From contig NZ_QHLZ01000003.1 of the NCBI RefSeq assembly GCF_003185915.1, forward strand, positions 234,489 through 298,488: a stretch of DNA of 64,000 bases, given 5' to 3'. The DNA comes from Arthrobacter psychrochitiniphilus (GTDB lineage Bacteria > Actinomycetota > Actinomycetes > Actinomycetales > Micrococcaceae). The notes beneath the pieces are model-generated. The model was given only the letters and a program-made list of their open reading frames with translations. It ran no database searches and was not told where the DNA came from. Position numbers and translations under genes: made by a program. This document shows positions 1 to 64,000 of this stretch, piece after piece; position 1 is the stretch's first letter, and every line of letters begins with the position of its first letter.

Positions 1-1
1 A

Positions 2-400
<399 letters not shown>

Positions 401-473
401 CATGCCGATAGTGCGCTAAGGGAGTTGCCGAAGGACCCGAACTGAGCTTGCGAAGTTTGGGAGGCAACGACCG

Positions 474-508
474 GGCGGTGAGTCACCTTGCAAAGGTGAC
501 TCACCGCC
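474..508. terminator. Bidirectional hairpin between rpoC and the patatin gene
   Basis: A perfect 16-bp stem (arms 474-489 and 493-508, loop GCA) lies between two convergent genes, so it can end both transcripts. The plus-strand trailer has only CTTT, so the U-tract is weak. Confidence 0.7.
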
Positions 509-565
509 GTCGTGCTTTAACATGGCTCCCTCACTTTAGGGTGTTATTTTAGGAACGCTCCTGCG

Positions 566-1681
566 CTAGCCCAAGCTGTAGTCGCCGGACTTCCACTTAT
601 CCCAGTCCCAGGTGGTCAGGAATTTCTGACCGCTGCTCATCCCCCGGCCAAACATGGTGCTTTTGTCTGCGGGGGAGAGGTGGAAGTCGGTGGCCTGATA
701 AGGGGTGGTGTTGACAAAAATGGTGCGCGAACTTGCTTGGGGATTGTTCACGTAGGCGTTGTCGTGGGCACTCATCATGGTCGCTAGCAATGACTTGGCC
801 AGCGCCACGTTGGTGTTGTCAGGACTCCAATCTGTGGTGCGAATAGTTCTCTGGCCAGAAAGTTTGACGCCGATGGTTGGCCAGCGTGACTCCTTCCCGT
901 CATTTCGATCAAAGATGGCCATAGGGAAATTGGACAGCAGCCCACCGTCGGCACAAACAATGTGGTCGTGACCTGTGAGAGTTGGATCGGCCTGCATCTT
1001 CCAAGGGCGGAAGAAAAAGGGGATGGACGCGGAAGCCCTAATAGCGTCCGCCACCGGTATCATGTCCGGGTCCATCCCCAGAAGCGACTGGTAGTCCCAC
1101 GGTAGGCGCAGCATGATGCCGCGTGAAACGTCTGAAACTATGACAACCAGCTTGTATCGCTGTTCAGGCGGAAGCGCGCTGCCAGGATCGTCATCCCTCA
1201 AATCCGCCCAGGTTCGTACGCCCTGAGCGGCCAGTGTTTCGGCGATCCAGTCGTGCATGAAGCCACCAACGAACAAGCCCTCGTGCAAGAACAGGCCGGT
1301 GGCCGGCCCAATACCGGGGATGTGCTCTAGGAAACCCTGCTTGTCCTCAAACTTGGCAAAATCCAACGACTCCATGACGTTCTTCACCTGTGCCGGTGTC
1401 ATTCCTGACGCCAGAAAAGCGGCCACGATGGCCCCTGCGGAGGTGCCCGCAATCCGGTGGAAAGTGTAAGGGTCACTGTGTGCTGCCAAGGCCGTCACCG
1501 CCCCGACAAGGCTGGAGCCCTTGACTCCGCCACCCTCAAGAACTAAATCCGTATCCGCCATGACGCACCGCAATTCGACAACATCCCACTCCGCATGAGG
1601 GGCTCCGCCAGCCCACAGGCCAGCTTTTAGAGTCGCGGGGTAATTAGTACAATGCGCTTGTGCAGTGCATGTGTCAAGCAT
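566..1681 (-). CDS. Patatin-like phospholipase / acyl hydrolase
   Basis: The 371-aa product has the patatin hallmarks: the oxyanion-hole glycine motif GGGVKG at residues 50-55, the nucleophile elbow GTSAG with Ser81, and a later ADGGLLSNFP segment carrying the catalytic Asp of the Ser-Asp dyad. Such enzymes hydrolyse acyl chains from phospholipids or other lipids. No signal peptide is obvious, so it is probably cytoplasmic or membrane-associated. The GTG/ATG choice matters: the ATG at 1681 has a good GAGGT Shine-Dalgarno six bases upstream, but homology begins only at Met41 (start 1561), which has no clear SD. The upstream start is taken with reservation. The physiological substrate is unknown. 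Confidence 0.85.
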   Translation of the reverse strand: MLDTCTAQAHCTNYPATLKAGLWAGGAPHAEWDVVELRCVMADTDLVLEGGGVKGSSLVGAVTALAAHSDPYTFHRIAGTSAGAIVAAFLASGMTPAQVKNVMESLDFAKFEDKQGFLEHIPGIGPATGLFLHEGLFVGGFMHDWIAETLAAQGVRTWADLRDDDPGSALPPEQRYKLVVIVSDVSRGIMLRLPWDYQSLLGMDPDMIPVADAIRASASIPFFFRPWKMQADPTLTGHDHIVCADGGLLSNFPMAIFDRNDGKESRWPTIGVKLSGQRTIRTTDWSPDNTNVALAKSLLATMMSAHDNAYVNNPQASSRTIFVNTTPYQATDFHLSPADKSTMFGRGMSSGQKFLTTWDWDKWKSGDYSLG

Positions 1682-1962
1682 GAGTTGACCTCGATTTCAG
1701 TGCTGGGGCAATGTAGTGGTAACGTAGTGAGTAATTGTTAGTGTGGCAGTGGATAAGAGCGTCAATTTTCTTCGGAAAGTGGATGCGGGTCCGGGTTGTA
1801 CGGTTCTTGTACAGCGAATGCCACATTTTTGCATGCCTAGGCGCTGTGAAGTCGCCAAGTCTGCGACTACCAGTAAAAGGCTTTCCCCGTAGGTCGATTC
1901 ATTTTGATCAGCGGGGCCGGCAACACGAGAATCCACTCGAGAAAACAACGGAGAACACGAAA
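1682..1962. other. Divergent intergenic region with str-operon leader
   Basis: This 281-bp gap holds the promoters for the patatin gene (minus) and rpsL (plus). I could not assign a convincing -35/-10 pair for either. A small inverted repeat, TGTAC..GTACA, lies near 1797-1813. The 13-mer GAATGCCACATTT at 1816-1828 recurs in the rpsJ leader at 15618-15630. Confidence 0.4.
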
Positions 1963-2337
1963 GTGCCTACGATTAACCAGCTGGTCCGAAAGGGCCGGAC
2001 ACCCAAGGTCACGAAGACCAAGGCTCCCGCACTTAAGGGCAGCCCCATGCGTCGCGGCGTTTGCACGCGCGTTTACACAACCACCCCGAAGAAGCCGAAC
2101 TCGGCTCTGCGTAAGGTTGCACGTGTGCGCCTCAACGGCGGCGTGGAAGTTACCGCTTACATCCCCGGTGTAGGCCACAACCTTCAGGAGCACTCCATCG
2201 TGCTCGTCCGTGGAGGCCGTGTTAAGGACCTTCCCGGTGTTCGTTACAAGATCGTCCGCGGCGCACTGGATACCCAGGGCGTTAAGAACCGCAAGCAGGC
2301 ACGTAGCCGCTACGGTGCAAAGATGGAGAAGAAGTAA
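1963..2337 (+). CDS. rpsL: 30S ribosomal protein S12
   Basis: S12 sits at the decoding centre and controls translational accuracy. The product is 124 aa, the normal actinobacterial length, beginning [12 protein letters not shown] from a GTG codon; GGAG nine to ten bases upstream serves as SD. A longer frame reaches back to 1735, but the family N-terminus fixes the start at 1963. The streptomycin-relevant loop reads [12 protein letters not shown] with lysines at 43 and 44, the wild-type (sensitive) state. It is the first gene of the str operon, and rpsG starts one base after its stop codon. Confidence 0.98.
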
Positions 2338-2338
2338 T

Positions 2339-2809
2339 ATGCCTCGCAAGGGTCCGGCCCCCAAGCGGCCGCTAGTAGTAGATCCCGTATACGGTTCCCC
2401 TTTGGTCACTCAGCTGATCAACAAGGTTCTGGTTGACGGTAAGAAGTCCACCGCAGAGCGCATCGTTTACGGCGCACTTGAGGGTGTACGTGAAAAGACC
2501 GGTGCTGATCCCGTAGTTGCCTTGAAGAAGGCCATGGAGAACATCAAGCCCAGCCTTGAGGTCAAGTCCCGCCGTGTTGGTGGCGCCACCTACCAGGTTC
2601 CGGTTGAAGTTAAGCCGGGTCGTCAGACCGCTTTGGCTTTGCGCTGGTTGGTTGGTTACTCGAAGGCTCGCCGCGAGAAGACCATGACCGAGCGTTTGCG
2701 CAACGAAGTTCTGGATGCCTCCAATGGCCTTGGTGCTGCTGTCAAGCGTCGCGAAGATACCCACAAGATGGCTGAGTCCAACAAGGCCTTCGCCCATTAC
2801 CGCTGGTAA
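2339..2809 (+). CDS. rpsG: 30S ribosomal protein S7
   Basis: S7 nucleates assembly of the 30S head by binding the 3' major domain of 16S rRNA. The 156-aa product starts [12 protein letters not shown] and ends with AHYRW, both typical of actinobacterial S7. The ATG lies one base after the rpsL stop, so the two genes are probably translationally coupled. No independent promoter is visible. A hairpin follows the gene and may separate rpsLG from fusA expression. Confidence 0.98.
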
Positions 2810-2821
2810 CTAGAGCCTTCA

Positions 2822-2850
2822 GGTTGCTGGCGGTAACCCCGCCAGCAACC
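2822..2850 (+). terminator. Hairpin between rpsG and fusA
   Basis: A perfect 12-bp GC-rich stem (2822-2833 with 2839-2850, loop TAACC) sits in the only sizeable gap of the operon. It lacks a U-tract (TTCGAG follows), so it may be a partial terminator or an mRNA processing/stability element rather than a full stop. Confidence 0.5.
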
Positions 2851-2881
2851 TTCGAGCTCATCTCTAGATAAGGGAGAAACC

Positions 2882-4996
2882 GTGGCACAGGACGTGCTTA
2901 CAGACCTTAACAAGGTCCGCAACATCGGCATCATGGCCCACATTGATGCTGGCAAGACCACTACAACTGAGCGCATCCTGTTCTACACGGGTGTGAACCA
3001 CAAGCTCGGCGAAACGCACGACGGTGCATCGACGACTGACTGGATGGAACAGGAAAAGGAACGCGGCATCACCATCACGAGCGCCGCCGTGACCTGCTTC
3101 TGGAACAACAACCAGATCAACATCATTGACACACCCGGCCACGTTGACTTCACTGTTGAGGTTGAGCGCTCACTTCGCGTGCTCGACGGCGCAGTTGCTG
3201 TTTTTGACGGCAAGGAAGGCGTAGAGCCGCAGTCTGAGACTGTTTGGCGCCAGGCTGACAAGTACAACGTTCCGCGTATCTGCTTCGTCAACAAGATGGA
3301 CAAGCTCGGTGCTGATTTCTACTTCACGGTAGACACCATCATCAACCGCTTGGGTGCCAAGCCCCTCGTTATGCAGCTGCCTATCGGTGCTGAAAGCGAA
3401 TTCGTTGGCGTCGTCGATCTGCTGACCATGAAGGCCTTCGTTTGGGCTGGCGACTCCAAGGGTGACGTCACCATGGGTGCCAACTACGAAATCCAGGAGA
3501 TCCCCGCGGATCTGCAGGAAAAGGCTGAAGAGTACCGTGCCGCCCTCGTAGAGGCTGCTGCCGAGGCCTCCGAAGAACTCATGGAGAAGTACCTCGAGGG
3601 CATAGAGCCCAGCATTGAGGAACTGAAGGCTGGCATTCGCAAGCTGACTGTGAACTCCGAGATCTACCCGGTCTTCTGTGGTTCAGCTTTCAAGAACCGC
3701 GGCGTTCAGCCCATGCTCGATGCTGTCATCGATTTCCTGCCGAACCCGTTGGACGTTGGTGCGATGATCGGTCACGATCCCCGCAACGAGGAAATCGAGA
3801 TCAAGCGCGAGCCGAGTGAAGACGAGCCGTTCTCGGCTCTCGCCTTCAAGATCGCAACGCACCCGTTCTTCGGTCAGTTGAACTTCATCCGCGTGTACTC
3901 CGGCAAGGCAACTCCCGGTACTCAGCTGCTGAACTCAACGAAGCAGAAGAAGGAACGCATTGGCAAGCTCTTCCAGATGCACGCCAACAAGGAAATGCCG
4001 GTAGACGAGGTCCATGCAGGCCACATCTACGCTGTGATTGGCCTCAAGGACACCACCACCGGTGACACCTTGTGCGATCCGGCCAACCCGGTAGTACTTG
4101 AGTCGATGACCTTCCCCGAGCCCGTGATCTTCGTTGCCATCGAGCCGAAGACCAAGGGTGACCAGGAGAAGCTCTCCACTGCTATCCAGAAGCTCTCCGC
4201 TGAGGACCCGACGTTCACCGTTACCCTCAACGAAGACACCGGCCAGACCGAAATTGGCGGCATGGGCGAGCTTCACCTGGATATCCTGGTGGACCGCATG
4301 CGTCGCGAATTCAACGTTGAAGCTAACGTTGGCAAGCCGCAGGTTGCTTACCGCGAAACCATCAAGCGCGCCGTAGTCAAGCATGACTACACGCACAAGA
4401 AGCAGACCGGTGGTTCAGGTCAGTTCGCTAAGATCCAGATTGCCATTGAGCCGCTGGATACGCACGATGGCGAAATGTACTCCTTCGAGAACAAGGTCAC
4501 TGGTGGCCGTGTTCCCCGCGAGTACATCCCCAGCGTTGACCAGGGCATCCAGTCCGCACTGCCTGACGGCGTGCTGGCCGGCTACCCAATGGTTGGCATC
4601 AAGGCCACGCTGCTTGACGGCGCGTCACACGATGTTGACTCTTCCGAAATGGCCTTCAAGATCGCCGGTCGCATGGCGTTCAAGGAAGCCGCTCGGTTGG
4701 CCAACCCGGTTCTGCTCGAACCGCTGATGGAAGTTGAAGTCCGCACCCCTGAGGAATACATGGGTGAAGTAATCGGTGACATCAACTCACGTCGTGGACA
4801 GATGCAGTCCATGGAGGACGCAAGCGGTGTCAAGGTCATCAAGGCTCTTGTCCCCTTGTCCGGCATGTTCGGTTACATCGGTGACTTGCGTTCAAAGACC
4901 CAGGGTCGCGCAGTGTACTCGATGAAGTTCGATAGCTACTCTGAGGTTCCGAAGGCAGTTGCCGACGAGATCATCCAGAAGGCCCGCGGCGAGTAG
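2882..4996 (+). CDS. fusA: Elongation factor G
   Basis: EF-G is the GTPase that drives tRNA-mRNA translocation and, with RRF, ribosome recycling. The 704-aa product has the expected length. The P-loop is AHIDAGKTT at residues 19-27, the switch-[10 protein letters not shown] and the NKMD guanine-specificity motif follow, and domains II-V run through to the C-terminal [13 protein letters not shown]. It starts at GTG 2882 behind a strong AGGGAG SD. It belongs to the str operon between rpsG and tuf, with hairpins on both sides that could set its level independently of its neighbours. It is the target of fusidic acid; I did not check resistance positions. Confidence 0.98.
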
Positions 4997-5010
4997 TCGC
5001 ACTTTTGCAC

Positions 5011-5045
5011 GGCGTCTGTTCCAGCCCTAAGCTGGGACAGACGCC
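5011..5045 (+). terminator. Terminator hairpin after fusA
   Basis: A 15-bp stem (5011-5025 with 5031-5045, loop CCTAA, one G-U pair) follows the fusA stop by 14 bases. The downstream sequence is AT-rich but has no clean U-run. It separates fusA from tuf, which appears to have its own promoter. Confidence 0.65.
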
Positions 5046-5082
5046 AGCAATCAGTAATTTCTTAAACATAAAAAGCCCCCAG

Positions 5083-5088
5083 TAGACT
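5083..5088 (+). promoter_or_regulatory. Candidate -10 box for tuf
   Basis: TAGACT matches the actinobacterial TANNNT -10 pattern and lies in the AT-rich stretch between the fusA terminator and tuf. No good -35 is seen at 16-18 bp upstream. It would give a 5' UTR of about 60 nt. The call is tentative. Confidence 0.35.
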
Positions 5089-5156
5089 TACTACGGTTTC
5101 AGTGACGAAAAGCGTCGCTGAGAGTAAGCCATCTGAAAACGTTCTAGGAGGACCCC

Positions 5157-6347
5157 GTGGCAAAGGCAAAGTTCGAGCGGACCAAGCCGCACGTTAACAT
5201 CGGCACCATCGGTCACGTTGACCATGGTAAGACCACGTTGACGGCTGCCATTTCCAAGGTACTGTACGACAAGTACCCCGATCTTAACGAGCAGCGTGAC
5301 TTCGCTACTATCGACTCGGCTCCCGAGGAGAAGCAGCGCGGTATCACGATCAACATCTCGCACGTTGAGTACCAGACCGAGAAGCGCCACTACGCACACG
5401 TAGACGCCCCCGGTCACGCTGACTACATCAAGAACATGATCACCGGTGCTGCGCAGATGGACGGCGCTATCTTGGTGGTTGCTGCGACTGACGGCCCGAT
5501 GGCCCAGACTCGCGAGCACGTTCTGTTGGCCCGCCAGGTTGGTGTCCCCTACCTGCTGGTTGCACTGAACAAGTCCGACATGGTTGATGACGAAGAACTC
5601 CTCGACTTGGTCGAAATGGAAGTTCGCGAACTTCTCTCCTCACAGGGCTTCGACGGCGACGAGGCACCCGTTGTGCGCGTTTCCGGCCTGAAGGCTCTGG
5701 AAGGCGACCCGGTTTGGGTCAAGTCCGTTGAGGACCTGATGGAAGCCGTTGACAACCACGTTCCTGACCCCATCCGCGACAAGGACAAGCCGTTCTTGAT
5801 GCCGGTTGAAGATGTCTTCACCATCACTGGCCGTGGAACCGTTGTTACGGGCCGCGCCGAGCGTGGAACCCTCAAGATCAACTCTGAAATTGAGATTGTC
5901 GGAATCCGTCCGGTCCAGAAGACCACGGTTACCGGTATCGAAATGTTCCACAAGCAGCTCGACGAGGCTTGGGCCGGCGAGAACTGTGGTCTGCTTCTCC
6001 GCGGTATCAAGCGCGAAGACGTAGAGCGTGGCCAGGTTATCGTCAAGCCGGGTTCCATTACCCCGCACACCGATTTCGAAGCCAACGTCTACATCTTGGC
6101 CAAGGATGAGGGCGGGCGTCACAACCCGTTCTACTCCAACTACCGCCCGCAGTTCTACTTCCGCACCACGGATGTTACCGGCGTCATCACCCTGCCTGAG
6201 GGCACGGAAATGGTTATGCCTGGCGACAACACCGAAATGACTGTCGCGCTGATCCAGCCGATCGCCATGGAAGAGGGCCTCGGCTTCGCTATCCGCGAAG
6301 GCGGCCGCACCGTTGGTTCAGGTCGTGTCACCAAGATCATCAAGTAG
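5157..6347 (+). CDS. tuf: Elongation factor Tu
   Basis: EF-Tu delivers aminoacyl-tRNA to the ribosomal A site as a GTP complex. The 396-aa product carries the P-loop GHVDHGKT (residues 19-26), the effector-loop [13 protein letters not shown], and NKSD, followed by the two beta-barrel domains ending in [14 protein letters not shown]. It starts at GTG 5157 with a near-perfect AGGAGG SD. A strong terminator follows, so tuf is the last gene of the str cluster. Only one tuf copy is present in this window. Confidence 0.98.
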
Positions 6348-6370
6348 TCTCTGACTAACTTAGATCTTTG

Positions 6371-6410
6371 AAGAAGGGCCCCAGCTTCGGCTGGGGTCCT
6401 TCTTTGTGTT
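6371..6410 (+). terminator. Intrinsic terminator after tuf
   Basis: A 15-bp stem (6371-6385 with 6390-6404, UUCG tetraloop, one G-U pair) is followed by TGTGTT. It is a strong terminator for the str operon. Confidence 0.9.
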
Positions 6411-6474
6411 AAATGATGCAGGCACGACGGCGTGAGGTCTTCTGTGCGTCATTGTCGCCTTGGGCGAGTGGGCA

Positions 6475-6508
6475 CAAAAAACACCGGCACCAAGGTTGGT
6501 ACCGGTGT
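6475..6508 (-). terminator. Intrinsic terminator of the WXG100 gene pair
   Basis: Read on the minus strand, a stem with 12-nt arms (6497-6508 with 6481-6492, one G-U pair) is followed immediately by TTTTTT. It lies 14 bases past the stop of the 149-aa gene and ends that operon. Confidence 0.88.
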
Positions 6509-6521
6509 CGTGGGTGGAGTC

Positions 6522-6971
6522 TTAGCCTGCGCTCCGAGCCAAGCCATCCACGAGCTCCTGTACCAGCTCAGTATCCAGTCCCTGGCCGGCGTTGATAGCC
6601 AGCAACGTGATACCTGCAAAAAGCCCGCCCGCGAGCAACGTGGCGATCAACGTGGCCCTGCGGGGGACTCCGTTGGCATCATTGAAGGTGACCGCGTAGG
6701 CGTAACTTTGCTTACCGTCACTTGAGATAGTGCCCTGAGCCTCTTCAACGGCGTCGAAGTCCTGAACATAGTGCTGAGCCATGCCTTGCGCCCATGCCAG
6801 AAGATCTGGGAATTCTAAAGCTGCCCCGTCATCACGGACCACGGAAATTACCTCCCCACGCACCAGACTGAACTGGCGGCTGGCAGGTCCTGCGCTTGAG
6901 ACCTCGATGGCTTGTGCCCCATCGGGCAGGACAAGTGTCAGGCCCAGCCCGGTATCGAATGGTTGGCTCAT
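6522..6971 (-). CDS. Small protein paired with a WXG100-headed protein
   Basis: I do not firmly recognise this 149-aa protein. It begins with a beta-rich segment (LGLTLVLPDGAQAIEV), continues through FPDLLAWAQGMAQHYV and YAYAVTF, and ends with a hydrophobic strand (LLAGGLFAGITLLAI) and a helix ELVQELVDGLARS. That layout resembles the Mog1/PsbP-like fold of LpqN or DUF1795 proteins, some of which escort secreted effectors; this is a weak visual resemblance only. It lacks a signal peptide. It starts 46 bp downstream of the WXG100 gene on the same strand and shares its terminator, so the two are almost certainly one operon. A chaperone or immunity role is a hypothesis from context. Confidence 0.75.
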   Translation of the reverse strand: MSQPFDTGLGLTLVLPDGAQAIEVSSAGPASRQFSLVRGEVISVVRDDGAALEFPDLLAWAQGMAQHYVQDFDAVEEAQGTISSDGKQSYAYAVTFNDANGVPRRATLIATLLAGGLFAGITLLAINAGQGLDTELVQELVDGLARSAG

Positions 6972-7017
6972 GGTTTGGGGCCTCTCAGATGGTTAGGACA
7001 AAGTATGTTCAATGGTG

Positions 7018-8640
7018 TTACCTCATGGTTCCAGCAAGGTTCTGGCCCGTGATGATCTTATAGTTTCCGCCATAAGGAGCCTTGTGTAACGTACCAGCGT
7101 TGATGGTCGTTTCGGAGCTGCCACCAACTTTCAGCGAGGCAACTCCGCTGTTAAAGTCAACCAGATTGCTTTCTGTGGAGACAACTGAATTTGCTTGGAG
7201 TGTCACACCTGATGCGCGGTAGATGTTTTCTAGATCGCCAGCTGCCGCAAGATTGTTGCCCGAGGCGATGTTGCTCAGGTAACTATCGATGAGATGTTGG
7301 TTCTGGGCTGTGTTCTGCAGCTCCATACGCACCGTTCCTTGGATTCCTACACTGGACTTGGCACTGGGTCCTTCAGACGGAGGTTTCGGGCCGAACAGTT
7401 CCGCTAGGGGATCTTGGATATTTGGATTGTCCTGAACCTTGGCTGAGCCTTCAATGGTTCCCTTAAGATTGATTGTCATCTTGTTGATGTCGCCGTCTTT
7501 GTCCATGCTCAGGGTGACCCCGGCTTCCCCATTTCCGCCAAACTTCATCCCGTCGCCCAGATCAAGCTGTGCCTTCACTGAGGCTGTTGCACTGGCTGTG
7601 GCAGTACCATCGCTAAGATTCTGTTCGTAGGCGAGCGAAAGCTTCGCTTCTGCCGAGACGTCGGCAGAAACATCTACTTTTGCGCCAACTGAAAGTGTGC
7701 CCTTTCGGCTTGTGTACTCGTCAGTGGAGCCATGGCCATTCGCCGCTGCATCCAGGGTCTTTTCGATGTATTCACCAGGGTTTGTGATGGCATCCGATGC
7801 CCGTGAAAAACTGTCCGGAGGCAGTTCATTGAGCATTTGTGCGCGAGCGGCAAGCGCCTCCTCCAATGAATTGAACTTATAGGTCCTTGAAAGCTCGCCG
7901 CTCAGTGTCACATCAGCGCCAGCCTTGGTGCTGGGTGTGTTGGCGCCACCACTGATGTCCCCTGCAAGGGTGAGTTTTACCGAGCCGTCAGCGTTTTGTG
8001 TGATCTTGCTCGAGAGGTGGGCGCCGCCGTGCACCCAAGCGATCTGGCCATCCACACCAATTTTGTCTGACTGTGAGTACATGGGGATGGAGCCCTTGGC
8101 CGACTCAACAAGGTATTCACGGATGCGATCTTGGTCTTCACGGGGGAGTTTGTCTTCTAACGCGGCGAGACGGTATGCGTTGGGAATTCCGAACTCATCG
8201 CTGGAATGCAGCAGCGTGGTCTTTTCCGCATCGCTCAGGTCCGCCCACCAGAGGCGAACTTCCTGATCTGTGCGGGTGCCAATGTTCTCAAGGGCTTGCT
8301 GGTTCGCAGAAGTCCCGCCGCCAGTTTCTTCAGCCTCGTAGCCCAGAGTGTTGCCGCCGCCTAGGCTGACTTCCGAGGAAGCATTCTCCTGCTCCTGGGC
8401 CTGAGCCTGCAACTTTTCTGAGGTTTCAGTAAACATGGTGCTGGCCGACTTGATCTGAGGCCGCAGCCGCGACGTCCAGTCCTGACGGAAACGCTGTGCG
8501 TCAGGGCCGTTCCAGCGGGCCCGCATGATGGTGGGGTTGAGATCATTGGAGGTTTGATCCAATGCTGCCGAGTGCTTTTGGAAGAGCGTGGCCAATGCCC
8601 GGAGCTCTTCCGGGTCTGCGCCGAGCATGAACTCGTTCAT
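7018..8640 (-). CDS. WXG100-family protein with long beta-rich C-terminal region
   Basis: The first 100 residues look like a WXG100 (EsxA-type) helical hairpin: EELRALATLFQKHSAALDQ, a turn with RWNGPDA (WNG near residue 43), then a second helix through SASTMFTETSEKLQAQAQEQ. This domain is the usual targeting signal of type VII secretion substrates. Residues about 190-440 are dominated by alternating, Gly/Ala/Ser/Thr-rich strands (for example ASATASVKAQLDLGDGMKF), resembling an extended beta-sheet or barrel rather than any toxin domain I know. Total length is 540 aa, far above the roughly 100 aa of a simple WXG100 protein. The start codon is ATG with only a weak SD. No ESX machinery genes are present in the window. 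Function is unknown. Confidence 0.82.
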   Translation of the reverse strand: MNEFMLGADPEELRALATLFQKHSAALDQTSNDLNPTIMRARWNGPDAQRFRQDWTSRLRPQIKSASTMFTETSEKLQAQAQEQENASSEVSLGGGNTLGYEAEETGGGTSANQQALENIGTRTDQEVRLWWADLSDAEKTTLLHSSDEFGIPNAYRLAALEDKLPREDQDRIREYLVESAKGSIPMYSQSDKIGVDGQIAWVHGGAHLSSKITQNADGSVKLTLAGDISGGANTPSTKAGADVTLSGELSRTYKFNSLEEALAARAQMLNELPPDSFSRASDAITNPGEYIEKTLDAAANGHGSTDEYTSRKGTLSVGAKVDVSADVSAEAKLSLAYEQNLSDGTATASATASVKAQLDLGDGMKFGGNGEAGVTLSMDKDGDINKMTINLKGTIEGSAKVQDNPNIQDPLAELFGPKPPSEGPSAKSSVGIQGTVRMELQNTAQNQHLIDSYLSNIASGNNLAAAGDLENIYRASGVTLQANSVVSTESNLVDFNSGVASLKVGGSSETTINAGTLHKAPYGGNYKIITGQNLAGTMR

Positions 8641-8780
8641 GGCTGTCCGTTCAATGGATGCATGGAGGGGATATGGCCAATAGCCATGTGTTCTTCAGCC
8701 CAGCGTAGAGGCCAGCGGTGGAACTTTCGATGGGGAGTATTCCCCATGGTAGCCAGCTGATAGGACTATAGGCTGGCCCA

Positions 8781-8999
8781 ATGGCTATGAGCAAGCAAGG
8801 CATCGCCACAAAAAAGCACGGCATTGTCACCTGTGAACGGGCTAGTGGAGGGTTTTCCGACGGCCGCATGCACCCGTGGAAGGTGGAGTTGGCCTTTGTG
8901 GGCGAGAATCCGGCGTCGAACCTGGGCGCGAAGTGGAAATTGGTCGCGAAGTTCCTGCCTTGGCGCATGGACCGGCCATTGGTGGAACAATGGGCCTAA
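8781..8999 (+). CDS. Small hypothetical protein (72 aa)
   Basis: I do not recognise this product. The frame runs from ATG 8781 (a second ATG lies two codons later) to TAA. Its codons mostly end in G or C, as in neighbouring genes, and its composition (TKKHGIVTCERASGGFSD, KWKLVAKFLPWRMDRPLVEQ) looks protein-like, whereas the overlapping minus-strand frame does not. No clear SD is seen. It lies on the strand opposite the WXG100 gene and about 80 bp upstream of the SRPBCC gene. It could be a remnant of a longer gene. Confidence 0.4.
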   Translation: MAMSKQGIATKKHGIVTCERASGGFSDGRMHPWKVELAFVGENPASNLGAKWKLVAKFLPWRMDRPLVEQWA

Positions 9000-9079
9000 T
9001 CCGTGCTGGGGGCCCGCTGAAACGGGACGGCAGCACCCCTCCGCGATGACGTTCTCCGCACTTCAGGAAGAGTAAGCCC

Positions 9080-9553
9080 ATGCCGCAAGTAGTTGCCGAA
9101 CGTACGGTGCTGCTGGATCCCGCCAGCGCCTTCGAATTGTCTCAAACCACAGGTGATTTCCGGCTGAAATGGGATCCGTTTATTCATTCACAACATTTTC
9201 AAGATGGTGCCACCAAGGCCGGCAAGGGGGTGCGCACCCGGACCAGGTCACGGATGGGCCTGCTCATGGTCAGCGAATATGTCTCTTACGTCCCCGGGCG
9301 GAACGTCGGCATGAAGATGGTATCCGGCCCGTGGTTCTTCGCCCAATTTGGTGGCGGCTGGCGCTTTAGCGAGTGCGACGGCGGAACCAGGCTGGTTTGG
9401 AAGTACACCTTTTCCTGCAAGCCAAGGTGGCTGCGATGGTTGACTCATCCTGTGGGAGTGTGGTTGTTGGGCCGGGAAATTGAACGGCGGATCACTGCCT
9501 TCGCAGCGGCATGCGGTAATGCTGAACTTATTGCCGAACTGAAGAAGATTTAG
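9080..9553 (+). CDS. SRPBCC (START-like) family protein
   Basis: The 157-aa product fits the polyketide cyclase/dehydrase-like SRPBCC fold, a helix-grip domain enclosing a hydrophobic ligand cavity. An N-terminal strand, AERTVLLDPASAFELSQ, leads into the characteristic DFRLKWDPFI segment; several antiparallel strands follow (GVRTRTRSRMGLLMV, MKMVSGPWFFAQF, TRLVWKYTFS) and the C-terminal long helix begins near LLGREIERRITAF. The ligand cannot be predicted from sequence. AGGAAGAG about seven bases before ATG 9080 is a good SD. It appears to stand alone, with no partner that suggests a pathway. Confidence 0.82.
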   Translation: MPQVVAERTVLLDPASAFELSQTTGDFRLKWDPFIHSQHFQDGATKAGKGVRTRTRSRMGLLMVSEYVSYVPGRNVGMKMVSGPWFFAQFGGGWRFSECDGGTRLVWKYTFSCKPRWLRWLTHPVGVWLLGREIERRITAFAAACGNAELIAELKKI

Positions 9554-9645
9554 AGCACGGGCCGTTATGTCCACTTGATGTATTAAGTGCTGTTAGTGCC
9601 TTGTTCTTGATTTAGGATGGGAGCTCACAGCCACGAGGGAGCAGT

Positions 9646-12600
9646 ATGCATCAGCAGCAGGAGCCAGAAGGTAAGGTGCCGCCGTCGGTTCTATCCGTCG
9701 TGCAGGAAGCCTATGGTCGCGGATACTTGGAGGGGCATCTGGCCGGTTGGCGCGATGCGGTTGCTGCCCAGGCTGGGCCGTCCGGTCCCGCTTCGGCGCC
9801 AGTGCTCATGCCCCCTGTGAACACCACGGCGGCCCCCCTGCCTCCGCGCAATGCCATGCCACCACCTAATAACTTGCCACCACCTAATGTCATGCCACGC
9901 ACGGTGCCACGGTCGCTGCCACCACTGCAGCAGGTAGCCAAACCCGTTGTCCAGGACCCGGCAGTAGCCGCGGAGCGCAAGCGCAAGCGCGAAGTTCAGA
10001 ACATCAACATCACCTTGTACGTTGCCAGTTTGCTGATGGTGGCTGCAGCTGCCTTGTTTGTTGGCAGCAGCCAGCCGGTGCCAGTGCGGTTGGTGGGGGT
10101 TTGGTTCGCCACAATACTTTTCTATGGCGCTGGTTTACTACTGCACGCCAAAGTGCCCCGTCTCAAGCCTGCTGCCGTGGCGTTTGCCGGCACGGCGTTG
10201 GCGATCATCCCCTTCGCAGGTCTGGCTACGTACAACTTGGGATTCCCGGATGGGCCCGCAGTGTGGTTGGCGACCTCCCTCATCGGAACCGTGGCCTACG
10301 CTGTGGCTGCTGTGCGCCTGCAAAGCCGGTTGGTGGTGTACCTTTCCCTCGCCTTCCTGCTCTCCACCGCATGGTCTTCCGTGGCCGTACTCGGGGCAGC
10401 CTTGGCCTGGTATTTCGCGGCACTCATTGTCTTTTCTGCACTGCTGTCCCTTGCCGGGTACCTGTTGCAGAACAGGGGCTCCGAGCCTGGCTTGTATGCC
10501 AAACCGCTCTCAGATCTCGGCCCTTGGTTTGCCCCCGCAGGTTTGCTTGGTTCGCTCATCTTTTCGCTGGCCTTGAACGCTTTTGATCACACGCTTGTCC
10601 TGGTTGCCGGGGTTATCTTCTATGCGGTCATGTGTGTAGTCGCCACCCCTGCGCTGCGCCGGTGGAACTACTTGGGCCTGAGGCTGTCCGCGACCTTGGC
10701 AGCGCCCTTCATTGGGTGGCTCATCCAACCGGAATTTGTTTGGGCAGCCGCGTCTTTCACCGTGGTGCTGGCGGTTCAGATTTTGACCATTGCTTATAGC
10801 CGAAACCGCCTCACGGCCTACTTGGGACGCGGCGCCTGGGTGGACGGGGATGTGCTCACCAGCGCCGTAGTTCTGGCGGTGAGCTCGGCCGCATGGACGG
10901 CTGGGCTGGCTGCACCCTGGAGTACCACTGCCGGCCAATGGCCATTCGCCGCGCTGGGGCTCGCAGTCGGACTTGTGGCAACCATGGCAGTGGTGCCCAT
11001 CTTCCTGCCGAAGGGGGAGTGGCTGCCGTTACCGGCAGCGACAGCGACCTTGCTGTGCTGGCTGTTCCTGTCCGCAGCGGACGCGATGGTGCTTCTGTCC
11101 ATTGGGTTGATCTACTCCCTGTTGCGGTACCGTGCGGCACGAGGGACCACCACGGGCCACATAATGCTCATCATTGCGCGTGTGCTGGTGAGTGCGCTGG
11201 CCGCAGCAACCCTTGCTCACTTCATTCCGGCGCAACCCGGTAAGGTCCATCTGATCTTGGCAGCCATGGGTGTCATTTGCGCTCTGCAGTTGCTAGCTGA
11301 TGCAATGTTGGCCAAGTTCGGTGCAGCGAATTCCGTCACCAACTACTCAGCGGCCGCCTGGGCAACAGCAGGAACAGCTCTTGTGATCCTGCTATCGGTC
11401 ACCTATGTGGGCCAAAATAGCCCCGCCTTCCCGGGAATCACCACGCTGCCATTGCTGCGTTGGGAGTTCCTTGTTTCCGCCCTCGCCATGGGTCTGGCCA
11501 CGGTAGTATTCTCACTCGTCAAGCTGCCCCGCACCAGAGGATTCTCGCGCGCAGAGATCATCGCGCCGTCGTACCTTTTTATTGTTGCGCTGGGCACAGG
11601 ACCGGTCTTTGACGCGGCTGGTGCCAGCGTGGCGTGGGGCGCAGCGCTGGTCTATCTGCTGGTGGGGGGCTTCCTGCTGCGCCGCCAAGAAAAGACCTTG
11701 CACCGCTGGGTTTATTGGTGGGGCGCCAGAGCCGTTTCGCTCCTGATGGCAATAGCGCTGTACCAGTTATGGCAGGAAAACAATCCTGCAACCACCATCT
11801 TCGGAACTGCTGTGGGGCTTGGGACTTTTCTGCTGCTGGCTTTGGTGCCCCAGATACTGATCCTGTCAGTGGTTGCCGTGCGCGGACGGGCAGTGAGCGG
11901 ACTCTGCGCAGATGTTCTGGTGACTTTGCTTGCGGCCGTGATGCTGGTTGGTGTGGCGGTCATTGCTGAGAGCCCTGGCTTGTGGACTGCCAGGCTCGCC
12001 GTGGTACTGGCCACTGCGGCGCTTGCAGTGCTGGCAACCTGTGGCACGATGCGAAGCAGACAGATGCCCGCTGTGCTCTGGTCGGCACCCGTGGCCTTAT
12101 GGCTTATCGCCTTGATCGCCTTGATCGCCTTGGCCGATCGCCCGCTTGCGGTTATGGTTCTGGGCATCCTGACAGCTACCTCGGCACTTGTGGCAGCCAG
12201 GGCCGGGTCCAGAATGGTTCGCGGATCACACTTCCTGCTGGCTCGGGTTGCGGTAACCATGCTCGTTGGCGAAGTTGTGAGGGAACTGACGGACAATGCG
12301 GTGGTCATCACTCTCGTGTTGACAGTGGTGCTGCTGCTCCAACTGGGACTGCAGGCCATGGCGGACACCAGAGGGCGCTTCAACACGGCTGTTGGGGAAG
12401 ATGCCTTGTTGCGGGCTGGTTTGTGGTTGCTGCTGACAGCCCTGCTGGTGTTGCCTGTTGCCTATGTGCTCCAAACTCGCGGCTTCGATTCACCGGGAAC
12501 CGCACTACGGTGGGTAGTGGCGTTGGAACTTCTTGCCCTGGCCGGCTCAGCCGTGGTTGCACAAGTGAGCTTGAAGGCACGGGGCGCCGCTTATCTGCTC

Positions 12601-13968
12601 ATTGTTGCCCTCATGGGAGGCGCGGTCCTGCTGGCACCGCTGATGTGGCCTGGTGCCACTGCCCTTATTCTGCTGGCTCTGTGCGTGGCCGCAATTGCTT
12701 GGCGGTGTGTCACTGAGCCGAAAACTGAACAGATGCGCTGGTATTGGTTGATTGCCACCGGCTGCTTCCTGGCCACTGCCTGCGTGGTGGATAGCGCGGC
12801 AGCCACCGGGATTTTTGCCGCAATGTGGCTGGTGGCAGGTACTGCACTTGTGGTGGCCGCCCACATCATGAAGACGCCGTGGCTGACGCTGCCGGGATCT
12901 TTGATGGTGCTCCTGTCCGCGTTCATGTTCCGCAGTCAGGTATTGGATTTGGTGGATCGGCCCGGATACGCCGCGCTGGCTGGCTTCGTGGTTGTTCTGG
13001 GAGCGCTGTACATCATGGCCATGGTCTTGGTGAGTTTGCTCGCTAGCACGCAGGTAAACAGGGCTGGACTGATTGCGGTGGCGCTCGGTGGGGGTGGAGT
13101 TTTTGCCCTCTGGGCGGTGACAGACGAGACCACATCTCTGCTCGGGGCAGCAGCCTTCACCGGGGTTGCCGTGCTTGCCTGTGTTGAACTACCTACTGGA
13201 CGGCGCCGACTGGGCATGGATGCAGCTGTGCTGTCCTCTGCCTTGGTCTGGTTCTGGGCCTCCACAACCTACATAGATTTAGGTGTGTTCTGGTTTGTAC
13301 AGTGGTGTGCATTGGCGTTTGCCGTCCTTGCCATGATTCGCTACCGGGCCAAGGAACTGCAGGGAGGCAAGACCATGCTCATGGTCGCGGCCGTCGCGGC
13401 CAGCCTTGGCGGTCTTCTGACCATAGTCAGCGGTGACACGCTACAGCAGGTCATCTCCTTACTGGTGTTCGTGGCCCTGTTGGCAGTTGGCATGGCACTC
13501 GAAGAACGCATCTTCACCATTTGGGGTGCGGTAGGCGTGGCAACGGCTGTGATCTGGTATCTGCGAGGATTCACATACATCCTGTTGGCGCTGCTGGCAC
13601 TGGCGCTGATAGCCCTCGCCATATGGCGACTGAACCGTAAGAAGCCCCTCGCAAAAACGGAGGCACCCCTGAACCCCAATGGGGGAGGGCCTGCTGGCAT
13701 GCCCGGCGTGGGCCAGCAGTACATGGGCCAGCAGTACGCGGGCCCACAGGAGATGGCGGAACCGTACGTGGAGCAGCACCCGGATCAGTGGCCATCCGCC
13801 TACGCTGGTGAGCCGGTGCAGCCCCAGCACCCCATTCCAGCGCAGCCCCAGCCGGTGCAGCCCCAGCACCCCATTCCAGCGCAGCCCCAGCCGGCGCAGC
13901 CCCCTTCAGCGCCGCCCGTTCCAGCGCGGCCCCTGCCAGCGCCACAGCAGGGCCCCCCGGAGATGTGA
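9646..13968 (+). CDS. Very large multispanning membrane protein, SCO7613-like
   Basis: This 1440-aa protein has a Pro/Met-rich soluble N-terminus (residues 1-110, including tandem PPPNN/PPPNV motifs) and a basic RKRKREVQ segment. Dozens of consecutive hydrophobic helices (residues about 120-1345) follow, and the C-terminus is a Pro/Gln-rich tail. The pattern matches a family of actinobacterial integral membrane proteins annotated after Streptomyces SCO7613, whose function is not known to me; this assignment is from memory. GGGAG five bases before ATG 9646 is the SD. The gene is monocistronic and convergent with the MFS gene. The tail contains a perfect two-unit 39-bp repeat. Whether it transports something or acts in envelope assembly cannot be told from sequence. 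Confidence 0.85.
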   Translation: MHQQQEPEGKVPPSVLSVVQEAYGRGYLEGHLAGWRDAVAAQAGPSGPASAPVLMPPVNTTAAPLPPRNAMPPPNNLPPPNVMPRTVPRSLPPLQQVAKPVVQDPAVAAERKRKREVQNINITLYVASLLMVAAAALFVGSSQPVPVRLVGVWFATILFYGAGLLLHAKVPRLKPAAVAFAGTALAIIPFAGLATYNLGFPDGPAVWLATSLIGTVAYAVAAVRLQSRLVVYLSLAFLLSTAWSSVAVLGAALAWYFAALIVFSALLSLAGYLLQNRGSEPGLYAKPLSDLGPWFAPAGLLGSLIFSLALNAFDHTLVLVAGVIFYAVMCVVATPALRRWNYLGLRLSATLAAPFIGWLIQPEFVWAAASFTVVLAVQILTIAYSRNRLTAYLGRGAWVDGDVLTSAVVLAVSSAAWTAGLAAPWSTTAGQWPFAALGLAVGLVATMAVVPIFLPKGEWLPLPAATATLLCWLFLSAADAMVLLSIGLIYSLLRYRAARGTTTGHIMLIIARVLVSALAAATLAHFIPAQPGKVHLILAAMGVICALQLLADAMLAKFGAANSVTNYSAAAWATAGTALVILLSVTYVGQNSPAFPGITTLPLLRWEFLVSALAMGLATVVFSLVKLPRTRGFSRAEIIAPSYLFIVALGTGPVFDAAGASVAWGAALVYLLVGGFLLRRQEKTLHRWVYWWGARAVSLLMAIALYQLWQENNPATTIFGTAVGLGTFLLLALVPQILILSVVAVRGRAVSGLCADVLVTLLAAVMLVGVAVIAESPGLWTARLAVVLATAALAVLATCGTMRSRQMPAVLWSAPVALWLIALIALIALADRPLAVMVLGILTATSALVAARAGSRMVRGSHFLLARVAVTMLVGEVVRELTDNAVVITLVLTVVLLLQLGLQAMADTRGRFNTAVGEDALLRAGLWLLLTALLVLPVAYVLQTRGFDSPGTALRWVVALELLALAGSAVVAQVSLKARGAAYLLIVALMGGAVLLAPLMWPGATALILLALCVAAIAWRCVTEPKTEQMRWYWLIATGCFLATACVVDSAAATGIFAAMWLVAGTALVVAAHIMKTPWLTLPGSLMVLLSAFMFRSQVLDLVDRPGYAALAGFVVVLGALYIMAMVLVSLLASTQVNRAGLIAVALGGGGVFALWAVTDETTSLLGAAAFTGVAVLACVELPTGRRRLGMDAAVLSSALVWFWASTTYIDLGVFWFVQWCALAFAVLAMIRYRAKELQGGKTMLMVAAVAASLGGLLTIVSGDTLQQVISLLVFVALLAVGMALEERIFTIWGAVGVATAVIWYLRGFTYILLALLALALIALAIWRLNRKKPLAKTEAPLNPNGGGPAGMPGVGQQYMGQQYAGPQEMAEPYVEQHPDQWPSAYAGEPVQPQHPIPAQPQPVQPQHPIPAQPQPAQPPSAPPVPARPLPAPQQGPPEM
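13813..13890 (+). repeat. 39-bp tandem repeat coding a Pro/Gln-rich tail
   Basis: Two identical 39-bp units (13813-13851 and 13852-13890) encode 13-residue units beginning PVQPQHPIPAQPQ. A degenerate continuation follows. Copy number could vary between strains by slippage, with the frame preserved. Confidence 0.9.
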
Positions 13969-14005
13969 TGTGCGTTTGAGCTGATGAGCCTGTCAAGGGC
14001 TCCGA

Positions 14006-15295
14006 TCATTTGACACCCCTGACCTGAGCCACGGCCCATGCTCCGGCCAATGCGGTGACTCCGGAAATCACGAACAGCAGGGTGAAGCCGCCCACGGCGC
14101 TGACCAACAGGGCGCCCAACATGGGCGCGAACGCCTGGGGGACTGTCAGTGCGATGTTCATGATGCCCAGGTCTTTGCCGCGGGAGAGCTGGTCCGGCAG
14201 TACTTCTGTGGCCAGCGCCTGATCCACCGACAGAAAACAGCCGTAGCCCAGGCCCAAAAGGGCGGCACCCACAGTGGCGGCCCCCATGGTCGGGACAAAA
14301 GCCAGGATCAGTGCAGCCGCCGCCTGGAGCACGGACGCGCCGAAGATGAAAACCCGCCGCCGGCCCAGTTTGTCTGAGAGCCTGCCCAACCATAGCGAAG
14401 CGATAATCACGAAGACCATGTAGACGAGGGTCAGCTGAATCAGCGAGCCCTGTGCATCCGCCACCTTGAGTCCGTACATGAGGAAGTACAGCAGCAAGCT
14501 GGTGCCAAAGGCGTTGCCCAGGTTCACCAAGATGCGGCTCAACAGGGTCCAGCCGAAGTCCGGATGTTTACGTGGACTGATCCACAGACCGCCCATGAGT
14601 GAGCTCAGCGTCAGTGGCGGCACAATCCCCGGCGGCAGGACGGCGTCGGGCATTAACAGCAGGAAGGGCAAGCCGAGGCACACCAACAGGCCCGCCATGA
14701 GGGCGTAACCGCCAAAGGTACTCAGCGCCAAGACCATGACCAGCACCAGCCCGGCAATGATGCCAATGGCCTGCGGTGCAGAGATCCAGCCTGAGACGTA
14801 TCCCCGCTGATTCACTGGCACCTGATCAGAGATGGCAGCCGTCAGTGCGGCCGTCAGGACACAGAAGAAGATGCTTGCCCCAACCCAGCAGATCCCGATC
14901 GAAAGGAACGAGGTCTGCCAGCCCAGGAGCACCAGGGATACGGCAAAGCCCAGTGTTCCCAGGGCTATCCATGGGCGGCGCCGGCCGAAGCGGGACGTGG
15001 TGCGGTCAGAAAGTGCGCCGGTGAGCGGATAGGCAATGAGCGCAAAGGCGCCGGCAACGCCGGAGATCAGACCAAACCCCAGGACGTTGGCCACCCAGTC
15101 CGTGGCGTTGAGGTACTTCTCAACCTGGAGTGGCAGCAGTAGTTGGACCGGTGTCAATTGGGCAATCCAAACCCCGAACCAGCTCAGGGCGAAGAGAAAA
15201 ATCCACTTTCCGCCCACGCGACGGGTGGGAATCTCTGAAACGGAGAGTCCGCCCGGGGGAGTAGGCACCCCGGAACTATCGGTGACTTTGCTCAC
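14006..15295 (-). CDS. Major facilitator superfamily transporter
   Basis: The 429-aa product shows about twelve hydrophobic segments and the MFS signature between helices 2 and 3, GALSDRTTSRFGRRRPW, with a degenerate repeat LGRLSDKLGRRRVFI in the second half. A hydrophilic N-terminus of about 28 residues precedes the first helix. The form resembles MFS carriers that actinobacteria often place beside sugar genes, but no substrate can be assigned here. It starts at a GTG and is convergent with the 1440-aa membrane protein gene, with 37 bp between stops. A candidate promoter (TTGAAC, 18 bp, GATTAT) lies about 100 bp upstream. Confidence 0.87.
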   Translation of the reverse strand: MSKVTDSSGVPTPPGGLSVSEIPTRRVGGKWIFLFALSWFGVWIAQLTPVQLLLPLQVEKYLNATDWVANVLGFGLISGVAGAFALIAYPLTGALSDRTTSRFGRRRPWIALGTLGFAVSLVLLGWQTSFLSIGICWVGASIFFCVLTAALTAAISDQVPVNQRGYVSGWISAPQAIGIIAGLVLVMVLALSTFGGYALMAGLLVCLGLPFLLLMPDAVLPPGIVPPLTLSSLMGGLWISPRKHPDFGWTLLSRILVNLGNAFGTSLLLYFLMYGLKVADAQGSLIQLTLVYMVFVIIASLWLGRLSDKLGRRRVFIFGASVLQAAAALILAFVPTMGAATVGAALLGLGYGCFLSVDQALATEVLPDQLSRGKDLGIMNIALTVPQAFAPMLGALLVSAVGGFTLLFVISGVTALAGAWAVAQVRGVK

Positions 15296-15391
15296 GATTG
15301 AAGCATCTCATGGCCGTCAAGGCCCGAAAAGACGGAAAGGATAGAGGTGCGGCTGTTGGCCGCGGCGTTGGCCCAATTGGCGTTCAGCGCC

Positions 15392-15421
15392 ATAATCCGG
15401 CATACTTATTGAGTTGTTCAA
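15392..15421 (-). promoter_or_regulatory. Candidate promoter of the MFS gene
   Basis: On the minus strand, TTGAAC and GATTAT are separated by 18 bp, about 100 bp upstream of the GTG start. The -10 is not close to consensus, so this is tentative. Confidence 0.35.
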
Positions 15422-15712
15422 GTGCTTTTTCGTGTCCCGGTCGAGATAATGCTCGTCGCAGGGTCCAAGCTAAAGCCCACATATGACAAGCCCTCCGCAT
15501 AAAAGGTGTGGGTACGTGCGCGAATTATTCGCGACACGCCCGACCGCGGGGGTCGGAGCTCCAACGGATTGAGGAACCCGGATTTATCCGGATTCAGTTC
15601 GTTGGGAGCGTGGCTGTGAATGCCACATTTGAACAGGAAAAGTAAACAGCGTTTACGTCAACAGCATCGCTTCTACAGGTTGCTTCGTTACAGGAAAGAG
15701 AGTCACGACGCC
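15422..15712 (+). other. S10-operon leader region
   Basis: The 417-bp gap between the MFS gene and rpsJ must contain the S10-operon promoter and leader. Three small inverted repeats stand out: CGCGAAT/ATTCGCG at 15519-15533, CGACC..GGTCG at 15541-15555, and CCGGA..TCCGG at 15578-15591. GTGGC..GCCAC surrounds the 13-mer GAATGCCACATTT (15618-15630), which is also found in the rpsL leader. I found no convincing -35/-10 pair. Confidence 0.4.
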
Positions 15713-16021
15713 ATGGCGGGACAAAAAATCCGCATCCGGCTGAAGTCATATGACCACGAGGTCATTGATGTTTCAGCTCGGAAGATCGTTGAGACGGTCA
15801 CGCGCGCAGGCGCAACGGTAGTAGGCCCCGTGCCGCTGCCCACAGAGAAGAACATTTACTGCGTAATTCGTTCACCTCACAAGTACAAGGACAGCCGTGA
15901 GCACTTTGAAATGCGCACGCACAAGCGTCTTATCGACATCATTGATCCCACGCCTAAGGCTGTAGATTCGCTCATGCGTCTCGACCTGCCGGCCGACGTG
16001 AACATCGAAATCAAACTGTAG
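15713..16021 (+). CDS. rpsJ: 30S ribosomal protein S10
   Basis: S10 is a 30S head protein that also acts as NusE in antitermination complexes. The 102-aa product, [19 protein letters not shown] through [11 protein letters not shown], has the exact family length. ATG 15713 is chosen over an upstream ATG at 15620 because the family N-terminus begins here; the AGGAAAGAG upstream is somewhat far (about 13 nt). It leads an eleven-gene S10 operon running to rpsQ. Confidence 0.98.
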
Positions 16022-16038
16022 GGAGGTGCTGAGAAACT

Positions 16039-16689
16039 ATGACCGCGACCCGAAACACTAAGGGCATCCTGGGCACGAAGCTCGGCATGACCCAGGTCTG
16101 GGATGAGAACAACTTGCTTGTTCCCGTAACTGTTGTCCAGGCCGACTCCAACGTCATCACCCAGCTGCGCAACGCAGAGGTTGATGGCTACGTAGCGATC
16201 CAGATCGGCTACGGCCAGATCGATCCCCGCAAGGTTACCAAGCCCCTGGCTGGTCACTTTGCAAAGGCTGGCGTTACCCCTCGCCGCCACGTCGTTGAAC
16301 TGCGCACTGCAGACGCCGACACCTACACCCTCGGCCAGGAGCTCTCCGTTGAGATCTTCGAAGCCGGCCAGAAGGTCGACGTCGTCGGTACTTCAAAGGG
16401 TAAGGGTTTCGCCGGTGTCATGAAGCGTCACGGCTTCCACGGCGCCCCGGCATCACACGGTGCTCACAAGAACCACCGTAAGCCCGGTTCCATCGGTGGC
16501 GCGTCCACCCCTGGCCGCGTTTTCAAGGGTATGCGCATGGCAGGCCGTATGGGTGCCGAGCGCGTAACCACCATGAACCTGACGGTTCACGGTGTTGACG
16601 CCGAGAAGTCGCTGCTGCTGATCAAGGGTGCTGTCCCCGGCGCCCGCGGCCAGGTCGTATTCGTACGCACCGCCGTGAAGGGAGCATAA
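16039..16689 (+). CDS. rplC: 50S ribosomal protein L3
   Basis: L3 is an early-assembling 50S protein whose long loop reaches the peptidyl-transferase centre. The 216-aa product begins [22 protein letters not shown] and contains the [17 protein letters not shown] and [14 protein letters not shown] segments that form the loop. GGGAGG lies upstream of ATG 16039. It is the second gene of the S10 operon, with 17 bp after rpsJ and 4 bp before rplD. Confidence 0.98.
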
Positions 16690-16693
16690 GTAA

Positions 16694-17530
16694 ATGGCTA
16701 CTGTTAAAGTTGACCTGCCTGCAGAGATCTTCGACGTTCAGACCAACGTGCCCTTGCTGCACCAGGTTGTCGTAGCTCAGCTTGCCGCTGCCCGTCAGGG
16801 TACGCACAAGACCAAGACCCGCGCCGAAGTATCCGGTGCTGGCCGCAAGCCGTTCGCACAGAAGGGTACCGGCCGTGCCCGTCAGGGTTCAATCCGCGCC
16901 CCTCACATGACCGGCGGTGGCGTTGTCCACGGTCCCACTCCTCGCGATTACAGCCAGCGTACGCCCAAGAAGATGAAGGCTGCAGCTTTGCGCGGCGCAC
17001 TCTCTGACCGCGCACGCAACGGCCGTATCCACGTTATTGCGGAATTGGTTTCCGGCTCCAAGCCGTCCACCAAGGTTGCAATGGCCACGCTGGCATCCGT
17101 CACCACGCGCAAGAACTTGCTCGTAGTGATTGAGCGCGCCAACGACGTTGCCGCATTGAGCGTACGCAACATCACCAACCTGCACGTTTTGTACGTTGAC
17201 CAGCTCAACACTTACGACGTGCTTGTCTCTGATGACATTGTCTTCACACAGGCTGCTTACGACGTTTTCGTCTCCGGTCGCGCTGCTTCAGAAGCTTTTG
17301 CTTCAAGCATGCTGCTGGTTGAAGACCTGGTTTCTGTTGACGCCGAAGATGACGCCGAAGGCACCATCAAGGGCAACAAGGACTCCATGAAGTACCACGT
17401 GCCTGGTTCACGCTGGTACGACGCCACTGAGGCTGAAGTTTGGTTTGCAACAGCTGAGGACGCCAAGGCCGCAGGCTTTGTTCCGGCCGGCGGCGAAGCT
17501 GCCCAGACCATTAAGGAGGACGGCAAGTGA
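16694..17530 (+). CDS. rplD: 50S ribosomal protein L4 with C-terminal extra domain
   Basis: Residues 1 to about 215 are a normal L4, including the tunnel-lining loop with the [19 protein letters not shown] motif where macrolide-resistance changes arise. The total of 278 aa exceeds the usual 205-220. After an acidic linker (VDAEDDAEG) comes a compact module from about residue 224: IKGN..S..YHVPGS..Y..T..EVWFAT..DA.AAGFVPA. This pattern resembles the small module at the C-termini of thermonucleases and other actinobacterial proteins, named 'sunset' in some annotations. The stop overlaps the rplW GTG by GTGA, so the extension is in the operon's correct frame and not a misread. Its function on the ribosome is unknown. 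Confidence 0.96.
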
Positions 17531-17832
17531 GCGCCGTTACCATCAAGGATCCGCGCGACGTAGTGCTTGCACCTGTCGTTTCGGAAAAGAGCTATGGCTT
17601 GATCGACGAAGGTAAGTACACCTTCCTGGTTGACCCCCGCTCAAACAAGACCGAGATCAAGCTGGCCGTGGAGAAAATTTTCTCCGTCAAGGTCGACTCG
17701 ATCAACACCATCAACCGGGCCGGTAAGCGTAAGCGCACCAAGTTCGGATGGGGACAGCGCAAGAACACCAAGCGCGCCATTGTCTCCCTCCGCGAGGGCA
17801 CGATTGACATCTTCGGCGGTCCGCTTTCATAA
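17527..17832 (+). CDS. rplW: 50S ribosomal protein L23
   Basis: L23 sits at the exit of the nascent-peptide tunnel and is the docking point for trigger factor and SRP. The 101-aa product, with [13 protein letters not shown] and the GRKNTKR-type C-terminal half, is of normal length. The GTG start at 17527 overlaps the rplD stop, and the proximal GGAGGA within rplD provides the SD. Confidence 0.97.
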
Positions 17833-17862
17833 GCGGAGACCACTTTAACGAGGAAATAAACT

Positions 17863-18702
17863 ATGGGAATCCGTAAGTACAAGCCGACAACCCCGGGCCG
17901 TCGTGGCTCGAGCGTTGCCGACTTCACAGAAATCACGCGGTCGACGCCGGAGAAGTCTCTGGTCCGTCCACTGCCCAAAAAGGGTGGCCGTAACAACACC
18001 GGTCGCATCACGACTCGTCACAAGGGTGGTGGCCACAAGCGCCAGTACCGCCTGATTGACTTCCGTCGTCACGATAAGGACGGCGTAAACGCACGCGTTG
18101 CTGAGATCGAATACGATCCCAACCGCACCGCACGCATTGCGCTCCTGCACTACGTTGATGGAACCAAGCGTTACATCATCGCCCCGAACAAGCTCAGCCA
18201 GGGCGACTTCGTAGAAGCCGGTGCGGCTGCTGATATCAAGCCTGGCAACAACCTTCCGATGCGCAACATCCCCGTGGGTACTGTTATCCACGCTGTGGAG
18301 CTGCGTCCCGGAGGAGGAGCCAAGATGGCTCGTTCAGCTGGTGCCTCGGTTCAGCTCGTCGCCAAGGAAGGCAAGTTCGCCCAGCTGCGTCTGCCCTCCG
18401 GCGAAATCCGCAACGTTGATGCGCGCTGCCGCGCGACCATCGGCGAAGTTGGAAACGCTGAGCAGTCCAACATCAACTGGGGTAAGGCTGGCCGTATGCG
18501 CTGGAAGGGCGTACGCCCGACCGTCCGCGGTGTTGTCATGAACCCCGTCGATCACCCTCATGGTGGTGGTGAAGGTAAGACCTCCGGTGGACGTCACCCG
18601 GTCAACCCGAACGGTAAGCGCGAAGGCCGTACCCGCCGTCCCAACAAAGAGAGCGACAAGCTGATTGTTCGTCGCCGCCGTACTGGCAAGAACAAGCGAT
18701 AG
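17863..18702 (+). CDS. rplB: 50S ribosomal protein L2
   Basis: L2 is needed for subunit association and supports peptidyl transfer. The 279-aa product contains the conserved [10 protein letters not shown] segment near residues 230-239 with the key histidine, and the C-terminal RRRTGKNKR. It starts at ATG 17863 behind ACGAGGA and is followed closely by rpsS in the S10 operon. Confidence 0.98.
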
Positions 18703-18714
18703 GAGCCTGGAGAC

Positions 18715-18996
18715 ATGCCACGTAGCCTGAAGAAGGGTCCCTTCGTTGACCAGCACCTCTTTGTTAAGGTAGCTCGGGAGAACGAAAAGGGTACCAAGAA
18801 CGTAATTAAGACCTGGTCCCGCCGCTCGATGATCGTGCCCGATATGTTGGGTCACACGATCGCCGTGCATGACGGTCGCAAGCACATCCCCGTGTTTGTT
18901 ACTGAGTCGATGGTCGGGCACAAGCTCGGCGAATTCGCCGCCACGCGGACATTCCGCGGCCATGTCAAGGACGACCGTAAGGGCAAGCGCCGCTAG
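18715..18996 (+). CDS. rpsS: 30S ribosomal protein S19
   Basis: S19 is a 30S head protein that forms intersubunit bridges and pairs with S13. The 93-aa product [29 protein letters not shown] has the expected size and motifs. AGGAG precedes ATG 18715, 12 bp after the rplB stop. Confidence 0.98.
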
Positions 18997-19034
18997 GCGC
19001 TTGTCAATACGGCTAAGACGAGAGAGAGATAGCA

Positions 19035-19400
19035 ATGGAAGCCAAGGCAAGTGCGCGTCATCTGCGCGTAACGCCTATGAAGGCCCGGCGCGTCGTCAAC
19101 CTGATTCGTGGCAAGCAGGCGAATGAGGCATTGGCGATTTTGAAGTTTGCCCCCCAGGCAGCTTCGGAACCGGTATTCAAGGTAGTCCAGTCCGCAGTGG
19201 CTAACGCCCGCGTTCTGGCAGATCGCGACAGCATCGCGTTCAACGAAAATGATCTGTACATCCGCGAAATCTTCGTTGATGATGGCCCCACCATGAAGCG
19301 GTTCCAGCCGCGTGCACAGGGCCGTGCATTCCAGATCAAGAAGCGCACCAGCCACGTCACAGTGGTTGTTGCTACCCCCGAGAAAGAGGAGGCTCGCTAA
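19035..19400 (+). CDS. rplV: 50S ribosomal protein L22
   Basis: L22 binds 23S rRNA domains and its hairpin lines the peptide tunnel next to L4. The 121-aa product has the conserved [17 protein letters not shown] near the start and the tip region [20 protein letters not shown]. The stop TAA is directly followed by the rpsC GTG with no intervening base. Confidence 0.98.
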
Positions 19401-20249
19401 GTGGGACAGAAAGTAAACCCGCACGGTTTCCGTCTCGGGATCACCACGGACCACCGTTCACATTGGTTCGCGGACAGTAACAAGCCCGGCCAGCGTTACA
19501 AGGACTTCGTAAAAGAAGACATCCAGATCCGCGCACTCATGTCCACGGGCATGGACCGCGCCGGTATTTCCAAGGTTGAGATTGAGCGAACCCGTGACCG
19601 TGTACGTGTGGATATCCACACCGCACGCCCCGGTATCGTCATCGGTCGTCGTGGAGCAGAAGCAGACCGCATCCGCGGCGAGCTCGAAAAGCTCACCGGC
19701 AAGCAGGTTCAGCTGAACATCTTGGAAGTCAAGAACCCGGAAGCTGATGCTCAGCTCGTTGCCCAGGGCATCGCAGAGCAGCTGACTAGCCGTGTGGCGT
19801 TCCGCCGCGCGATGAAGAAGGCCATGCAGTCCGCTCAGCGCACCGGCAGTGTCAAGGGCATCCGTGTCGCTTGTGCTGGTCGCTTGGGTGGCGCTGAAAT
19901 GTCACGCACCGAGTTCTACCGCGAAGGTCGTGTGCCCCTGCACACCCTGCGTGCCAACATCGATTACGGCTTCTTCGAAGCCAAGACCGTGTTCGGCCGT
20001 ATTGGTGTCAAGGTCTGGATCTACAAGGGCGATGTCACGTCCAAGGAACTGGCTGCTCAGGCAGCTGCTGCTCCTGCTCGTGGCCGTGGCCCGCGTCGTG
20101 ACGGCGATGACCGCGGAGCCCGCGGTCCCCGCGCCGGTGGCGACCGTCGTCGTAACGACCGTCCTGAGCGCACCGAGGCAGCTGCCGCGGTTGAGGCTCC
20201 TGTAGCTGCAGAGGTTGCAGCTCCGGTAGTAGAAGGAGGAGAGGCGTAA
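19401..20249 (+). CDS. rpsC: 30S ribosomal protein S3
   Basis: S3 helps form the mRNA entry channel. Residues 1-210 are typical S3, including the KH domain with [16 protein letters not shown] and the C-terminal domain through [12 protein letters not shown] tail of about 65 residues follows: an Arg/Gly/Asp-rich segment ([16 protein letters not shown] and similar) and an Ala/Val/Glu-rich end. The tail is almost certainly disordered and is a recurrent feature of Micrococcaceae S3. The GTG start abuts rplV, and rplP starts immediately after the stop. Confidence 0.97.
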
Positions 20250-20666
20250 ATGCTTATCCCACGTCGCGTAAAGCATCGTAAGCAGCACCACCCCGGTCGT
20301 TCGGGTCAGGCTACTGGCGGCACCACGGTTTCATTCGGTGAGTGGGGCATTCAGGCTCTCTCCCCGGCATATGTAACCAACCGTCAGATCGAGTCCGCTC
20401 GTATCGCCATGACTCGTCACATCAAGCGTGGCGGTAAAGTGTGGATCAACATCTACCCTGACCGTCCGTTGACGAAGAAGCCTGCTGAAACCCGCATGGG
20501 TTCCGGTAAGGGTTCACCCGAGTGGTGGATCGCAAACGTCAAGCCCGGCCGTGTTCTTTTTGAACTGTCCGGTGTATCAGAAGAGGTAGCACGCGAGGCA
20601 TTGCGCCTGGCAATCCACAAGCTGCCGTTGAAAGCACGCATTGTGCGTCGCGAAGGTGGTGAGTAG
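20250..20666 (+). CDS. rplP: 50S ribosomal protein L16
   Basis: L16 shapes the A-site tRNA binding region of the 50S. The 138-aa product [44 protein letters not shown] matches the family throughout. GGAGGAGAG overlapping the end of rpsC supplies the SD for ATG 20250. Confidence 0.98.
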
Positions 20667-20668
20667 AG

Positions 20669-20992
20669 ATGTCAATTGGTTCCAAGGAACTTGCCCCTGC
20701 ACAGCTTGACGGGTTTGACAATGCACGTCTTGTCGAAGAACTCCGTAAGGCTAAGGAAGAACTGTTCAACCTGCGCTTCCAGTCGGCCACCGGTCAGCTG
20801 GAAAGCCACGGTCGTTTGCGCGTTGTAAAGCGTGACATCGCCCGCATCTACACAGTGCTGCGTGAGCGCGAGCTGGGCATACGCCCGGACGTGGTTGCCG
20901 CTGCACCCGTGGAGAAGGCCTCCAAGAAGGCTGACAAGGACGCCAAGAAGGCCTCCAAGAAGGCTGAAAAGACTGAGGAGGACGCCAAGTGA
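20669..20992 (+). CDS. rpmC: 50S ribosomal protein L29 with lysine-rich tail
   Basis: L29 lies near the tunnel exit beside L23. The core, [43 protein letters not shown], fills about residues 14-72. The remaining 35 residues are a Lys/Ala/Glu/Asp tail with repeated KKA units, making the protein 107 aa against 65-80 in most bacteria. The tail is probably disordered. The stop overlaps the rpsQ start (GTGA). Confidence 0.96.
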
Positions 20993-21285
20993 GCGATTCT
21001 GTAAACAACACTGACAATGGCGTTGAGACGCCAGTTCGTAACGAGCGCAAGAAGATGCGCGGTTACGTTGTCTCCGACAAGATGGATAAGACCATCGTTG
21101 TTGAGGTCGAAGACCGTGTAAAGCATGCGCTTTACGGCAAGGTTCTGCGCCGCAACAAGAAGATCAAGGCTCATGATGAAGAGAACAGCGCCGGCATCGG
21201 CGACCTCGTTATTATCAGCGAAACCCGACCGCTGTCTGCAACCAAGCGTTTCCGCCTAGTTGAGATCGTCGAGAAGGCTAAGTAA
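20989..21285 (+). CDS. rpsQ: 30S ribosomal protein S17
   Basis: S17 is a primary 16S binder of the OB-fold type. The core motif [30 protein letters not shown] and the [23 protein letters not shown] end are clear. A short acidic N-terminus (about 20 residues) precedes it, giving 98 aa. GTG 20989 overlaps the rpmC stop. A strong terminator closes the S10 operon here. Confidence 0.97.
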
Positions 21286-21316
21286 ACCTTTCAACACTTG
21301 TGTTGATTGATTACTA

Positions 21317-21364
21317 AATGTTGGGCCCGTTGCCACTTGTGGCAACGGGCCCAACATTGTTTAA
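21317..21364 (+). terminator. Intrinsic terminator of the S10 operon
   Basis: A perfect 19-bp stem (21317-21335 with 21340-21358, loop CTTG) is followed by GTTTA. It is among the strongest hairpins in the window and, read on the minus strand, could also stop opposite transcription. Confidence 0.9.
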
Positions 21365-21746
21365 AGTACAAGCTCGTCCCGTACGCCTGCGGACCTGTAC
21401 GGCAGATGTGGGGGAGGTAACGCTTTTGGCGAGCTGCCAGCGTACCGTGAGGTTCCGCCGTCGTGCTAGGATTATTTATTGCTGCGCCTTTTCTGTGCCG
21501 CCGTTTTCGGTTGAGACAGATAGGTGCGCATTTACCTCGTAAATGCCTCGTGCCACTACAAACTGCCATCCGGTGCGTGAATTTTCATGCAATTCACCGG
21601 GACGGAAAGTGGAGTTGGCATGAAGTGTTTAGGCGTGTTTTGGCAAAATCCAGGCACGTTCAGAGACATCCCGACCAATACGTTCCGCAAGGCTTATCCA
21701 TAGATGGTTTATGGCCAAGAACCAGCGCGACGAACAGGAGATACTA
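21365..21746 (+). other. Intergenic region with spc-operon promoter
   Basis: No convincing gene is seen in the 380 bp between the S10 terminator and rplN; the small frames present overlap each other on both strands and resemble nothing known. An extended -10 candidate TGC-TAGGAT lies at 21464-21472 without a clear -35. A 7-bp inverted repeat (GTGAATT..AATTCAC, 21577-21597) lies in what would be the leader. Confidence 0.4.
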
Positions 21747-22115
21747 GTGATTCAGCAGGAGTCGCGGCTTAAGGTCGCCGACAACACGGGGGCCAAGGAA
21801 ATCTTGACCATCCGCGTTCTCGGTGGATCTGGGCGCCGCTACGCAGGCATCGGTGACACCATTGTCGCCACCGTCAAGGATGCAATTCCCGGCGGAAACG
21901 TAAAGAAGGGTGACGTCGTCAAGGCTGTCATCGTTCGTACCAAGAAGGAACGCCGCCGTGCGGATGGTTCCTACATCAAGTTCGATGAGAATGCAGCTGT
22001 CATTCTCAAGGCTGACGGGGACCCCCGCGGTACCCGTATCTTCGGCCCGGTTGGCCGTGAACTTCGTGACAAGAAATTCATGAAGATCATCTCGTTGGCT
22101 CCGGAGGTGCTGTAA
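21747..22115 (+). CDS. rplN: 50S ribosomal protein L14
   Basis: L14 forms intersubunit bridges and binds RsfS. The 122-aa product [18 protein letters not shown].. is exactly family length from GTG 21747, which has CAGGAG six bases upstream. A frame-compatible ATG at 21711 would add 12 unrelated residues and is rejected. It is the first gene of the spc operon after a long leader. Confidence 0.98.
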
Positions 22116-22118
22116 CTT

Positions 22119-22481
22119 ATGGCAAAGATCAAGAAGGGTGACCTGGTTCAGGTCATCACAGGCGCCAAGGCTGAGCGTGGCGGCGATCGTAACAAGCAGG
22201 GCAAGGTCCTGAAGGTATACACCGAAACCAACCGCGTGTTGGTTGAGGGCGTAAACCGCGTTACGAAGCACACCAAAGCCGGTCAGACGGAACGTGGCAC
22301 CAACACTGGTGGCATCGAAATCGTCGAGGCACCTATTCATATCTCCAACGTTGCACTCGTGGACCCGTCCACGAAGAAGCCGACTCGCGTTGGCTACCGC
22401 ACCGAAATCGTTGAGCGCGATGGCCGCAAGCGTGAAGTACGCATCCGCGTTGCCAAGGCCTCAGGGAAGGATCTGCCATGA
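22119..22481 (+). CDS. rplX: 50S ribosomal protein L24
   Basis: L24 starts 50S assembly and contains a KOW motif, visible as [30 protein letters not shown]. The length of 120 aa is typical of actinobacteria. GGAGGTG precedes ATG 22119; the stop overlaps the rplE ATG (ATGA). Confidence 0.97.
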
Positions 22482-23062
22482 GCGCCGCAGTAGCAGAGAA
22501 CACACCTAAGATCACACCTCGCTTGAAGAGCCGCTACGCAGCGGAAATCAAGCCGGCCCTGATCGAGGAATTCACCTACTCGAACGTTAACCAGGTTCCG
22601 CGCCTGGTCAAGGTTGTTGTCAACATGGGTGTTGGAGATGCCGCTAAGGACTCCAAGCTCATTGACCACGCCGTTCGTGACCTCACCGCCATCACCGGCC
22701 AGAAGCCCCAGGTTTCCAAGGCGCGCAAGTCAATCGCTCAGTTCAAGCTGCGCGAAGGCATGCCGATTGGTTGCCACGCAACTCTGCGTGGAGACCGTAT
22801 GTGGGAATTCCTGGACCGTTTGGTCACTCTTGCACTGCCCCGTATCCGCGACTTCCGCGGCCTCAGTGGCAAGCAGTTTGACGGCAACGGCAACTACACC
22901 TTCGGTTTGACCGAGCAGGTTATGTTCCACGAGATCGACCAGGATTCCATTGACCGCCCCCGCGGTATGGACATCACAGTCGTCACCACAGCCAAGACAG
23001 ATGACGAAGGCCGTGCACTGCTCAAAGCACTCGGCTTCCCGTTCAAATCCGAAGATAAATAA
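22478..23062 (+). CDS. rplE: 50S ribosomal protein L5
   Basis: L5 binds 5S rRNA in the central protuberance. The 194-aa product carries [39 protein letters not shown] and [12 protein letters not shown]. It has a short N-terminal extension with two potential starts; ATG 22478 overlapping rplX is chosen. No rpsN follows it, unlike many spc operons. Confidence 0.97.
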
Positions 23063-23165
23063 TCTACGTAAAAGGTCCGTTCGGCGGCGCCGGTGCCATG
23101 GAATCTGATTTCATAACGCCAGTGAATCGCGAAGGAAACCGTTACGAGGAAGGGCAAGCGCCCAA

Positions 23166-23564
23166 ATGACAATGACAGATCCTGTCGCAGACATGCTTAC
23201 GCGTCTGCGCAACGCAAACTCGGCACACCACGATACCGTGTCCATGCCGTTTAGCAAGCTTAAAGGCCACATCGCCGACATCCTCAAGGCGCAGGGTTAC
23301 ATTACTGCGTGGAAGGTTGAAGACGCCGAAGTTGGCAAGAAGCTGACCATCGACTTGAAGTACGGTCCCAGCCGCGAGCGTTCAATCGCTGGCCTGCGCC
23401 GCATCTCCAAGCCCGGACTGCGCGTTTACGCAAAGTCCACCAACCTCCCCAACGTTTTGGGTGGGCTGGGTGTCGCCATTTTGTCGACATCGTCAGGTCT
23501 GCTGACCGACCGTCAGGCTGCCAAGAAGGGCGTGGGTGGGGAAGTCCTCGCCTACGTCTGGTAG
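23166..23564 (+). CDS. rpsH: 30S ribosomal protein S8
   Basis: S8 is a primary binder of the 16S central domain. The 132-aa product [44 protein letters not shown] is typical. Two ATGs lie two codons apart; the first is used by relatives. The 103-bp gap before it is where an rpsN gene commonly sits in other spc operons, but it contains no S14 coding sequence. Confidence 0.98.
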
Positions 23565-23587
23565 TAGAGAGAGAAGGGAAAGAACTT

Positions 23588-24124
23588 ATGTCACGTATTG
23601 GACGTCTCCCCATCTCCGTGCCTGCCGGCGTAGAGGTCAAGGTTGAAGATAACCTGGTCTCCGTTAAAGGCCCGAAGGGAGCACTGCAGCTAACTGTTGC
23701 AAGCCCCATCACGGTTGCTCTCGAAGAGAACACCATCACCGTTAGCCGCCCCAACGACGAGCGCGATTCACGTGCACTCCACGGCCTCTCTCGGACCCTC
23801 ATTGACAACCTGATCATTGGTGTCACTGCAGGCTACGAGAAGAAGCTGGAAATTGTTGGTACCGGTTACCGCGTAGTTGCCAAGGGCAATAACCTTGAGT
23901 TCGCTCTGGGCTTTAGCCACCCGGTTGTCATTGAGGCACCCGTTGGCATCACACTGGCAGTTGAGAGCCCCACTAAGCTCTCCGTGTCAGGCATTGACAA
24001 GCAGCAGGTGGGCGAAGTTGCTGCCAACATCCGCAAGCTGCGCAAGCCCGACCCGTACAAGGGTAAGGGCGTACGCTACGCCGGCGAAATCATCCGCCGC
24101 AAGGTCGGAAAGGCTGGTAAGTAA
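23588..24124 (+). CDS. rplF: 50S ribosomal protein L6
   Basis: L6 lies near the factor-binding site. The 178-aa product [17 protein letters not shown]..ends with the family signature [34 protein letters not shown] upstream gives the SD. rplR follows 2 bp after the stop. Confidence 0.98.
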
Positions 24125-24126
24125 CC

Positions 24127-24498
24127 ATGGCACTATCCGTAAGAGGAAAGTCCAAGGCCGCAGCACGCGGCCGTCGCCACCTGCGTGTACGTAAGCGCGT
24201 CAGCGGCACCACCGTACGTCCGCGTCTGGTAGTTAACCGTTCAGCACGCCACGTATTCGTTCAGGTCATCGACGACACCCAGGGCCTGACCCTGGTGTCG
24301 GCTTCGACACTGGAAGCAGACCTGCGCGCATTTGACGGTGACAAGACCGCCAAGGCTAAGCGCATTGGCGAGCTTATTGCAGAGCGCGCCAAGGCTGCTG
24401 GCATCGAAGCTGTTGTCTTCGACCGCGGCGGTAACCGCTACCACGGCCGTGTCGCAGCTATTGCTGACGGCGCACGTGAAGGCGGGCTGGCACTGTGA
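24127..24498 (+). CDS. rplR: 50S ribosomal protein L18
   Basis: L18 binds 5S rRNA with L5. The 123-aa product has [26 protein letters not shown] and ends [26 protein letters not shown], matching the family. Its stop codon overlaps the upstream candidate start of rpsE. Confidence 0.97.
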
Positions 24499-25202
24499 CC
24501 GAAAACATTAACAAGGAGAACACTGTGTCAGAAGCTACTGCAGCTGACGGTGCCGCGAAGACTGAGACAGCCGCAGGCGCAGACAGCGCCCGTGGCCGTG
24601 GCGGTCGCGACGGTGCTCGTGGAGGCCGCGAAGGCGGTCGCGACGGTGGCCGTGGCCGTGGTCGCGATGGTGGACGTGAGGCTGAAAAGAGCCAGTTCAT
24701 CGAGCGCGTTGTCAACATCAACCGTGTTGCCAAGGTTGTCAAGGGTGGCCGTCGCTTCAGCTTCACCGCTCTCGTGATCGTCGGTGACGGTAACGGCATG
24801 ATCGGTGTTGGCTACGGTAAGGCTAAGGAAGTTCCTGCCGCTATTGCCAAGGGTGTTGAAGAAGCCAAGAAGTCCTTCTTCCGCGTACCCATGGTTGGCA
24901 AGACCATTCCCCACCGCGTACAGGGTGAAGCCGCTGCCGGCGTCGTCATGTTGCGTCCGGCTGCAGCTGGTACCGGTGTTATTGCCGGTGGTCCGGTTCG
25001 CGCCATCCTGGAATGCGTAGGCATCCACGATGTTCTGTCCAAGTCACTGGGTTCCTCCAATGCCATCAACATTGTTCACGCAACTGTTGCTGCTTTGAAG
25101 TCCCTGGAAGACCCCAAGGCAGTTGCGGCTCGCCGTGGCTTGCCTTTGGATGAAGTTGCTCCGGCTGTGCTGTTGCGCAATATGCAAAAGGCGGGTCTGT
25201 AA
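24495..25202 (+). CDS. rpsE: 30S ribosomal protein S5 with RGG-rich N-terminus
   Basis: S5 acts in decoding accuracy and mRNA unwinding. The S5 core (residues about 72-235) includes [23 protein letters not shown] and [19 protein letters not shown]. Before it lies a 70-residue extension with repeated [18 protein letters not shown] units, common in Arthrobacter relatives. Two GTG starts are possible: 24495, overlapping the rplR stop but with a weak SD, and 24525, which has an ideal AAGGAG spaced by six. The inner one may be the main initiation site, shortening the protein to 225 aa. Confidence 0.96.
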
Positions 25203-25414
25203 TGACTACACCTAAGAACATTCAGCCTTCTGAGAAGAAGCTGGAAATCACTCAGATCAGGGGCGTCATCGGCGTCAAGCAGAACCAGAAGGATTGCCTT
25301 CGTTCACTGGGCCTCAAGCACATCGGCGACTCTGTCGTTCGTACGGCTGACGCAGTGACCGCTGGCATGATCAACACGGTTCCGCACCTTGTCAAGGTTG
25401 AGGAGGCGAAGTAA
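25202..25414 (+). CDS. rpmD: 50S ribosomal protein L30
   Basis: The 70-aa product contains the L30 core [34 protein letters not shown] and ends near [12 protein letters not shown]. Its ATG shares one base with the rpsE stop. A ten-residue N-terminal extension is present. Confidence 0.97.
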
Positions 25415-25416
25415 AA

Positions 25417-25896
25417 GTGGCTGAGAAGAACACTGCTGAGACTGTTGAAAAGCAGAACGCACTGAAGGTCCACCACCTGCGTCCCGCACCCGGCGCCAAG
25501 ACGGTTAAAACCCGTGTTGGCCGTGGTGAAGGATCCAAGGGTAAGACCGCAGGCCGTGGTACCAAGGGTACAAAGGCCCGCTACCAGATCAAGGCCGGCT
25601 TTGCTGGCGGCCAGCTGCCGCTGCACATGCGTCTGCCCAAGCTGCGTGGCTTCAAGAACCCGTTCCGCGTCGAGTTCCAGGTTGTAAACCTGGAGAAGCT
25701 GAACGAGCTCTTCCCCGAAGGTGGCGTTGTCACCGTCGAGACACTCGTTGAGAAGGGTGCCGTTCGCAAGAACCAGCCCGTGAAGGTGCTGGGCACCGGT
25801 GACATCACCGTCAAGGTTGATATCTCCGCTCACGCATTCTCCACAAGCGCAATCGAGAAGATCACTGCTGCAGGTGGAACCACCACTGAACTGTAA
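25417..25896 (+). CDS. rplO: 50S ribosomal protein L15
   Basis: L15 is a late 50S assembly protein. The 159-aa product has the diagnostic [21 protein letters not shown] stretch and [18 protein letters not shown]. It starts at GTG 25417 after GAGGCG and is the last gene before the spc terminator. Confidence 0.97.
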
Positions 25897-25931
25897 AAAG
25901 TTCACAAATGCGCACATCTAGCGATTAGACT

Positions 25932-25980
25932 CTTGGTGGGCGGGGCTCATGTTCCGCTCACCAAGGGTCTTTCGTTTAAG
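25932..25980 (+). terminator. Terminator between rplO and secY
   Basis: A 12-bp stem (25932-25943 with 25954-25965, one G-U pair, 10-nt loop) is followed by GGTCTTTCGTTT. It closes the spc ribosomal genes and implies a separate promoter for secY. Confidence 0.8.
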
Positions 25981-26054
25981 TGCGTGCGGGTTAGTTCTGT
26001 CCGCGACATGGGTAGATTTGCCGTCACAGTTACAGTGCGTGCCAGATCACCCAC

Positions 26055-26060
26055 TAGACT
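26055..26060 (+). promoter_or_regulatory. Candidate -10 box for secY-adk
   Basis: TAGACT lies between the terminator and the secY start and fits TANNNT. The -35 region is not recognisable. It would give a leader of about 50 nt. Confidence 0.3.
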
Positions 26061-26116
26061 CTTTCCTTGGGCTTCAGCTACGAGGCCACATTCATCACTA
26101 CACGTCAGGAGGACGC

Positions 26117-27442
26117 TTGCTTACCGCATTTGGCCGCGCCTTTCGCACGCCTGATCTGCGACGCAAGTTGTTGTTCACGCTGGGAATTCTTGCCATCTTC
26201 CGCTTGGGCGCTTTTATCCCCTCGCCCGGAATTGATTACCGAAACGTCCAACAGTGCGTGAATGCTGCTGACACGAGCCAGGGCATCTACCAGCTTGTGA
26301 ACTTGTTCAGCGGCGGCGCCTTGCTTCAGGTTTCCATTTTTGCTTTGGGAATCATGCCGTACATTACGGCCAGCATCATCGTTCAACTTCTTCGCGTAGT
26401 GATCCCCCGTTTCCAGGAACTGCACCAAGAAGGTGCTCAGGGACAGGGTCAGCTCACGCAGTACACGCGCTATCTGACCATTGCCCTTGGTTTGCTCAAC
26501 GCCACCACCTTGGTCACTCTTGCCCGCTCTGGCCAGCTCTTCGCTGGTTGCGGCGCTGCAGGCACGCCCGGTGCGTTGATCCCCAATGACAGCCTGATCA
26601 CGATTCTGCTGCTCATCATCACCTTGACGGCCGGTTCAGGCTTGATCATGTGGATGGGCGAGCTCGTCACCGAAAAGGGCGTCGGCAACGGCATGTCCCT
26701 GTTGATCTTCGTTGCCATTGCTGCCATGTTCCCCACCTCATTGGGTGCCATCTTGAAGACTCAGGGCTGGGGCACCTTCTTGACCGTCATGGTTGTGGGT
26801 CTTCTCGTTGTTGCACTGGTTGTGTTTGTTGAGCAGTCCCAGCGCCGTATCCCCGTGCAGTACGCCAAGCGTATGGTTGGCCGCCGTACCATGGGTGGCA
26901 CTAGCACCTACATCCCGATCAAGGTCAACATGGCCGGTGTTATCCCGGTTATCTTCGCCTCGTCGATGCTGTACCTGCCGTCCCTGATTGCGCAGTTTGC
27001 CACACCGGCCAACAGCACTGATACGCCGGCTTGGATTGAGTGGATCAACAATTACCTCACCAGAGGAGACCACCCGGTCTACATGTTGATGTACTTCCTT
27101 CTGACAATTGGGTTCACTTACTTCTACGTGGCTATTACCTTCGATCCTGAAGAAGTCTCTGACAACATGAAGAAGTATGGCGGATTCATTCCCGGTATCC
27201 GTGCGGGGCGCCCCACACAGGATTACTTGCAGTACGTTATTTCGCGCATCACACTCCCGGGCTCCATGTACCTGGGTATTGTGGCCCTGATCCCGCTGAT
27301 CGCTTTGGTCATGGTGGGGGCAAACCAGAACTTCCCATTCGGCGGCACCTCGATTCTCATTGTGGTTGGTGTTGGCTTGGAGACTGTGAAGCAGATTGAT
27401 GCGCAACTCCAACAACGCCACTACGAAGGGCTATTGCGATGA
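26117..27442 (+). CDS. secY: Preprotein translocase subunit SecY
   Basis: SecY is the channel of the Sec translocon in the cytoplasmic membrane. From TTG 26117, the product is 441 aa (MLTAFGRAFRTPDLRRKLL..), the usual size, with ten hydrophobic segments and conserved GIMPYITASIIVQLL and QRRIPVQYAKR motifs. The TTG is preferred over an upstream in-frame ATG at 25949 because a perfect AGGAGG ends four to five bases before it and the family begins here. The stop overlaps the adk ATG (ATGA), so SecY and adenylate kinase are co-translated. Confidence 0.97.
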   Translation: MLTAFGRAFRTPDLRRKLLFTLGILAIFRLGAFIPSPGIDYRNVQQCVNAADTSQGIYQLVNLFSGGALLQVSIFALGIMPYITASIIVQLLRVVIPRFQELHQEGAQGQGQLTQYTRYLTIALGLLNATTLVTLARSGQLFAGCGAAGTPGALIPNDSLITILLLIITLTAGSGLIMWMGELVTEKGVGNGMSLLIFVAIAAMFPTSLGAILKTQGWGTFLTVMVVGLLVVALVVFVEQSQRRIPVQYAKRMVGRRTMGGTSTYIPIKVNMAGVIPVIFASSMLYLPSLIAQFATPANSTDTPAWIEWINNYLTRGDHPVYMLMYFLLTIGFTYFYVAITFDPEEVSDNMKKYGGFIPGIRAGRPTQDYLQYVISRITLPGSMYLGIVALIPLIALVMVGANQNFPFGGTSILIVVGVGLETVKQIDAQLQQRHYEGLLR

Positions 27443-28023
27443 CAAGAATGCTGATTATTGGACCTCCCGGTTCTGGCAAAGGCACACAAGCTGATCGCAT
27501 TTGCGGGGTACTCGGCATTGTTGCGATTTCCACTGGTGATATTTTCCGCGCCAACGTCAAGGGTGAAACACCCCTTGGTATTGAGGCCAAGAAGTACATG
27601 GACAATGGTGACTTTGTCCCGGACAGCGTCACCAACCGGATGGTTCGTGACCGGCTTGCGCAGAGTGACGTTGCGGAAGGCTTCCTCTTGGACGGCTACC
27701 CGAGGACCTCTCCCCAGGTAGACGAGCTGGATGACATTCTGGGCGCTGCCGAGGCTAGCTTGGATGTTGTTGTGCAATTGACGGCCGACGACGAGGAACT
27801 CGTCAAGCGCCTGTTAGGCCGCGCCGTGGAAACAGGGCGCAGCGATGACACTGAAGCTGTTATCCGTCACCGCTTGGATCTTTACCGTGAGCAGACAGAG
27901 GTTGTAGTGTCCCGCTATGCGGAGCGAGGCATTCTGGCCAAGGTTGACGGTTTAGGCGAGATGGATGATGTGACGGCTCGTATCATGGACGCTATCAACA
28001 AGGTCAAGGGCGAAGCCGCCTAG
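27439..28023 (+). CDS. adk: Adenylate kinase (short form)
   Basis: Adk interconverts AMP + ATP with 2 ADP. The 194-aa protein has the P-loop GPPGSGKGTQ (residues 8-17), the AMP-binding STGDIFR, FLLDGYPRT, and a short loop in place of the long LID domain, which defines the short actinobacterial form. It overlaps secY by four bases, the conserved secY-adk-map arrangement. Confidence 0.97.
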   Translation: MTRMLIIGPPGSGKGTQADRICGVLGIVAISTGDIFRANVKGETPLGIEAKKYMDNGDFVPDSVTNRMVRDRLAQSDVAEGFLLDGYPRTSPQVDELDDILGAAEASLDVVVQLTADDEELVKRLLGRAVETGRSDDTEAVIRHRLDLYREQTEVVVSRYAERGILAKVDGLGEMDDVTARIMDAINKVKGEAA

Positions 28024-28072
28024 TAACACCTAAGTATTGACAGCCTTTGCCGCAAGGCCGGGGGTTGTGACG

Positions 28073-28118
28073 GAGGGCTCCTTCCCGCACTATGGGGAGG
28101 AGCCCTCATTTATTTTCT
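28073..28118 (+). terminator. Intrinsic terminator between adk and map
   Basis: A 14-bp stem (28073-28086 with 28094-28107, one G-U pair) is followed by ATTTATTTTCTT. It should stop most secY-adk transcripts, yet map begins only 19 bases later, so map depends on read-through or an unseen promoter. Confidence 0.88.
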
Positions 28119-28136
28119 TATCGAAAGGCTTCTTTC

Positions 28137-28973
28137 ATGGCGTTTGGCCAGCAAAGAATTGAATACAAGACCATTGACCAGATGCGCATCATGCACCGCA
28201 GCGGGCTGATCCTGGACGCAGCTCTGAACACCACCATTGGTGCCGTGGCACCGGGTGTGACCACGGGTGAACTGGACGCCATCTTCGCCGCTGAATTGAA
28301 GAAGGCCGGGGCCACCTCCAATTTCCTGGGCTACCATGACTTCCCGGCTAGCATCTGCACCTCAGTCAACGACGAGGTGGTACACGGCATCCCCGGTAAC
28401 CGCGTCCTGGAAGCCGGTGACCTGATCTCCATCGATGGTGGCGCCATTGTGGAGGGCTGGCATTCAGATTCGGCCAGGACCACCATTGTTGGCGGCCCCA
28501 CTGCCGAAGATCCTGCCGATCGCCGGCTCAGTGACATCACCGAGGAGAGCATGTGGTGCGGTATTGCCGCCATGGCAACAGGGAAGTATGTGGGTGATAT
28601 CGGTGACGCAATTGACGAGTTCGTGGTGTCCCAGCCCGGCGTGGAACTGGGGATTCTAGAGGACTATGTGGGCCACGGTATTGGTTCTGCCATGCACATG
28701 GCCCCGGATGTCCTGAACTACTCCTCAAAGCACCGCGGTCCCAAGCTCAAGGCGGGCATGTGCCTGGCACTCGAGCCGATGCTGGTCCGTGGCGGATTAG
28801 AAACCGTTACTTTGGAAGATGACTGGACTGTTGTAACAACTGACAAGGCCCGTGCCGCGCACTGGGAGCACTCAGTAGCCATTCATGCCAAGGGCATTTG
28901 GGTTCTCACCGCGGCCGACGGCGGTGCACAGCGACTTGCGCGCTGGGGAGTCACCCCGGTAGCGCTGGACTGA
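28137..28973 (+). CDS. map: Methionine aminopeptidase, type I
   Basis: MetAP removes the initiator Met from nascent proteins. The 278-aa product has the five metal ligands in order: the two Asp of SIDGGAIVEGWHSDSART, His in GHGIGSAMH, Glu in CLALEPM, and Glu in HWEHSVAI. ATG 28137 has GAAAGG as SD; an ATG at 28092 lies inside the terminator and adds unrelated residues. The N-terminus (about 20 residues before the core) lacks the zinc finger of eukaryotic-like forms. Confidence 0.96.
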   Translation: MAFGQQRIEYKTIDQMRIMHRSGLILDAALNTTIGAVAPGVTTGELDAIFAAELKKAGATSNFLGYHDFPASICTSVNDEVVHGIPGNRVLEAGDLISIDGGAIVEGWHSDSARTTIVGGPTAEDPADRRLSDITEESMWCGIAAMATGKYVGDIGDAIDEFVVSQPGVELGILEDYVGHGIGSAMHMAPDVLNYSSKHRGPKLKAGMCLALEPMLVRGGLETVTLEDDWTVVTTDKARAAHWEHSVAIHAKGIWVLTAADGGAQRLARWGVTPVALD

Positions 28974-28978
28974 CCCCG

Positions 28979-29053
28979 ACTCCTCCCAACGCTCGCAAGC
29001 TCGCCTCGGGTCCCTCGGAGCTGGGGGCCCACCCAACTCCTCCCAACGCTCGC
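28979..29053. repeat. 18-bp direct repeat downstream of map
   Basis: ACTCCTCCCAACGCTCGC occurs at 28979-28996 and again at 29036-29053, 57 bp apart, in non-coding sequence rich in CTCGGAGCTGGG-like words. It resembles dispersed intergenic repeat DNA. Confidence 0.7.
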
Positions 29054-29054
29054 C

Positions 29055-29101
29055 GTGCCCCTGCCTTGACGCAAATTCGTCAGGGCAGGGGCACAACTGT
29101 T
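29055..29101 (+). terminator. Intrinsic terminator after map
   Basis: A 17-bp stem (29055-29071 with 29078-29094, loop CAAATT, one G-U pair) is followed by AACTGTT. It ends the map transcript. Confidence 0.83.
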
Positions 29102-29242
29102 TAAGCGTAGTTTCCCTTGTATCCATCTGGTGCTCACCGGATGTGTCAACACCATGCGTAACTTGGTCATTGCACCCGTGCGGAACCCCGCCATCAGGCG
29201 GGAGAGTTTGACCACGGGAAGACTAATGAGGGGAACGTGTAT

Positions 29243-29974
29243 ATGCGCATTTATGCCCACCGCGGGGTTTCAGCGCATCTGCCGGAGAACACGCTGGCGG
29301 CATTCTCTCGAGCCATTGACTTAGGTGTTGACGGCATTGAGCTTGACGTCCACCTCTCAGCAGAGAAAGTCCCCGTGGTGATCCACGATGAAACTGTGGA
29401 CCGCACCACAAACGGCACCGGCAGAATCAGTGAATTCACGGCGGTCCAGCTTGGTTTGCTGGATGCTGGTCATGGACAGTTTGTGCCAACGCTGGACCAA
29501 GTGCTGGGCATGGCAGCTGGCAAGGTACGGGTCAACATCGAGCTTAAAGATGACACTTCCGTGGCCGCAGTGCTCGGCGTCATAGCCGAGCATCCTGGCC
29601 TTGACTGGTTTTGTTCATCAATGCAGTTCACCGCACTGACGCAAATGTGTGAGCTTGCCCCTGGCAGTGATTGCCAGCCAGCCACTTTTGGTTGGGAAAT
29701 GAATGCTGACGGTGGGGGAGACCTCCAAGAATCCATAGACTTTGCACTTCTGCATAAAAGCACAGGGGTTTCGGTGTGGGAGGGGCTTCTGGACCACACC
29801 ACCATAGACATGATCCACGCCAGCGGACTGAAAGTCTGGGCGTGGACGGTCAATGACACGGACAGGGCACACGAGCTGGCGAACATGGGTGTAGACGCCC
29901 TCTGCACCGATGATCCGGAACTGATTCGCACTGCGCTCTGCTCCGTTCCCACGCACGCCCGGCAGGTGGAATAG
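29243..29974 (+). CDS. ugpQ: Glycerophosphodiester phosphodiesterase
   Basis: The enzyme cleaves glycerophosphodiesters to glycerol-3-phosphate and an alcohol. The 243-aa cytoplasmic-type protein has the GDPD signature: AHRGVSAHLPENTLAAF (His, Arg, Glu), GIELDVHLSAEKVPVVIHD with metal Glu/Asp and catalytic His, and VNIELK. ATG 29243 is chosen over GTG 29237 because AGGGG then lies nine bases upstream. It has no signal peptide, so it acts on imported substrate. It directly abuts a ugp-type ABC importer, which supports the role. The symbol is by context and family. Confidence 0.9.
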   Translation: MRIYAHRGVSAHLPENTLAAFSRAIDLGVDGIELDVHLSAEKVPVVIHDETVDRTTNGTGRISEFTAVQLGLLDAGHGQFVPTLDQVLGMAAGKVRVNIELKDDTSVAAVLGVIAEHPGLDWFCSSMQFTALTQMCELAPGSDCQPATFGWEMNADGGGDLQESIDFALLHKSTGVSVWEGLLDHTTIDMIHASGLKVWAWTVNDTDRAHELANMGVDALCTDDPELIRTALCSVPTHARQVE

Positions 29975-30937
29975 ATGGCCGTTTTAGAAGCGGTTGCAGC
30001 CGACACGGCTAACCCAGTGGCCGCCGATGTCCGGCTTCCGGTTCCGGGGCGCAAAACCTTCTCCCCACGGGCGCGCCAAGAGGCTCTGGTGTTCCTCACC
30101 CTGGCACTGCCGAACCTGCTCCTGATTGCACTGTTCACCTACCGACCGCTACTGAGCAATATCTATTACTCCACGCTGGACTGGACACTGGGCTCTGTTG
30201 ACGCCACGGTGGTTGGCTGGGGGAACTATGTGGAATTCTTCCACTCCGGTGATGCCGGTTCGGTACTTGGAACAACTGCGGTCTTCACCGTGGCCACCGT
30301 TGGGGGCGCCATGGTTCTGGGCTTGCTGGTGGCTGTTGCTCTGAATCAACAGATTCCAGGGCGCACACTAGCCAGGTCAGCGGTGTTTGCCCCTTATGTG
30401 CTGTCCGGAGTTGGCGTGGGCATGGTGTGGCTGTTTATCTTTGATCCCGTCTACGGGGTCCTCTCCTGGGTACTGAGAGGAGTGGGGCTGGCCAGCCCAC
30501 AATGGATCAACGATCCCGCCCTGGCACTGGTGATGGTGATCCTTGTGTTCGTGTGGAAGAACCTGGGCTACTGCGCGATCGTCTACTTGGCTGGCTTGCA
30601 GTCACTGCCGCACGACGTCATGGAAGCCGCCACACTCGATGGTGCGGGTCCCCTGAGACGCTTCTACTTCGTGGTGCTGCCCTTGCTCTCGCCAACAACG
30701 TTCTTCCTGCTGATCACGAGCACACTCAGTTCCCTCCAGGCCTTCGACATCATCAAAATCATGACACCCACAGGAAATGGCACGGGAACGCTCATCTTTG
30801 AGGCGTACCTGCAGGCGTTTGGCGCATACAACAGGGCAGGCTATTCAGCGGCCATCTCGGTAGTGCTGTTCGTGCTGTTGCTGATCATGACGGGATTGCA
30901 ATTGCGGTTCGTCGAACGGAAGGTACATTACGCGTGA
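29975..30937 (+). CDS. ABC transporter permease, UgpA-like
   Basis: The 320-aa protein has about six hydrophobic segments and the EAA loop EAATLDGAGPLRRFYFVVLPLL, which contacts the ATPase. It belongs to the MalF/UgpA class of sugar and glycerol-3-phosphate importers. The ATG follows the ugpQ stop without a gap, and its stop overlaps the next permease by GTGA. Substrate is inferred from ugpQ. Confidence 0.9.
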   Translation: MAVLEAVAADTANPVAADVRLPVPGRKTFSPRARQEALVFLTLALPNLLLIALFTYRPLLSNIYYSTLDWTLGSVDATVVGWGNYVEFFHSGDAGSVLGTTAVFTVATVGGAMVLGLLVAVALNQQIPGRTLARSAVFAPYVLSGVGVGMVWLFIFDPVYGVLSWVLRGVGLASPQWINDPALALVMVILVFVWKNLGYCAIVYLAGLQSLPHDVMEAATLDGAGPLRRFYFVVLPLLSPTTFFLLITSTLSSLQAFDIIKIMTPTGNGTGTLIFEAYLQAFGAYNRAGYSAAISVVLFVLLLIMTGLQLRFVERKVHYA

Positions 30938-31797
30938 GCACCACAACCCTGCCCCATGCCTTCTCTAAAGCCAACCTGGCGCGGACCATCGCCACGGGCT
31001 ACCTACCGCTGGTACTGGCCACGTTTGTGGTTGTGGCGCCCTTGCTCTGGATGGTTCTTTCTTCCTTGAAAGGTCCCGGCGAGATTGTCACCACGCAGCT
31101 TTCTGTGCTGCCACGGAATACCACGCTTGAGAACTACGCCCAGGCCGCCACGACCGTGCCTTTTGTGCGGTTCTTCATTAACAGTGTGGTTGTCACGGTG
31201 ATCGGCTCAAGTATCAAGTGTGCTTTGGCAATCCTGACAGCCTACGCCTTGGTCTTTGTCCGTTTTCCCTTCAAGAGAGCAATCTTTCTGGCCATCTTGG
31301 TGGCACTGATGGTCCCGCCCCAAGTTTCTGTGCTGCCCAACTACATCTTCATCGCGGGCCTGGATGGCTTGAACACGTACTGGGGCATCATCCTGCCGGG
31401 ACTAGGGACTGCCTTCGGCACCTTTCTCCTGCGCCAACATTTTCTCTCACTGCCGCCGTCCATTCTGGAAGCGAGCGAGATTGACGGAGCTGGACACCTG
31501 CGCAGGTTGTTTCAGATAGTGGTTCCGATTTCCGGGCCCAGCATCGCAACTGTGGCGCTGGTGACAATCGTGGGTGAGTGGAATGACTACATTTGGCCGC
31601 TCATCGTTACCGACAAACCGGAAATGATGACACTTCCTGTTGGCTTGACGCTGCTCGCCAATAGCGACTCCACAGCTCAAGCCTGGGGTGTGCTCATGGC
31701 CGGTGCCGTGATAGTCATTGTGCCCATTTTGCTCATCTTCGCTGCACTCCAGCGCTTCATCGTTGACGGACTGACCCAAGGTTCCGTCACCGGGTAA
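30934..31797 (+). CDS. ABC transporter permease, UgpE-like
   Basis: The 287-aa partner permease has six hydrophobic segments and the EAA motif EASEIDGAGHLRRLFQIVVPI. It pairs with the upstream permease to form the membrane channel. GTG 30934 overlaps the preceding stop. No ATPase gene follows; the operon continues with the binding protein. Confidence 0.9.
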   Translation: MSTTTLPHAFSKANLARTIATGYLPLVLATFVVVAPLLWMVLSSLKGPGEIVTTQLSVLPRNTTLENYAQAATTVPFVRFFINSVVVTVIGSSIKCALAILTAYALVFVRFPFKRAIFLAILVALMVPPQVSVLPNYIFIAGLDGLNTYWGIILPGLGTAFGTFLLRQHFLSLPPSILEASEIDGAGHLRRLFQIVVPISGPSIATVALVTIVGEWNDYIWPLIVTDKPEMMTLPVGLTLLANSDSTAQAWGVLMAGAVIVIVPILLIFAALQRFIVDGLTQGSVTG

Positions 31798-31849
31798 GAA
31801 AAAAGTTTCCCCTTCCACAAGTTGTTCAGGAAAGAAAGAGAAATTCACT

Positions 31850-33208
31850 ATGTCACGGATCATTAATCGCAGAAATTTCCTCACCGTCACAGGGCTGGGT
31901 CTGGGCTCAGTTGCACTGGCCGCGTGTGGAGGACCTAGCACGGGCGGCAATGTACCGGCCGCCATGAATACTGACTGGGCCAAGGTGACACCGGCAGCCA
32001 AGATCACGTTCATGTCCAGCCACCCGGGGAAGTCAGCCGATATTGAAGCGGCACTGATCGCGGACTTTGAAGCGGCCAACCCCGGCATCAAAGTTGAGTT
32101 GATCACCGGAGGGGCCAACTACGAAGAGGTTGCACAGAAGTTCCAGACCTCCCAGGCCGGGAACAATGTGCCCGATGTTGTGGTGGCCTCAGATGTGTGG
32201 TGGTTCCGGTACGCCTTGGCAGAAACTGTCATGCCACTGGATGAGCTTCTGGCTGTGGTGGGGGACAAGAGTGCGGGGTTCAACGCGACGCTCTTTGGCG
32301 ATTACAAGTACACGGACAAGCATTGGGCCGTCCCTTACGCTCGCTCCACACCCTTGTTCTACTACAACAAGGACCACTTCGCGGCGGCGGGACTGCCTGA
32401 TAGGGCTCCTGCCACGTGGGAAGAATTTGCACTGTGGGCGCCAAAGATCCAGGCTGCCAATGCGGGCAACAAGGGCTACCAGCATGCCTACCAATATCCG
32501 GCACTAGCCGGATATGCGGGATGGACGTTGCAGAACGTACTGTGGGGCCAGGGCGGGGGATGGTCCAAGGAGTGGGAAATCACAGCGAATTCAGAGGCCT
32601 CCATCAAAGCCATGACCTGGGTACAGGAGAGCATCACCAAAGACAAGTGGGCAGGTGTCTCCTCAAAAGATGCCGTCTCAGACATGAGTGCCGGAGCTGT
32701 CAGTGCCACCGTGAGTTCCACAGGGGACTTGGTGGGAACACTCGAAGCCGCCAAAACAGCGAAAATGAACATTGGTGTTGGCTTCCTGCCAGGGGGCAGC
32801 GTCTCCGCCTCGCCAGTCTGCCCCACAGGCGGGGCAGGGCTGGTTATTGCGGCAAAGACGTCCCCCGAACGGCAGCTGGCGGCAGCAAAGTTTGTCTCCT
32901 TCATCACCAACGCGGCAAACACTGCACGGTTCTCCGCAGCAACAGGCTACATGCCGGTTCGCGATGATGCAGACATGACTGCCGTACTGGCCACCACTCC
33001 CCAAATACAGCTCGCACTTGACCAACTAAAGGTCACACGAAGCCAAGACTACGCCCGCGTATTCCTCCCCGGTGCGGACCTGGAAATGGCAAACGCAGCC
33101 GCGAAAATCATGAATGAGAAAGCCGATGTCGCCACAAGCCTGGGTGAACTTCAAGAAAAACTGGAGAGCATCTACACCAAGACTGTTCAGCCGAAGTTGA
33201 AGGACTGA
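31850..33208 (+). CDS. Solute-binding lipoprotein, UgpB-like
   Basis: The 452-aa protein starts with a twin-arginine signal (NRRNFL) and a hydrophobic stretch ending in the lipobox LAAC, so it is probably exported by Tat and lipid-anchored outside the membrane at Cys. The mature part is a family-1 extracellular binding protein (VELITGGANYEEVAQKFQTS; YNKDHFAAAGL; PTGGAGLVIA). With ugpQ and the two permeases it forms a likely glycerophosphodiester or glycerol-3-phosphate uptake operon. A very strong terminator follows. Confidence 0.9.
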   Translation: MSRIINRRNFLTVTGLGLGSVALAACGGPSTGGNVPAAMNTDWAKVTPAAKITFMSSHPGKSADIEAALIADFEAANPGIKVELITGGANYEEVAQKFQTSQAGNNVPDVVVASDVWWFRYALAETVMPLDELLAVVGDKSAGFNATLFGDYKYTDKHWAVPYARSTPLFYYNKDHFAAAGLPDRAPATWEEFALWAPKIQAANAGNKGYQHAYQYPALAGYAGWTLQNVLWGQGGGWSKEWEITANSEASIKAMTWVQESITKDKWAGVSSKDAVSDMSAGAVSATVSSTGDLVGTLEAAKTAKMNIGVGFLPGGSVSASPVCPTGGAGLVIAAKTSPERQLAAAKFVSFITNAANTARFSAATGYMPVRDDADMTAVLATTPQIQLALDQLKVTRSQDYARVFLPGADLEMANAAAKIMNEKADVATSLGELQEKLESIYTKTVQPKLKD

Positions 33209-33218
33209 GCCCTTCCGT

Positions 33219-33277
33219 GCCCGGCCCCGCGTACCCACTGTTGGAGAACAGTGGGTACGCGGGGCTGGGCGCTTTTT
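33219..33277 (+). terminator. Intrinsic terminator of the ugp-like operon
   Basis: A 24-bp stem (33219-33242 with 33247-33270, loop GGAG, one G-U pair) is followed by GCTTTTT. It is the longest terminator stem in the window. Confidence 0.95.
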
Positions 33278-33368
33278 GTGGAGCATCAGGCTGCGGTGCA
33301 CTGGTGGCAGATCCGGGTGCACGGCATAATCGTGGCAGGCAACCCGGCACAACAAAGGAGTCCAGCTG

Positions 33369-34349
33369 ATGTCACAGGACAAGAAAAAGCCGTCACGGCA
33401 GAGCACCATCACTGATGTGCCAGGCATCAGGGTGGGGCAGGCCCAGCGGCGCACCGACGGCTGGTTGACGGGGGTGAGCGTAGTTTTACCACCCCCGGGC
33501 ACCATCGGTTCGGTGGATGTCCGTGGCGGCGGCCCCGGCACCCACGAGACGGATGCGCTGGATCCCACCACCATGGTCGCTACGGTGGATGCGGTGGCGC
33601 TGACAGGTGGCAGCGCCTACGGACTCGCAGCCGCTGGGGGAGTGCAGCAGTGGTGTGAGGAAAATGGCAGGGGGTTCGCGGTACCAGGGGGAGTGGTGCC
33701 CATTGTCCCTGCCGCAGCCATCTTCGATCTGGGACGCGGAGGCGATTTTTCTGCCCGGCCCAACGCCGCCATGGGGTATGAGGCGGCACTGGACGCGGCA
33801 AGCTCAACGGAAGGGGCCGACGTCGTCCGCGGGAACGTGGGTGCCGGAACCGGGGCAGCCATTGGGGCAGGAAAATATAAGGGTGGGCTGGGCACAGCCG
33901 CCATCAGGCTGACGGGTGAGAATGCCCACATTGTGGTGGGTGCCCTTGCCGTGGTCAACGCCGCAGGCATCCCCTGGGTGCCGGGTGCACAAAGCGTGCC
34001 GGCGGAGGAGGGGCTGAATACCACGTTGGCAGTTGTTGCCACCAACGCCACTCTCACGGCGGCGCAGGCCAAACGCACTGCCACCGCAGCCCACGCCGGC
34101 ATGGCCCGGGCGCTTAATCCCGTGCACACGCTGGCTGACGGCGACACCATCTTCACGCTGGCAACCTGTGTGGATGTTTTGGCGCCGCATCCGGCATTCC
34201 CCCTTGCACCGCTCATTGAACTCCAAAGTGCCGCGGCTGAGGCCGTGCGCCTGGCCATTTTGGATGGTGTGGCCCAAGCCGAGGCCGTTCAAACCCCGTG
34301 GGGGATCCTGCCACGGTTCCCTGACGGGACGCCACAGGGCTCAATTTAA
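33369..34349 (+). CDS. P1-family (S58) peptidase / NylC-like N-terminal nucleophile hydrolase
   Basis: The 326-aa product matches the DmpA/NylC family: ITDVPGIRVGQAQR at the start, GGGPGTHETDAL, ALTGGSAYGLAAAGGV and VPAAAIFDL. These enzymes self-cleave into two chains, exposing an N-terminal Ser or Thr. Here the likely scissile bond is Asn217-Thr218 in GLNTTLAVVATNATL, as in the nylon-oligomer hydrolase NylC; this is inferred by alignment in my head. The natural substrate (beta-peptides, D-amino-acid amides or similar) is unknown. AAAGGAG precedes the ATG by eight bases. The gene is monocistronic. Confidence 0.88.
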   Translation: MSQDKKKPSRQSTITDVPGIRVGQAQRRTDGWLTGVSVVLPPPGTIGSVDVRGGGPGTHETDALDPTTMVATVDAVALTGGSAYGLAAAGGVQQWCEENGRGFAVPGGVVPIVPAAAIFDLGRGGDFSARPNAAMGYEAALDAASSTEGADVVRGNVGAGTGAAIGAGKYKGGLGTAAIRLTGENAHIVVGALAVVNAAGIPWVPGAQSVPAEEGLNTTLAVVATNATLTAAQAKRTATAAHAGMARALNPVHTLADGDTIFTLATCVDVLAPHPAFPLAPLIELQSAAAEAVRLAILDGVAQAEAVQTPWGILPRFPDGTPQGSI

Positions 34350-34374
34350 CTTAATTGGCACTATGCACTAGAGT
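34346..34374 (+). promoter_or_regulatory. Candidate promoter of the alpha operon (infA)
   Basis: TTAACT and TAGAGT are spaced by exactly 17 bp and overlap the stop codon of the peptidase gene. This would give a leader of about 170 nt before infA. Confidence 0.5.
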
Positions 34375-34551
34375 AGGTTGTTGGTTGTCTGTGCCTGCTC
34401 TATTGTGGGGCGCCCAGCAAACGCAGGTGTTATGCCAAAGCGTCGCTGAGTAATTGCAGGCAAACAATAAATCAGTAGCAAATCGAACGCCGGACTGACT
34501 CAGTTCCTTCCAGGAGCTGCACAAGCCGGCGCAACAAAGTTAGCGGAGGAT

Positions 34552-34773
34552 ATGGCCAAGAAAGACGGGGTCATTGAGATCGAGGGCGTTGTGACGGAAG
34601 CGCTGCCCAACGCGATGTTTCGTGTTGAGCTGACGAACAAGCACATCGTTCTTGCCCATATCTCAGGGAAAATGCGCCAGCACTACATTCGTATCCTTCC
34701 TGAGGACCGAGTTGTGGTGGAGCTTAGCCCATACGACCTTACCCGTGGTCGTATCGTCTACCGCTACAAGTAA
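34552..34773 (+). CDS. infA: Translation initiation factor IF-1
   Basis: IF-1 occupies the 30S A site during initiation. The 73-aa OB-fold protein [27 protein letters not shown].. is full length and highly conserved. GGAGG precedes ATG 34552. It heads the alpha operon, followed by rpmJ, rpsM, rpsK, rpoA and rplQ. Confidence 0.98.
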
Positions 34774-34802
34774 CCACAACTGCAATCACGCAAAGGAACG
34801 CC

Positions 34803-34916
34803 ATGAAGGTTAAGCCGAGCGTCAAGCAGATCTGCGATAAGTGCAAGGTGATTCGCCGTAACGGTCGAGTCATGGTGATCTGCGAGAACCCGCGCCACAA
34901 GCAGCGCCAGGGCTAA
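34803..34916 (+). CDS. rpmJ: 50S ribosomal protein L36
   Basis: A 37-codon gene begins at ATG 34803 ([19 protein letters not shown]) and ends RHKQRQG at TAA 34914-34916. The zinc-type C-x2-C..C..H pattern (CDKC, then C in VICENPRH) marks the C+ paralog. AAAGGA lies seven bases upstream. Its position between infA and rpsM is the conserved one. Confidence 0.97.
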
Positions 34917-35101
34917 TTTCCCTTTTGGGAAATCCCGGGCTTTTGCTCACGCAAGTAAATTAATAAGGCAGCACAAGTTGGGCGAAGGCGAATTTTTTCG
35001 CAACCGTACAACGGACCCCTGGTCGGAGGCCAGGGCCGCATTCACAAAATGTGCGGGTGTACTGTCTACGACCTCCGGTTTACACATTGGAGCAGCCAAA
35101 T

Positions 35102-35479
35102 ATGGCACGTCTCGCTGGCGTAGACCTTCCCCGCGAAAAGCGGCTGGAAGTAGCGCTTACATACATCTACGGCGTGGGCAAGACCCGTGCAAAGAAAGTC
35201 CTGGCCGAAACGGGGATCTCCCCGGACGTCCGTGTCAAGGACCTTTCTGACGCTGAACTCGTTCAGTTGCGTGACAACATCGAGGGTAACTACAAGGTTG
35301 AGGGTGACCTTCGCCGCGAAGTAGCAGCTGATATCCGCCGCAAGGTTGAAATCGGCAGCTACCAGGGTATCCGCCACCGTCGTGGCATGCCCGTGCATGG
35401 CCAGCGCACGAAGACCAACGCACGTACCCGCAAGGGTCCGAAGCGTACCGTCGCAGGCAAGAAGAAGGCCGGCAGGTAG
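35102..35479 (+). CDS. rpsM: 30S ribosomal protein S13
   Basis: S13 contacts the 50S and P-site tRNA. The 125-aa product [26 protein letters not shown] ends with the basic [18 protein letters not shown] tail. ATG 35102 is the family start; an in-frame GTG-type start at 35051 adds 17 unrelated residues. The GGAG SD lies about ten bases upstream. A 185-bp gap separates it from rpmJ. Confidence 0.98.
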
Positions 35480-35586
35480 ATCCCGCTAGCCGGTTGGGAA
35501 GTCTACTTGCGTAGCCTTCACAAAAACTGGCAAGCGTGGGCCCATGCCCGTGCCGCCCCCTTATTAAACTTTCGTAGGAGAATAAA

Positions 35587-35988
35587 ATGCCCCCAAAGAC
35601 TCGTGGAGCGGTTCGTAAGCCGCGTCGCAAGGATAAAAAGAATATTGCGCTGGGCCAGGCGCACATCAAGAGCACCTTTAACAACACCATCGTTTCCATC
35701 ACGGATCCGAACGGTGCGGTCATCTCATGGGCTTCTGCCGGTGAAGTTGGCTTCAAGGGCTCGCGTAAATCAACTCCGTACGCTGCACAGATGGCTGCTG
35801 AAGCAGCTGCCAAGCGCGCACAGGAGCATGGTCTTCGCAAGGTTGACGTTTTCGTAAAGGGTCCGGGTTCGGGCCGCGAAACGGCTATCCGTTCACTGCA
35901 GGCTGCTGGCCTCGAAGTTGGCTCCATCTCGGATGTCACGCCCAGCGCCCATAACGGCTGCCGTCCGCCCAAGCGCCGTCGCGTCTAG
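35587..35988 (+). CDS. rpsK: 30S ribosomal protein S11
   Basis: S11 lines the platform near the E site. The 133-aa product has [22 protein letters not shown] and ends with [17 protein letters not shown] precedes ATG 35587. No rpsD follows before rpoA, in contrast to mycobacteria. Confidence 0.98.
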
Positions 35989-36005
35989 CAGTTCTTGAGC
36001 AGCAG

Positions 36006-36037
36006 AGTTGGCCTTCACCTCATGGTGGAGGCCAACT
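36006..36037 (+). terminator. Hairpin between rpsK and rpoA
   Basis: A 14-bp stem (36006-36019 with 36024-36037, loop TCAT, one G-U pair) occurs in the 132-bp gap. No U-tract follows, so partial termination or RNA processing is more likely than a full stop. Confidence 0.5.
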
Positions 36038-36120
36038 GCGCCGCCATTAAGTTCTGTCAGCCGTCATTTCCACTACCTGTGTTGCGTCATATAGCGGATG
36101 CTCGCTGAAAGGAAAACCCA

Positions 36121-37131
36121 GTGCTCATTGCACAGCGCCCCACCCTATCTGAAGAAGTAGTTTCCGAGAATCGCTCACGGTTCATTATTGAACCGCTGGA
36201 GCCCGGCTTCGGTTACACCCTGGGAAATTCACTGCGACGGACCCTGCTGTCCTCCATCCCTGGCGCTGCTGTCACCAGCATCCGCCTCGATGGTGTTCTG
36301 CATGAGTTCACCACGGTTCCCGGTGTTAAGGAAGATGTCACTGAGATCATCCTGAACATCAAGGGACTCTCCGTGTCTTCGGAGCATGACGAGCCTGTCG
36401 TCGCCTACCTGCGCAAGCAGGGCCCTGGCGTTGTTACGGCTGCTGACATTGCCCCGCCGGCCGGTGTGGAATTCCACAACCCCGACATGCACATTGCCAC
36501 CCTGAACTCGAAGGGTAAGTTCGAGCTCGAACTGACCATAGAGCGCGGTCGCGGCTATGTTTCGGCTGCCCAGAACAAGAACGTAGATGCCGAGATTGGC
36601 CGAATCCCGGTTGACTCGATTTACTCACCCGTTCTGAAGGTGACCTTCCGCGTGGAGGCCACCCGTGTTGAACAGCGCACTGACTTTGACAAGCTGATTG
36701 TTGACGTAGAGACCAAGCAGGCCATCTCCCCGCGAGATGCCATTGCCTCTGCCGGCACCACGCTGGTTGAACTCTTTGGTTTGGCCCGCGAGCTGAACAC
36801 TGCTGCTGAAGGTATTGAGATTGGCCCGTCCCCGACGGATGCCGCTCTTGCCGCAGACATGGCCCTGCCGATCGAGGACTTGGACCTGACGGTCCGTTCC
36901 TACAACTGCCTCAAGCGTGAGGGCATCCACTCCGTGGGTGAACTCGTTGCTCGCTCAGAGGCTGACCTGATGGATATTCGTAACTTCGGTGCGAAGTCCA
37001 TCGACGAGGTAAAGGCAAAGCTGGTTGAGCTTGGTCTGTCCCTGAAGGATTCCCCTCCAGGATTTGACCTGGCCGCCCGTGCCGCAGCCCTTGATGAGAA
37101 CGACGACGCATTTGGCGACGACGAGCTCTAA
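36121..37131 (+). CDS. rpoA: RNA polymerase alpha subunit
   Basis: Alpha dimerises to nucleate RNAP assembly and its C-terminal domain contacts UP elements and activators. The 336-aa product has the N-terminal domain ([28 protein letters not shown]) and a linker. The CTD (about residues 250-320) contains the [15 protein letters not shown]-contact helix and [14 protein letters not shown]. An acidic tail, [12 protein letters not shown], ends it. GTG 36121 has GAAAGGA upstream. Confidence 0.98.
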
Positions 37132-37151
37132 GCCGAACAACAATTTTTATT

Positions 37152-37193
37152 AGCCGTCCCGGTGCACACAGCTGATGTGCGCACCGGGCGGCT
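37152..37193 (+). terminator. Hairpin between rpoA and rplQ
   Basis: An imperfect stem (AGCCG-T-CCCGGTGC with GCACCGGGCGGCT) occupies most of the 82-bp gap. No U-tract follows it. It may modulate rplQ expression. Confidence 0.4.
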
Positions 37194-37213
37194 GACACTT
37201 GAGGAGAAACACC

Positions 37214-37729
37214 ATGCCTACACCCGCTAAGGGTCCCCGCCTCGGAGGCGGAGCGGCTCACGAGCGCCTTATGCTCGCGAACCTGTCCGCCGCTCTGTTC
37301 GAGCACAAGCGGATCACCACCACCTTGACCAAGGCCAAGCGCCTGAGCCCCTACGCAGAGCGACTGGTAACTTTCGCAAAGCGTGGCGACTTGTCATCAC
37401 GGCGCCGCGTTCTCGGCCTGATCAGCAACAAGGGCATTGTCCATGAGCTGTTCACCGACATCGCCAAGGCTGTAGAAAACCGCGATGGCGGCTACACCCG
37501 CATCACCAAGATCGGCAACCGTAAGGGCGACAACGCTCCCATGGCTGTCATCGAGCTCGTTCTGGAACCGGTTAGCCCCAAGCAGGCCGTTGTGAAGGAA
37601 GCTACCGCTGCTGCCGCCAAGGCCGCCCCGGTTGAAGAAGCTCAGGTTGAAGAAGTTGTAGAGACCGAAGTTGTAGCTGAAGAAGCTGCAGTAGAGGTTG
37701 AAGAAGCAGCTGCGCAAGAGACCAAGTAA
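37214..37729 (+). CDS. rplQ: 50S ribosomal protein L17 with acidic tail
   Basis: L17 lies near the tunnel exit. The core [39 protein letters not shown] fills residues 1-125. A tail of about 46 residues rich in Val, Glu and Ala follows ([20 protein letters not shown]), probably disordered. ATG 37214 with GAGGAG upstream is chosen over 37199. It is the last gene of the alpha operon. Confidence 0.97.
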
Positions 37730-37759
37730 TTCATAAGCGAAAGCTTTTGTTTTAGTAGC

Positions 37760-37800
37760 AAGGACCCGTCACCTTCAAGGTGGCGGGTCCTTGCCGCATT
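37760..37800 (+). terminator. Intrinsic terminator after rplQ
   Basis: A 14-bp stem (37760-37773 with 37779-37792, one G-U pair) is followed by GCCGCATTT. It closes the alpha operon. Confidence 0.8.
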
Positions 37801-37922
37801 TAACGGTCTGTGACTACGCTGTTCTGTGTGCCTCGCCTGGGCAGCCGTATTGTGGCCCGTGCGGTGCCCCAGACTGGTTACTGAGGTTGCGGATCCAATT
37901 CGGTGACGCCATGGCTGGCCGG

Positions 37923-37928
37923 TAGAAT
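37923..37928 (+). promoter_or_regulatory. -10 box of a leaderless truA transcript
   Basis: TAGAAT ends six bases before the truA ATG, so transcription should start at or next to the start codon. No SD is present, which fits a leaderless mRNA. Confidence 0.6.
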
Positions 37929-37934
37929 TCAGGC

Positions 37935-38843
37935 ATGCAAAACCACCATCCTTCTCCCGAAGAACTAGGCCTTGTCCGTGTACGTCTGGACATTGCGTAC
38001 GACGGCGGTCCCTTCAGCGGGTGGGCCATTCAGCCGGGGCTGCAGACACTGCAGGGAACCCTGGAGGAGGCCCTGGCGCTGATCATGCGCCGACTCGTGC
38101 GCCTCACAGTGGCAGGACGTACGGACACAGGTGTTCACGCCCGCGGGCAGGTGGCCCATTGCGACTTCACCCAGGCGGAATGGGATGGGCTGAACCGAGA
38201 CAATACCGTCGAACCGTGCCTGGCCCTGCTCCGTCGCATCAACGGGGCGCTGGGGTGGGTCCTGAAGGACTCCCAGGGGGCCATCCAGATCCAGAGGGTG
38301 CAACGGGCCGGCCATGGTTTTGACGCGCGGTTCTCGGCCCTGTGGAGGCGCTACAGCTATAGGATTGCCGACGCTTCAACCAAGCGGGATCCGTTACTGC
38401 GCACGCAGACCCTGTGGTTCAACCAGGACCTTGACGCCGATCTGATGGATGCCGGGGCCGCCGAGCTTCTGGGGCTGGGAGATTTCAAGGCCTTTGCCAA
38501 ACCGCGCGAGGGTTCCACCACAGTGCGGACCCTGCAGCGCTTCGATTTCACCCGTGGGGATGACGGTGTGATTAACCTCAACATCCAGGCCGATGCGTTT
38601 TGCCACAACATGGTGCGTGCATTGACAGGTGCGGCGCTGCGCGTCGGGCAGGGCATGGAGGGTCCGCATTGGATGCGCGAGAGACAGTTGGCGGGCGTCA
38701 GGGACGCCAAATCCGTGCTGGCAAGCGCCCACCCGCTAATTTTCGAGGAAGTACGGTACCCGGACGCGGCTGAACTTCATGAACGCGCCACCTTAACCCG
38801 GACGCGACGGGCACCCGTAACAGCCTTTGGTACCCCGCTTTGA
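37935..38843 (+). CDS. truA: tRNA pseudouridine synthase A
   Basis: TruA isomerises uridines 38-40 in tRNA anticodon stems. The 302-aa product has the catalytic motif AGRTDTGVHARGQVAH with the nucleophilic Asp, YRIADA..RDPLL and FCHNMVRALTGAAL. The length is slightly above the roughly 270 of E. coli, due to internal loops. Promoter spacing suggests a leaderless message. It sits between the alpha operon and rplM-rpsI, the standard bacterial order. Confidence 0.95.
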   Translation: MQNHHPSPEELGLVRVRLDIAYDGGPFSGWAIQPGLQTLQGTLEEALALIMRRLVRLTVAGRTDTGVHARGQVAHCDFTQAEWDGLNRDNTVEPCLALLRRINGALGWVLKDSQGAIQIQRVQRAGHGFDARFSALWRRYSYRIADASTKRDPLLRTQTLWFNQDLDADLMDAGAAELLGLGDFKAFAKPREGSTTVRTLQRFDFTRGDDGVINLNIQADAFCHNMVRALTGAALRVGQGMEGPHWMRERQLAGVRDAKSVLASAHPLIFEEVRYPDAAELHERATLTRTRRAPVTAFGTPL

Positions 38844-38869
38844 CCTTGGCCTATTATTAAAGGTATCGT
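38840..38869 (+). promoter_or_regulatory. Candidate promoter for rplM-rpsI
   Basis: TTGACC and TATCGT are spaced 18 bp, overlapping the truA stop. The -10 overlaps the left arm of the inverted repeat at 38862-38902, so both cannot function as drawn in the same RNA. Confidence 0.4.
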
Positions 38870-38902
38870 GGATAGTCGTTGTGCGTGTCCTATCCCGATA
38901 CC
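38862..38902 (+). repeat. Inverted repeat in the rplM leader
   Basis: A 13-bp stem with one bulge (GGTATCG-T-GGATAG with CTATCCCGATACC) lies just after truA. It may be a truA terminator without a U-tract or a DNA-level site at the rplM promoter. A second hairpin, GGTGTCA/TGACACC (39018-39039), lies nearer the rplM start. Confidence 0.55.
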
Positions 38903-39069
38903 ACGCGCCCGTTACAGGTCCGGTTGCAGGACTACCACTGAATGGGCGTCATCGGGAAGTGTCAGGATGACTGGTGTTAGAGCCCTCACCTCTGTTCCGG
39001 TAAACGCATAGATAGCAGGTGTCAACCATCTGTGACACCACCTAAGAACAAGAAACGAAGGCAAAAACC

Positions 39070-39513
39070 GTGCGTACGTATACCCCGAAGCCCGGCGATA
39101 TCAACCGTCAGTGGCACATCATCGATGCCAATGACGTTGTCTTGGGCCGTCTTGCCAGCCAGACCGCAACACTGCTGCGTGGAAAGCACAAGCCGACCTT
39201 CGCTCCCCATATGGACATGGGCGATTTCGTCATCATCATCAACGCCGAGAAGGTTGCCCTGACCGGCGCCAAGCTCGAACAGAAGCGCGCTTACCGCCAC
39301 TCCGGTTTCCCGGGCGGCCTGTCAAGCGTCAACTATGCAGAACTGCTGGAGAAGAACCCGGTTCGCGCAGTGGAGAAGGCCATCGCTGGCATGCTCCCCA
39401 AGACCAAGCTGGGCAACGCTCAGATCAGCAAGCTGAAGGTCTACCGCGGCTCCGAGCACCCCCACGCAGCGCAGCAGCCCCAGACTTTCGAAATTACCCA
39501 GGTCGCCCAGTAG
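39070..39513 (+). CDS. rplM: 50S ribosomal protein L13
   Basis: L13 is an early 50S assembly protein. The 147-aa product has [41 protein letters not shown] and [19 protein letters not shown] 39070 has GAAGG about nine bases upstream. It is co-transcribed with rpsI after a roughly 200-nt leader containing inverted repeats. Confidence 0.98.
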
Positions 39514-39550
39514 TCCTGGCCACCGCCTCAATCATTAATCAAGGAGAATC

Positions 39551-40066
39551 GTGGCTCAGAACACTGAAGAGCTGAACACCGAAGCCGTTGTGGCCGAGGA
39601 AGAAGTTTTGACTAGCTACACGAGCGAAAGCTCAGCTGCATCTGATGCAGCACCCAAGAAGGAACGCCCGGCACTGACCGTATCAGGCGCTGCTGTTGGC
39701 CGTCGCAAGCAGGCAATTGCCCGCGTTCGCGTGGTTCCCGGCACCGGCAAGTGGGTTGTTAACGGCCGCGAGCTGTCCAACTACTTCCCGAACAAGCTGC
39801 ACCAGCAAGAAGTTAACGACCCGTTCCGCATCCTCGATCTCGATGGTGCTTACGACGTCTGGGCCCGTATCCACGGTGGCGGTGCATCAGGCCAGGCCGG
39901 TGCTTTGCGTCTGGGCGTTGCTCGTTCCTTGAACGAGATCGACGTTGAGAACAACCGCGCGATCCTGAAGAAGGCAGGCTTCCTTACCCGTGACGCACGC
40001 GTCATCGAGCGTAAGAAGGCTGGTCTGAAGAAGGCTCGTAAGGCTTCGCAGTACTCCAAGCGCTAA
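39551..40066 (+). CDS. rpsI: 30S ribosomal protein S9 with N-terminal extension
   Basis: S9 places its C-terminal basic tail ([12 protein letters not shown]) next to the P-site tRNA. The core begins at about residue 44 ([21 protein letters not shown]). The first 43 residues are an acidic, Ser/Ala/Glu-rich extension typical of actinobacteria. Total length is 171 aa. GTG 39551 follows AAGGAG. Two tandem terminators follow. Confidence 0.97.
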
Positions 40067-40081
40067 TCTCAGCGCTCCTAG

Positions 40082-40116
40082 AAAATCCCCGGCCGCTTCG
40101 CGACCGGGGATTTTTT
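40082..40116 (+). terminator. First terminator after rpsI
   Basis: A 15-nt-arm stem (40082-40096 with 40100-40114, one mismatch) runs into TTTTTT at 40111-40116. It is a classic intrinsic terminator. Confidence 0.92.
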
Positions 40117-40174
40117 GGTACCCTGCGCTGATATTAGCGCTTGGCTCCACAAGCGCTAATTTCTGTGCTTCCAT

Positions 40175-40208
40175 AAAATGCCCGGCCGCTTTGTAGCCGG
40201 GCATTTTT
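40175..40208 (+). terminator. Second terminator after rpsI
   Basis: A 12-bp stem (AAAATGCCCGGC with GCCGGGCATTTT) followed by TTTTTG lies 60 bp after the first. It backs up the first terminator and appears to be its duplicate. Confidence 0.88.
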
Positions 40209-40309
40209 GCGTGCTGGCATGAACCGTTGCCATCGGCATGCCCTTATCCAATGGAACATTGTGAGCGGGCGCATGGGTGGGGTGCGGTGGTTTTCTCAGT
40301 TCCATGATT

Positions 40310-40315
40310 TAGACT
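40310..40315 (+). promoter_or_regulatory. -10 box of a probably leaderless glmM transcript
   Basis: TAGACT ends seven bases before the glmM ATG. The short interval GAAGAAG could be a weak SD, but the spacing favours transcription starting at the ATG. Confidence 0.5.
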
Positions 40316-40322
40316 GAAGAAG

Positions 40323-41669
40323 ATGTCAAGATTATTTGGAACAGACGGTGTCCGCGGTTTGGCCAATGGCCTACTGACGGCTGAATTGGCCTTATCCCTC
40401 GCACAAGCCGCAGCTGTTGTGCTCGGTCATGAGCAGATGAGCGAGGGCAAGCGCCCCCGAGCGGTGCTTGCCCGTGATCCCAGAGCCAGCGGTGAGTTCA
40501 TTGGTGCTGCCGTGGTGGCTGGGCTGGCAAGTGCCGGCGTGGACGTCTATGACGCAGGTGTACTGCCTACTCCCGCGGCGGCGTTTCTGATTGCCGACCT
40601 CGGCGCAGACTTTGGCGTGATGATCTCCGCCTCCCACAACCCGGCGCCAGATAATGGCATTAAGTTCTTTGCGCGGGGTGGCACAAAGCTCGCTGACGAT
40701 GTTGAAGACGCCATTGAGTCTCAGCTCCAGCACGATGCTGTGCGGCCCATAGGTGTTGACGTGGGGCGTATTCAACGCTTTGCTGATGCCGAGGATCGCT
40801 ACATTGTGCACTTGCTGGGCACACTGCCAAACCGTTTGGACGGGCTGAAGATTGTCCTTGACTGTGCCCATGGCGCAGCCAGCGGATGCTCCCCCCAGGT
40901 CTTCACGGACGCGGGTGCGCAGATTACTGTCATTGGTGCCGAACCTGACGGGCTGAACATCAACGAAGGTGTTGGGTCCACGCACTTGGAACTGCTGCAG
41001 GAAACCGTTCTGGCAACTGGTTCTGACTTGGGGATCGCTCATGACGGCGATGCTGATCGTTGCCTGGCAGTGGACCACGAGGGCAACGTCATAGATGGCG
41101 ACCAGATCATGGCTGTCCTCGCCCTGGCTCAAAAGGCTTCTGGAGAGCTCAAAGATGATGTCCTTGTGGCCACCATTATGAGCAATCTGGGCTTGAAGAT
41201 TGCCTTGCGTAATGCTGGCATCACGGTCCGTGAAACCGGTGTGGGGGATCGCTACGTGCTCGAAGAGATGCGGCGGGGCAGCTACACCCTCGGCGGCGAG
41301 CAGTCCGGGCACGTGATCTTCTCCAAGTACGCCACCACAGGAGACGGGTTGTTGACCGGGCTGCAGCTCGCGGCTCAGGTGGCCAAAACAGGCAAGAGCC
41401 TGAAGGAATTGGCTGCTGTCATGACCAAGCTCCCGCAAATCATGATCAACGTCAAGAACGTGGACAAGAACCGGGCTTCCTCCACTCCTGCCATCAATGC
41501 CGCGGTGGCCAAAGCCGAAAGCGAACTCGGCGATACCGGGCGCGTCCTGTTACGCCCCTCGGGCACCGAAGCGCTGGTGCGTGTCATGGTTGAAGCCGGA
41601 GACATTGAAACGGCAGAACGTATTTGTAACGATTTGGTGAGCGTAGTCAAAGCAGAGCTTTCGCTCTAA
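40323..41669 (+). CDS. glmM: Phosphoglucosamine mutase
   Basis: GlmM converts glucosamine-6-phosphate to glucosamine-1-phosphate on the way to UDP-GlcNAc. The 448-aa product has GTDGVRG at the start, the phosphoserine loop ISASHNP (residues 101-107, Ser104), the metal loop DGDADR, GGEQSGH, and the C-terminal [14 protein letters not shown] phosphate-binding loop. It follows rplM-rpsI as in most bacteria and works with glmS 2.7 kb downstream. Confidence 0.97.
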
Positions 41670-41730
41670 GAAGCCTGTTTCTAGGGTGTCTGGGGTGCCT
41701 TCAGGGGCAAGGTAAAGCGTCACAGACAAG

Positions 41731-41768
41731 ATAAAGGGCGGCAACCGTGGGGTTGCCGCCCTTTATTG
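41731..41768. terminator. Bidirectional terminator between glmM and mscL
   Basis: A perfect 16-bp stem (41731-41746 with 41751-41766, loop GTGG) lies between convergent genes. Confidence 0.88.
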
Positions 41769-41793
41769 TTGGGGGAATGCTAGCTCGGGTTAA

Positions 41794-42201
41794 TTAGTGC
41801 TGCCCGCCGCTGGGCGTGGCCTTGAGAGCATCGCGGATTTCGGTGAGCAGAGCGAGTTGCGGATCAACCTCGGCCTCCGGTTCCTTGATGCCGAGCTTGG
41901 CGTTGCGCTTGGCGATGATGTGGTTCATGGGGATAACCACGGCGAAGTAAATAGCCGCGGCAACTAACAAGAAGTTAACCACTGCGGTAAGGAATACTCC
42001 GAAGAGGATATCAACGCCGCCAATGGTGACAACGGCGAAACTATCGAAGTTTGGTGACTGGAATATTGCGGCGATAAGCGGCATCAGGATGTTCTTTACG
42101 AGGGAGTTTATGACTGCCCCGAAAGCTGCACCGATGACGACAGCGACGGCAAGGTCAACGACATTGCCCTTCATAATGAAATCTCTGAATCCCTTTAGCA
42201 T
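41794..42201 (-). CDS. mscL: Large-conductance mechanosensitive channel
   Basis: MscL opens under membrane tension to release solutes during osmotic downshock. The 135-aa product begins MLKGFRDFIMKGNVVDLAVAVVIGAAFG, the conserved N-terminal helix and first membrane segment. A second hydrophobic segment (FLLVAAAIYFAVVI) and a charged C-terminal helix (PQLALLTEIRDALK) follow. Its -10 box lies six bases before the ATG, so the message is probably leaderless and independent of the upstream coaA-M15 genes. Confidence 0.96.
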   Translation of the reverse strand: MLKGFRDFIMKGNVVDLAVAVVIGAAFGAVINSLVKNILMPLIAAIFQSPNFDSFAVVTIGGVDILFGVFLTAVVNFLLVAAAIYFAVVIPMNHIIAKRNAKLGIKEPEAEVDPQLALLTEIRDALKATPSGGQH

Positions 42202-42207
42202 GCCCTT

Positions 42208-42213
42208 AAGCTA
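42208..42213 (-). promoter_or_regulatory. -10 box of a leaderless mscL transcript
   Basis: On the minus strand TAGCTT ends six bases before the mscL ATG and no SD is evident. Confidence 0.45.
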
Positions 42214-42264
42214 CCGCATTAGCGGGCATTCTGTATGGATTCGGCGAGAAATATATTTGTAGCG

Positions 42265-43299
42265 CTATTTGTAGCCGGGTGAGCCGGGAAGCCCAAGATA
42301 TTCCTCATAGCTTGCGATGCCCCGAACCTTCATGTCTTGGGCAGCTCCAACGCCGAGGTAGCGCAGATGCCATGGTTCAGCCAAGTAGCCAGTCTTCAGT
42401 TCCGCGCCGGGGACATAGCGGACCACGAAGCCATGGTCATGAGCGTGCGCGGCAACCCACTGCGCTGCTGGATTTCCAGCGAAACATGAGGTGAAATCAC
42501 ATGCTGACCCTGCAGCGGCGTCGCCTATGTCAATGGCCAACCCGGTTTGGTGCTCCGAGAAGCCGGGGCGGGCCGAGGTGGTATCAGCGGCTGCGGCTCC
42601 TTTTTTGGCCACATAGCTGTTGTAGAGGTTGAACTGTGTGTCATAGGAGCGGTAGCTGCTCATCAGGGTCAAGTTCACGCCTTGAGCGGCTGCTGCGGTG
42701 AACATCCGTTCTGCAGCAGCGGCGGCCTCCGCCCGGAGTGCGCCGGGCTCTTGTGAGCCTGTGGCTACGGCCGGGGCTCTCAGATCTTTTGGTGCATACT
42801 TCAGCGGGCTGAGCTGGTGCGTTTTATTGACGAGCACCAAAGAACTGTTGGGATTGAATATATCCAACAGTTTCTTGTCTGATGGAACCTCAGATCCGGT
42901 GGCGAACAACTTTTGGATGGGCGAGCCTGATGCTGCGCCTTTGACAAGAGTCTGCGCTGGGGTAGTAGCTGGGGCTATGGGGGACGCGGAGCTTCCTGAT
43001 GCGGATAGCGGTTTCTGCTTTGCCGATGGAGCAGGATCATGGGTGGGAGTGGCCGAAGCTGTGGGTGAGGAAAGCACCTGTGAGGCGTCGGTGCCCGAAC
43101 GTGCGGATGCTGGAGCGGCGCCGGAGGGCCCGGCTGAGTCTGTGGAGGCGTCCAGGGCCAGCGCACCGACCAGGACCAGGGTGGCCCCAACCAGGGAGAG
43201 GAGCACGCCACCAGGGCGCGGCCAGGACAATTCACGGTGCAGACGCGCACCTAGAGTTTGCCGAGGGTGCCGTGTCTGGTGGAATCCCACAACCGGCAC
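42265..43299 (-). CDS. M15-family D-alanyl-D-alanine carboxypeptidase (VanY-like)
   Basis: The enzyme trims the terminal D-Ala of peptidoglycan stem peptides. The 344-aa product has a basic N-terminus, one membrane anchor (GGVLLSLVGATLVLVGALAL, residues about 30-49) and a Ser/Ala/Pro-rich linker to about residue 115. The extracellular VanY domain contains SSYRSYDTQFNLY, the zinc ligands in GFSEHQTGLAIDIGD, and EPWHLRYLG. GTG 43299 shares a base with the coaA stop (TAGTG), so the two genes are coupled. The substrate class is certain; the in-vivo role is inferred. Confidence 0.9.
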   Translation of the reverse strand: MPVVGFHQTRHPRQTLGARLHRELSWPRPGGVLLSLVGATLVLVGALALDASTDSAGPSGAAPASARSGTDASQVLSSPTASATPTHDPAPSAKQKPLSASGSSASPIAPATTPAQTLVKGAASGSPIQKLFATGSEVPSDKKLLDIFNPNSSLVLVNKTHQLSPLKYAPKDLRAPAVATGSQEPGALRAEAAAAAERMFTAAAAQGVNLTLMSSYRSYDTQFNLYNSYVAKKGAAAADTTSARPGFSEHQTGLAIDIGDAAAGSACDFTSCFAGNPAAQWVAAHAHDHGFVVRYVPGAELKTGYLAEPWHLRYLGVGAAQDMKVRGIASYEEYLGLPGSPGYK

Positions 43300-44267
43300 T
43301 AGACCTTCCTCAAAAGCATGCGGCGGATGGAGTGATCGGAGTCCTTGGTGAGTACTAACTGGGCGCGGCCGCGTGTGGGCAGCACATTCTGCAGTAGGTT
43401 CGGTTCGTTGATGCTCTTCCAGATGCGCGATGCCGTGGCTGTCGCCTCAACATCGGAAAGGGCTGCATAGCGGCGGAAGTAGGAATCAGGATCGGCGAAT
43501 GCGCCGCTGCGCAGGGAACGGAAACGGTCAATGTACCACTGCTCAATGTGGCTGGTCTTGGCGTCCACATAGATCGAAAAGTCGAAAAAATCGCTTACGG
43601 CCAGACCGGAGCGTCCATCGCTGCGGGGGCGGGCAGCGGCGAGCACATTTAGCCCTTCCACAATGAGCACATCAGGGCGCCGGACCACTACTTCTTTGCC
43701 GGGGATAATGTCATAGCTGAGGTGGGAGTACATGGGAGCGCGGACTTCCTCGGCGCCGCTCTTGACGGCGCTGACGAATCGCAGCAGTGCCCGGCGGTCA
43801 TAGGACTCAGGGAAGCCTTTGCGGCCCATGAGCCCGCGGCGTTCCAATTCGGAGTTGGGATAGAGGAAGCCGTCTGTTGTGACAAGTTCCACATTGGGGG
43901 TATCCGGCCAGCGGCGCAGCATTTCACGAAGTACCCGTGCCGTGGTGGATTTGCCCACAGCCACGGAGCCGGCCACACCAATGACAAAGGGGGTACGGGA
44001 GCCGTGTTCACCCAGGAATGTAGTGGTGGCGTTGTGCAAGTGACCTGCAGCGCCCACGTAGAGGTTCAACAGGCGCGAGAGCGGCAAATACACATCGTGG
44101 ATCTCGCGCAGGTTTAGCTGGTCGCCGAGCCCACGCAGGCGCTGGATGTCGGATTCATCCAGAGGTTGCTCAATCTTGTTGGCAAGACGGGACCACGTCT
44201 GGCGGTCCAGTTCCACGAAAGGGGAGGCGCTGACGCTATTGCTCGGCTCGGTTCTCTGCGCTGTCAC
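43299..44267 (-). CDS. coaA: Pantothenate kinase, type I
   Basis: CoaA phosphorylates pantothenate, the first step of coenzyme A synthesis. The product has the P-loop [47 protein letters not shown] and the C-terminal RMLLRKV. GTG 44267 gives 322 aa, the normal size; an upstream GTG at 44321 would add 18 residues without similarity. It is divergent from glmS, with 141 bp between starts. Confidence 0.95.
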
Positions 44268-44358
44268 ACCTGCAATTCTGCCTTGTTTGCTGTGAGGTGG
44301 GAAACGAGAGTGGTAGAACACTTCTGGGTTGGTGATGGTTTTTCATGACACTTATGCC

Positions 44359-44379
44359 AGAGGACGTAGAACGTCCTCT
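44359..44379. promoter_or_regulatory. Perfect palindrome upstream of glmS, likely operator
   Basis: Nine-base arms AGAGGACGT and ACGTCCTCT flank AGA. The right arm covers the expected -35 position of the glmS promoter. It lies between divergent coaA and glmS, so a regulator bound here could act on either. The regulator is unknown. Confidence 0.55.
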
Positions 44380-44394
44380 AAATTCCGAGGGGTT

Positions 44395-44400
44395 TATGAT
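44395..44400 (+). promoter_or_regulatory. -10 box of glmS
   Basis: TATGAT, close to the TATAAT consensus, ends eight bases before the glmS ATG. The only SD-like sequence (GAGGGG) is too distant, so the mRNA is probably leaderless or nearly so. Confidence 0.55.
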
Positions 44401-44408
44401 TGATTTTC

Positions 44409-46343
44409 ATGTGTGGAATTGTGGGATACGCCGGTACCGCCCCGGCTCAAAGTACTGCAGCATCAGCTGGGCAACGCGCTCTTGAGGTAATTGTGGAGGG
44501 ACTAAGGCGGCTTGAATACCGGGGTTACGACTCCGCTGGTATTGCGGTGGTTGGCGCTGATGGCATCGCGATGCGCAAGAAGAGCGGAAAACTTGTCAAA
44601 CTCTTGGAAGAGCTGGCACTGCACCCGCTCCCCGCCGCAACGGCCGGGATCGGGCATACCCGCTGGGCTACACACGGCGGTCCCACCGATGCCAATGCCC
44701 ATCCCCATGTGGTTGGCGGCGGCAGCTTGGCCGTGGTGCACAACGGGATTATTGAAAACTACTCAGGACTCAAAGCTGACTTACTGGAACGCGGGCACAG
44801 TTTCGCTTCCGAGACCGACAGCGAAGTTGCCGCCACCTTGCTGGGCGAAATCTACGCCAGCCTGGGCGCGGATGGCGGTGATGCGGATGGCGCCGCGGAT
44901 GGTCCAGTGGCCGGCGGTGGCAGGCTCGCCTCGGCCATGCGGCTTGTGGGGCAGCAACTCGACGGCGCTTTCACCTTGGTGGCCACGCATGTGGCGGAAC
45001 CTGGCGTAGTGGTGGCCGCCCGCCGCAACTCTCCTTTGGTAGTGGGGTTGGGTGATGGGGAGAACTTCCTGGGCTCGGACGTTTCGGGATTCATTGACTA
45101 CACCCGGCGGGCTGTTGAGCTGGGACAAAACCAGGTTGTCAGCATCACCGGCACGTCCGTGGAGATCACTGATTTTTACGGTACCCCGGCGCAGGGCCGT
45201 GAATACTTGGTGGACTGGGATTCGGCAGCTGCTGAAAAGGGCGGGTATCCCTCCTTTATGGAGAAGGAAATCAATGACCAGCCCGACGCCGTCGCCCAAA
45301 CCCTGCTGGGCCGGACCAACGGCGAGGGTGTCCTAACACTCGATGAATTGCGGGTTGACCCGTCAGTTCTCAAGTCCATCAACCGAATCATTGTGCTTGC
45401 TTGCGGCACCTCCGCCTATGCCGGACAGGTAGCCCGGTACGCCATTGAGCACTGGTGCAGGATCCCCACCGAGGTGGAGCTCTCTCACGAATTCAGGTAC
45501 CGGGATCCCATTGTGGATGAACGCACCCTTGTGGTCTCTATTTCCCAATCCGGGGAAACCATGGACACCTTGATGGCTGTTCGCTATGCCAAGGAGCAAG
45601 GCGCCGTTACGGTCTCGATCTGTAACACCAATGGTTCCACGATTCCCCGCGAATCAGACGCGGTGCTATACACGCATGCGGGGCCGGAGATTGCCGTGGC
45701 CTCCACCAAGGCGTTCCTGGCCCAAATTACGGCCACCTATCTGCTGGGACTTTATTTGGCACAGCTGCGCGGAAACTTGTTCCAAGGCCAAATCAAGGAC
45801 ATTCTGGCCGAACTGGCCAAGACCCCCGCAAAGATAGCGCGCGTTCTGGAGAACGCAGAGCAGGTCAAGGAACTTGCCCGCAGCATGGCCGAGACCCGCA
45901 CCGTGCTCTTCCTGGGCAGGCACGTGGGCTATCCGGTAGCCATGGAAGGGGCCTTAAAGCTCAAAGAACTGGCCTACATCCATGCTGAAGGTTTTGCCGC
46001 GGGGGAGTTGAAGCACGGGCCCATCGCACTCATTGAAGAAGGCCAGCCCGTCATTGTGGTGGTTCCTTCGCCGCGGGGGCGTGATTCGCTCCACGCCAAA
46101 GTGGTCTCCAACATCCAAGAGGTACGGGCGCGCGGCGCCAAGACCATTGTGATCGCCGAAGAAGGCGATGAATCCGTGCGGGAGCACGCAGAGCATGTGT
46201 TCTACATTCCCGAGACAAGCACGCTCCTAGCCCCTCTTCTGGCAACGGTACCGCTGCAGATCTTTGCGCTGGAACTGGCCACGGCCAAGGGCTATGACGT
46301 GGATCAGCCCCGCAACCTGGCCAAGTCCGTCACCGTGGAATAA
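44409..46343 (+). CDS. glmS: Glutamine-fructose-6-phosphate aminotransferase
   Basis: GlmS makes glucosamine-6-phosphate from fructose-6-phosphate and glutamine. ATG 44409 places Cys2 as the catalytic nucleophile (MCGIVGYAG). The glutaminase domain has RRLEYRGYDSAG and GHTRWATHGGPTDANAHPH; two SIS isomerase domains follow (CGTSAYAGQVARY; LGRHVGYPVAMEGALKLKE) and the end is QPRNLAKSVTVE. At 644 aa it is longer than the usual 605-625; a Gly/Asp/Ala-rich insert around residues 155-180 (GADGGDADGAADG) accounts for this. It is followed by acpS and nnr, possibly one operon. Confidence 0.97.
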   Translation: MCGIVGYAGTAPAQSTAASAGQRALEVIVEGLRRLEYRGYDSAGIAVVGADGIAMRKKSGKLVKLLEELALHPLPAATAGIGHTRWATHGGPTDANAHPHVVGGGSLAVVHNGIIENYSGLKADLLERGHSFASETDSEVAATLLGEIYASLGADGGDADGAADGPVAGGGRLASAMRLVGQQLDGAFTLVATHVAEPGVVVAARRNSPLVVGLGDGENFLGSDVSGFIDYTRRAVELGQNQVVSITGTSVEITDFYGTPAQGREYLVDWDSAAAEKGGYPSFMEKEINDQPDAVAQTLLGRTNGEGVLTLDELRVDPSVLKSINRIIVLACGTSAYAGQVARYAIEHWCRIPTEVELSHEFRYRDPIVDERTLVVSISQSGETMDTLMAVRYAKEQGAVTVSICNTNGSTIPRESDAVLYTHAGPEIAVASTKAFLAQITATYLLGLYLAQLRGNLFQGQIKDILAELAKTPAKIARVLENAEQVKELARSMAETRTVLFLGRHVGYPVAMEGALKLKELAYIHAEGFAAGELKHGPIALIEEGQPVIVVVPSPRGRDSLHAKVVSNIQEVRARGAKTIVIAEEGDESVREHAEHVFYIPETSTLLAPLLATVPLQIFALELATAKGYDVDQPRNLAKSVTVE

Positions 46344-46422
46344 TGTGACCCGCCGCTCGCCGCGGCCCGCGAGCTGCGGTGAGATTACTGACCGCGGCAG
46401 CTACTGGAGATAAGGTGGAGCC

Positions 46423-46770
46423 ATGATTATTGGCATTGGTGTGGATGTTGTTGACATTGAACGATTCGGCCGCCAGCTGGAGCGGACTCCCGGGCTCCGA
46501 GAGCGCCTCTTTGTGCCGGCCGAGCGCGGTCTGAACACGCGTTCGCTGGCTGCGCGGTTTGCCGCCAAGGAGTCCGTTGCCAAGGCCTTGGGCGCGCCCG
46601 CGGGTATGAACTGGCAGGATTGCTGGATTGGGTTGGATGAGCACGGGCCCACCATCAATGTCAAGGGCACCGTGGCGGCCGTGGCCAAATCCAAGGGCAT
46701 CAAGCACTGGCACCTTTCCATGAGCCACGACGGCGGGATTTCCACTGCCCTGGTGATTGCCGAAAGCTGA
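46423..46770 (+). CDS. acpS: Holo-[acyl-carrier-protein] synthase
   Basis: AcpS transfers phosphopantetheine from CoA to carrier proteins. The 115-aa product has the magnesium ligands Asp8 ([12 protein letters not shown]) and Glu50 ([13 protein letters not shown]), and ends [25 protein letters not shown] upstream of ATG 46423 is the SD. Its stop is one base from the nnr ATG. Confidence 0.95.
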
Positions 46771-46771
46771 C

Positions 46772-48337
46772 ATGCTCAGCGCCCACACAGCCGCCTCCGT
46801 CCGCGCCGCCGAGCAGCCGTTTCTAGAGGCAGGGTGCGGAGCTGCGCTGATGCGCCAGGCAGCACATGGGCTCGCCATGGGCGTGGTGGCAATGCTGCGG
46901 GCACGCGGACGCGGTGTTTATGGGGCCCGGGCCGTATTGCTGATTGGCTCGGGTAACAATGGCGGCGACGCCCTCTATGCGGGTGCCTTGCTGGCGGCCC
47001 GCGGTGTACGCACGGCGGCGTTGCTCGCCGGTGCGCGGACCCATCCGGAGGCACTAACTGCTTTTCTCGGCGCAGGAGGACGTTGTATTGCGGAAGTGGA
47101 CGCGGCCCAACCGGCACTGTGGGCCGAAGTCAGTGCGGCCGATGTGGTGGTTGACGGGTTGCTGGGCACCGGTGGGAGAGGTGGGCTCCGTGGTGCAGCA
47201 GCCGGGATTGTGGCAAGACTGCAAGAGTTGGAAGGCTCCGCCCGGCCTGCAGTGGTGGCCTGCGATCTGCCCAGCGGCGTGGACGCCACCACAGGGGCCG
47301 TTCATGGGCCCGTGCTGCGGGCGGACCTGACCATTACTTTTGGCGCCCACAAGGCCGGGCTGCTAAGTGCCCCGGGTGAACAATTCGCCGGCACCGTAAA
47401 GCTCATTGACCTAGGGATCACGGAGGCGCTGGCAGACGCGGCACTGTTCCGGCTAGAGATTTCAGAGCTGGCCGCCATGCTGCCACAGCCCAAGAGTGCC
47501 GATCACAAATACACCCGAGGTGTGGCCGGGATTGTGGCCGGATCAAGCCAATATCCCGGGGCCGGATTGCTGGCGGTGGCGGCGGCTTCGGCCTGTGGGC
47601 CCGGCATGGTGCGTTATCTGGGACCGGCCGCGGTTGCCGCCGCCGTCCATCTGCGTAATCCCGAAGTGGTATGTTCGGATGCTTCGCCGGGGGAAGCACG
47701 GGTGCAGGCCTGGCTGGTGGGGCCAGGGATCAACGGCGATGACGCACAGCGTGAGCGGGCGCTCAGCGCCATCGCCTCGGGGCTGCCCACTGTGGTGGAC
47801 GCCGGTGCGCTGGCGCTGGTGAACCCCGCGCAGGGAACTGAGAACGCGCACTTGATACTCACCCCGCATGCGGGTGAACTGGCAGAAATCCTGGCCCGGG
47901 CCAATCTGGACCTGGACCGCACCCAGATAGAGGCGGAGCCGCTTACTGCGGCACGCCGGGCAGCTGAAGTGTTCGGCGCTGTGGTCTTGTTGAAAGGGCC
48001 CACCACGCTCATCGCAGCGCCTGACGGGCTGGTGTTCACTGCGGCCAACGGTTCGGCCCGGCTTGCTACGGCCGGTAGCGGAGACACCCTTGCCGGGATC
48101 ATCGTGGCACTGCTGGCCATGCTGGTTCAGGCCCCAGCTATTCGAACCCTGGACATTCCTGCCACAGAAGGCCCGCGCATTGCGGCTGAGCCCCGTGAAC
48201 TTGCCCGTATTGCGGCGCTCGCAGCCGCGCTTCACGGCGAGCTGGCAAGCCTGAACCCCACTGCTCCTCTCAATGCCGGAGAGCTGGCGCAGCGAATCCC
48301 CTCCGTTTGGGCACAGTTGTGCCATAAAGGCTCTTAG
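46772..48337 (+). CDS. nnr: Bifunctional NAD(P)HX epimerase / dehydratase
   Basis: Nnr repairs hydrated NADH/NADPH. The 521-aa product fuses an N-terminal YjeF epimerase domain (GSGNNGGDALYAG at residues 59-71; ACDLPSGVDATTG) with a C-terminal ADP-dependent dehydratase domain of the ribokinase type. The latter runs from about residue 248 (RGVAGIVAGSSQYPGAG), with LTPHAGEL and GSGDTLAG at 435-442. ATG 46772, one base after acpS, is chosen over a start inside acpS. The acpS-nnr order, often followed by alr/tsaE, is common in bacteria; here alr-tsaE lie about 10 kb away. Confidence 0.94.
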   Translation: MLSAHTAASVRAAEQPFLEAGCGAALMRQAAHGLAMGVVAMLRARGRGVYGARAVLLIGSGNNGGDALYAGALLAARGVRTAALLAGARTHPEALTAFLGAGGRCIAEVDAAQPALWAEVSAADVVVDGLLGTGGRGGLRGAAAGIVARLQELEGSARPAVVACDLPSGVDATTGAVHGPVLRADLTITFGAHKAGLLSAPGEQFAGTVKLIDLGITEALADAALFRLEISELAAMLPQPKSADHKYTRGVAGIVAGSSQYPGAGLLAVAAASACGPGMVRYLGPAAVAAAVHLRNPEVVCSDASPGEARVQAWLVGPGINGDDAQRERALSAIASGLPTVVDAGALALVNPAQGTENAHLILTPHAGELAEILARANLDLDRTQIEAEPLTAARRAAEVFGAVVLLKGPTTLIAAPDGLVFTAANGSARLATAGSGDTLAGIIVALLAMLVQAPAIRTLDIPATEGPRIAAEPRELARIAALAAALHGELASLNPTAPLNAGELAQRIPSVWAQLCHKGS

Positions 48338-48364
48338 TTGACCCCCACGTTTCGAAGGAGAACC

Positions 48365-50390
48365 ATGGAAATTTGGCCGGGCCTGGCTCACCCGTTGGGT
48401 GCCCATGCGGACGCGGAAGGCACAAACTTTGCCTTGTTCAGCGAGGGTGCACAGGTGGTGACACTGTGCTTATTCAACTCGGACGGCACACGGACCACGC
48501 TGGAACTGACGGAAACAGACTGGTATGTGTGGCATGGCTACGTGCCCGGCGTAGTCTCCGGCCAGCACTATGGCTACCGTGTTGACGGCCCCTGGGGCCC
48601 GGCTAACGGCTTGCGTTTCAACGCCGCCAAACTCCTGTTGGACCCCTACGCCCGGGGGATAGCCGGCGGCATTGATTGGGGTCAAGAAGTCTTCGGCTAT
48701 CAACTCGGGGAACCGCAAAGACGAAATGATGAGGATTCGGCAGCCCACACGTTATGCAGCGTGGTGGTGGACGATTCTTTTGACTGGAGCTACCCGGACG
48801 GCAGTACTGATAGGAGCCCGGGAACCCCGTACCACGAGACGGTCATTTACGAGGCCCACGTCAAGGGGCTCACCGCGCTGCACCCCGATGTTCCTGAGCA
48901 CCAGCGTGGACGTTACGCGGGGGTGGCTCACCCCTCCGTGGCGGCCCACCTGAAAAGGGTGGGTGTGAGTGCCGTCGAACTCATGCCGGTGCACCAATTT
49001 GTGCAGGATGAGCGGCTGCTGGGCCAAGGCTTGCGCAACTATTGGGGCTACAACACGCTTGGTTTCTTCGCCCCACACAACGAATACGCCACCAGTGCCG
49101 ACCCGTGCGAACAAGTGCGCGAGTTCAAGTCCATGGTCAAGGAACTGCACCGCAACGGCCTGGAAGTCATCCTCGATGTTGTGTACAACCACACTGCGGA
49201 GGGTAACCATCTGGGCCCCACATTGTCCTTCCGTGGCATTGACAATGATGCTTACTACCGGCTGATGGAAGGGGACAAGGAGCATTACCTGGACTACACG
49301 GGGACGGGAAATTCGCTCAATGTCCGCTCTCCCCACTCACTCCAACTCATCATGGATTCGTTGCGGTATTGGGTTACTGAAATGCATGTTGACGGGTTCC
49401 GTTTTGACCTTGCCGCCACCTTGGCCCGGGAATTTTATGATGTAGACAAACTCTCCTCATTCTTTGAGATGGTCCAGCAGGATCCTGTCATTTCGCGTGT
49501 GAAACTCATTGCTGAGCCGTGGGATCTTGGCCCCGGCGGGTACCAGGTGGGCAACTTCCCGCCACAATGGAGTGAGTGGAACGGCAAATTCCGGGCGCAG
49601 CCCCGTGGCCTCCATCAACTTCGTCACGGCCCATGACGGCTTCACCCTGGCCGATCTGGTCAGCTACAACGACAAACACAACGACGCCAACGGAGAAGAG
49701 AACCATGACGGCGAATCCGATAACCGTTCCTGGAACCACGGGGCGGAGGGCCCCACCAGCGATCCCGCCGTGCTGGCGCTCCGGGCACGGACACAGAGGA
49801 ACTTTCTGACCACGTTGCTGCTCTCCCAAGGCGTGCCCATGATCGCGCACGGCGATGAGCTGGGCCGGACCCAGAACGGGAACAACAACGCCTACGCCCA
49901 GGACTCGGCGCTTTCTTGGATCAATTGGGACCAGGCCGATGCCGAGTTGATTGACTTTGTCTCCCGGCTGGCAAGGATACGGCAAGCGCACCCCGTGTTC
50001 CGGCGTCGCCGGTTCTTTGATGGGCGCCCTGTGGAACGTGGGGACGACGGCGCACTGCCGGACATTGTGTGGTTGCGCCCCGACGCAGCAGCCATGGCGC
50101 CTGCGGATTGGGACAGCGGATTCGGCCACAGCATTGGGGTTTTCCTCAACGGTGGCGGCATCCCGGACTGCGATGCCCGGGGCCAACCCGTAGTTGATGA
50201 CTGCTTCTTGATGCTGTTCAACGGCGGTGATGACGCGGTGGAGTTCACCCTCCCGGATCAGGGCTACGCCATGCACTGGATAGTGGAAATCCATACGGAT
50301 GGGGTGGTGGGGCACCAACTTTCGGCGGGCGCCGTCGTTCTTGTCACCGGTCGCTCGGTGCTGGTACTGCGCGCCCCGGATCGGGACTAG
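48365..50390 (+). pseudogene. glgX: Glycogen debranching enzyme, disrupted
   Basis: GlgX removes alpha-1,6 branches from glycogen limit dextrins. The first part, from ATG 48365 (SD AAGGAG), encodes the carbohydrate-binding N-terminus and most of the GH13 barrel, including the nucleophile region DGFRFDLA and the acid/base LIAEPWD. It reads into a stop at 49636. The rest continues in another frame from about 49592 (SGRSPVASINFVTAHDGFTL) to TAG 50390. At the junction, about 30 residues expected between WNGKF and SGR are missing, so a deletion (length 2 modulo 3) removed them and broke the frame. TCCGGG at 49590-49595 marks the join. An assembly error is possible but a simple indel would not explain the missing residues. 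Confidence 0.88.
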
Positions 50391-50427
50391 ATGCAGATCA
50401 CATCCAAGGCGTGGCAAGATTGCTGGT

Positions 50428-51465
50428 ATGACTTATCACGCCGAGGAAAACCGTTATGAATCCATGCCCTACCGCCGAGTTGGGCGCAGTGGGCTGAAAT
50501 TGCCCGCCATCTCCTTGGGCCTGTGGCACAATTTTGGCGACGACAAGCCGTTCCAGGAGCAGCGCGATATCCTGCGCCGCGCCTTTGACCTGGGTGTCAA
50601 CCACTTTGACCTGGCCAACAACTATGGTCCGCCAGCGGGCAGTGCCGAGACGAACTTTGGCCGCCACCTGAAGGAGGGCCTGGGCGCGTACCGCGACGAA
50701 TTGGTCATCTCCACCAAGGCCGGCTATCTCATGTGGCCGGGCCCGTACGGGGAATGGGGCTCACGCAAGTCCCTGCTCTCCAGCCTGGATCAGTCGCTCT
50801 CGCGGATGGGCCTTGACTACGTGGACATCTTCTACAGCCACCGCCCCGACCCGGACACCCCCATGGAAGAAACCATGGGCGCCCTTGATTACGCCGTGCG
50901 TTCGGGCAAGGCACTGTATGCAGGCATTTCGTCTTACACCCCGGCGCAGACTCTCGAAGCTGCCCGGATCCTGAAGGAAATGGGCACCCCGCTGCTCATT
51001 CACCAGCCCTCCTACTCGATGCTGAACCGTTGGACGGAGAACGGCGAGCCGAACCTCTATGAAGCGCTCGAGTCCGTGGGGGCCGGCTCCATTGCCTTCT
51101 CGCCTCTGGCCCAGGGCATGTTGACGGATAGGTACCTCCTGGGTGTGCCGGCAGATTCACGCGCCGCCAAGGAGCACTTCCTCTCTCACAATGACCTGAC
51201 GGAAGAAAAAATGTCCAGAGTGCGCGGACTCAATGATATTGCTGCCGGGCGGGATCAGTCGCTGGCGCAGATGGCCATTGCCTGGATTCTGCGCGAACAA
51301 AGCAAGGGCAGTTCGGTCACCTCGGCGCTGGTGGGCGCTTCCAGTGTCAAGCAGTTGGAAAACACCGTTGCCGCCGTTAACAACCTTGACTTCACTGACG
51401 AGGAGCTGGCAGCGATCGATGAGTTCGCCGTCGAATCTGATATCAACAGGTGGGCGCAGAAGTAG
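50428..51465 (+). CDS. Aldo/keto reductase, YghZ (L-glyceraldehyde-3-phosphate reductase)-like
   Basis: This NADPH-dependent reductase family member is 345 aa with a TIM-barrel layout. The start MTYHAEENRYESMPYRRVGRSG and GLWHNFGDDKPF resemble E. coli YghZ. Catalytic residues are visible: Asp and Tyr in HFDLANNYGPP, Lys in VISTKAGY, and His in IFYSHRPD. The C-terminal cofactor loop VGASSVKQLENTV follows the pattern. ATG 50428 is chosen over an upstream in-frame start at 50299 that lies inside glgX. The likely role is detoxification of reactive aldehydes such as methylglyoxal or L-GAP; the true substrate is unproven. Confidence 0.92.
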   Translation: MTYHAEENRYESMPYRRVGRSGLKLPAISLGLWHNFGDDKPFQEQRDILRRAFDLGVNHFDLANNYGPPAGSAETNFGRHLKEGLGAYRDELVISTKAGYLMWPGPYGEWGSRKSLLSSLDQSLSRMGLDYVDIFYSHRPDPDTPMEETMGALDYAVRSGKALYAGISSYTPAQTLEAARILKEMGTPLLIHQPSYSMLNRWTENGEPNLYEALESVGAGSIAFSPLAQGMLTDRYLLGVPADSRAAKEHFLSHNDLTEEKMSRVRGLNDIAAGRDQSLAQMAIAWILREQSKGSSVTSALVGASSVKQLENTVAAVNNLDFTDEELAAIDEFAVESDINRWAQK

Positions 51466-51521
51466 CAAAATCAGCACGCTTTCCTGGCGAAGGCATGCTT
51501 GTGTGACAAATCAACGAGACA

Positions 51522-51555
51522 TTGTTGCCCCGAGGGAACAAAATCGGGGCAACAA
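51522..51555. repeat. Inverted repeat between the reductase gene and ino1
   Basis: Perfect 12-bp arms TTGTTGCCCCGA and TCGGGGCAACAA flank a 10-nt loop. There is no U-tract, so it is a weak terminator candidate or a DNA site. A -10 candidate TAGTAT lies just downstream at 51564-51569. Confidence 0.6.
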
Positions 51556-51709
51556 GTGTTGACTAGTATGGTTAAGGGCGCCGTTGGGGCGCCAGGTCCG
51601 GTCGAAACAGCCGTGCGTCGTGTCTTTATGTCAACCGTGAAGACGTGCGTCGACCCCTCACCGCAAGAAGTGACAGCCGGGCCCGTTTGAGTTTTTATGA
51701 AGGAGTTCC

Positions 51710-52789
51710 GTGTCCAATCATCCTATTCGGGTTGCCATCGTAGGCGTCGGCAACTGTGCCGCGTCCTTGGTGCAGGGTGTCCAGTACTACCAGAACGCTG
51801 ATGCCAGCGTGAAGGTTCCGGGCCTGATGCACGTTGAGTTCGGCCAGTACCACGTCAATGACGTGCATTTCGTGGCAGCATTTGACGTTGACAGCAAAAA
51901 AGTCGGTCTGGATCTCTCTGAGGCCATTGGTGCCAGTGAGAACAACACCATCAAGATTGCCGATGTCCCCCACCTGGACGTTCCTGTCCTGCGCGGGACC
52001 ACTCTTGATGGTCTGGGTAAGTACTACCGCGAAACGATCGTTGAATCTGACGCCGAAGCGGTTGACGTGGTGGCCGAGCTGAAGGCCTCCAAGGTTGACG
52101 TTTTGGTTTGCTACTTGCCGGTTGGCTCTGATGCTGCCGCCAAATTTTATGCACAGTGCGCCATTGACGCTGGCGTAGCTTTTGTCAATGCCCTGCCCGT
52201 GTTCATTGCAGGTACCAAGGAGTGGGCCGACAAGTTCACTGCAGCCGGTGTGCCGATTGTTGGCGATGACATCAAGTCCCAGATTGGTGCAACCATCACG
52301 CACCGTGTCATGGCTAAGCTCTTCGAAGACCGCGGCGTGGTTCTGGACCGCACCTACCAGCTCAACGTTGGCGGCAACATGGACTTCAAGAACATGCTTG
52401 AGCGTGAGCGCCTTGAGTCCAAGAAGATCTCCAAGACCCAAGCTGTCACCTCCAACACCTCGGCTGTGCTCAGTGAAGACGACGTCCACATTGGGCCGTC
52501 GGACTACGTAGCGTGGCTCGATGACCGCAAGTGGGCTTTTGTCCGTCTCGAAGGCCGCAACTTCGGTGACGCCCCGGTTTCCCTGGAGTACAAGCTTGAA
52601 GTGTGGGACTCTCCCAACTCGGCCGGTGTCATCATCGACGCTATCCGTGCAGCCAAGATCGCTCTGGACCGCGGCATTGGCGGACCGATCCTCTCGGCTT
52701 CGAGCTACTTCATGAAGTCCCCGCCGGAGCAGTACGCCGACGACATCGCCCACGAAAAGGTAGAAGCCTTCATCCGAGGCGAAATCTAG
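51710..52789 (+). CDS. ino1: Inositol-3-phosphate synthase
   Basis: The enzyme converts glucose-6-phosphate to inositol-3-phosphate, feeding mycothiol and phosphatidylinositol. The 359-aa product is the short actinobacterial form, with the NAD-binding [20 protein letters not shown] near the N-terminus, [12 protein letters not shown], and [15 protein letters not shown] 51710 has AAGGAG upstream. mshA, the next mycothiol step, is 3 kb downstream on the other strand. Confidence 0.96.
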
Positions 52790-52799
52790 CCCCACTACC

Positions 52800-52850
52800 G
52801 ACGCTATCTCACCTTTGGTGTGTTTTTTCTAGACGCTATCCCACCAATAG
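52800..52850 (+). repeat. Left cluster of the GACGCTATCCCACC repeat
   Basis: Two copies in the same orientation: GACGCTATCTCACC at 52800-52813 and GACGCTATCCCACCAATAG at 52832-52850. They begin 11 bp after the ino1 stop and mark the left edge of the endonuclease-gene segment. Confidence 0.85.
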
Positions 52851-52856
52851 TTGGAT

Positions 52857-52897
52857 AAAACAGAACGCTCTCTCATTGTGAGGGGGCGTTCTGTTTT
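52857..52897. terminator. Bidirectional terminator between ino1 and the endonuclease-like gene
   Basis: A 15-bp stem CAGAACGCTCTCTCA/TGAGGGGGCGTTCTG with two G-U pairs is flanked by AAAA and TTTT, so it works on both strands. The left arm contains ACGCTCTCTCA, a degenerate form of the neighbouring repeat core. Confidence 0.88.
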
Positions 52898-52930
52898 GGG
52901 ATCAGCTCAGGGTATCTGTATGCCGCGTAG

Positions 52931-53890
52931 CTAGGCTTTGCGCTGGCCCGAGGAAAATCCGGATTCGATGGAGGGGTCAGTCCAAGCGGTCCGCAAAGCA
53001 CGCTTGATAAGGAGCGTTGCGGATTCAAACCCATCGGCCACATCCTCCTGTGTGAACACCAGGACTGTCCAACCAGCGTCTCTGAAAGCTCTGTCCCGCC
53101 GCCTGTCGCTGTGGCGCTGGACCTCATCAAGGTGATGGGCGCCGTCGTACTGTAAGGCAATGCGACGATCACGATAGCCGGCATCGGCAGAGGGTGCGTC
53201 ATCGCGGTCCCAGAGCTTGATCTGCAGATCGGGTTCGGGCAGTCCGGCGTTGATCATGGCCAACCGCAAAAGTGTTTCAGGGCCGGAATCGGAGCCCACC
53301 CGCACCAGCTCGAGTGCATCCCTTGCACGGACAATTCCTTGCAAGTTTCGGTGCCTATCAAGTATGGCCCGCAAGGATGCAAGGGTGGCGTAGGGCTCCT
53401 CACGGTCCTCAAATATGGCTCGGGGAATGCGCACGAGCTGGTCGCCCATGCACACTAAATCCGCTAGCGAGAGCACCCGTGCCATGTCCAGCCAAGTGCG
53501 GGCTCGGGTGCTAAGGCGCAGTTCTCCGTCTAGCTCGGTTTCGTCAGGAAATGCCGTCATCTTGTGTGCATTGATGCCCCTGCGCCGAACCCCTGAAGTA
53601 TGCCGTGGGCGGCTGATGTGCAGGTCGTTGGAGTCGCCAAGCCAGGGCGGCAAGATGAGCTGGTGCAACCGTGCCGCCGTCGAATGGGAGATCCATGCGC
53701 CTGGCGAGGCTGCGCACAGGGCCCGTGCCGCTTCCTTCAACTCGAAATTCCAGCCGAATGGACGGTAGATGCCGTAACTGACGCCTTCCACTTCCTTGCC
53801 GCGCAGCCGCTGCCGGGGCAGACCTCGGGACTGCGCCTCACCGACAGTGAATGGGCGCTCAGGGATGAGGGGTGCTGGTTGAGGCTCCAT
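52931..53890 (-). CDS. AbiEi-like/DUF559 protein with VSR-type endonuclease fold
   Basis: The 319-aa product has two parts. Residues about 12-45 (PFTVGEAQSRGLPRQRLRGK..GIYR) look like the winged-helix segment of AbiEi-type proteins. The C-terminus, about 200-305, fits the VSR/DUF559 PD-(D/E)XK fold: a helix with PETLLRLAMINAG (Glu205), then ADAGYRDRRIALQYDGAHH (Asp236, Gln247-Tyr-Asp249, His252) and a basic helix DRRRDRAFRDAGWTVLVFT. Gln in place of the usual Glu before YDG appears in actinobacterial members I recall. It would nick or cut DNA if active; no partner methylase is present. The gene is flanked by oppositely oriented copies of one repeat. Its role is unknown. Confidence 0.85.
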   Translation of the reverse strand: MEPQPAPLIPERPFTVGEAQSRGLPRQRLRGKEVEGVSYGIYRPFGWNFELKEAARALCAASPGAWISHSTAARLHQLILPPWLGDSNDLHISRPRHTSGVRRRGINAHKMTAFPDETELDGELRLSTRARTWLDMARVLSLADLVCMGDQLVRIPRAIFEDREEPYATLASLRAILDRHRNLQGIVRARDALELVRVGSDSGPETLLRLAMINAGLPEPDLQIKLWDRDDAPSADAGYRDRRIALQYDGAHHLDEVQRHSDRRRDRAFRDAGWTVLVFTQEDVADGFESATLLIKRALRTAWTDPSIESGFSSGQRKA

Positions 53891-53929
53891 GAATATATTG
53901 TGGTCTTGAAACGGAACCTGCGTGCAAAG

Positions 53930-53938
53930 TTATCCACA
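53930..53938 (+). other. Consensus DnaA box beside the repeat
   Basis: TTATCCACA, a perfect DnaA box, sits 40 bp upstream of the endonuclease-like gene and directly abuts the hairpin repeat. One such 9-mer is not unexpected by chance in 64 kb. Confidence 0.4.
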
Positions 53939-54061
53939 GGCGCTCTCCCACTTCTGGTTGGCGAGTAAAAGATGCCAAACAGAAGTGGGAGAGCGTCCCG
54001 CTAAAACCACCCATTGGTGGGAGAGCGTCCAGGAGAAATGCACCATTGGTGGGATAGCGTC
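53939..54061. repeat. Right cluster of the GACGCT(A/C)TCCCAC repeat, with hairpin
   Basis: Four copies. One is in the left-cluster orientation (GGCGCTCTCCCACTTCTG at 53939-53956) and pairs with an opposite copy (53979-53998) to form a hairpin with 22-nt arms (53941-53962 with 53974-53995, one mismatch, 11-nt loop). Two more opposite copies follow: CATTGGTGGGAGAGCGTC at 54012-54029 and CATTGGTGGGATAGCGTC at 54044-54061. The last ends 14 bp before the stop of the alpha-glucosidase frame. Confidence 0.88.
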
Positions 54062-54074
54062 GGTGGGTGGAGGG

Positions 54075-55806
54075 TTAGGGGGCGAGCCATAGGGTGGTTT
54101 CTGCCGGGATTATTCCCGCCGAAATTCCCGCGCCAGTAGCACCTTCATCCGCTACTACCGACTCGCCGGAACTGATCGCAACCCTGGCAGGCTCGACGCC
54201 GGGCGGCAACACTGCGGGCACCGAGGCAAAGTTGGTGAGCACCTCCCAGCCGTTGGGCCGGCGGTAGTGCACCACCCTCTGACTCGGGTGCGCTGAGCCA
54301 TTCCAGGATCTCCTCGCACTGCAGCTCGCGCCGCAACTTCAGCGCGGCACGGTACATTTCCAGCGTGGAACCCGGCACACCGTCTTGGACGCTGGCTGCT
54401 AGCGCGCCGAACCCGGCCGGCTGTGGCAGCCACGGCGTGCCGCCGAAACCGAAGTTTTCCCCGGTGGGCGTCCACGGCAGCGGCACACGGCAACCGTCGC
54501 GACCCTTGACCTGGTGGCCCGTACGGAACCAAGTGGGGTCTTGCAACGAGTCATGCGGCAGGTCCGCCACCTCGAACAGTCCCAGTTCCTCACCCTGATA
54601 CAGGTAGGCGGAGCCGGGCAGCCCCAGCATGAACAGCGTCGCGGCCCTGGCCCGGCGCAAACCGCGCGCCTGATCAGTAACGGGAGTGACGCCGTCGGCC
54701 ATCAACCACGATTCCAGATCCGCCAGCGTGCTCTCATCCGGCAGGGCGTAGCGGGAAGCATGGCGGATGACGTCGTGGTTGGAGAACACCCAGGTGGAGG
54801 AGGCGCCGGAGGCCGCAGCCTCAACGAGGCACTTCTGCGCAATGGCACGGAATTCAACACCGTCGAAGTGCGCCTGCAGAAGGTCAAAGTTGAACGCCTG
54901 GCCCAACTCGGTAGGGCGCGCATACTTCAGGCGACGCTCCGTGAACGGGACCCAGGCCTCGGCCACGGCGGCCTTGGGCGGAGTGTATTCGTTGAGTACT
55001 GTGCGCCAGCCTTCGAAGATTTCATGCACGGCGTCGCGGTCAAAGAGCGGATCAGAGCCGTCACTGACAAGGATTTCCAGCTCCGGTTTGGACCGTAACG
55101 GCAGTGACATATCCTTCGCCAGCCCGTGCGCCACGTCCACACGGAAGCCGTCCACGCCCCGGTCCGCCCAGAAACGCAAGGTGGTGTGGAAGTCCTCACG
55201 CACCTCCGGGTGGTCCCAGTTGAAATCGGGCTGCTCGGTGGCGAACAAGTGCAGGTACCACTGGCCCAGCTGGCCGGCATTGGGGCCGGCGGCCTCCACC
55301 ACACGGGTCCACGCGGGCCCGCCAAAGTGGGAAGGCCAGTCTGACGGCGGCAACTCACCGTTCTCTCCCAACCCGTCAAAGAACTGGTAGCGGGCGCGCT
55401 CTGGCGAGCCCGGCGCTGCGGCGAGGGCGGCTTTGAACCATTCGTGATGGTTGGAGGAATGGTTGGGGACCACATCTACTATGACCTTAATATTCGCGGC
55501 ATGGGCCGCTGAGACCATGGCATCAAAGTCATCCAAGGAGCCGAGCCGGGGATCGACGTTGCGGTAATCATCAACGTCATAGCCGCCATCGGCCAAGGCG
55601 GAGGGATAGAACGGGCTGAGCCAGATCGCGTCAATGCCCAATGCCGAAAGGTAGCCCATACGGGCGGTGACACCGGGCAGATCACCCATGCCGTCACCGT
55701 TGGCATCAGCGAAGCTGCGCGGATAAATTTGGTACACCGCGGCTTGGCGCCACCAGTTGGCATCGGGGCTGAAGGGGGCGGCATCGGGTGAATTGGGAAA
55801 AGTCAT
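54075..55806 (-). pseudogene. GH13 alpha-glucosidase, frameshifted near the C-terminus
   Basis: This enzyme class hydrolyses terminal alpha-glucosidic bonds of maltodextrins or isomaltose. From ATG 55806 the frame encodes DANWWRQAAVYQIYPRSFADANGDG, VDVVPNHSSNHHEWF, the nucleophile region DGFRVDVAH, the acid/base AEAWVP, and FSNHDVIRH. After ...EWLSAPESE the original frame runs into unrelated residues and stops at 54145. The expected C-terminal beta-domain (VHYRRPNGWEVLTNFASVP.., ending at TAA 54075) continues in another frame. Removing one base from the CCC run at 54275-54277 (GGG on the coding strand) restores a single frame. The catalytic barrel is intact, so partial activity is conceivable. 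A sequencing error in the run is possible. Confidence 0.82.
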
Positions 55807-55969
55807 TATTTGATGGATCCTCTCATGACGGACGGAGATGTCCCAGCGCTGGGAGAAAACGCAGATCAACAGCAACGGTGCCATATCCATGAGGGAGGAG
55901 GCAAAGGCTGGTGTGCTCCAAACCCCGAAGCTGCGGGAGGGTTGGGATGAGAGAGGTGTGAGGGGGAAG

Positions 55970-57220
55970 CTAGCAGCCTGGCGGGGTGAGGTATTGGTAC
56001 GTTAGTGCTAAATCGTAGCTTTGGATAGTCTGTGCGGCAGTGTTTTCCCAGCCGTACGCCTCGGCGAACACGGAGGCAGCCCGGCCCATGTCCGCCCGCG
56101 TACCGGGGAAGTCGTGAAGCGAGGCGATGGCATCGGCCCACAATTTCGGTGATCTGCCCTCAATAAGTAGCCCTGTGCGCCCATCGCTGACGGCTCGGGG
56201 CAGCCCGCCCACATTCGTAGCGATGACAGGGGTGCCACAGGCCTGGGCCTCCAACGCAACCAGGCCAAATGACTCGCTGGAGGAGGGGACCGCCACCACG
56301 TCCGCGCTGCGGTACCAATCGGCTAACTCGGCCGCCCCGACGGGAGGGTGGATGGCAGCAACACTGGAGAGTCCGGCGTCGTCAATCATGGTGGGAAGAT
56401 CATACTTATCATGACCGCTGCGAGCACCCAAAAATGAGATCTGCAGTTCAATGTCCGGACGCTCAGCACGCAGGATGGCGGCCGCCTTGACCAGCACGTG
56501 CGGGCCCTTCAAACGCTGCATGCGTCCGGCGAAGACTACATGGAAGCGCTCGGGGGCAATCCCCAGTTCTTGGCGGGAACGGTCGCGGAAGGCTGGTTTG
56601 AAAACCTTTAAGTCCACGCCGGGGGACACAATGTCAATGCGCTGTTCACAGCCGTCGTAGTGGCGCTCAAGCTCGGCAGCTTCGGCCGTAGTATTGGCGA
56701 CCAGGCGCGTGGCCGCAGCCACAATGTGCTGCTCACCGTCCTCACGGATGCCCGGTTCGGCGCTCTGGCCCGGGGGGAGGTAATGGTTCTTGACCCGTGC
56801 CATGGTGTGCATGGTATGAACCAGCGGCAGGTCCAGACGCTTGGCCACCAGGATCCCGGCCATTCCCGAAACCCAATAATGTGAATGGATGACGTTGGTG
56901 GGCTCCCCCGGGAGGGAAGTGACATGATCGGCGACGGCGTCGGCCATCTCTGTGACCAGCTCCGGCAGAGTCTCCTTTGAGACGTTGGCGAACGGGCCGG
57001 CCGTGATGTGGTGAACGCTTACGTGCGGGGCCAGCATCACGGTATCCGGCTGTTCGGCCGTGGTGCGCCGAGTGTAAATATCCACGCTCACCCCTGCTGC
57101 TGCCAGCTGAAGCGCCAGATGCCGCACGTACACATTCATCCCGCCAGCGTCCCCGCCACCGGGCTGCTCCAGCGGGGAGGTGTGCAGGGATAGCATCGCG
57201 ACGCGGCGAACCTGATGCAT
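55970..57220 (-). CDS. mshA: D-inositol-3-phosphate glycosyltransferase (mycothiol)
   Basis: MshA transfers GlcNAc from UDP-GlcNAc to inositol-3-phosphate, the first committed mycothiol step. It is a GT4 glycosyltransferase. The N-terminal part has MLSLHTSPLEQPGGGDAGGMNVYVRHLA and HSHYWVSGMAGI; the C-terminal part has VFAGRMQRLKGPHVLVKA and the nucleotide-sugar EX7E motif within SSSESFGLVALEAQACG. ATG 57220 (416 aa) is preferred because AAGGAAG lies five bases upstream; an ATG at 57265 adds 15 residues without a usable SD. Together with ino1 it indicates a mycothiol-based redox buffer. Confidence 0.94.
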   Translation of the reverse strand: MHQVRRVAMLSLHTSPLEQPGGGDAGGMNVYVRHLALQLAAAGVSVDIYTRRTTAEQPDTVMLAPHVSVHHITAGPFANVSKETLPELVTEMADAVADHVTSLPGEPTNVIHSHYWVSGMAGILVAKRLDLPLVHTMHTMARVKNHYLPPGQSAEPGIREDGEQHIVAAATRLVANTTAEAAELERHYDGCEQRIDIVSPGVDLKVFKPAFRDRSRQELGIAPERFHVVFAGRMQRLKGPHVLVKAAAILRAERPDIELQISFLGARSGHDKYDLPTMIDDAGLSSVAAIHPPVGAAELADWYRSADVVAVPSSSESFGLVALEAQACGTPVIATNVGGLPRAVSDGRTGLLIEGRSPKLWADAIASLHDFPGTRADMGRAASVFAEAYGWENTAAQTIQSYDLALTYQYLTPPGC

Positions 57221-57473
57221 GTACTTCCTTCTGGCGTGTGTGGCGGATGTGGATACTGTACTCATCTTCCCACTGCCTGCGCGCGGTTCCTAGCGCCGTG
57301 CCGCCCGTGAGCTCCATGGCTGAGAGAATGGCGGAAGGGCTGGTTCAGGGCCACACCTCCGACGCCGGCGAGTCACCGCATGCCCGCACCGCCCCTGCCC
57401 ACTAGACCCGTGGCAACCAAGACCTCCCTGGCATTCCCAGTAGCATCCCAGCTGAGGATGGCAGCATCGAGGC

Positions 57474-58001
57474 ATGAATGCTGCCCATGGTTTCTCCGCC
57501 CACTTCAGACGTCCCCAACCGATCAAGCCCACGGCCGGTCAAGAATCGGTGTGGGGCTACCCTCGGCCGCCAAGGGTCGAACCGGTATCGGAGCGTGTTG
57601 TTGTGCGTCTTGGTGGTCAGGTGATTGCCGATACCACCGATGCTGTGCGTGTTCTGGAGACGAGCCATCCGCCCGTCTACTACTTGCCGCTGAAGGCGTT
57701 CCCGGACGGTGTGCTCCTTCCCGTTGAGGGCACCAGTTTTTGTGAGTTCAAGGGCGAGGCCCACTACTTTGACGTGGTCGCCGGCACATCCCGCGTTCCC
57801 CGTGCAGGGTGGACCTACCCGGAGCCCGCTCCGGGCTACGAGGCTCTGTGTACCCGCGTGGCCCTCTACCCCAGTCATATGGATTCCTGCGAGGTAAACG
57901 GCGAACAGGTCACCTTCCAAGAAGGAGACTTCTACGGAGGCTGGATCACCCCGCAGATAGTTGGTCCGTTCAAGGGCGGGCTAGGCACCTCCGGCTGGTG
58001 A
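57474..58001 (+). CDS. DUF427 family protein
   Basis: The 175-aa product has the DUF427 pattern: ESVWGYPRPPRVEPVSERVVV, ADTTDAVRVLETSHPPVYYLP, the FCEFKGEAHYFDVV core, and AGWTYPEPAPGYEAL. The family forms a small beta-barrel-like domain of unknown biochemical function. The TCTAGAG-containing spacer between its stop and alr shows no clear terminator. GAGG about seven bases before the ATG is a plausible SD. It is divergent from mshA. Confidence 0.88.
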   Translation: MNAAHGFSAHFRRPQPIKPTAGQESVWGYPRPPRVEPVSERVVVRLGGQVIADTTDAVRVLETSHPPVYYLPLKAFPDGVLLPVEGTSFCEFKGEAHYFDVVAGTSRVPRAGWTYPEPAPGYEALCTRVALYPSHMDSCEVNGEQVTFQEGDFYGGWITPQIVGPFKGGLGTSGW

Positions 58002-58084
58002 GCTCTTTCTAGAGTTTGCCCCAGACTCACGCGCGTGCGCAGCGGGCCCGGCAGTGTGGCCCAGCTTGTGGGTGCAAGGGGGGC

Positions 58085-58090
58085 TAAAAT
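58085..58090 (+). promoter_or_regulatory. -10 box of a leaderless alr transcript
   Basis: TAAAAT ends six bases before the GTG start of alr (interval GGGTGG). Transcription would begin at the start codon. The operon alr-tsaE-tsaB-rimI-tsaD would then be driven from here. Confidence 0.6.
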
Positions 58091-58096
58091 GGGTGG

Positions 58097-59347
58097 GTGA
58101 GCTCATCCGTTGTGCCAGTTCCCGCACCGAATCACGGTCTGGAACGGCAAGCCATCATTGACCTGTCCGCGATCGCCAACAATATTCGTCACCTGCGTCA
58201 GGCCTGCGCACCGGCCCAATTCATGGCGGTGGTCAAGGCCGACGCCTACGGACACGGCGCCCTCCAAGTGGCCCGCACAGCAGTGGCTGCTGGGGTGCAG
58301 TGGCTGGGCACGGCCCACGTTTCAGAGGCGCTGGCACTGCGTGCCGCTGGCTTGACCGTGCCGATTTTGGCTTGGTTGCATACCCCTGACACGGATTTCG
58401 CGGCCGCTATTGCACAAAACATTGATCTGGGCTGCTCCGGCTGGGAACTGGAACACATTGTTAGCGCAGCCCGCACGTTGGGGCGGCCCGCACGGATTCA
58501 CCTAAAGATTGACACGGGTCTGGGCCGTAACGGCAGCACGTTGGCGAACTGGCCGGGATTTGTTGGCGCGGCCATGGCATACCAAGCTGAGGGAGTGCTG
58601 CGCGTGGTGGGCGTGTTCAGCCATCTGGCCGTTGCCGATGAACCCGCACGCCCCGAAACGGATCAGCAACTTCAAGGCTTTTGCACCGCCATTGCCATTT
58701 TGGAAGCTGCTGGCGCGCAGCTTGAGGTGCGCCACATAGCCAATACTGCGGCCACTCTCTCCCGCCCCGACACACACTTCGATCTGGTCAGGGTGGGTCT
58801 GGGCGTGTACGGACTCTCCCCGTTCCCGGACCGCACCTCCGCGCAACTGGGGTTGGAACCGGCCATGACGCTGGCCACCCAGATCGCCTCGTGCAAGGAC
58901 GTCCCTGCCGGGCAAGGAATCTCCTACGGACTGAATTACGTCACGGCGGAGCCCACCACCTTGGGCCTTATTCCACTGGGCTACGCCGATGGCATCCCCC
59001 GGATCGCCACAGGTGGGCCGGTCCGGGTCAACGGGGTGACCTACCCCGTGGTGGGGCGCATTGCCATGGACCAAATGGTTATCGATCTGGGTCCGGGTGC
59101 TCGGGACCGCCTCGCCGAGGCGTCAGTTCCGGGCTCTTTACTCGGAGCTACTGCCGAGCTTTTTGGCAACGGGAGCGGTGGCGGACCTCTGGTTGAGCAG
59201 TGGGCGGCAGCAGCCGGGACCATCAACTACGAGCTCATTACCCGTATCAGTCCGCGCGTGCCACGGCGCTATGTGGGCGGGGCGGATGAGACTGCAGCCG
59301 GAGAGATCGCTACAGCCAGCATCGCCGAGTCAGGGGCGGGCCTGTGA
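58097..59347 (+). CDS. alr: Alanine racemase
   Basis: Alr makes D-alanine for peptidoglycan. The 416-aa fold-type III PLP enzyme has Lys47 in AVVKADAYGHG as the Schiff-base residue, HLKIDTGLGRNG, and the C-terminal catalytic Tyr near ISYGLNYV with LGYADGIPR and GRIAMDQMVIDLG. It starts at GTG 58097. The stop overlaps the tsaE start (GTGA), giving an alr-tsaE coupled pair seen widely in actinobacteria. Confidence 0.96.
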   Translation: MSSSVVPVPAPNHGLERQAIIDLSAIANNIRHLRQACAPAQFMAVVKADAYGHGALQVARTAVAAGVQWLGTAHVSEALALRAAGLTVPILAWLHTPDTDFAAAIAQNIDLGCSGWELEHIVSAARTLGRPARIHLKIDTGLGRNGSTLANWPGFVGAAMAYQAEGVLRVVGVFSHLAVADEPARPETDQQLQGFCTAIAILEAAGAQLEVRHIANTAATLSRPDTHFDLVRVGLGVYGLSPFPDRTSAQLGLEPAMTLATQIASCKDVPAGQGISYGLNYVTAEPTTLGLIPLGYADGIPRIATGGPVRVNGVTYPVVGRIAMDQMVIDLGPGARDRLAEASVPGSLLGATAELFGNGSGGGPLVEQWAAAAGTINYELITRISPRVPRRYVGGADETAAGEIATASIAESGAGL

Positions 59348-59958
59348 ATGCCTGGGAATTTCTCACCAGCGGGCCCGAACAAACCCAGCTACTGGCCGCA
59401 CACCTTGCCAAACTGTTAAAGGCCGGTGATTTGATCATCCTCAGCGGCGAACTCGGAGCAGGGAAAACCACGTTTACCCAAGGCCTGGGCCGAAGTCTGG
59501 GCGTGCGGGAAGGCATCATTTCACCCACCTTCGTCCTGGTACGCATCCACCCGAACCGGCCCGACGGTCACAACCCCGGCGGTCCGGACTTGGTCCACGT
59601 GGACGCGTACCGTCTGGCCACGCCGGGCGAGATCGATGACATTGACTTGGAACGGACCATGGATGACTCTGTGACCGTAGTTGAATGGGGGGTGGATAGG
59701 GTGGAGCACCTCGCAGCCAGCCGGCTAGAAATTGAACTCGTGCGTGCAGTGGGCGGGGATACGGCTGCTGCATCCGGCATACCGGAAACGTTGGATGCCG
59801 ACGACGCCAGCGTGGAACTTGATGCGCTGTTCGCCGGCAGTTTCGATGCCGACGAGGACTGCGACGAACCCCGCACCTTGCGCTTGAGCGCCATCGGGCC
59901 GCGCTGGGAAGGCATTGACTTCTCCGTGCTCGGCCAGCCCATGACCACAACAGAATAG
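59344..59958 (+). CDS. tsaE: tRNA t6A synthesis ATPase TsaE
   Basis: TsaE hydrolyses ATP to recycle the TsaB-TsaD complex in making t6A37 in ANN-decoding tRNAs. The P-loop is GELGAGKTT (residues 35-43), followed by REGIISPTFVLVRIH and the Walker-B-like VEWGVDRV. At 204 aa it is longer than the 150-160 typical; the extra is an acidic segment near residues 140-185 (ETLDADDASVELDALFAGSF). It overlaps alr by four bases; tsaB starts 11 bp after its stop. Confidence 0.94.
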   Translation: MNAWEFLTSGPEQTQLLAAHLAKLLKAGDLIILSGELGAGKTTFTQGLGRSLGVREGIISPTFVLVRIHPNRPDGHNPGGPDLVHVDAYRLATPGEIDDIDLERTMDDSVTVVEWGVDRVEHLAASRLEIELVRAVGGDTAAASGIPETLDADDASVELDALFAGSFDADEDCDEPRTLRLSAIGPRWEGIDFSVLGQPMTTTE

Positions 59959-59969
59959 ATGAGAACTAC

Positions 59970-60707
59970 GTGCGAATTCTGACCATTGACACCTCGGCCA
60001 TTGCCAGCGCCGCCCTCCTCGACTTTGACCCGCAGGACCCGGTCAAGACAGCGGAGTTAGTGGCGAACTTTGCCACGGTTGACACCCGCAGCCAGGCCGA
60101 GGAACTGGCGCCCGGGGTGAAGTCCCTGTTCACCGACCCTGTCGCCGAAGGCCCCGCCCTGGACGCGATCATTGTGGGCACGGGGCCTGGCCCCTTCACC
60201 GGGCTGCGCTCCGGCATCGCCATGGCCCGCACGCTCAGCTTCACCTGGGGCGTGCCGCTGTACGGGATGATGAGCCTTGACGCGCTGGCTCAGCAAGTTT
60301 TTGACACGCCCAAGAAGGACAGCGCCGGACGCGCGCTGGGCCCGTTGGCGATGGATGATTTTGTCATCGCCACGGATGCCCGGCGCAAGGAAGTGTATTG
60401 GGCCAAGTACAGTGCCGGTGCTCATTTGCTGGACGGTCCGCATGTGGGGCCGGCCGCCGATATTTTCGGCGTGCCCGTGTTTGGTGCCGGAGCCGGGCTC
60501 TATGAGGAGGTCCTGGTTGGCAACCGCTGCACCGTCCATGCGCCCCTCGCCCACGCCCAGCCCACAGCGCTGGAACTGGGCCGGGCCGCTATCCGCAAGA
60601 TCACCGCCGCCGGTTCGCTGGAGGGTGCGGGTCTGCTCGATTCCACCCCGCTCTACCTGCGCGAATCCGACGCCAAGGTTCCCGGCCCCCGGAAACGGGC
60701 ACTGTGA
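59970..60707 (+). CDS. tsaB: tRNA t6A complex subunit TsaB
   Basis: TsaB is the inactive ASKHA-fold scaffold that dimerises with TsaD. The 245-aa product begins MRILTIDTSAIASAALLDFD and has the conserved GTGPGPFTGLRSGIAMARTLSF. GTG 59970 is the start. The end overlaps rimI (ATGA-type overlap). Confidence 0.94.
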   Translation: MRILTIDTSAIASAALLDFDPQDPVKTAELVANFATVDTRSQAEELAPGVKSLFTDPVAEGPALDAIIVGTGPGPFTGLRSGIAMARTLSFTWGVPLYGMMSLDALAQQVFDTPKKDSAGRALGPLAMDDFVIATDARRKEVYWAKYSAGAHLLDGPHVGPAADIFGVPVFGAGAGLYEEVLVGNRCTVHAPLAHAQPTALELGRAAIRKITAAGSLEGAGLLDSTPLYLRESDAKVPGPRKRAL

Positions 60708-61249
60708 TGAGGAAAAATACCGGTTCGGATCCGGACAGTTCCCCGGCCGTTCTGCGGGACATGGTGGCTACCGATATTGACGCCATCACGGCCTTGGACA
60801 AGATGCTGTTCGGGGTGGATTCCTGGCCGCGGGAGATGTTTGTGGCGGAACTTTCCCAGCCAGAAACCCGGCGGTACATCATCGCGGAGCTGCCATCCGG
60901 GGCCGTGCCTGGGGAAAAAATGCGGGCCGCCGGTTATGCCGGGCTGATGTGTGTGCCGCCCATTGGCGATATCCAAACCATCGGGGTGTTGGCCGAATAT
61001 GAGGGGCGTGGCATTGCACGGGCCATGCTGGATGAGCTGATTGCTGAGGCCGTTCGCCGTGGTGCAGAGGACATTATGCTGGAGGTCAGCTCCACCAACC
61101 CGCGCGCCCAAAAGCTGTACGCCCGCTACGGCTTTGAACACATTCACACGCGGCGCAAGTACTACCGTGACGGCTCGGACGGGCTGATTATGCGCCTGCA
61201 ACTGGCTTCCGGGCACACCGAAAAAACTACTGAGAAGGACCTGTCATGA
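60704..61249 (+). CDS. rimI: GNAT acetyltransferase RimI (ribosomal S18 N-acetyltransferase type)
   Basis: RimI acetylates protein N-termini, classically S18. The 181-aa product has the GNAT core: [30 protein letters not shown] with the acetyl-CoA motif, then [35 protein letters not shown]. It lies between tsaB and tsaD, the conserved order, and overlaps both by 4 bases. Confidence 0.92.
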
Positions 61250-62337
61250 ACCAGGCCAACCCGCTGATCCTGGGTATTGAATCCTCCTGTGACGAGACCG
61301 GCGTGGGCCTGGTGCGTGGCACGGAACTGCTCACCAACACGGTCTCCTCCTCGATGGATGAGCACGTGCGCTTTGGTGGGGTCATCCCGGAGATCGCCTC
61401 CCGCGCACATCTGGACGCCTTTGTTCCTACCTTGGCTGCGGCCCTTTCCGATGCCGGGGTCACCCTCGAGGAGGTGGACGCGATCGCCGTCACGACCGGG
61501 CCCGGCCTGGCCGGTGCGCTCATGGTGGGCGTCAGTGCGGCGAAGGCACTGGCCCTGGCCACCGGCAAACCGCTGTACGCCATCAACCATCTGGTGGCGC
61601 ATGTGGGTGTGGGCCTGCTGGATAAATCCATCGCAGCCCAGTACGACGGCGGGGCCTTGCCGGAGAATCTTGGCGCCCTTTTGGTTTCCGGCGGACATAC
61701 CGAGATCCTGCGGGTGCGCAGCATCGCCTCCGATGTGCAACTGCTCGGTGCCACCATTGATGACGCCGCCGGGGAGGCTTTTGATAAGGTGGCCCGGCTG
61801 TTGGGGCTGAGCTACCCGGGCGGGCCAGCCATTGATAAGTTGGCGCGGGAAGGCAACGCGAAAGCGATTCGTTTCCCACGCGGGCTGACCATGCCCAAAT
61901 ACATGGGCACGGCGGAGGCTCCAGGCCCACATCGCTACGACTTCTCCTTCTCTGGCCTCAAGACGGCCGTTGCCCGCTGTGTTGAGGGCTACGAAGCCCG
62001 CGGGGAGGAAGTGCCAGTGGCTGACATTGCGGCATCGTTCCAGGAAGCTGTGCTGGATGTCATTACCGCCAAGGCCGTGCTGGCCTGCAGGGAACAGGGC
62101 GTCACCACCTTGTTGTTGGGTGGTGGAGTGGCCGCAAATTCGCGGCTGCGCGAACTCGCAGGGCAGCGCTGCTTAGCCGCAGGCATCACCCTACTGGTGC
62201 CTTCATTGTCACTGTGTACCGACAACGGGGCCATGGTTGCGGCCCTCGGCGCGCAACTGGTCATGAACGGGGTGGCCCCGAGCGATCTAGCCTTCGCTAC
62301 CGATTCCTCCTTGCCAGTAACCACCATCAGCCTCTAG
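61246..62337 (+). CDS. tsaD: tRNA t6A transferase TsaD
   Basis: TsaD transfers the threonylcarbamoyl group from TC-AMP to A37. The 363-aa product has [14 protein letters not shown] at the start and the metal ligands His115 and His119 in NHLVAH. It also has [38 protein letters not shown] and the late CTDNGAMVA with a ligand Asp. ATG 61246 overlaps rimI. Its stop overlaps that of the convergent permease gene. Confidence 0.96.
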
Positions 62338-63626
62338 CCTCTAGCTGTACGGTGCCGGTGAAGTGTTCGCTGCCGGATCACGCGGTAGAGGGCGCCCACC
62401 GCAAACATGGCCAGACCCGCCATCACCGCCTGGACAGGCAGTGTAGCAACCAGCAAAACGCAGGCACCGGCTCCTAGTAACTGCAGGAATCGGGGGTAGC
62501 GGCGGTCCGTCCCCGTCTGGGTGAATGCTGCCAGATTTGCCACAAGGTAGTACAGCAGCACGCCAAAGGATGAGAAGGCAATGGCGCCGCGCAGATCAGC
62601 CACAGCAATGATCACCACCACGGCTACACCCAAGGCCAGCTCGGCGCGGTGTGGCACCTGAAACTTCGGATGCACTGCTGACAACCAGCGCGGCAAGTCA
62701 TCCTCGCGCGCCATCGCCATAGTAGTGCGGCCCACACCGGCAATCAGCGCCAGCAGCGCACCCAAGGATGCCAATGCGGCACCCACCTGCACCACGGGGG
62801 CCGCCCATCCCCAGCTTCCGGCGGCCACGGCGGCGGCCAGCGGCGCGGAGGTGCCGGCCACGCCGTCGGGCCCCAAAGCTACAAGAAGCGTGATTCCAAG
62901 GCAGGCGTAAATTGCGGCAGCGATGGCCAGGGAGATCAGGATGGCACGGGGAATAGTGCGCCGAGGATCCCTGACTTCCTCCCCGAGAGTGGCAATCCGG
63001 GCGTATCCGGCAAAGGCGAAGAACAACAGCCCAGCCGATTGCAAAATGCCGTACCAGCCGTGAGCCAGTAGTCCGCTGCCGGCCAGGCCTTCGCTGGGCA
63101 GCAGCCCGGCACCGCCCTCACCCAAGCCTGTCCACACCGCCGCCACGGCAATGGCCAAGGCCACCAGCACCGTCACCACAATTATTCGGGCCAGCGCCGC
63201 GGTACGGGTGATGCCCCGGTAATTCACCGCCACCAACAGGGCCACGGCGGCCATCGCCACCGGACGCTCCCAGCCCGGCGGAGCGGCGTAGGCGGCAAAC
63301 GTCATGGCCATGGCTGCACTGCTGGCGGTCTTGCCGATCACGAACCCCCAGCCAGCCAGAAAACCGGGCCACGGACCCAGCAGTTTGCGCCCGTACATGT
63401 AGGTGCCGCCAGAGGTGGGATAGGTGGCGGCCAGTTGAGCTGATGAGGTGGCATTGCAATAGGCAACGCCAGCGGCCACTGCGAGTCCAATCAGCAGCCC
63501 AGAGCCGGCGGCCTGAGCTGCCGGTGTGAAGGCGGCGAAGACCCCTGCACCCATCATCGAACCCAGCCCAATCACCACTGCGTCCATGGTGCCCAGCCTG
63601 CGTGAGAGCCCCGGGGTGCCGCTCAT
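62334..63626 (-). CDS. APC-family amino-acid permease
   Basis: The 430-aa protein has about twelve hydrophobic segments. The APC signature [21 protein letters not shown] forms the first helix with its unwound GSMMGAG, and the sixth-helix region [29 protein letters not shown] is diagnostic. The substrate is an amino acid or related amine, not further definable. It runs convergently into tsaD with a 4-bp overlap of coding ends. Confidence 0.9.
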
Positions 63627-63696
63627 ATGCTTGATTCCCTTCGTAGCCCAAATACGTCAACTCTGAAGGCTAGTCCACCTGAATGAACAGCGGATG

Positions 63697-63790
63697 AACG
63701 CTCGGTTGGTTTCTGCTTCCGACGATGGAGCCACGTGGGTGGTTGCTAACCGAGCGTTGTGCTTTTAACCCCCGAATGTAACCGAGCGTT
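63697..63790. repeat. Three copies of the 11-mer AACGCTCGGTT
   Basis: One copy is forward (63697-63707) and two are reverse-complement (63748-63758 and 63780-63790), in the 181-bp gap between the permease gene and the kinase gene. The first two form an inverted repeat with a 40-nt spacer. It shares ACGCTC with the repeats at 28979 and 52800. Confidence 0.8.
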
Positions 63791-63807
63791 GGGGGTGTGT
63801 GGTTGGG

Positions 63808-64000
63808 TTAGTGGGCGGCCGGGAGCGAGAGTTCAAAAGTGGTTCCCTGCGGGCCCGTTGAGGTGACCTCAATGGAACCACCCGCAGCGCTGGCAATCTC
63901 CCGGACCAGCGCCAACCCCAACCCAAAGCTGCGCCGCCCACCTTCTAACGGGGTGCTGCTGTGGGCGAAGCGGTCAAACACCCGTTCCGGTTCGATCCCG
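63808..64000 (-). CDS. Sensor histidine kinase, C-terminal part (partial)
   Basis: The minus-strand frame is open from the right edge to TAA at 63808-63810. It encodes the end of a HATPase_c domain: GIEPERVFDRFAHSSTP (F box), GGRRSFGLGLALVREIA (G2 box) and GGSIEVTSTGPQGTTFELSLP. The sensor and the cognate response regulator lie beyond the window, so the signal is unknown. The length in the window is about 63 residues. Confidence 0.88.
   Translation of the reverse strand, partial: GIEPERVFDRFAHSSTPLEGGRRSFGLGLALVREIASAAGGSIEVTSTGPQGTTFELSLPAAH

Follow-up and report, generated by a model that had tools for sequence, protein, structure and literature searches.

Within the analysed DNA of Arthrobacter psychrochitiniphilus (a stretch of 64,000 nucleotides, hereafter the window), a gene for an endonuclease-like protein is enclosed by oppositely oriented copies of one short repeat, and this arrangement raises the question whether protein and repeat belong together and, if so, in what kind of genetic system. 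The gene is located between two convergent genes, and the neighbouring open reading frames (ORFs) were recognized by eye as those of inositol-phosphate synthase (ino1, 51710-52789) and a glycosidase. The following features make up the locus:

52797-52875, forward strand: left arm of the bracketing 79-nt inverted repeat
52800-52831, forward strand: repeat unit 1 of the left array, with the core GACGCTATCTCAC
52832-52863, forward strand: repeat unit 2 of the left array, with the core GACGCTATCCCAC
52857-52897, no strand assigned: hairpin holding a degenerate unit (52864-52876, two mismatches)
52931-53890, reverse strand: gene of the AbiEi-like/DUF559 (Vsr-fold) nuclease, 319 amino acids, from the ORF list, Pfam, PADLOC, AlphaFold and structure matches
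53930-53938, forward strand: DnaA box TTATCCACA, 40-48 bp upstream of the start codon of the nuclease gene
53939-53997: hairpin of the right array, in which a forward core (53939-53951, one mismatch) pairs with a reverse core (53985-53997)
53986-54064, reverse strand: right arm of the bracketing 79-nt inverted repeat
54017-54029, reverse strand: repeat core of the right array
54049-54061, reverse strand: repeat core of the right array

Exact cores of the sequence GACGCTMTCYCAC were located at 52800 and 52832 on the forward strand and at 53985, 54017 and 54049 on the reverse strand, together with a copy carrying one mismatch at 53939 (forward) and a seventh, degenerate copy with two mismatches at 52864 (forward). 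The repeat is 32 bp long, and the copies on each side of the gene are spaced by 32 bp. The first-pass annotation had described six copies, two on the left and, on the right, three in the opposite orientation plus one paired in a hairpin; the mapped cores match this layout and add the seventh copy. Its remark that no similar run of copies is present elsewhere in the window also holds, the single outside site being that at 45476, with two mismatches. The number of copies in the window at up to two mismatches is not significant (8 versus 5.35 expected, a count at least as high being reached in 19 of 100 shuffles). The two arms of the 79-nt inverted repeat, one on either side of the nuclease gene, are 77% complementary, and those of the hairpin in the right array comprise positions 53941-53962 and 53974-53995. 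Folded as single-stranded DNA, the two elements of the window and one dispersed element (L017) formed far more stable structures than their shuffled counterparts (z of -5.7, -9.2 and -11.3), and over four elements the hairpin strength ranged from z -5.7 to -12.6. A search of RNA families with the right hairpin returned only sub-threshold, chance-like matches to miRNAs, and a known RNA family was rejected on these grounds. The hairpin at 52857-52897 probably acts as a terminator in both directions, for ino1 as well as for the nuclease gene. As a separate observation, the glycosidase ORF ends at 54145, and in relatives the end corresponds to about 54075 (window positions 54075-54532); the overlapping ORF at this end suggests a frameshift, caused by either a decayed end or an assembly error.

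The ORF has the length of 319 amino acids given in the first-pass annotation, and the AbiEi-like N-terminus and VSR/DUF559-like C-terminus proposed there were confirmed by Pfam, PADLOC and structure matches. The Pfam profile DUF559 (PF04480) matched with an E-value of 1.1e-4 and 22.5 bits, above the curated cut-off of 20.6, and the PADLOC profile of AbiEi matched residues 14-139 with an E-value of 8.7e-11. Foldseek alone returned no match at E<=0.001 with the AlphaFold model of the protein (pLDDT 89.5); the fold matches were obtained domain-wise with a second aligner. Residues 4-197 resemble the whole of AbiEi, as represented by the Streptococcus agalactiae protein (6y8q; Z 11.1, 174 residues, rmsd 5.3). 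In contrast to the AbiE type IV toxin-antitoxin system, this part is fused to a nuclease, and no AbiEii-type toxin gene is adjacent among the neighbouring ORFs read by eye. Residues 200-304 share the fold of Vsr and of the EDxHD homing endonucleases, with matches to the catalytic domain of I-Bth0305I (Z 12.0, rmsd 2.4), to NGO0050 (Z 10.8) and to Vsr (1cw0; Z 10.2, rmsd 2.8, 100 residues aligned), and TnsA was also among the fold matches (Z 7.3). Unlike the homing endonucleases, the gene is associated with neither an intron nor an intein, and whole sites bracket it, none being interrupted. In spite of the Vsr fold, a score for the Vsr mismatch endonuclease family TIGR00632 was absent at E<=0.1; NCBIfam gave no match for the protein, and the domain search revealed no transposase domain in it. 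The residues E205, D236, H253, Q258 and D262, which we take to be the EDxHD set, are invariant in 59 sequences. The orthologue clade carries the motif QYDG, and four paralogues carry EYxG; since the usual acidic residue of EYxG is replaced by Q in the orthologue clade, catalysis may be different or reduced there, to judge from the motif.

The association of gene and repeat was examined in relatives detected at E<=1e-10, which are present in all 23 genomes of the genus that were analysed, a flank match being defined as an inverted score of at least 16. Of 133 match rows for the genus, 92 (91 loci) went, with L024 in addition, into the set of 92 strongest relatives; the other 41, which were the weakest, followed later, and all of them were tested except L387, whose flank is cut by a contig end. 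Homologues of the gene do not regularly lack flanking repeats; a regular lack would have spoken against the unit proposed in the first-pass annotation. Inverted matching flanks were found in 78 of the 92 strongest relatives and in 95 of all 132 testable ones, including 17 of the 40 weaker relatives, versus 3 among 222 control genes, which were taken from twenty stretches of 20 kb; by this measure 37 of 500 swapped flank pairs scored as inverted match. Counting either orientation, the figures were 100 of 132 relatives versus 4 of 222 controls, so that 32 of the 132 loci had no flank match at all and 37 had no inverted one. Among the 40 weaker relatives, 20 had matching flanks in either orientation, and the flanks are less certain here because many of these relatives match only part of the gene. 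Of the three matching controls, one looks by eye like a transposase gene bounded by its own ends and another like a gene that two dispersed palindromes happen to flank.

A second set of named genomes, overlapping the genus set in part, was obtained with an alignment query of genome contigs that yielded 559 relatives, the best 80 of which were kept; a single-protein scan had yielded none. After L274, L279 and L291 had been left out on account of short flanks, inverted flanks were present in 57 of the 77 loci from these best 80 of 559 relatives versus 59 of 600 swapped pairs, with 20 loci lacking inverted flanks and 18 lacking a match in either orientation. Two loci with an Arthrobacter-like appearance, L232 and L291, derive from one record entitled Sporosarcina beigongshangi and another from an Acidobacteria MAG, both of which are probably contaminated or mislabelled. 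For other genera of the class, 28 of 40 match rows outside the window genome were taken and L211 was dropped as short, and 24 of the 27 remaining genes were flanked in either orientation, four of them matching only part of the gene. The 27 orthologues are 61-71% identical, and their arrays differ in sequence in most species, with a 32-bp repeat present in 47 of 54 orthologue flanks; single palindromes of some 60 bp enclose many of the distant paralogues. The window genome contains one cassette of the window type and a 31% identical paralogue with another palindrome. Two genomes of other genera, G063 (L206, L224) and G081 (L207, L225), contain two cassettes each of the same palindrome kind, which may reflect cassette duplication. 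The pairing of a nuclease gene with a private palindrome is firm and recurs in many lineages.

The repeats are not confined to the flanks of the gene. The exact core of the window is present in 21 copies in its own genome, with no copy of a reversed control pattern, an abundance well above chance expectation, and 16 of the 21 lie away from the nuclease gene. Several dispersed cores form gene-less nested palindromes, for instance with three plus three units (L001) or two plus two units (L017), and among the same-strand spacings below 100 bp in the core loci 19 of 21 are exactly 32 bp. One of the 21 cores (L003), situated within an ORF and with a sequence that is found again in G007, is probably a chance copy. 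In the 22 other genomes of the genus the window core occurs zero to two times each. The repeat RACGCTCGCTCAC was found in 18, 68, 77 and 71 copies in G001, G010, G018 and G019, in which the cassette bears this sequence, and in zero to four copies in the remaining 19 of the 23 genomes. The palindrome of L047 occupies 40 places in G009 (40 of 54 candidates scored), with nothing but one partial match, in G005, among the other 22 genomes, and that of the second paralogue in G009, L085, occupies 16 places in G009 and none in the 22 others. In other genera of the class, TGATCATGGAGAA is present in 30 copies in G063 and in 106 copies in G081, the cassettes of which carry it, and in zero to three copies in the other 58 genomes of the class set. 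A random distribution of the repeats with respect to DUF559 genes was rejected for these five types, because each of them is abundant only where the cassette bears the matching type.

In a broader comparison of 71 flank repeats with random stretches totalling 400 kb, 9 of 31 repeats from sampled genomes had a match in their own genome, and eight matched another species, mostly where a related paralogue exists. Privacy is by lineage and not absolute, related paralogues of different species sharing repeat types. Of 29 sampled sites, three of which are cassette flanks, 18 were located outside every called ORF, eight overlapped an ORF in part and three lay wholly inside, and 448 of 580 random points fell inside ORFs under simple ORF calling. 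Two further kinds of palindrome were noticed. In G009, a membrane-protein-like gene (L134:11129-12967) lies between two TTGAGGCGTG-type palindromes; by eye these are unlike the flanks of the five cassettes of this genome and may form an orphan family or else depend on a more distant gene. Downstream of ino1 in G004 (L317), the empty site contains an unrelated strong palindrome with GATCTCGACAGGCTCGA, perhaps representing another dispersed family.

The first-pass annotation had proposed to compare presence and absence of the segment at the ino1 locus. The ino1 gene is located within 1.5 kb of 21 of the 27 orthologues; by eye, the ino1 site of G004 lacks the gene and both arrays together, and ino1 of G009 has another neighbour and no cassette. 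The gene appears to be mostly vertically inherited in the genus. The orthologue of G003 (L064) is frameshifted and its flanks do not match (score 11.5), which would fit a decay of the arrays after loss of the gene. The genomes G018 and G019, with an identity of about 99% over three compared loci, differ in the number of units in steps of 32 bp in four or more of the nine stretches that were paired, and in none of the nine was a whole dispersed element present in one genome and absent from the other. In G019, an insertion of about 1.3 kb that is transposase-like by eye (L196:14031-15380) is located inside an array that is unbroken in G018.

The divergence of repeat and protein was compared in 49 distinct orthologues, nine near-identical ones having been dropped. 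The unit approximates RACGCYCNCTCACNTNYGGSG, the first columns of which are conserved by construction because the anchor RAC[GC]C was imposed during unit picking; CAC at positions 11-13 is kept in 45 of 49, and several positions between and after vary. Repeat distance correlated with the distance of residues 14-60 (r 0.47) and 61-130 (r 0.50), and to a lower degree with that of residues 131-195 (r 0.13) and of the nuclease part, residues 196-316 (0.24). The partial correlation was 0.44 for the N-terminal part given the C-terminal part (p 0.002) and 0.12 in the reverse case, in Mantel tests that do not fully remove phylogeny. Windows of 12 residues starting at 31-47, which correspond to strands after the HTH in the model, gave partial correlations of 0.25-0.39, and the best single window comprised residues 63-74 (0.43); the segment 61-130 tracks the repeat no less closely than the wHTH. 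Divergence of the repeat parallels that of the AbiEi-like half more closely than that of the nuclease half, as expected of a repeat-reading N-terminal part, and AbiEi proteins bind inverted repeats, the antitoxins doing so in their own promoters, according to PMC7319586. The N-terminal part is therefore likely, on this indirect support, to read the repeat unit. That the protein acts on the repeat, offered as an inference in the first-pass annotation, is a reading now backed by the co-divergence of the repeat with the N-terminal part.

A further element of these loci is the DnaA box. The sequence TTATCCACA is present within 200 bp of all 27 orthologues and of 49 of 65 paralogues, upstream and in a single orientation at 66 of the 77 named loci from the best 80 of 559 relatives, and near no more than 9 of the 40 weaker ones among the genus relatives. 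Control DNA amounting to 400 kb contains it at two places, each beside a dnaA gene. Expression of the nuclease gene may respond to DnaA, and through the box a link to replication can be tested directly.

We regard it as probable that, in a family of dispersed palindromes private to its lineage, the locus is the copy that bears the gene, and that this gene encodes the dedicated nuclease of the family. The AbiEi-like N-terminal part would recognize the repeat unit and the C-terminal Vsr/EDxHD-type nuclease would nick or cut the palindrome, probably in its extruded form, as a hairpin in single-stranded DNA at replication, to which the DnaA box in the promoter region would couple expression. Repair from another copy would then change the number of units, homogenize the copies and occasionally seed new ones. 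Cutting and spreading of the palindromes, as we infer them, represent the best-supported mechanism, although the change in unit number alone could be explained by replication slippage.

It seems unlikely that the palindromes are instead operators by which the AbiEi-like part autoregulates its own gene, and perhaps others, without cutting or copying. The promoter binding of AbiEi antitoxins mentioned above and the position of the upstream copy, which abuts the DnaA box and the promoter region, are in line with operators. Matching copies are, however, also located downstream of the gene, the neighbours of the 29 sampled sites are convergent or co-directional with few exceptions, and stand-alone DUF559 genes without an AbiEi-like part are often bracketed too.

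We assign a similarly low probability to an ordinary mobile element, with the arrays as terminal inverted repeats, the nuclease as a TnsA-like transposase and the gene-less copies as MITE-like deletion derivatives. The inverted bracketing, the joint absence of gene and arrays from G004, the cassette architecture of gene-less copies, the paired cassettes of G063 and G081, which look as if duplicated, and the fold match to TnsA are all compatible with such an element. They are countered by the single cassette of the window genome, the 31% paralogue of which carries another palindrome, by the position of 21 of 27 orthologues beside ino1 and by the lack of any known transposase domain. As to the several full copies expected of an insertion sequence, the window genome has one cassette and G063 has two with the same kind of palindrome. 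The suggestion of a minimal mobile unit in the first-pass annotation was not borne out in the sense of a self-mobile cassette, with the gene staying at ino1 in 21 of 27 orthologues and the dispersed copies being gene-less. A second point on which the results go beyond that annotation is the restriction of each repeat sequence to its lineage.

That the palindromes are host terminators or mRNA-stabilizing hairpins, kept alike by unrelated gene conversion and enclosing the nuclease gene by accident, is improbable and already disfavoured. Strong folding and the terminator-like inner hairpin would fit, but such hairpins do not account for the excess of matching flanks in relatives (78 of 92) over controls (3 of 222), for two paralogues in one genome (L047 and L085 of G009) each having its own private family, for the flank upstream of the promoter region or for the joint divergence of N-terminal part and repeat. 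A Vsr-like repair enzyme engaged in genome maintenance, with abundant palindromes as its chance target rather than an object of propagation, is very improbable, since it would leave the bracketing and the lineage-private repeats unexplained in spite of the Vsr fold and of Caulobacter VsrA, a DUF559 protein that PMC12907096 describes as required for the damage response on methyltransferase loss.

With respect to the preferred reading, a palindrome family with its own nuclease, the closest known systems are the REP/RAYT pairs (REPtrons, REPINs). The likeness to REP sequences and their RAYT gene, with a nuclease in place of the transposase, that had been noticed in the first-pass annotation fits the inverted flanks and the dispersed gene-less copies: in both systems palindromes flank the gene, many gene-less copies are extragenic and the repeat type is matched to its own enzyme. 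Differences are the Vsr/DUF559-fold nuclease with an AbiEi-like DNA-binding part instead of an HUH Y1 transposase, the lack of a GTAG tag, the window cores ending in GACG/CGTC, as well as the 32-bp head-to-tail arrays of the orthologue clade and the upstream DnaA box. The Y1 (RAYT-type) transposase PF01797 is absent from nine of ten genomes, G000 included, and a RAYT as mover was rejected in view of a single Y1 match in one of the ten. The nuclease/palindrome pair resembles REP/RAYT in the way it works but does not belong to that system. A second parallel is provided by CGTC-tagged REPs, which according to Di Nocera et al. 2013 (PMC3733652) have a CGTC end, a stem of 8-9 bp, a loop of 4-5 nt and a CCA-like tail, and are apparently without a dedicated transposase. 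Many units of the orthologue clade, including those of the window, likewise end in GACG/CGTC and are extragenic, the likeness residing in the CGTC end.

The association extends to DUF559 genes of the stand-alone (YcjD) kind. In a sample of 19 of 38 plasmid records and E. coli K-12, in which several genes are close relatives and the ends of six unannotated genes were set by hand, matching flanks in either orientation were found for 11 of 19 genes versus 2 of 152 control ORFs, which were drawn from six of these plasmids. A DUF559 gene of Neisseria with direct repeats of about 115 bp containing a hairpin brings the overall count to 12 of 20. The inverted repeats on pSymB of S. meliloti measure about 114 bp, and E. 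coli ycjD has no flanking repeat. When the palindromes of six stand-alone genes were searched for in one other 50-kb stretch per plasmid, six places were found in S. meliloti and none in the other five. A phage origin was rejected, as 305 pattern matches in viral contigs included none that was confirmed and a phage collection yielded one unannotated match.

In the literature examined, HUH transposases are the enzymes of those REP families whose partner is known, and a search of open-access literature found no paper linking DUF559 with palindromes. The data suggest that an enzyme and dispersed DNA palindromes are partners in a way not described before. More tentatively, and with somewhat less than even confidence, DUF559/Vsr-fold nucleases might constitute a second, non-HUH class of enzymes that create and maintain bacterial palindromes, each gene driving its own family by cutting hairpins at replication; such a class would extend over Actinomycetota, Pseudomonadota, Deinococcota and Cyanobacteriota, and the enzymes that transposase-less REP families lack may be among its members. 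If this is true, it would provide a candidate enzyme for orphan REPs such as the CGTC class, left enzyme-less by Di Nocera et al. 2013, and a function for DUF559 proteins, a nuclease family of unknown function. The natural series of 49 distinct protein-repeat pairs may, moreover, open the way to a DNA-recognition code for the AbiEi-like part.
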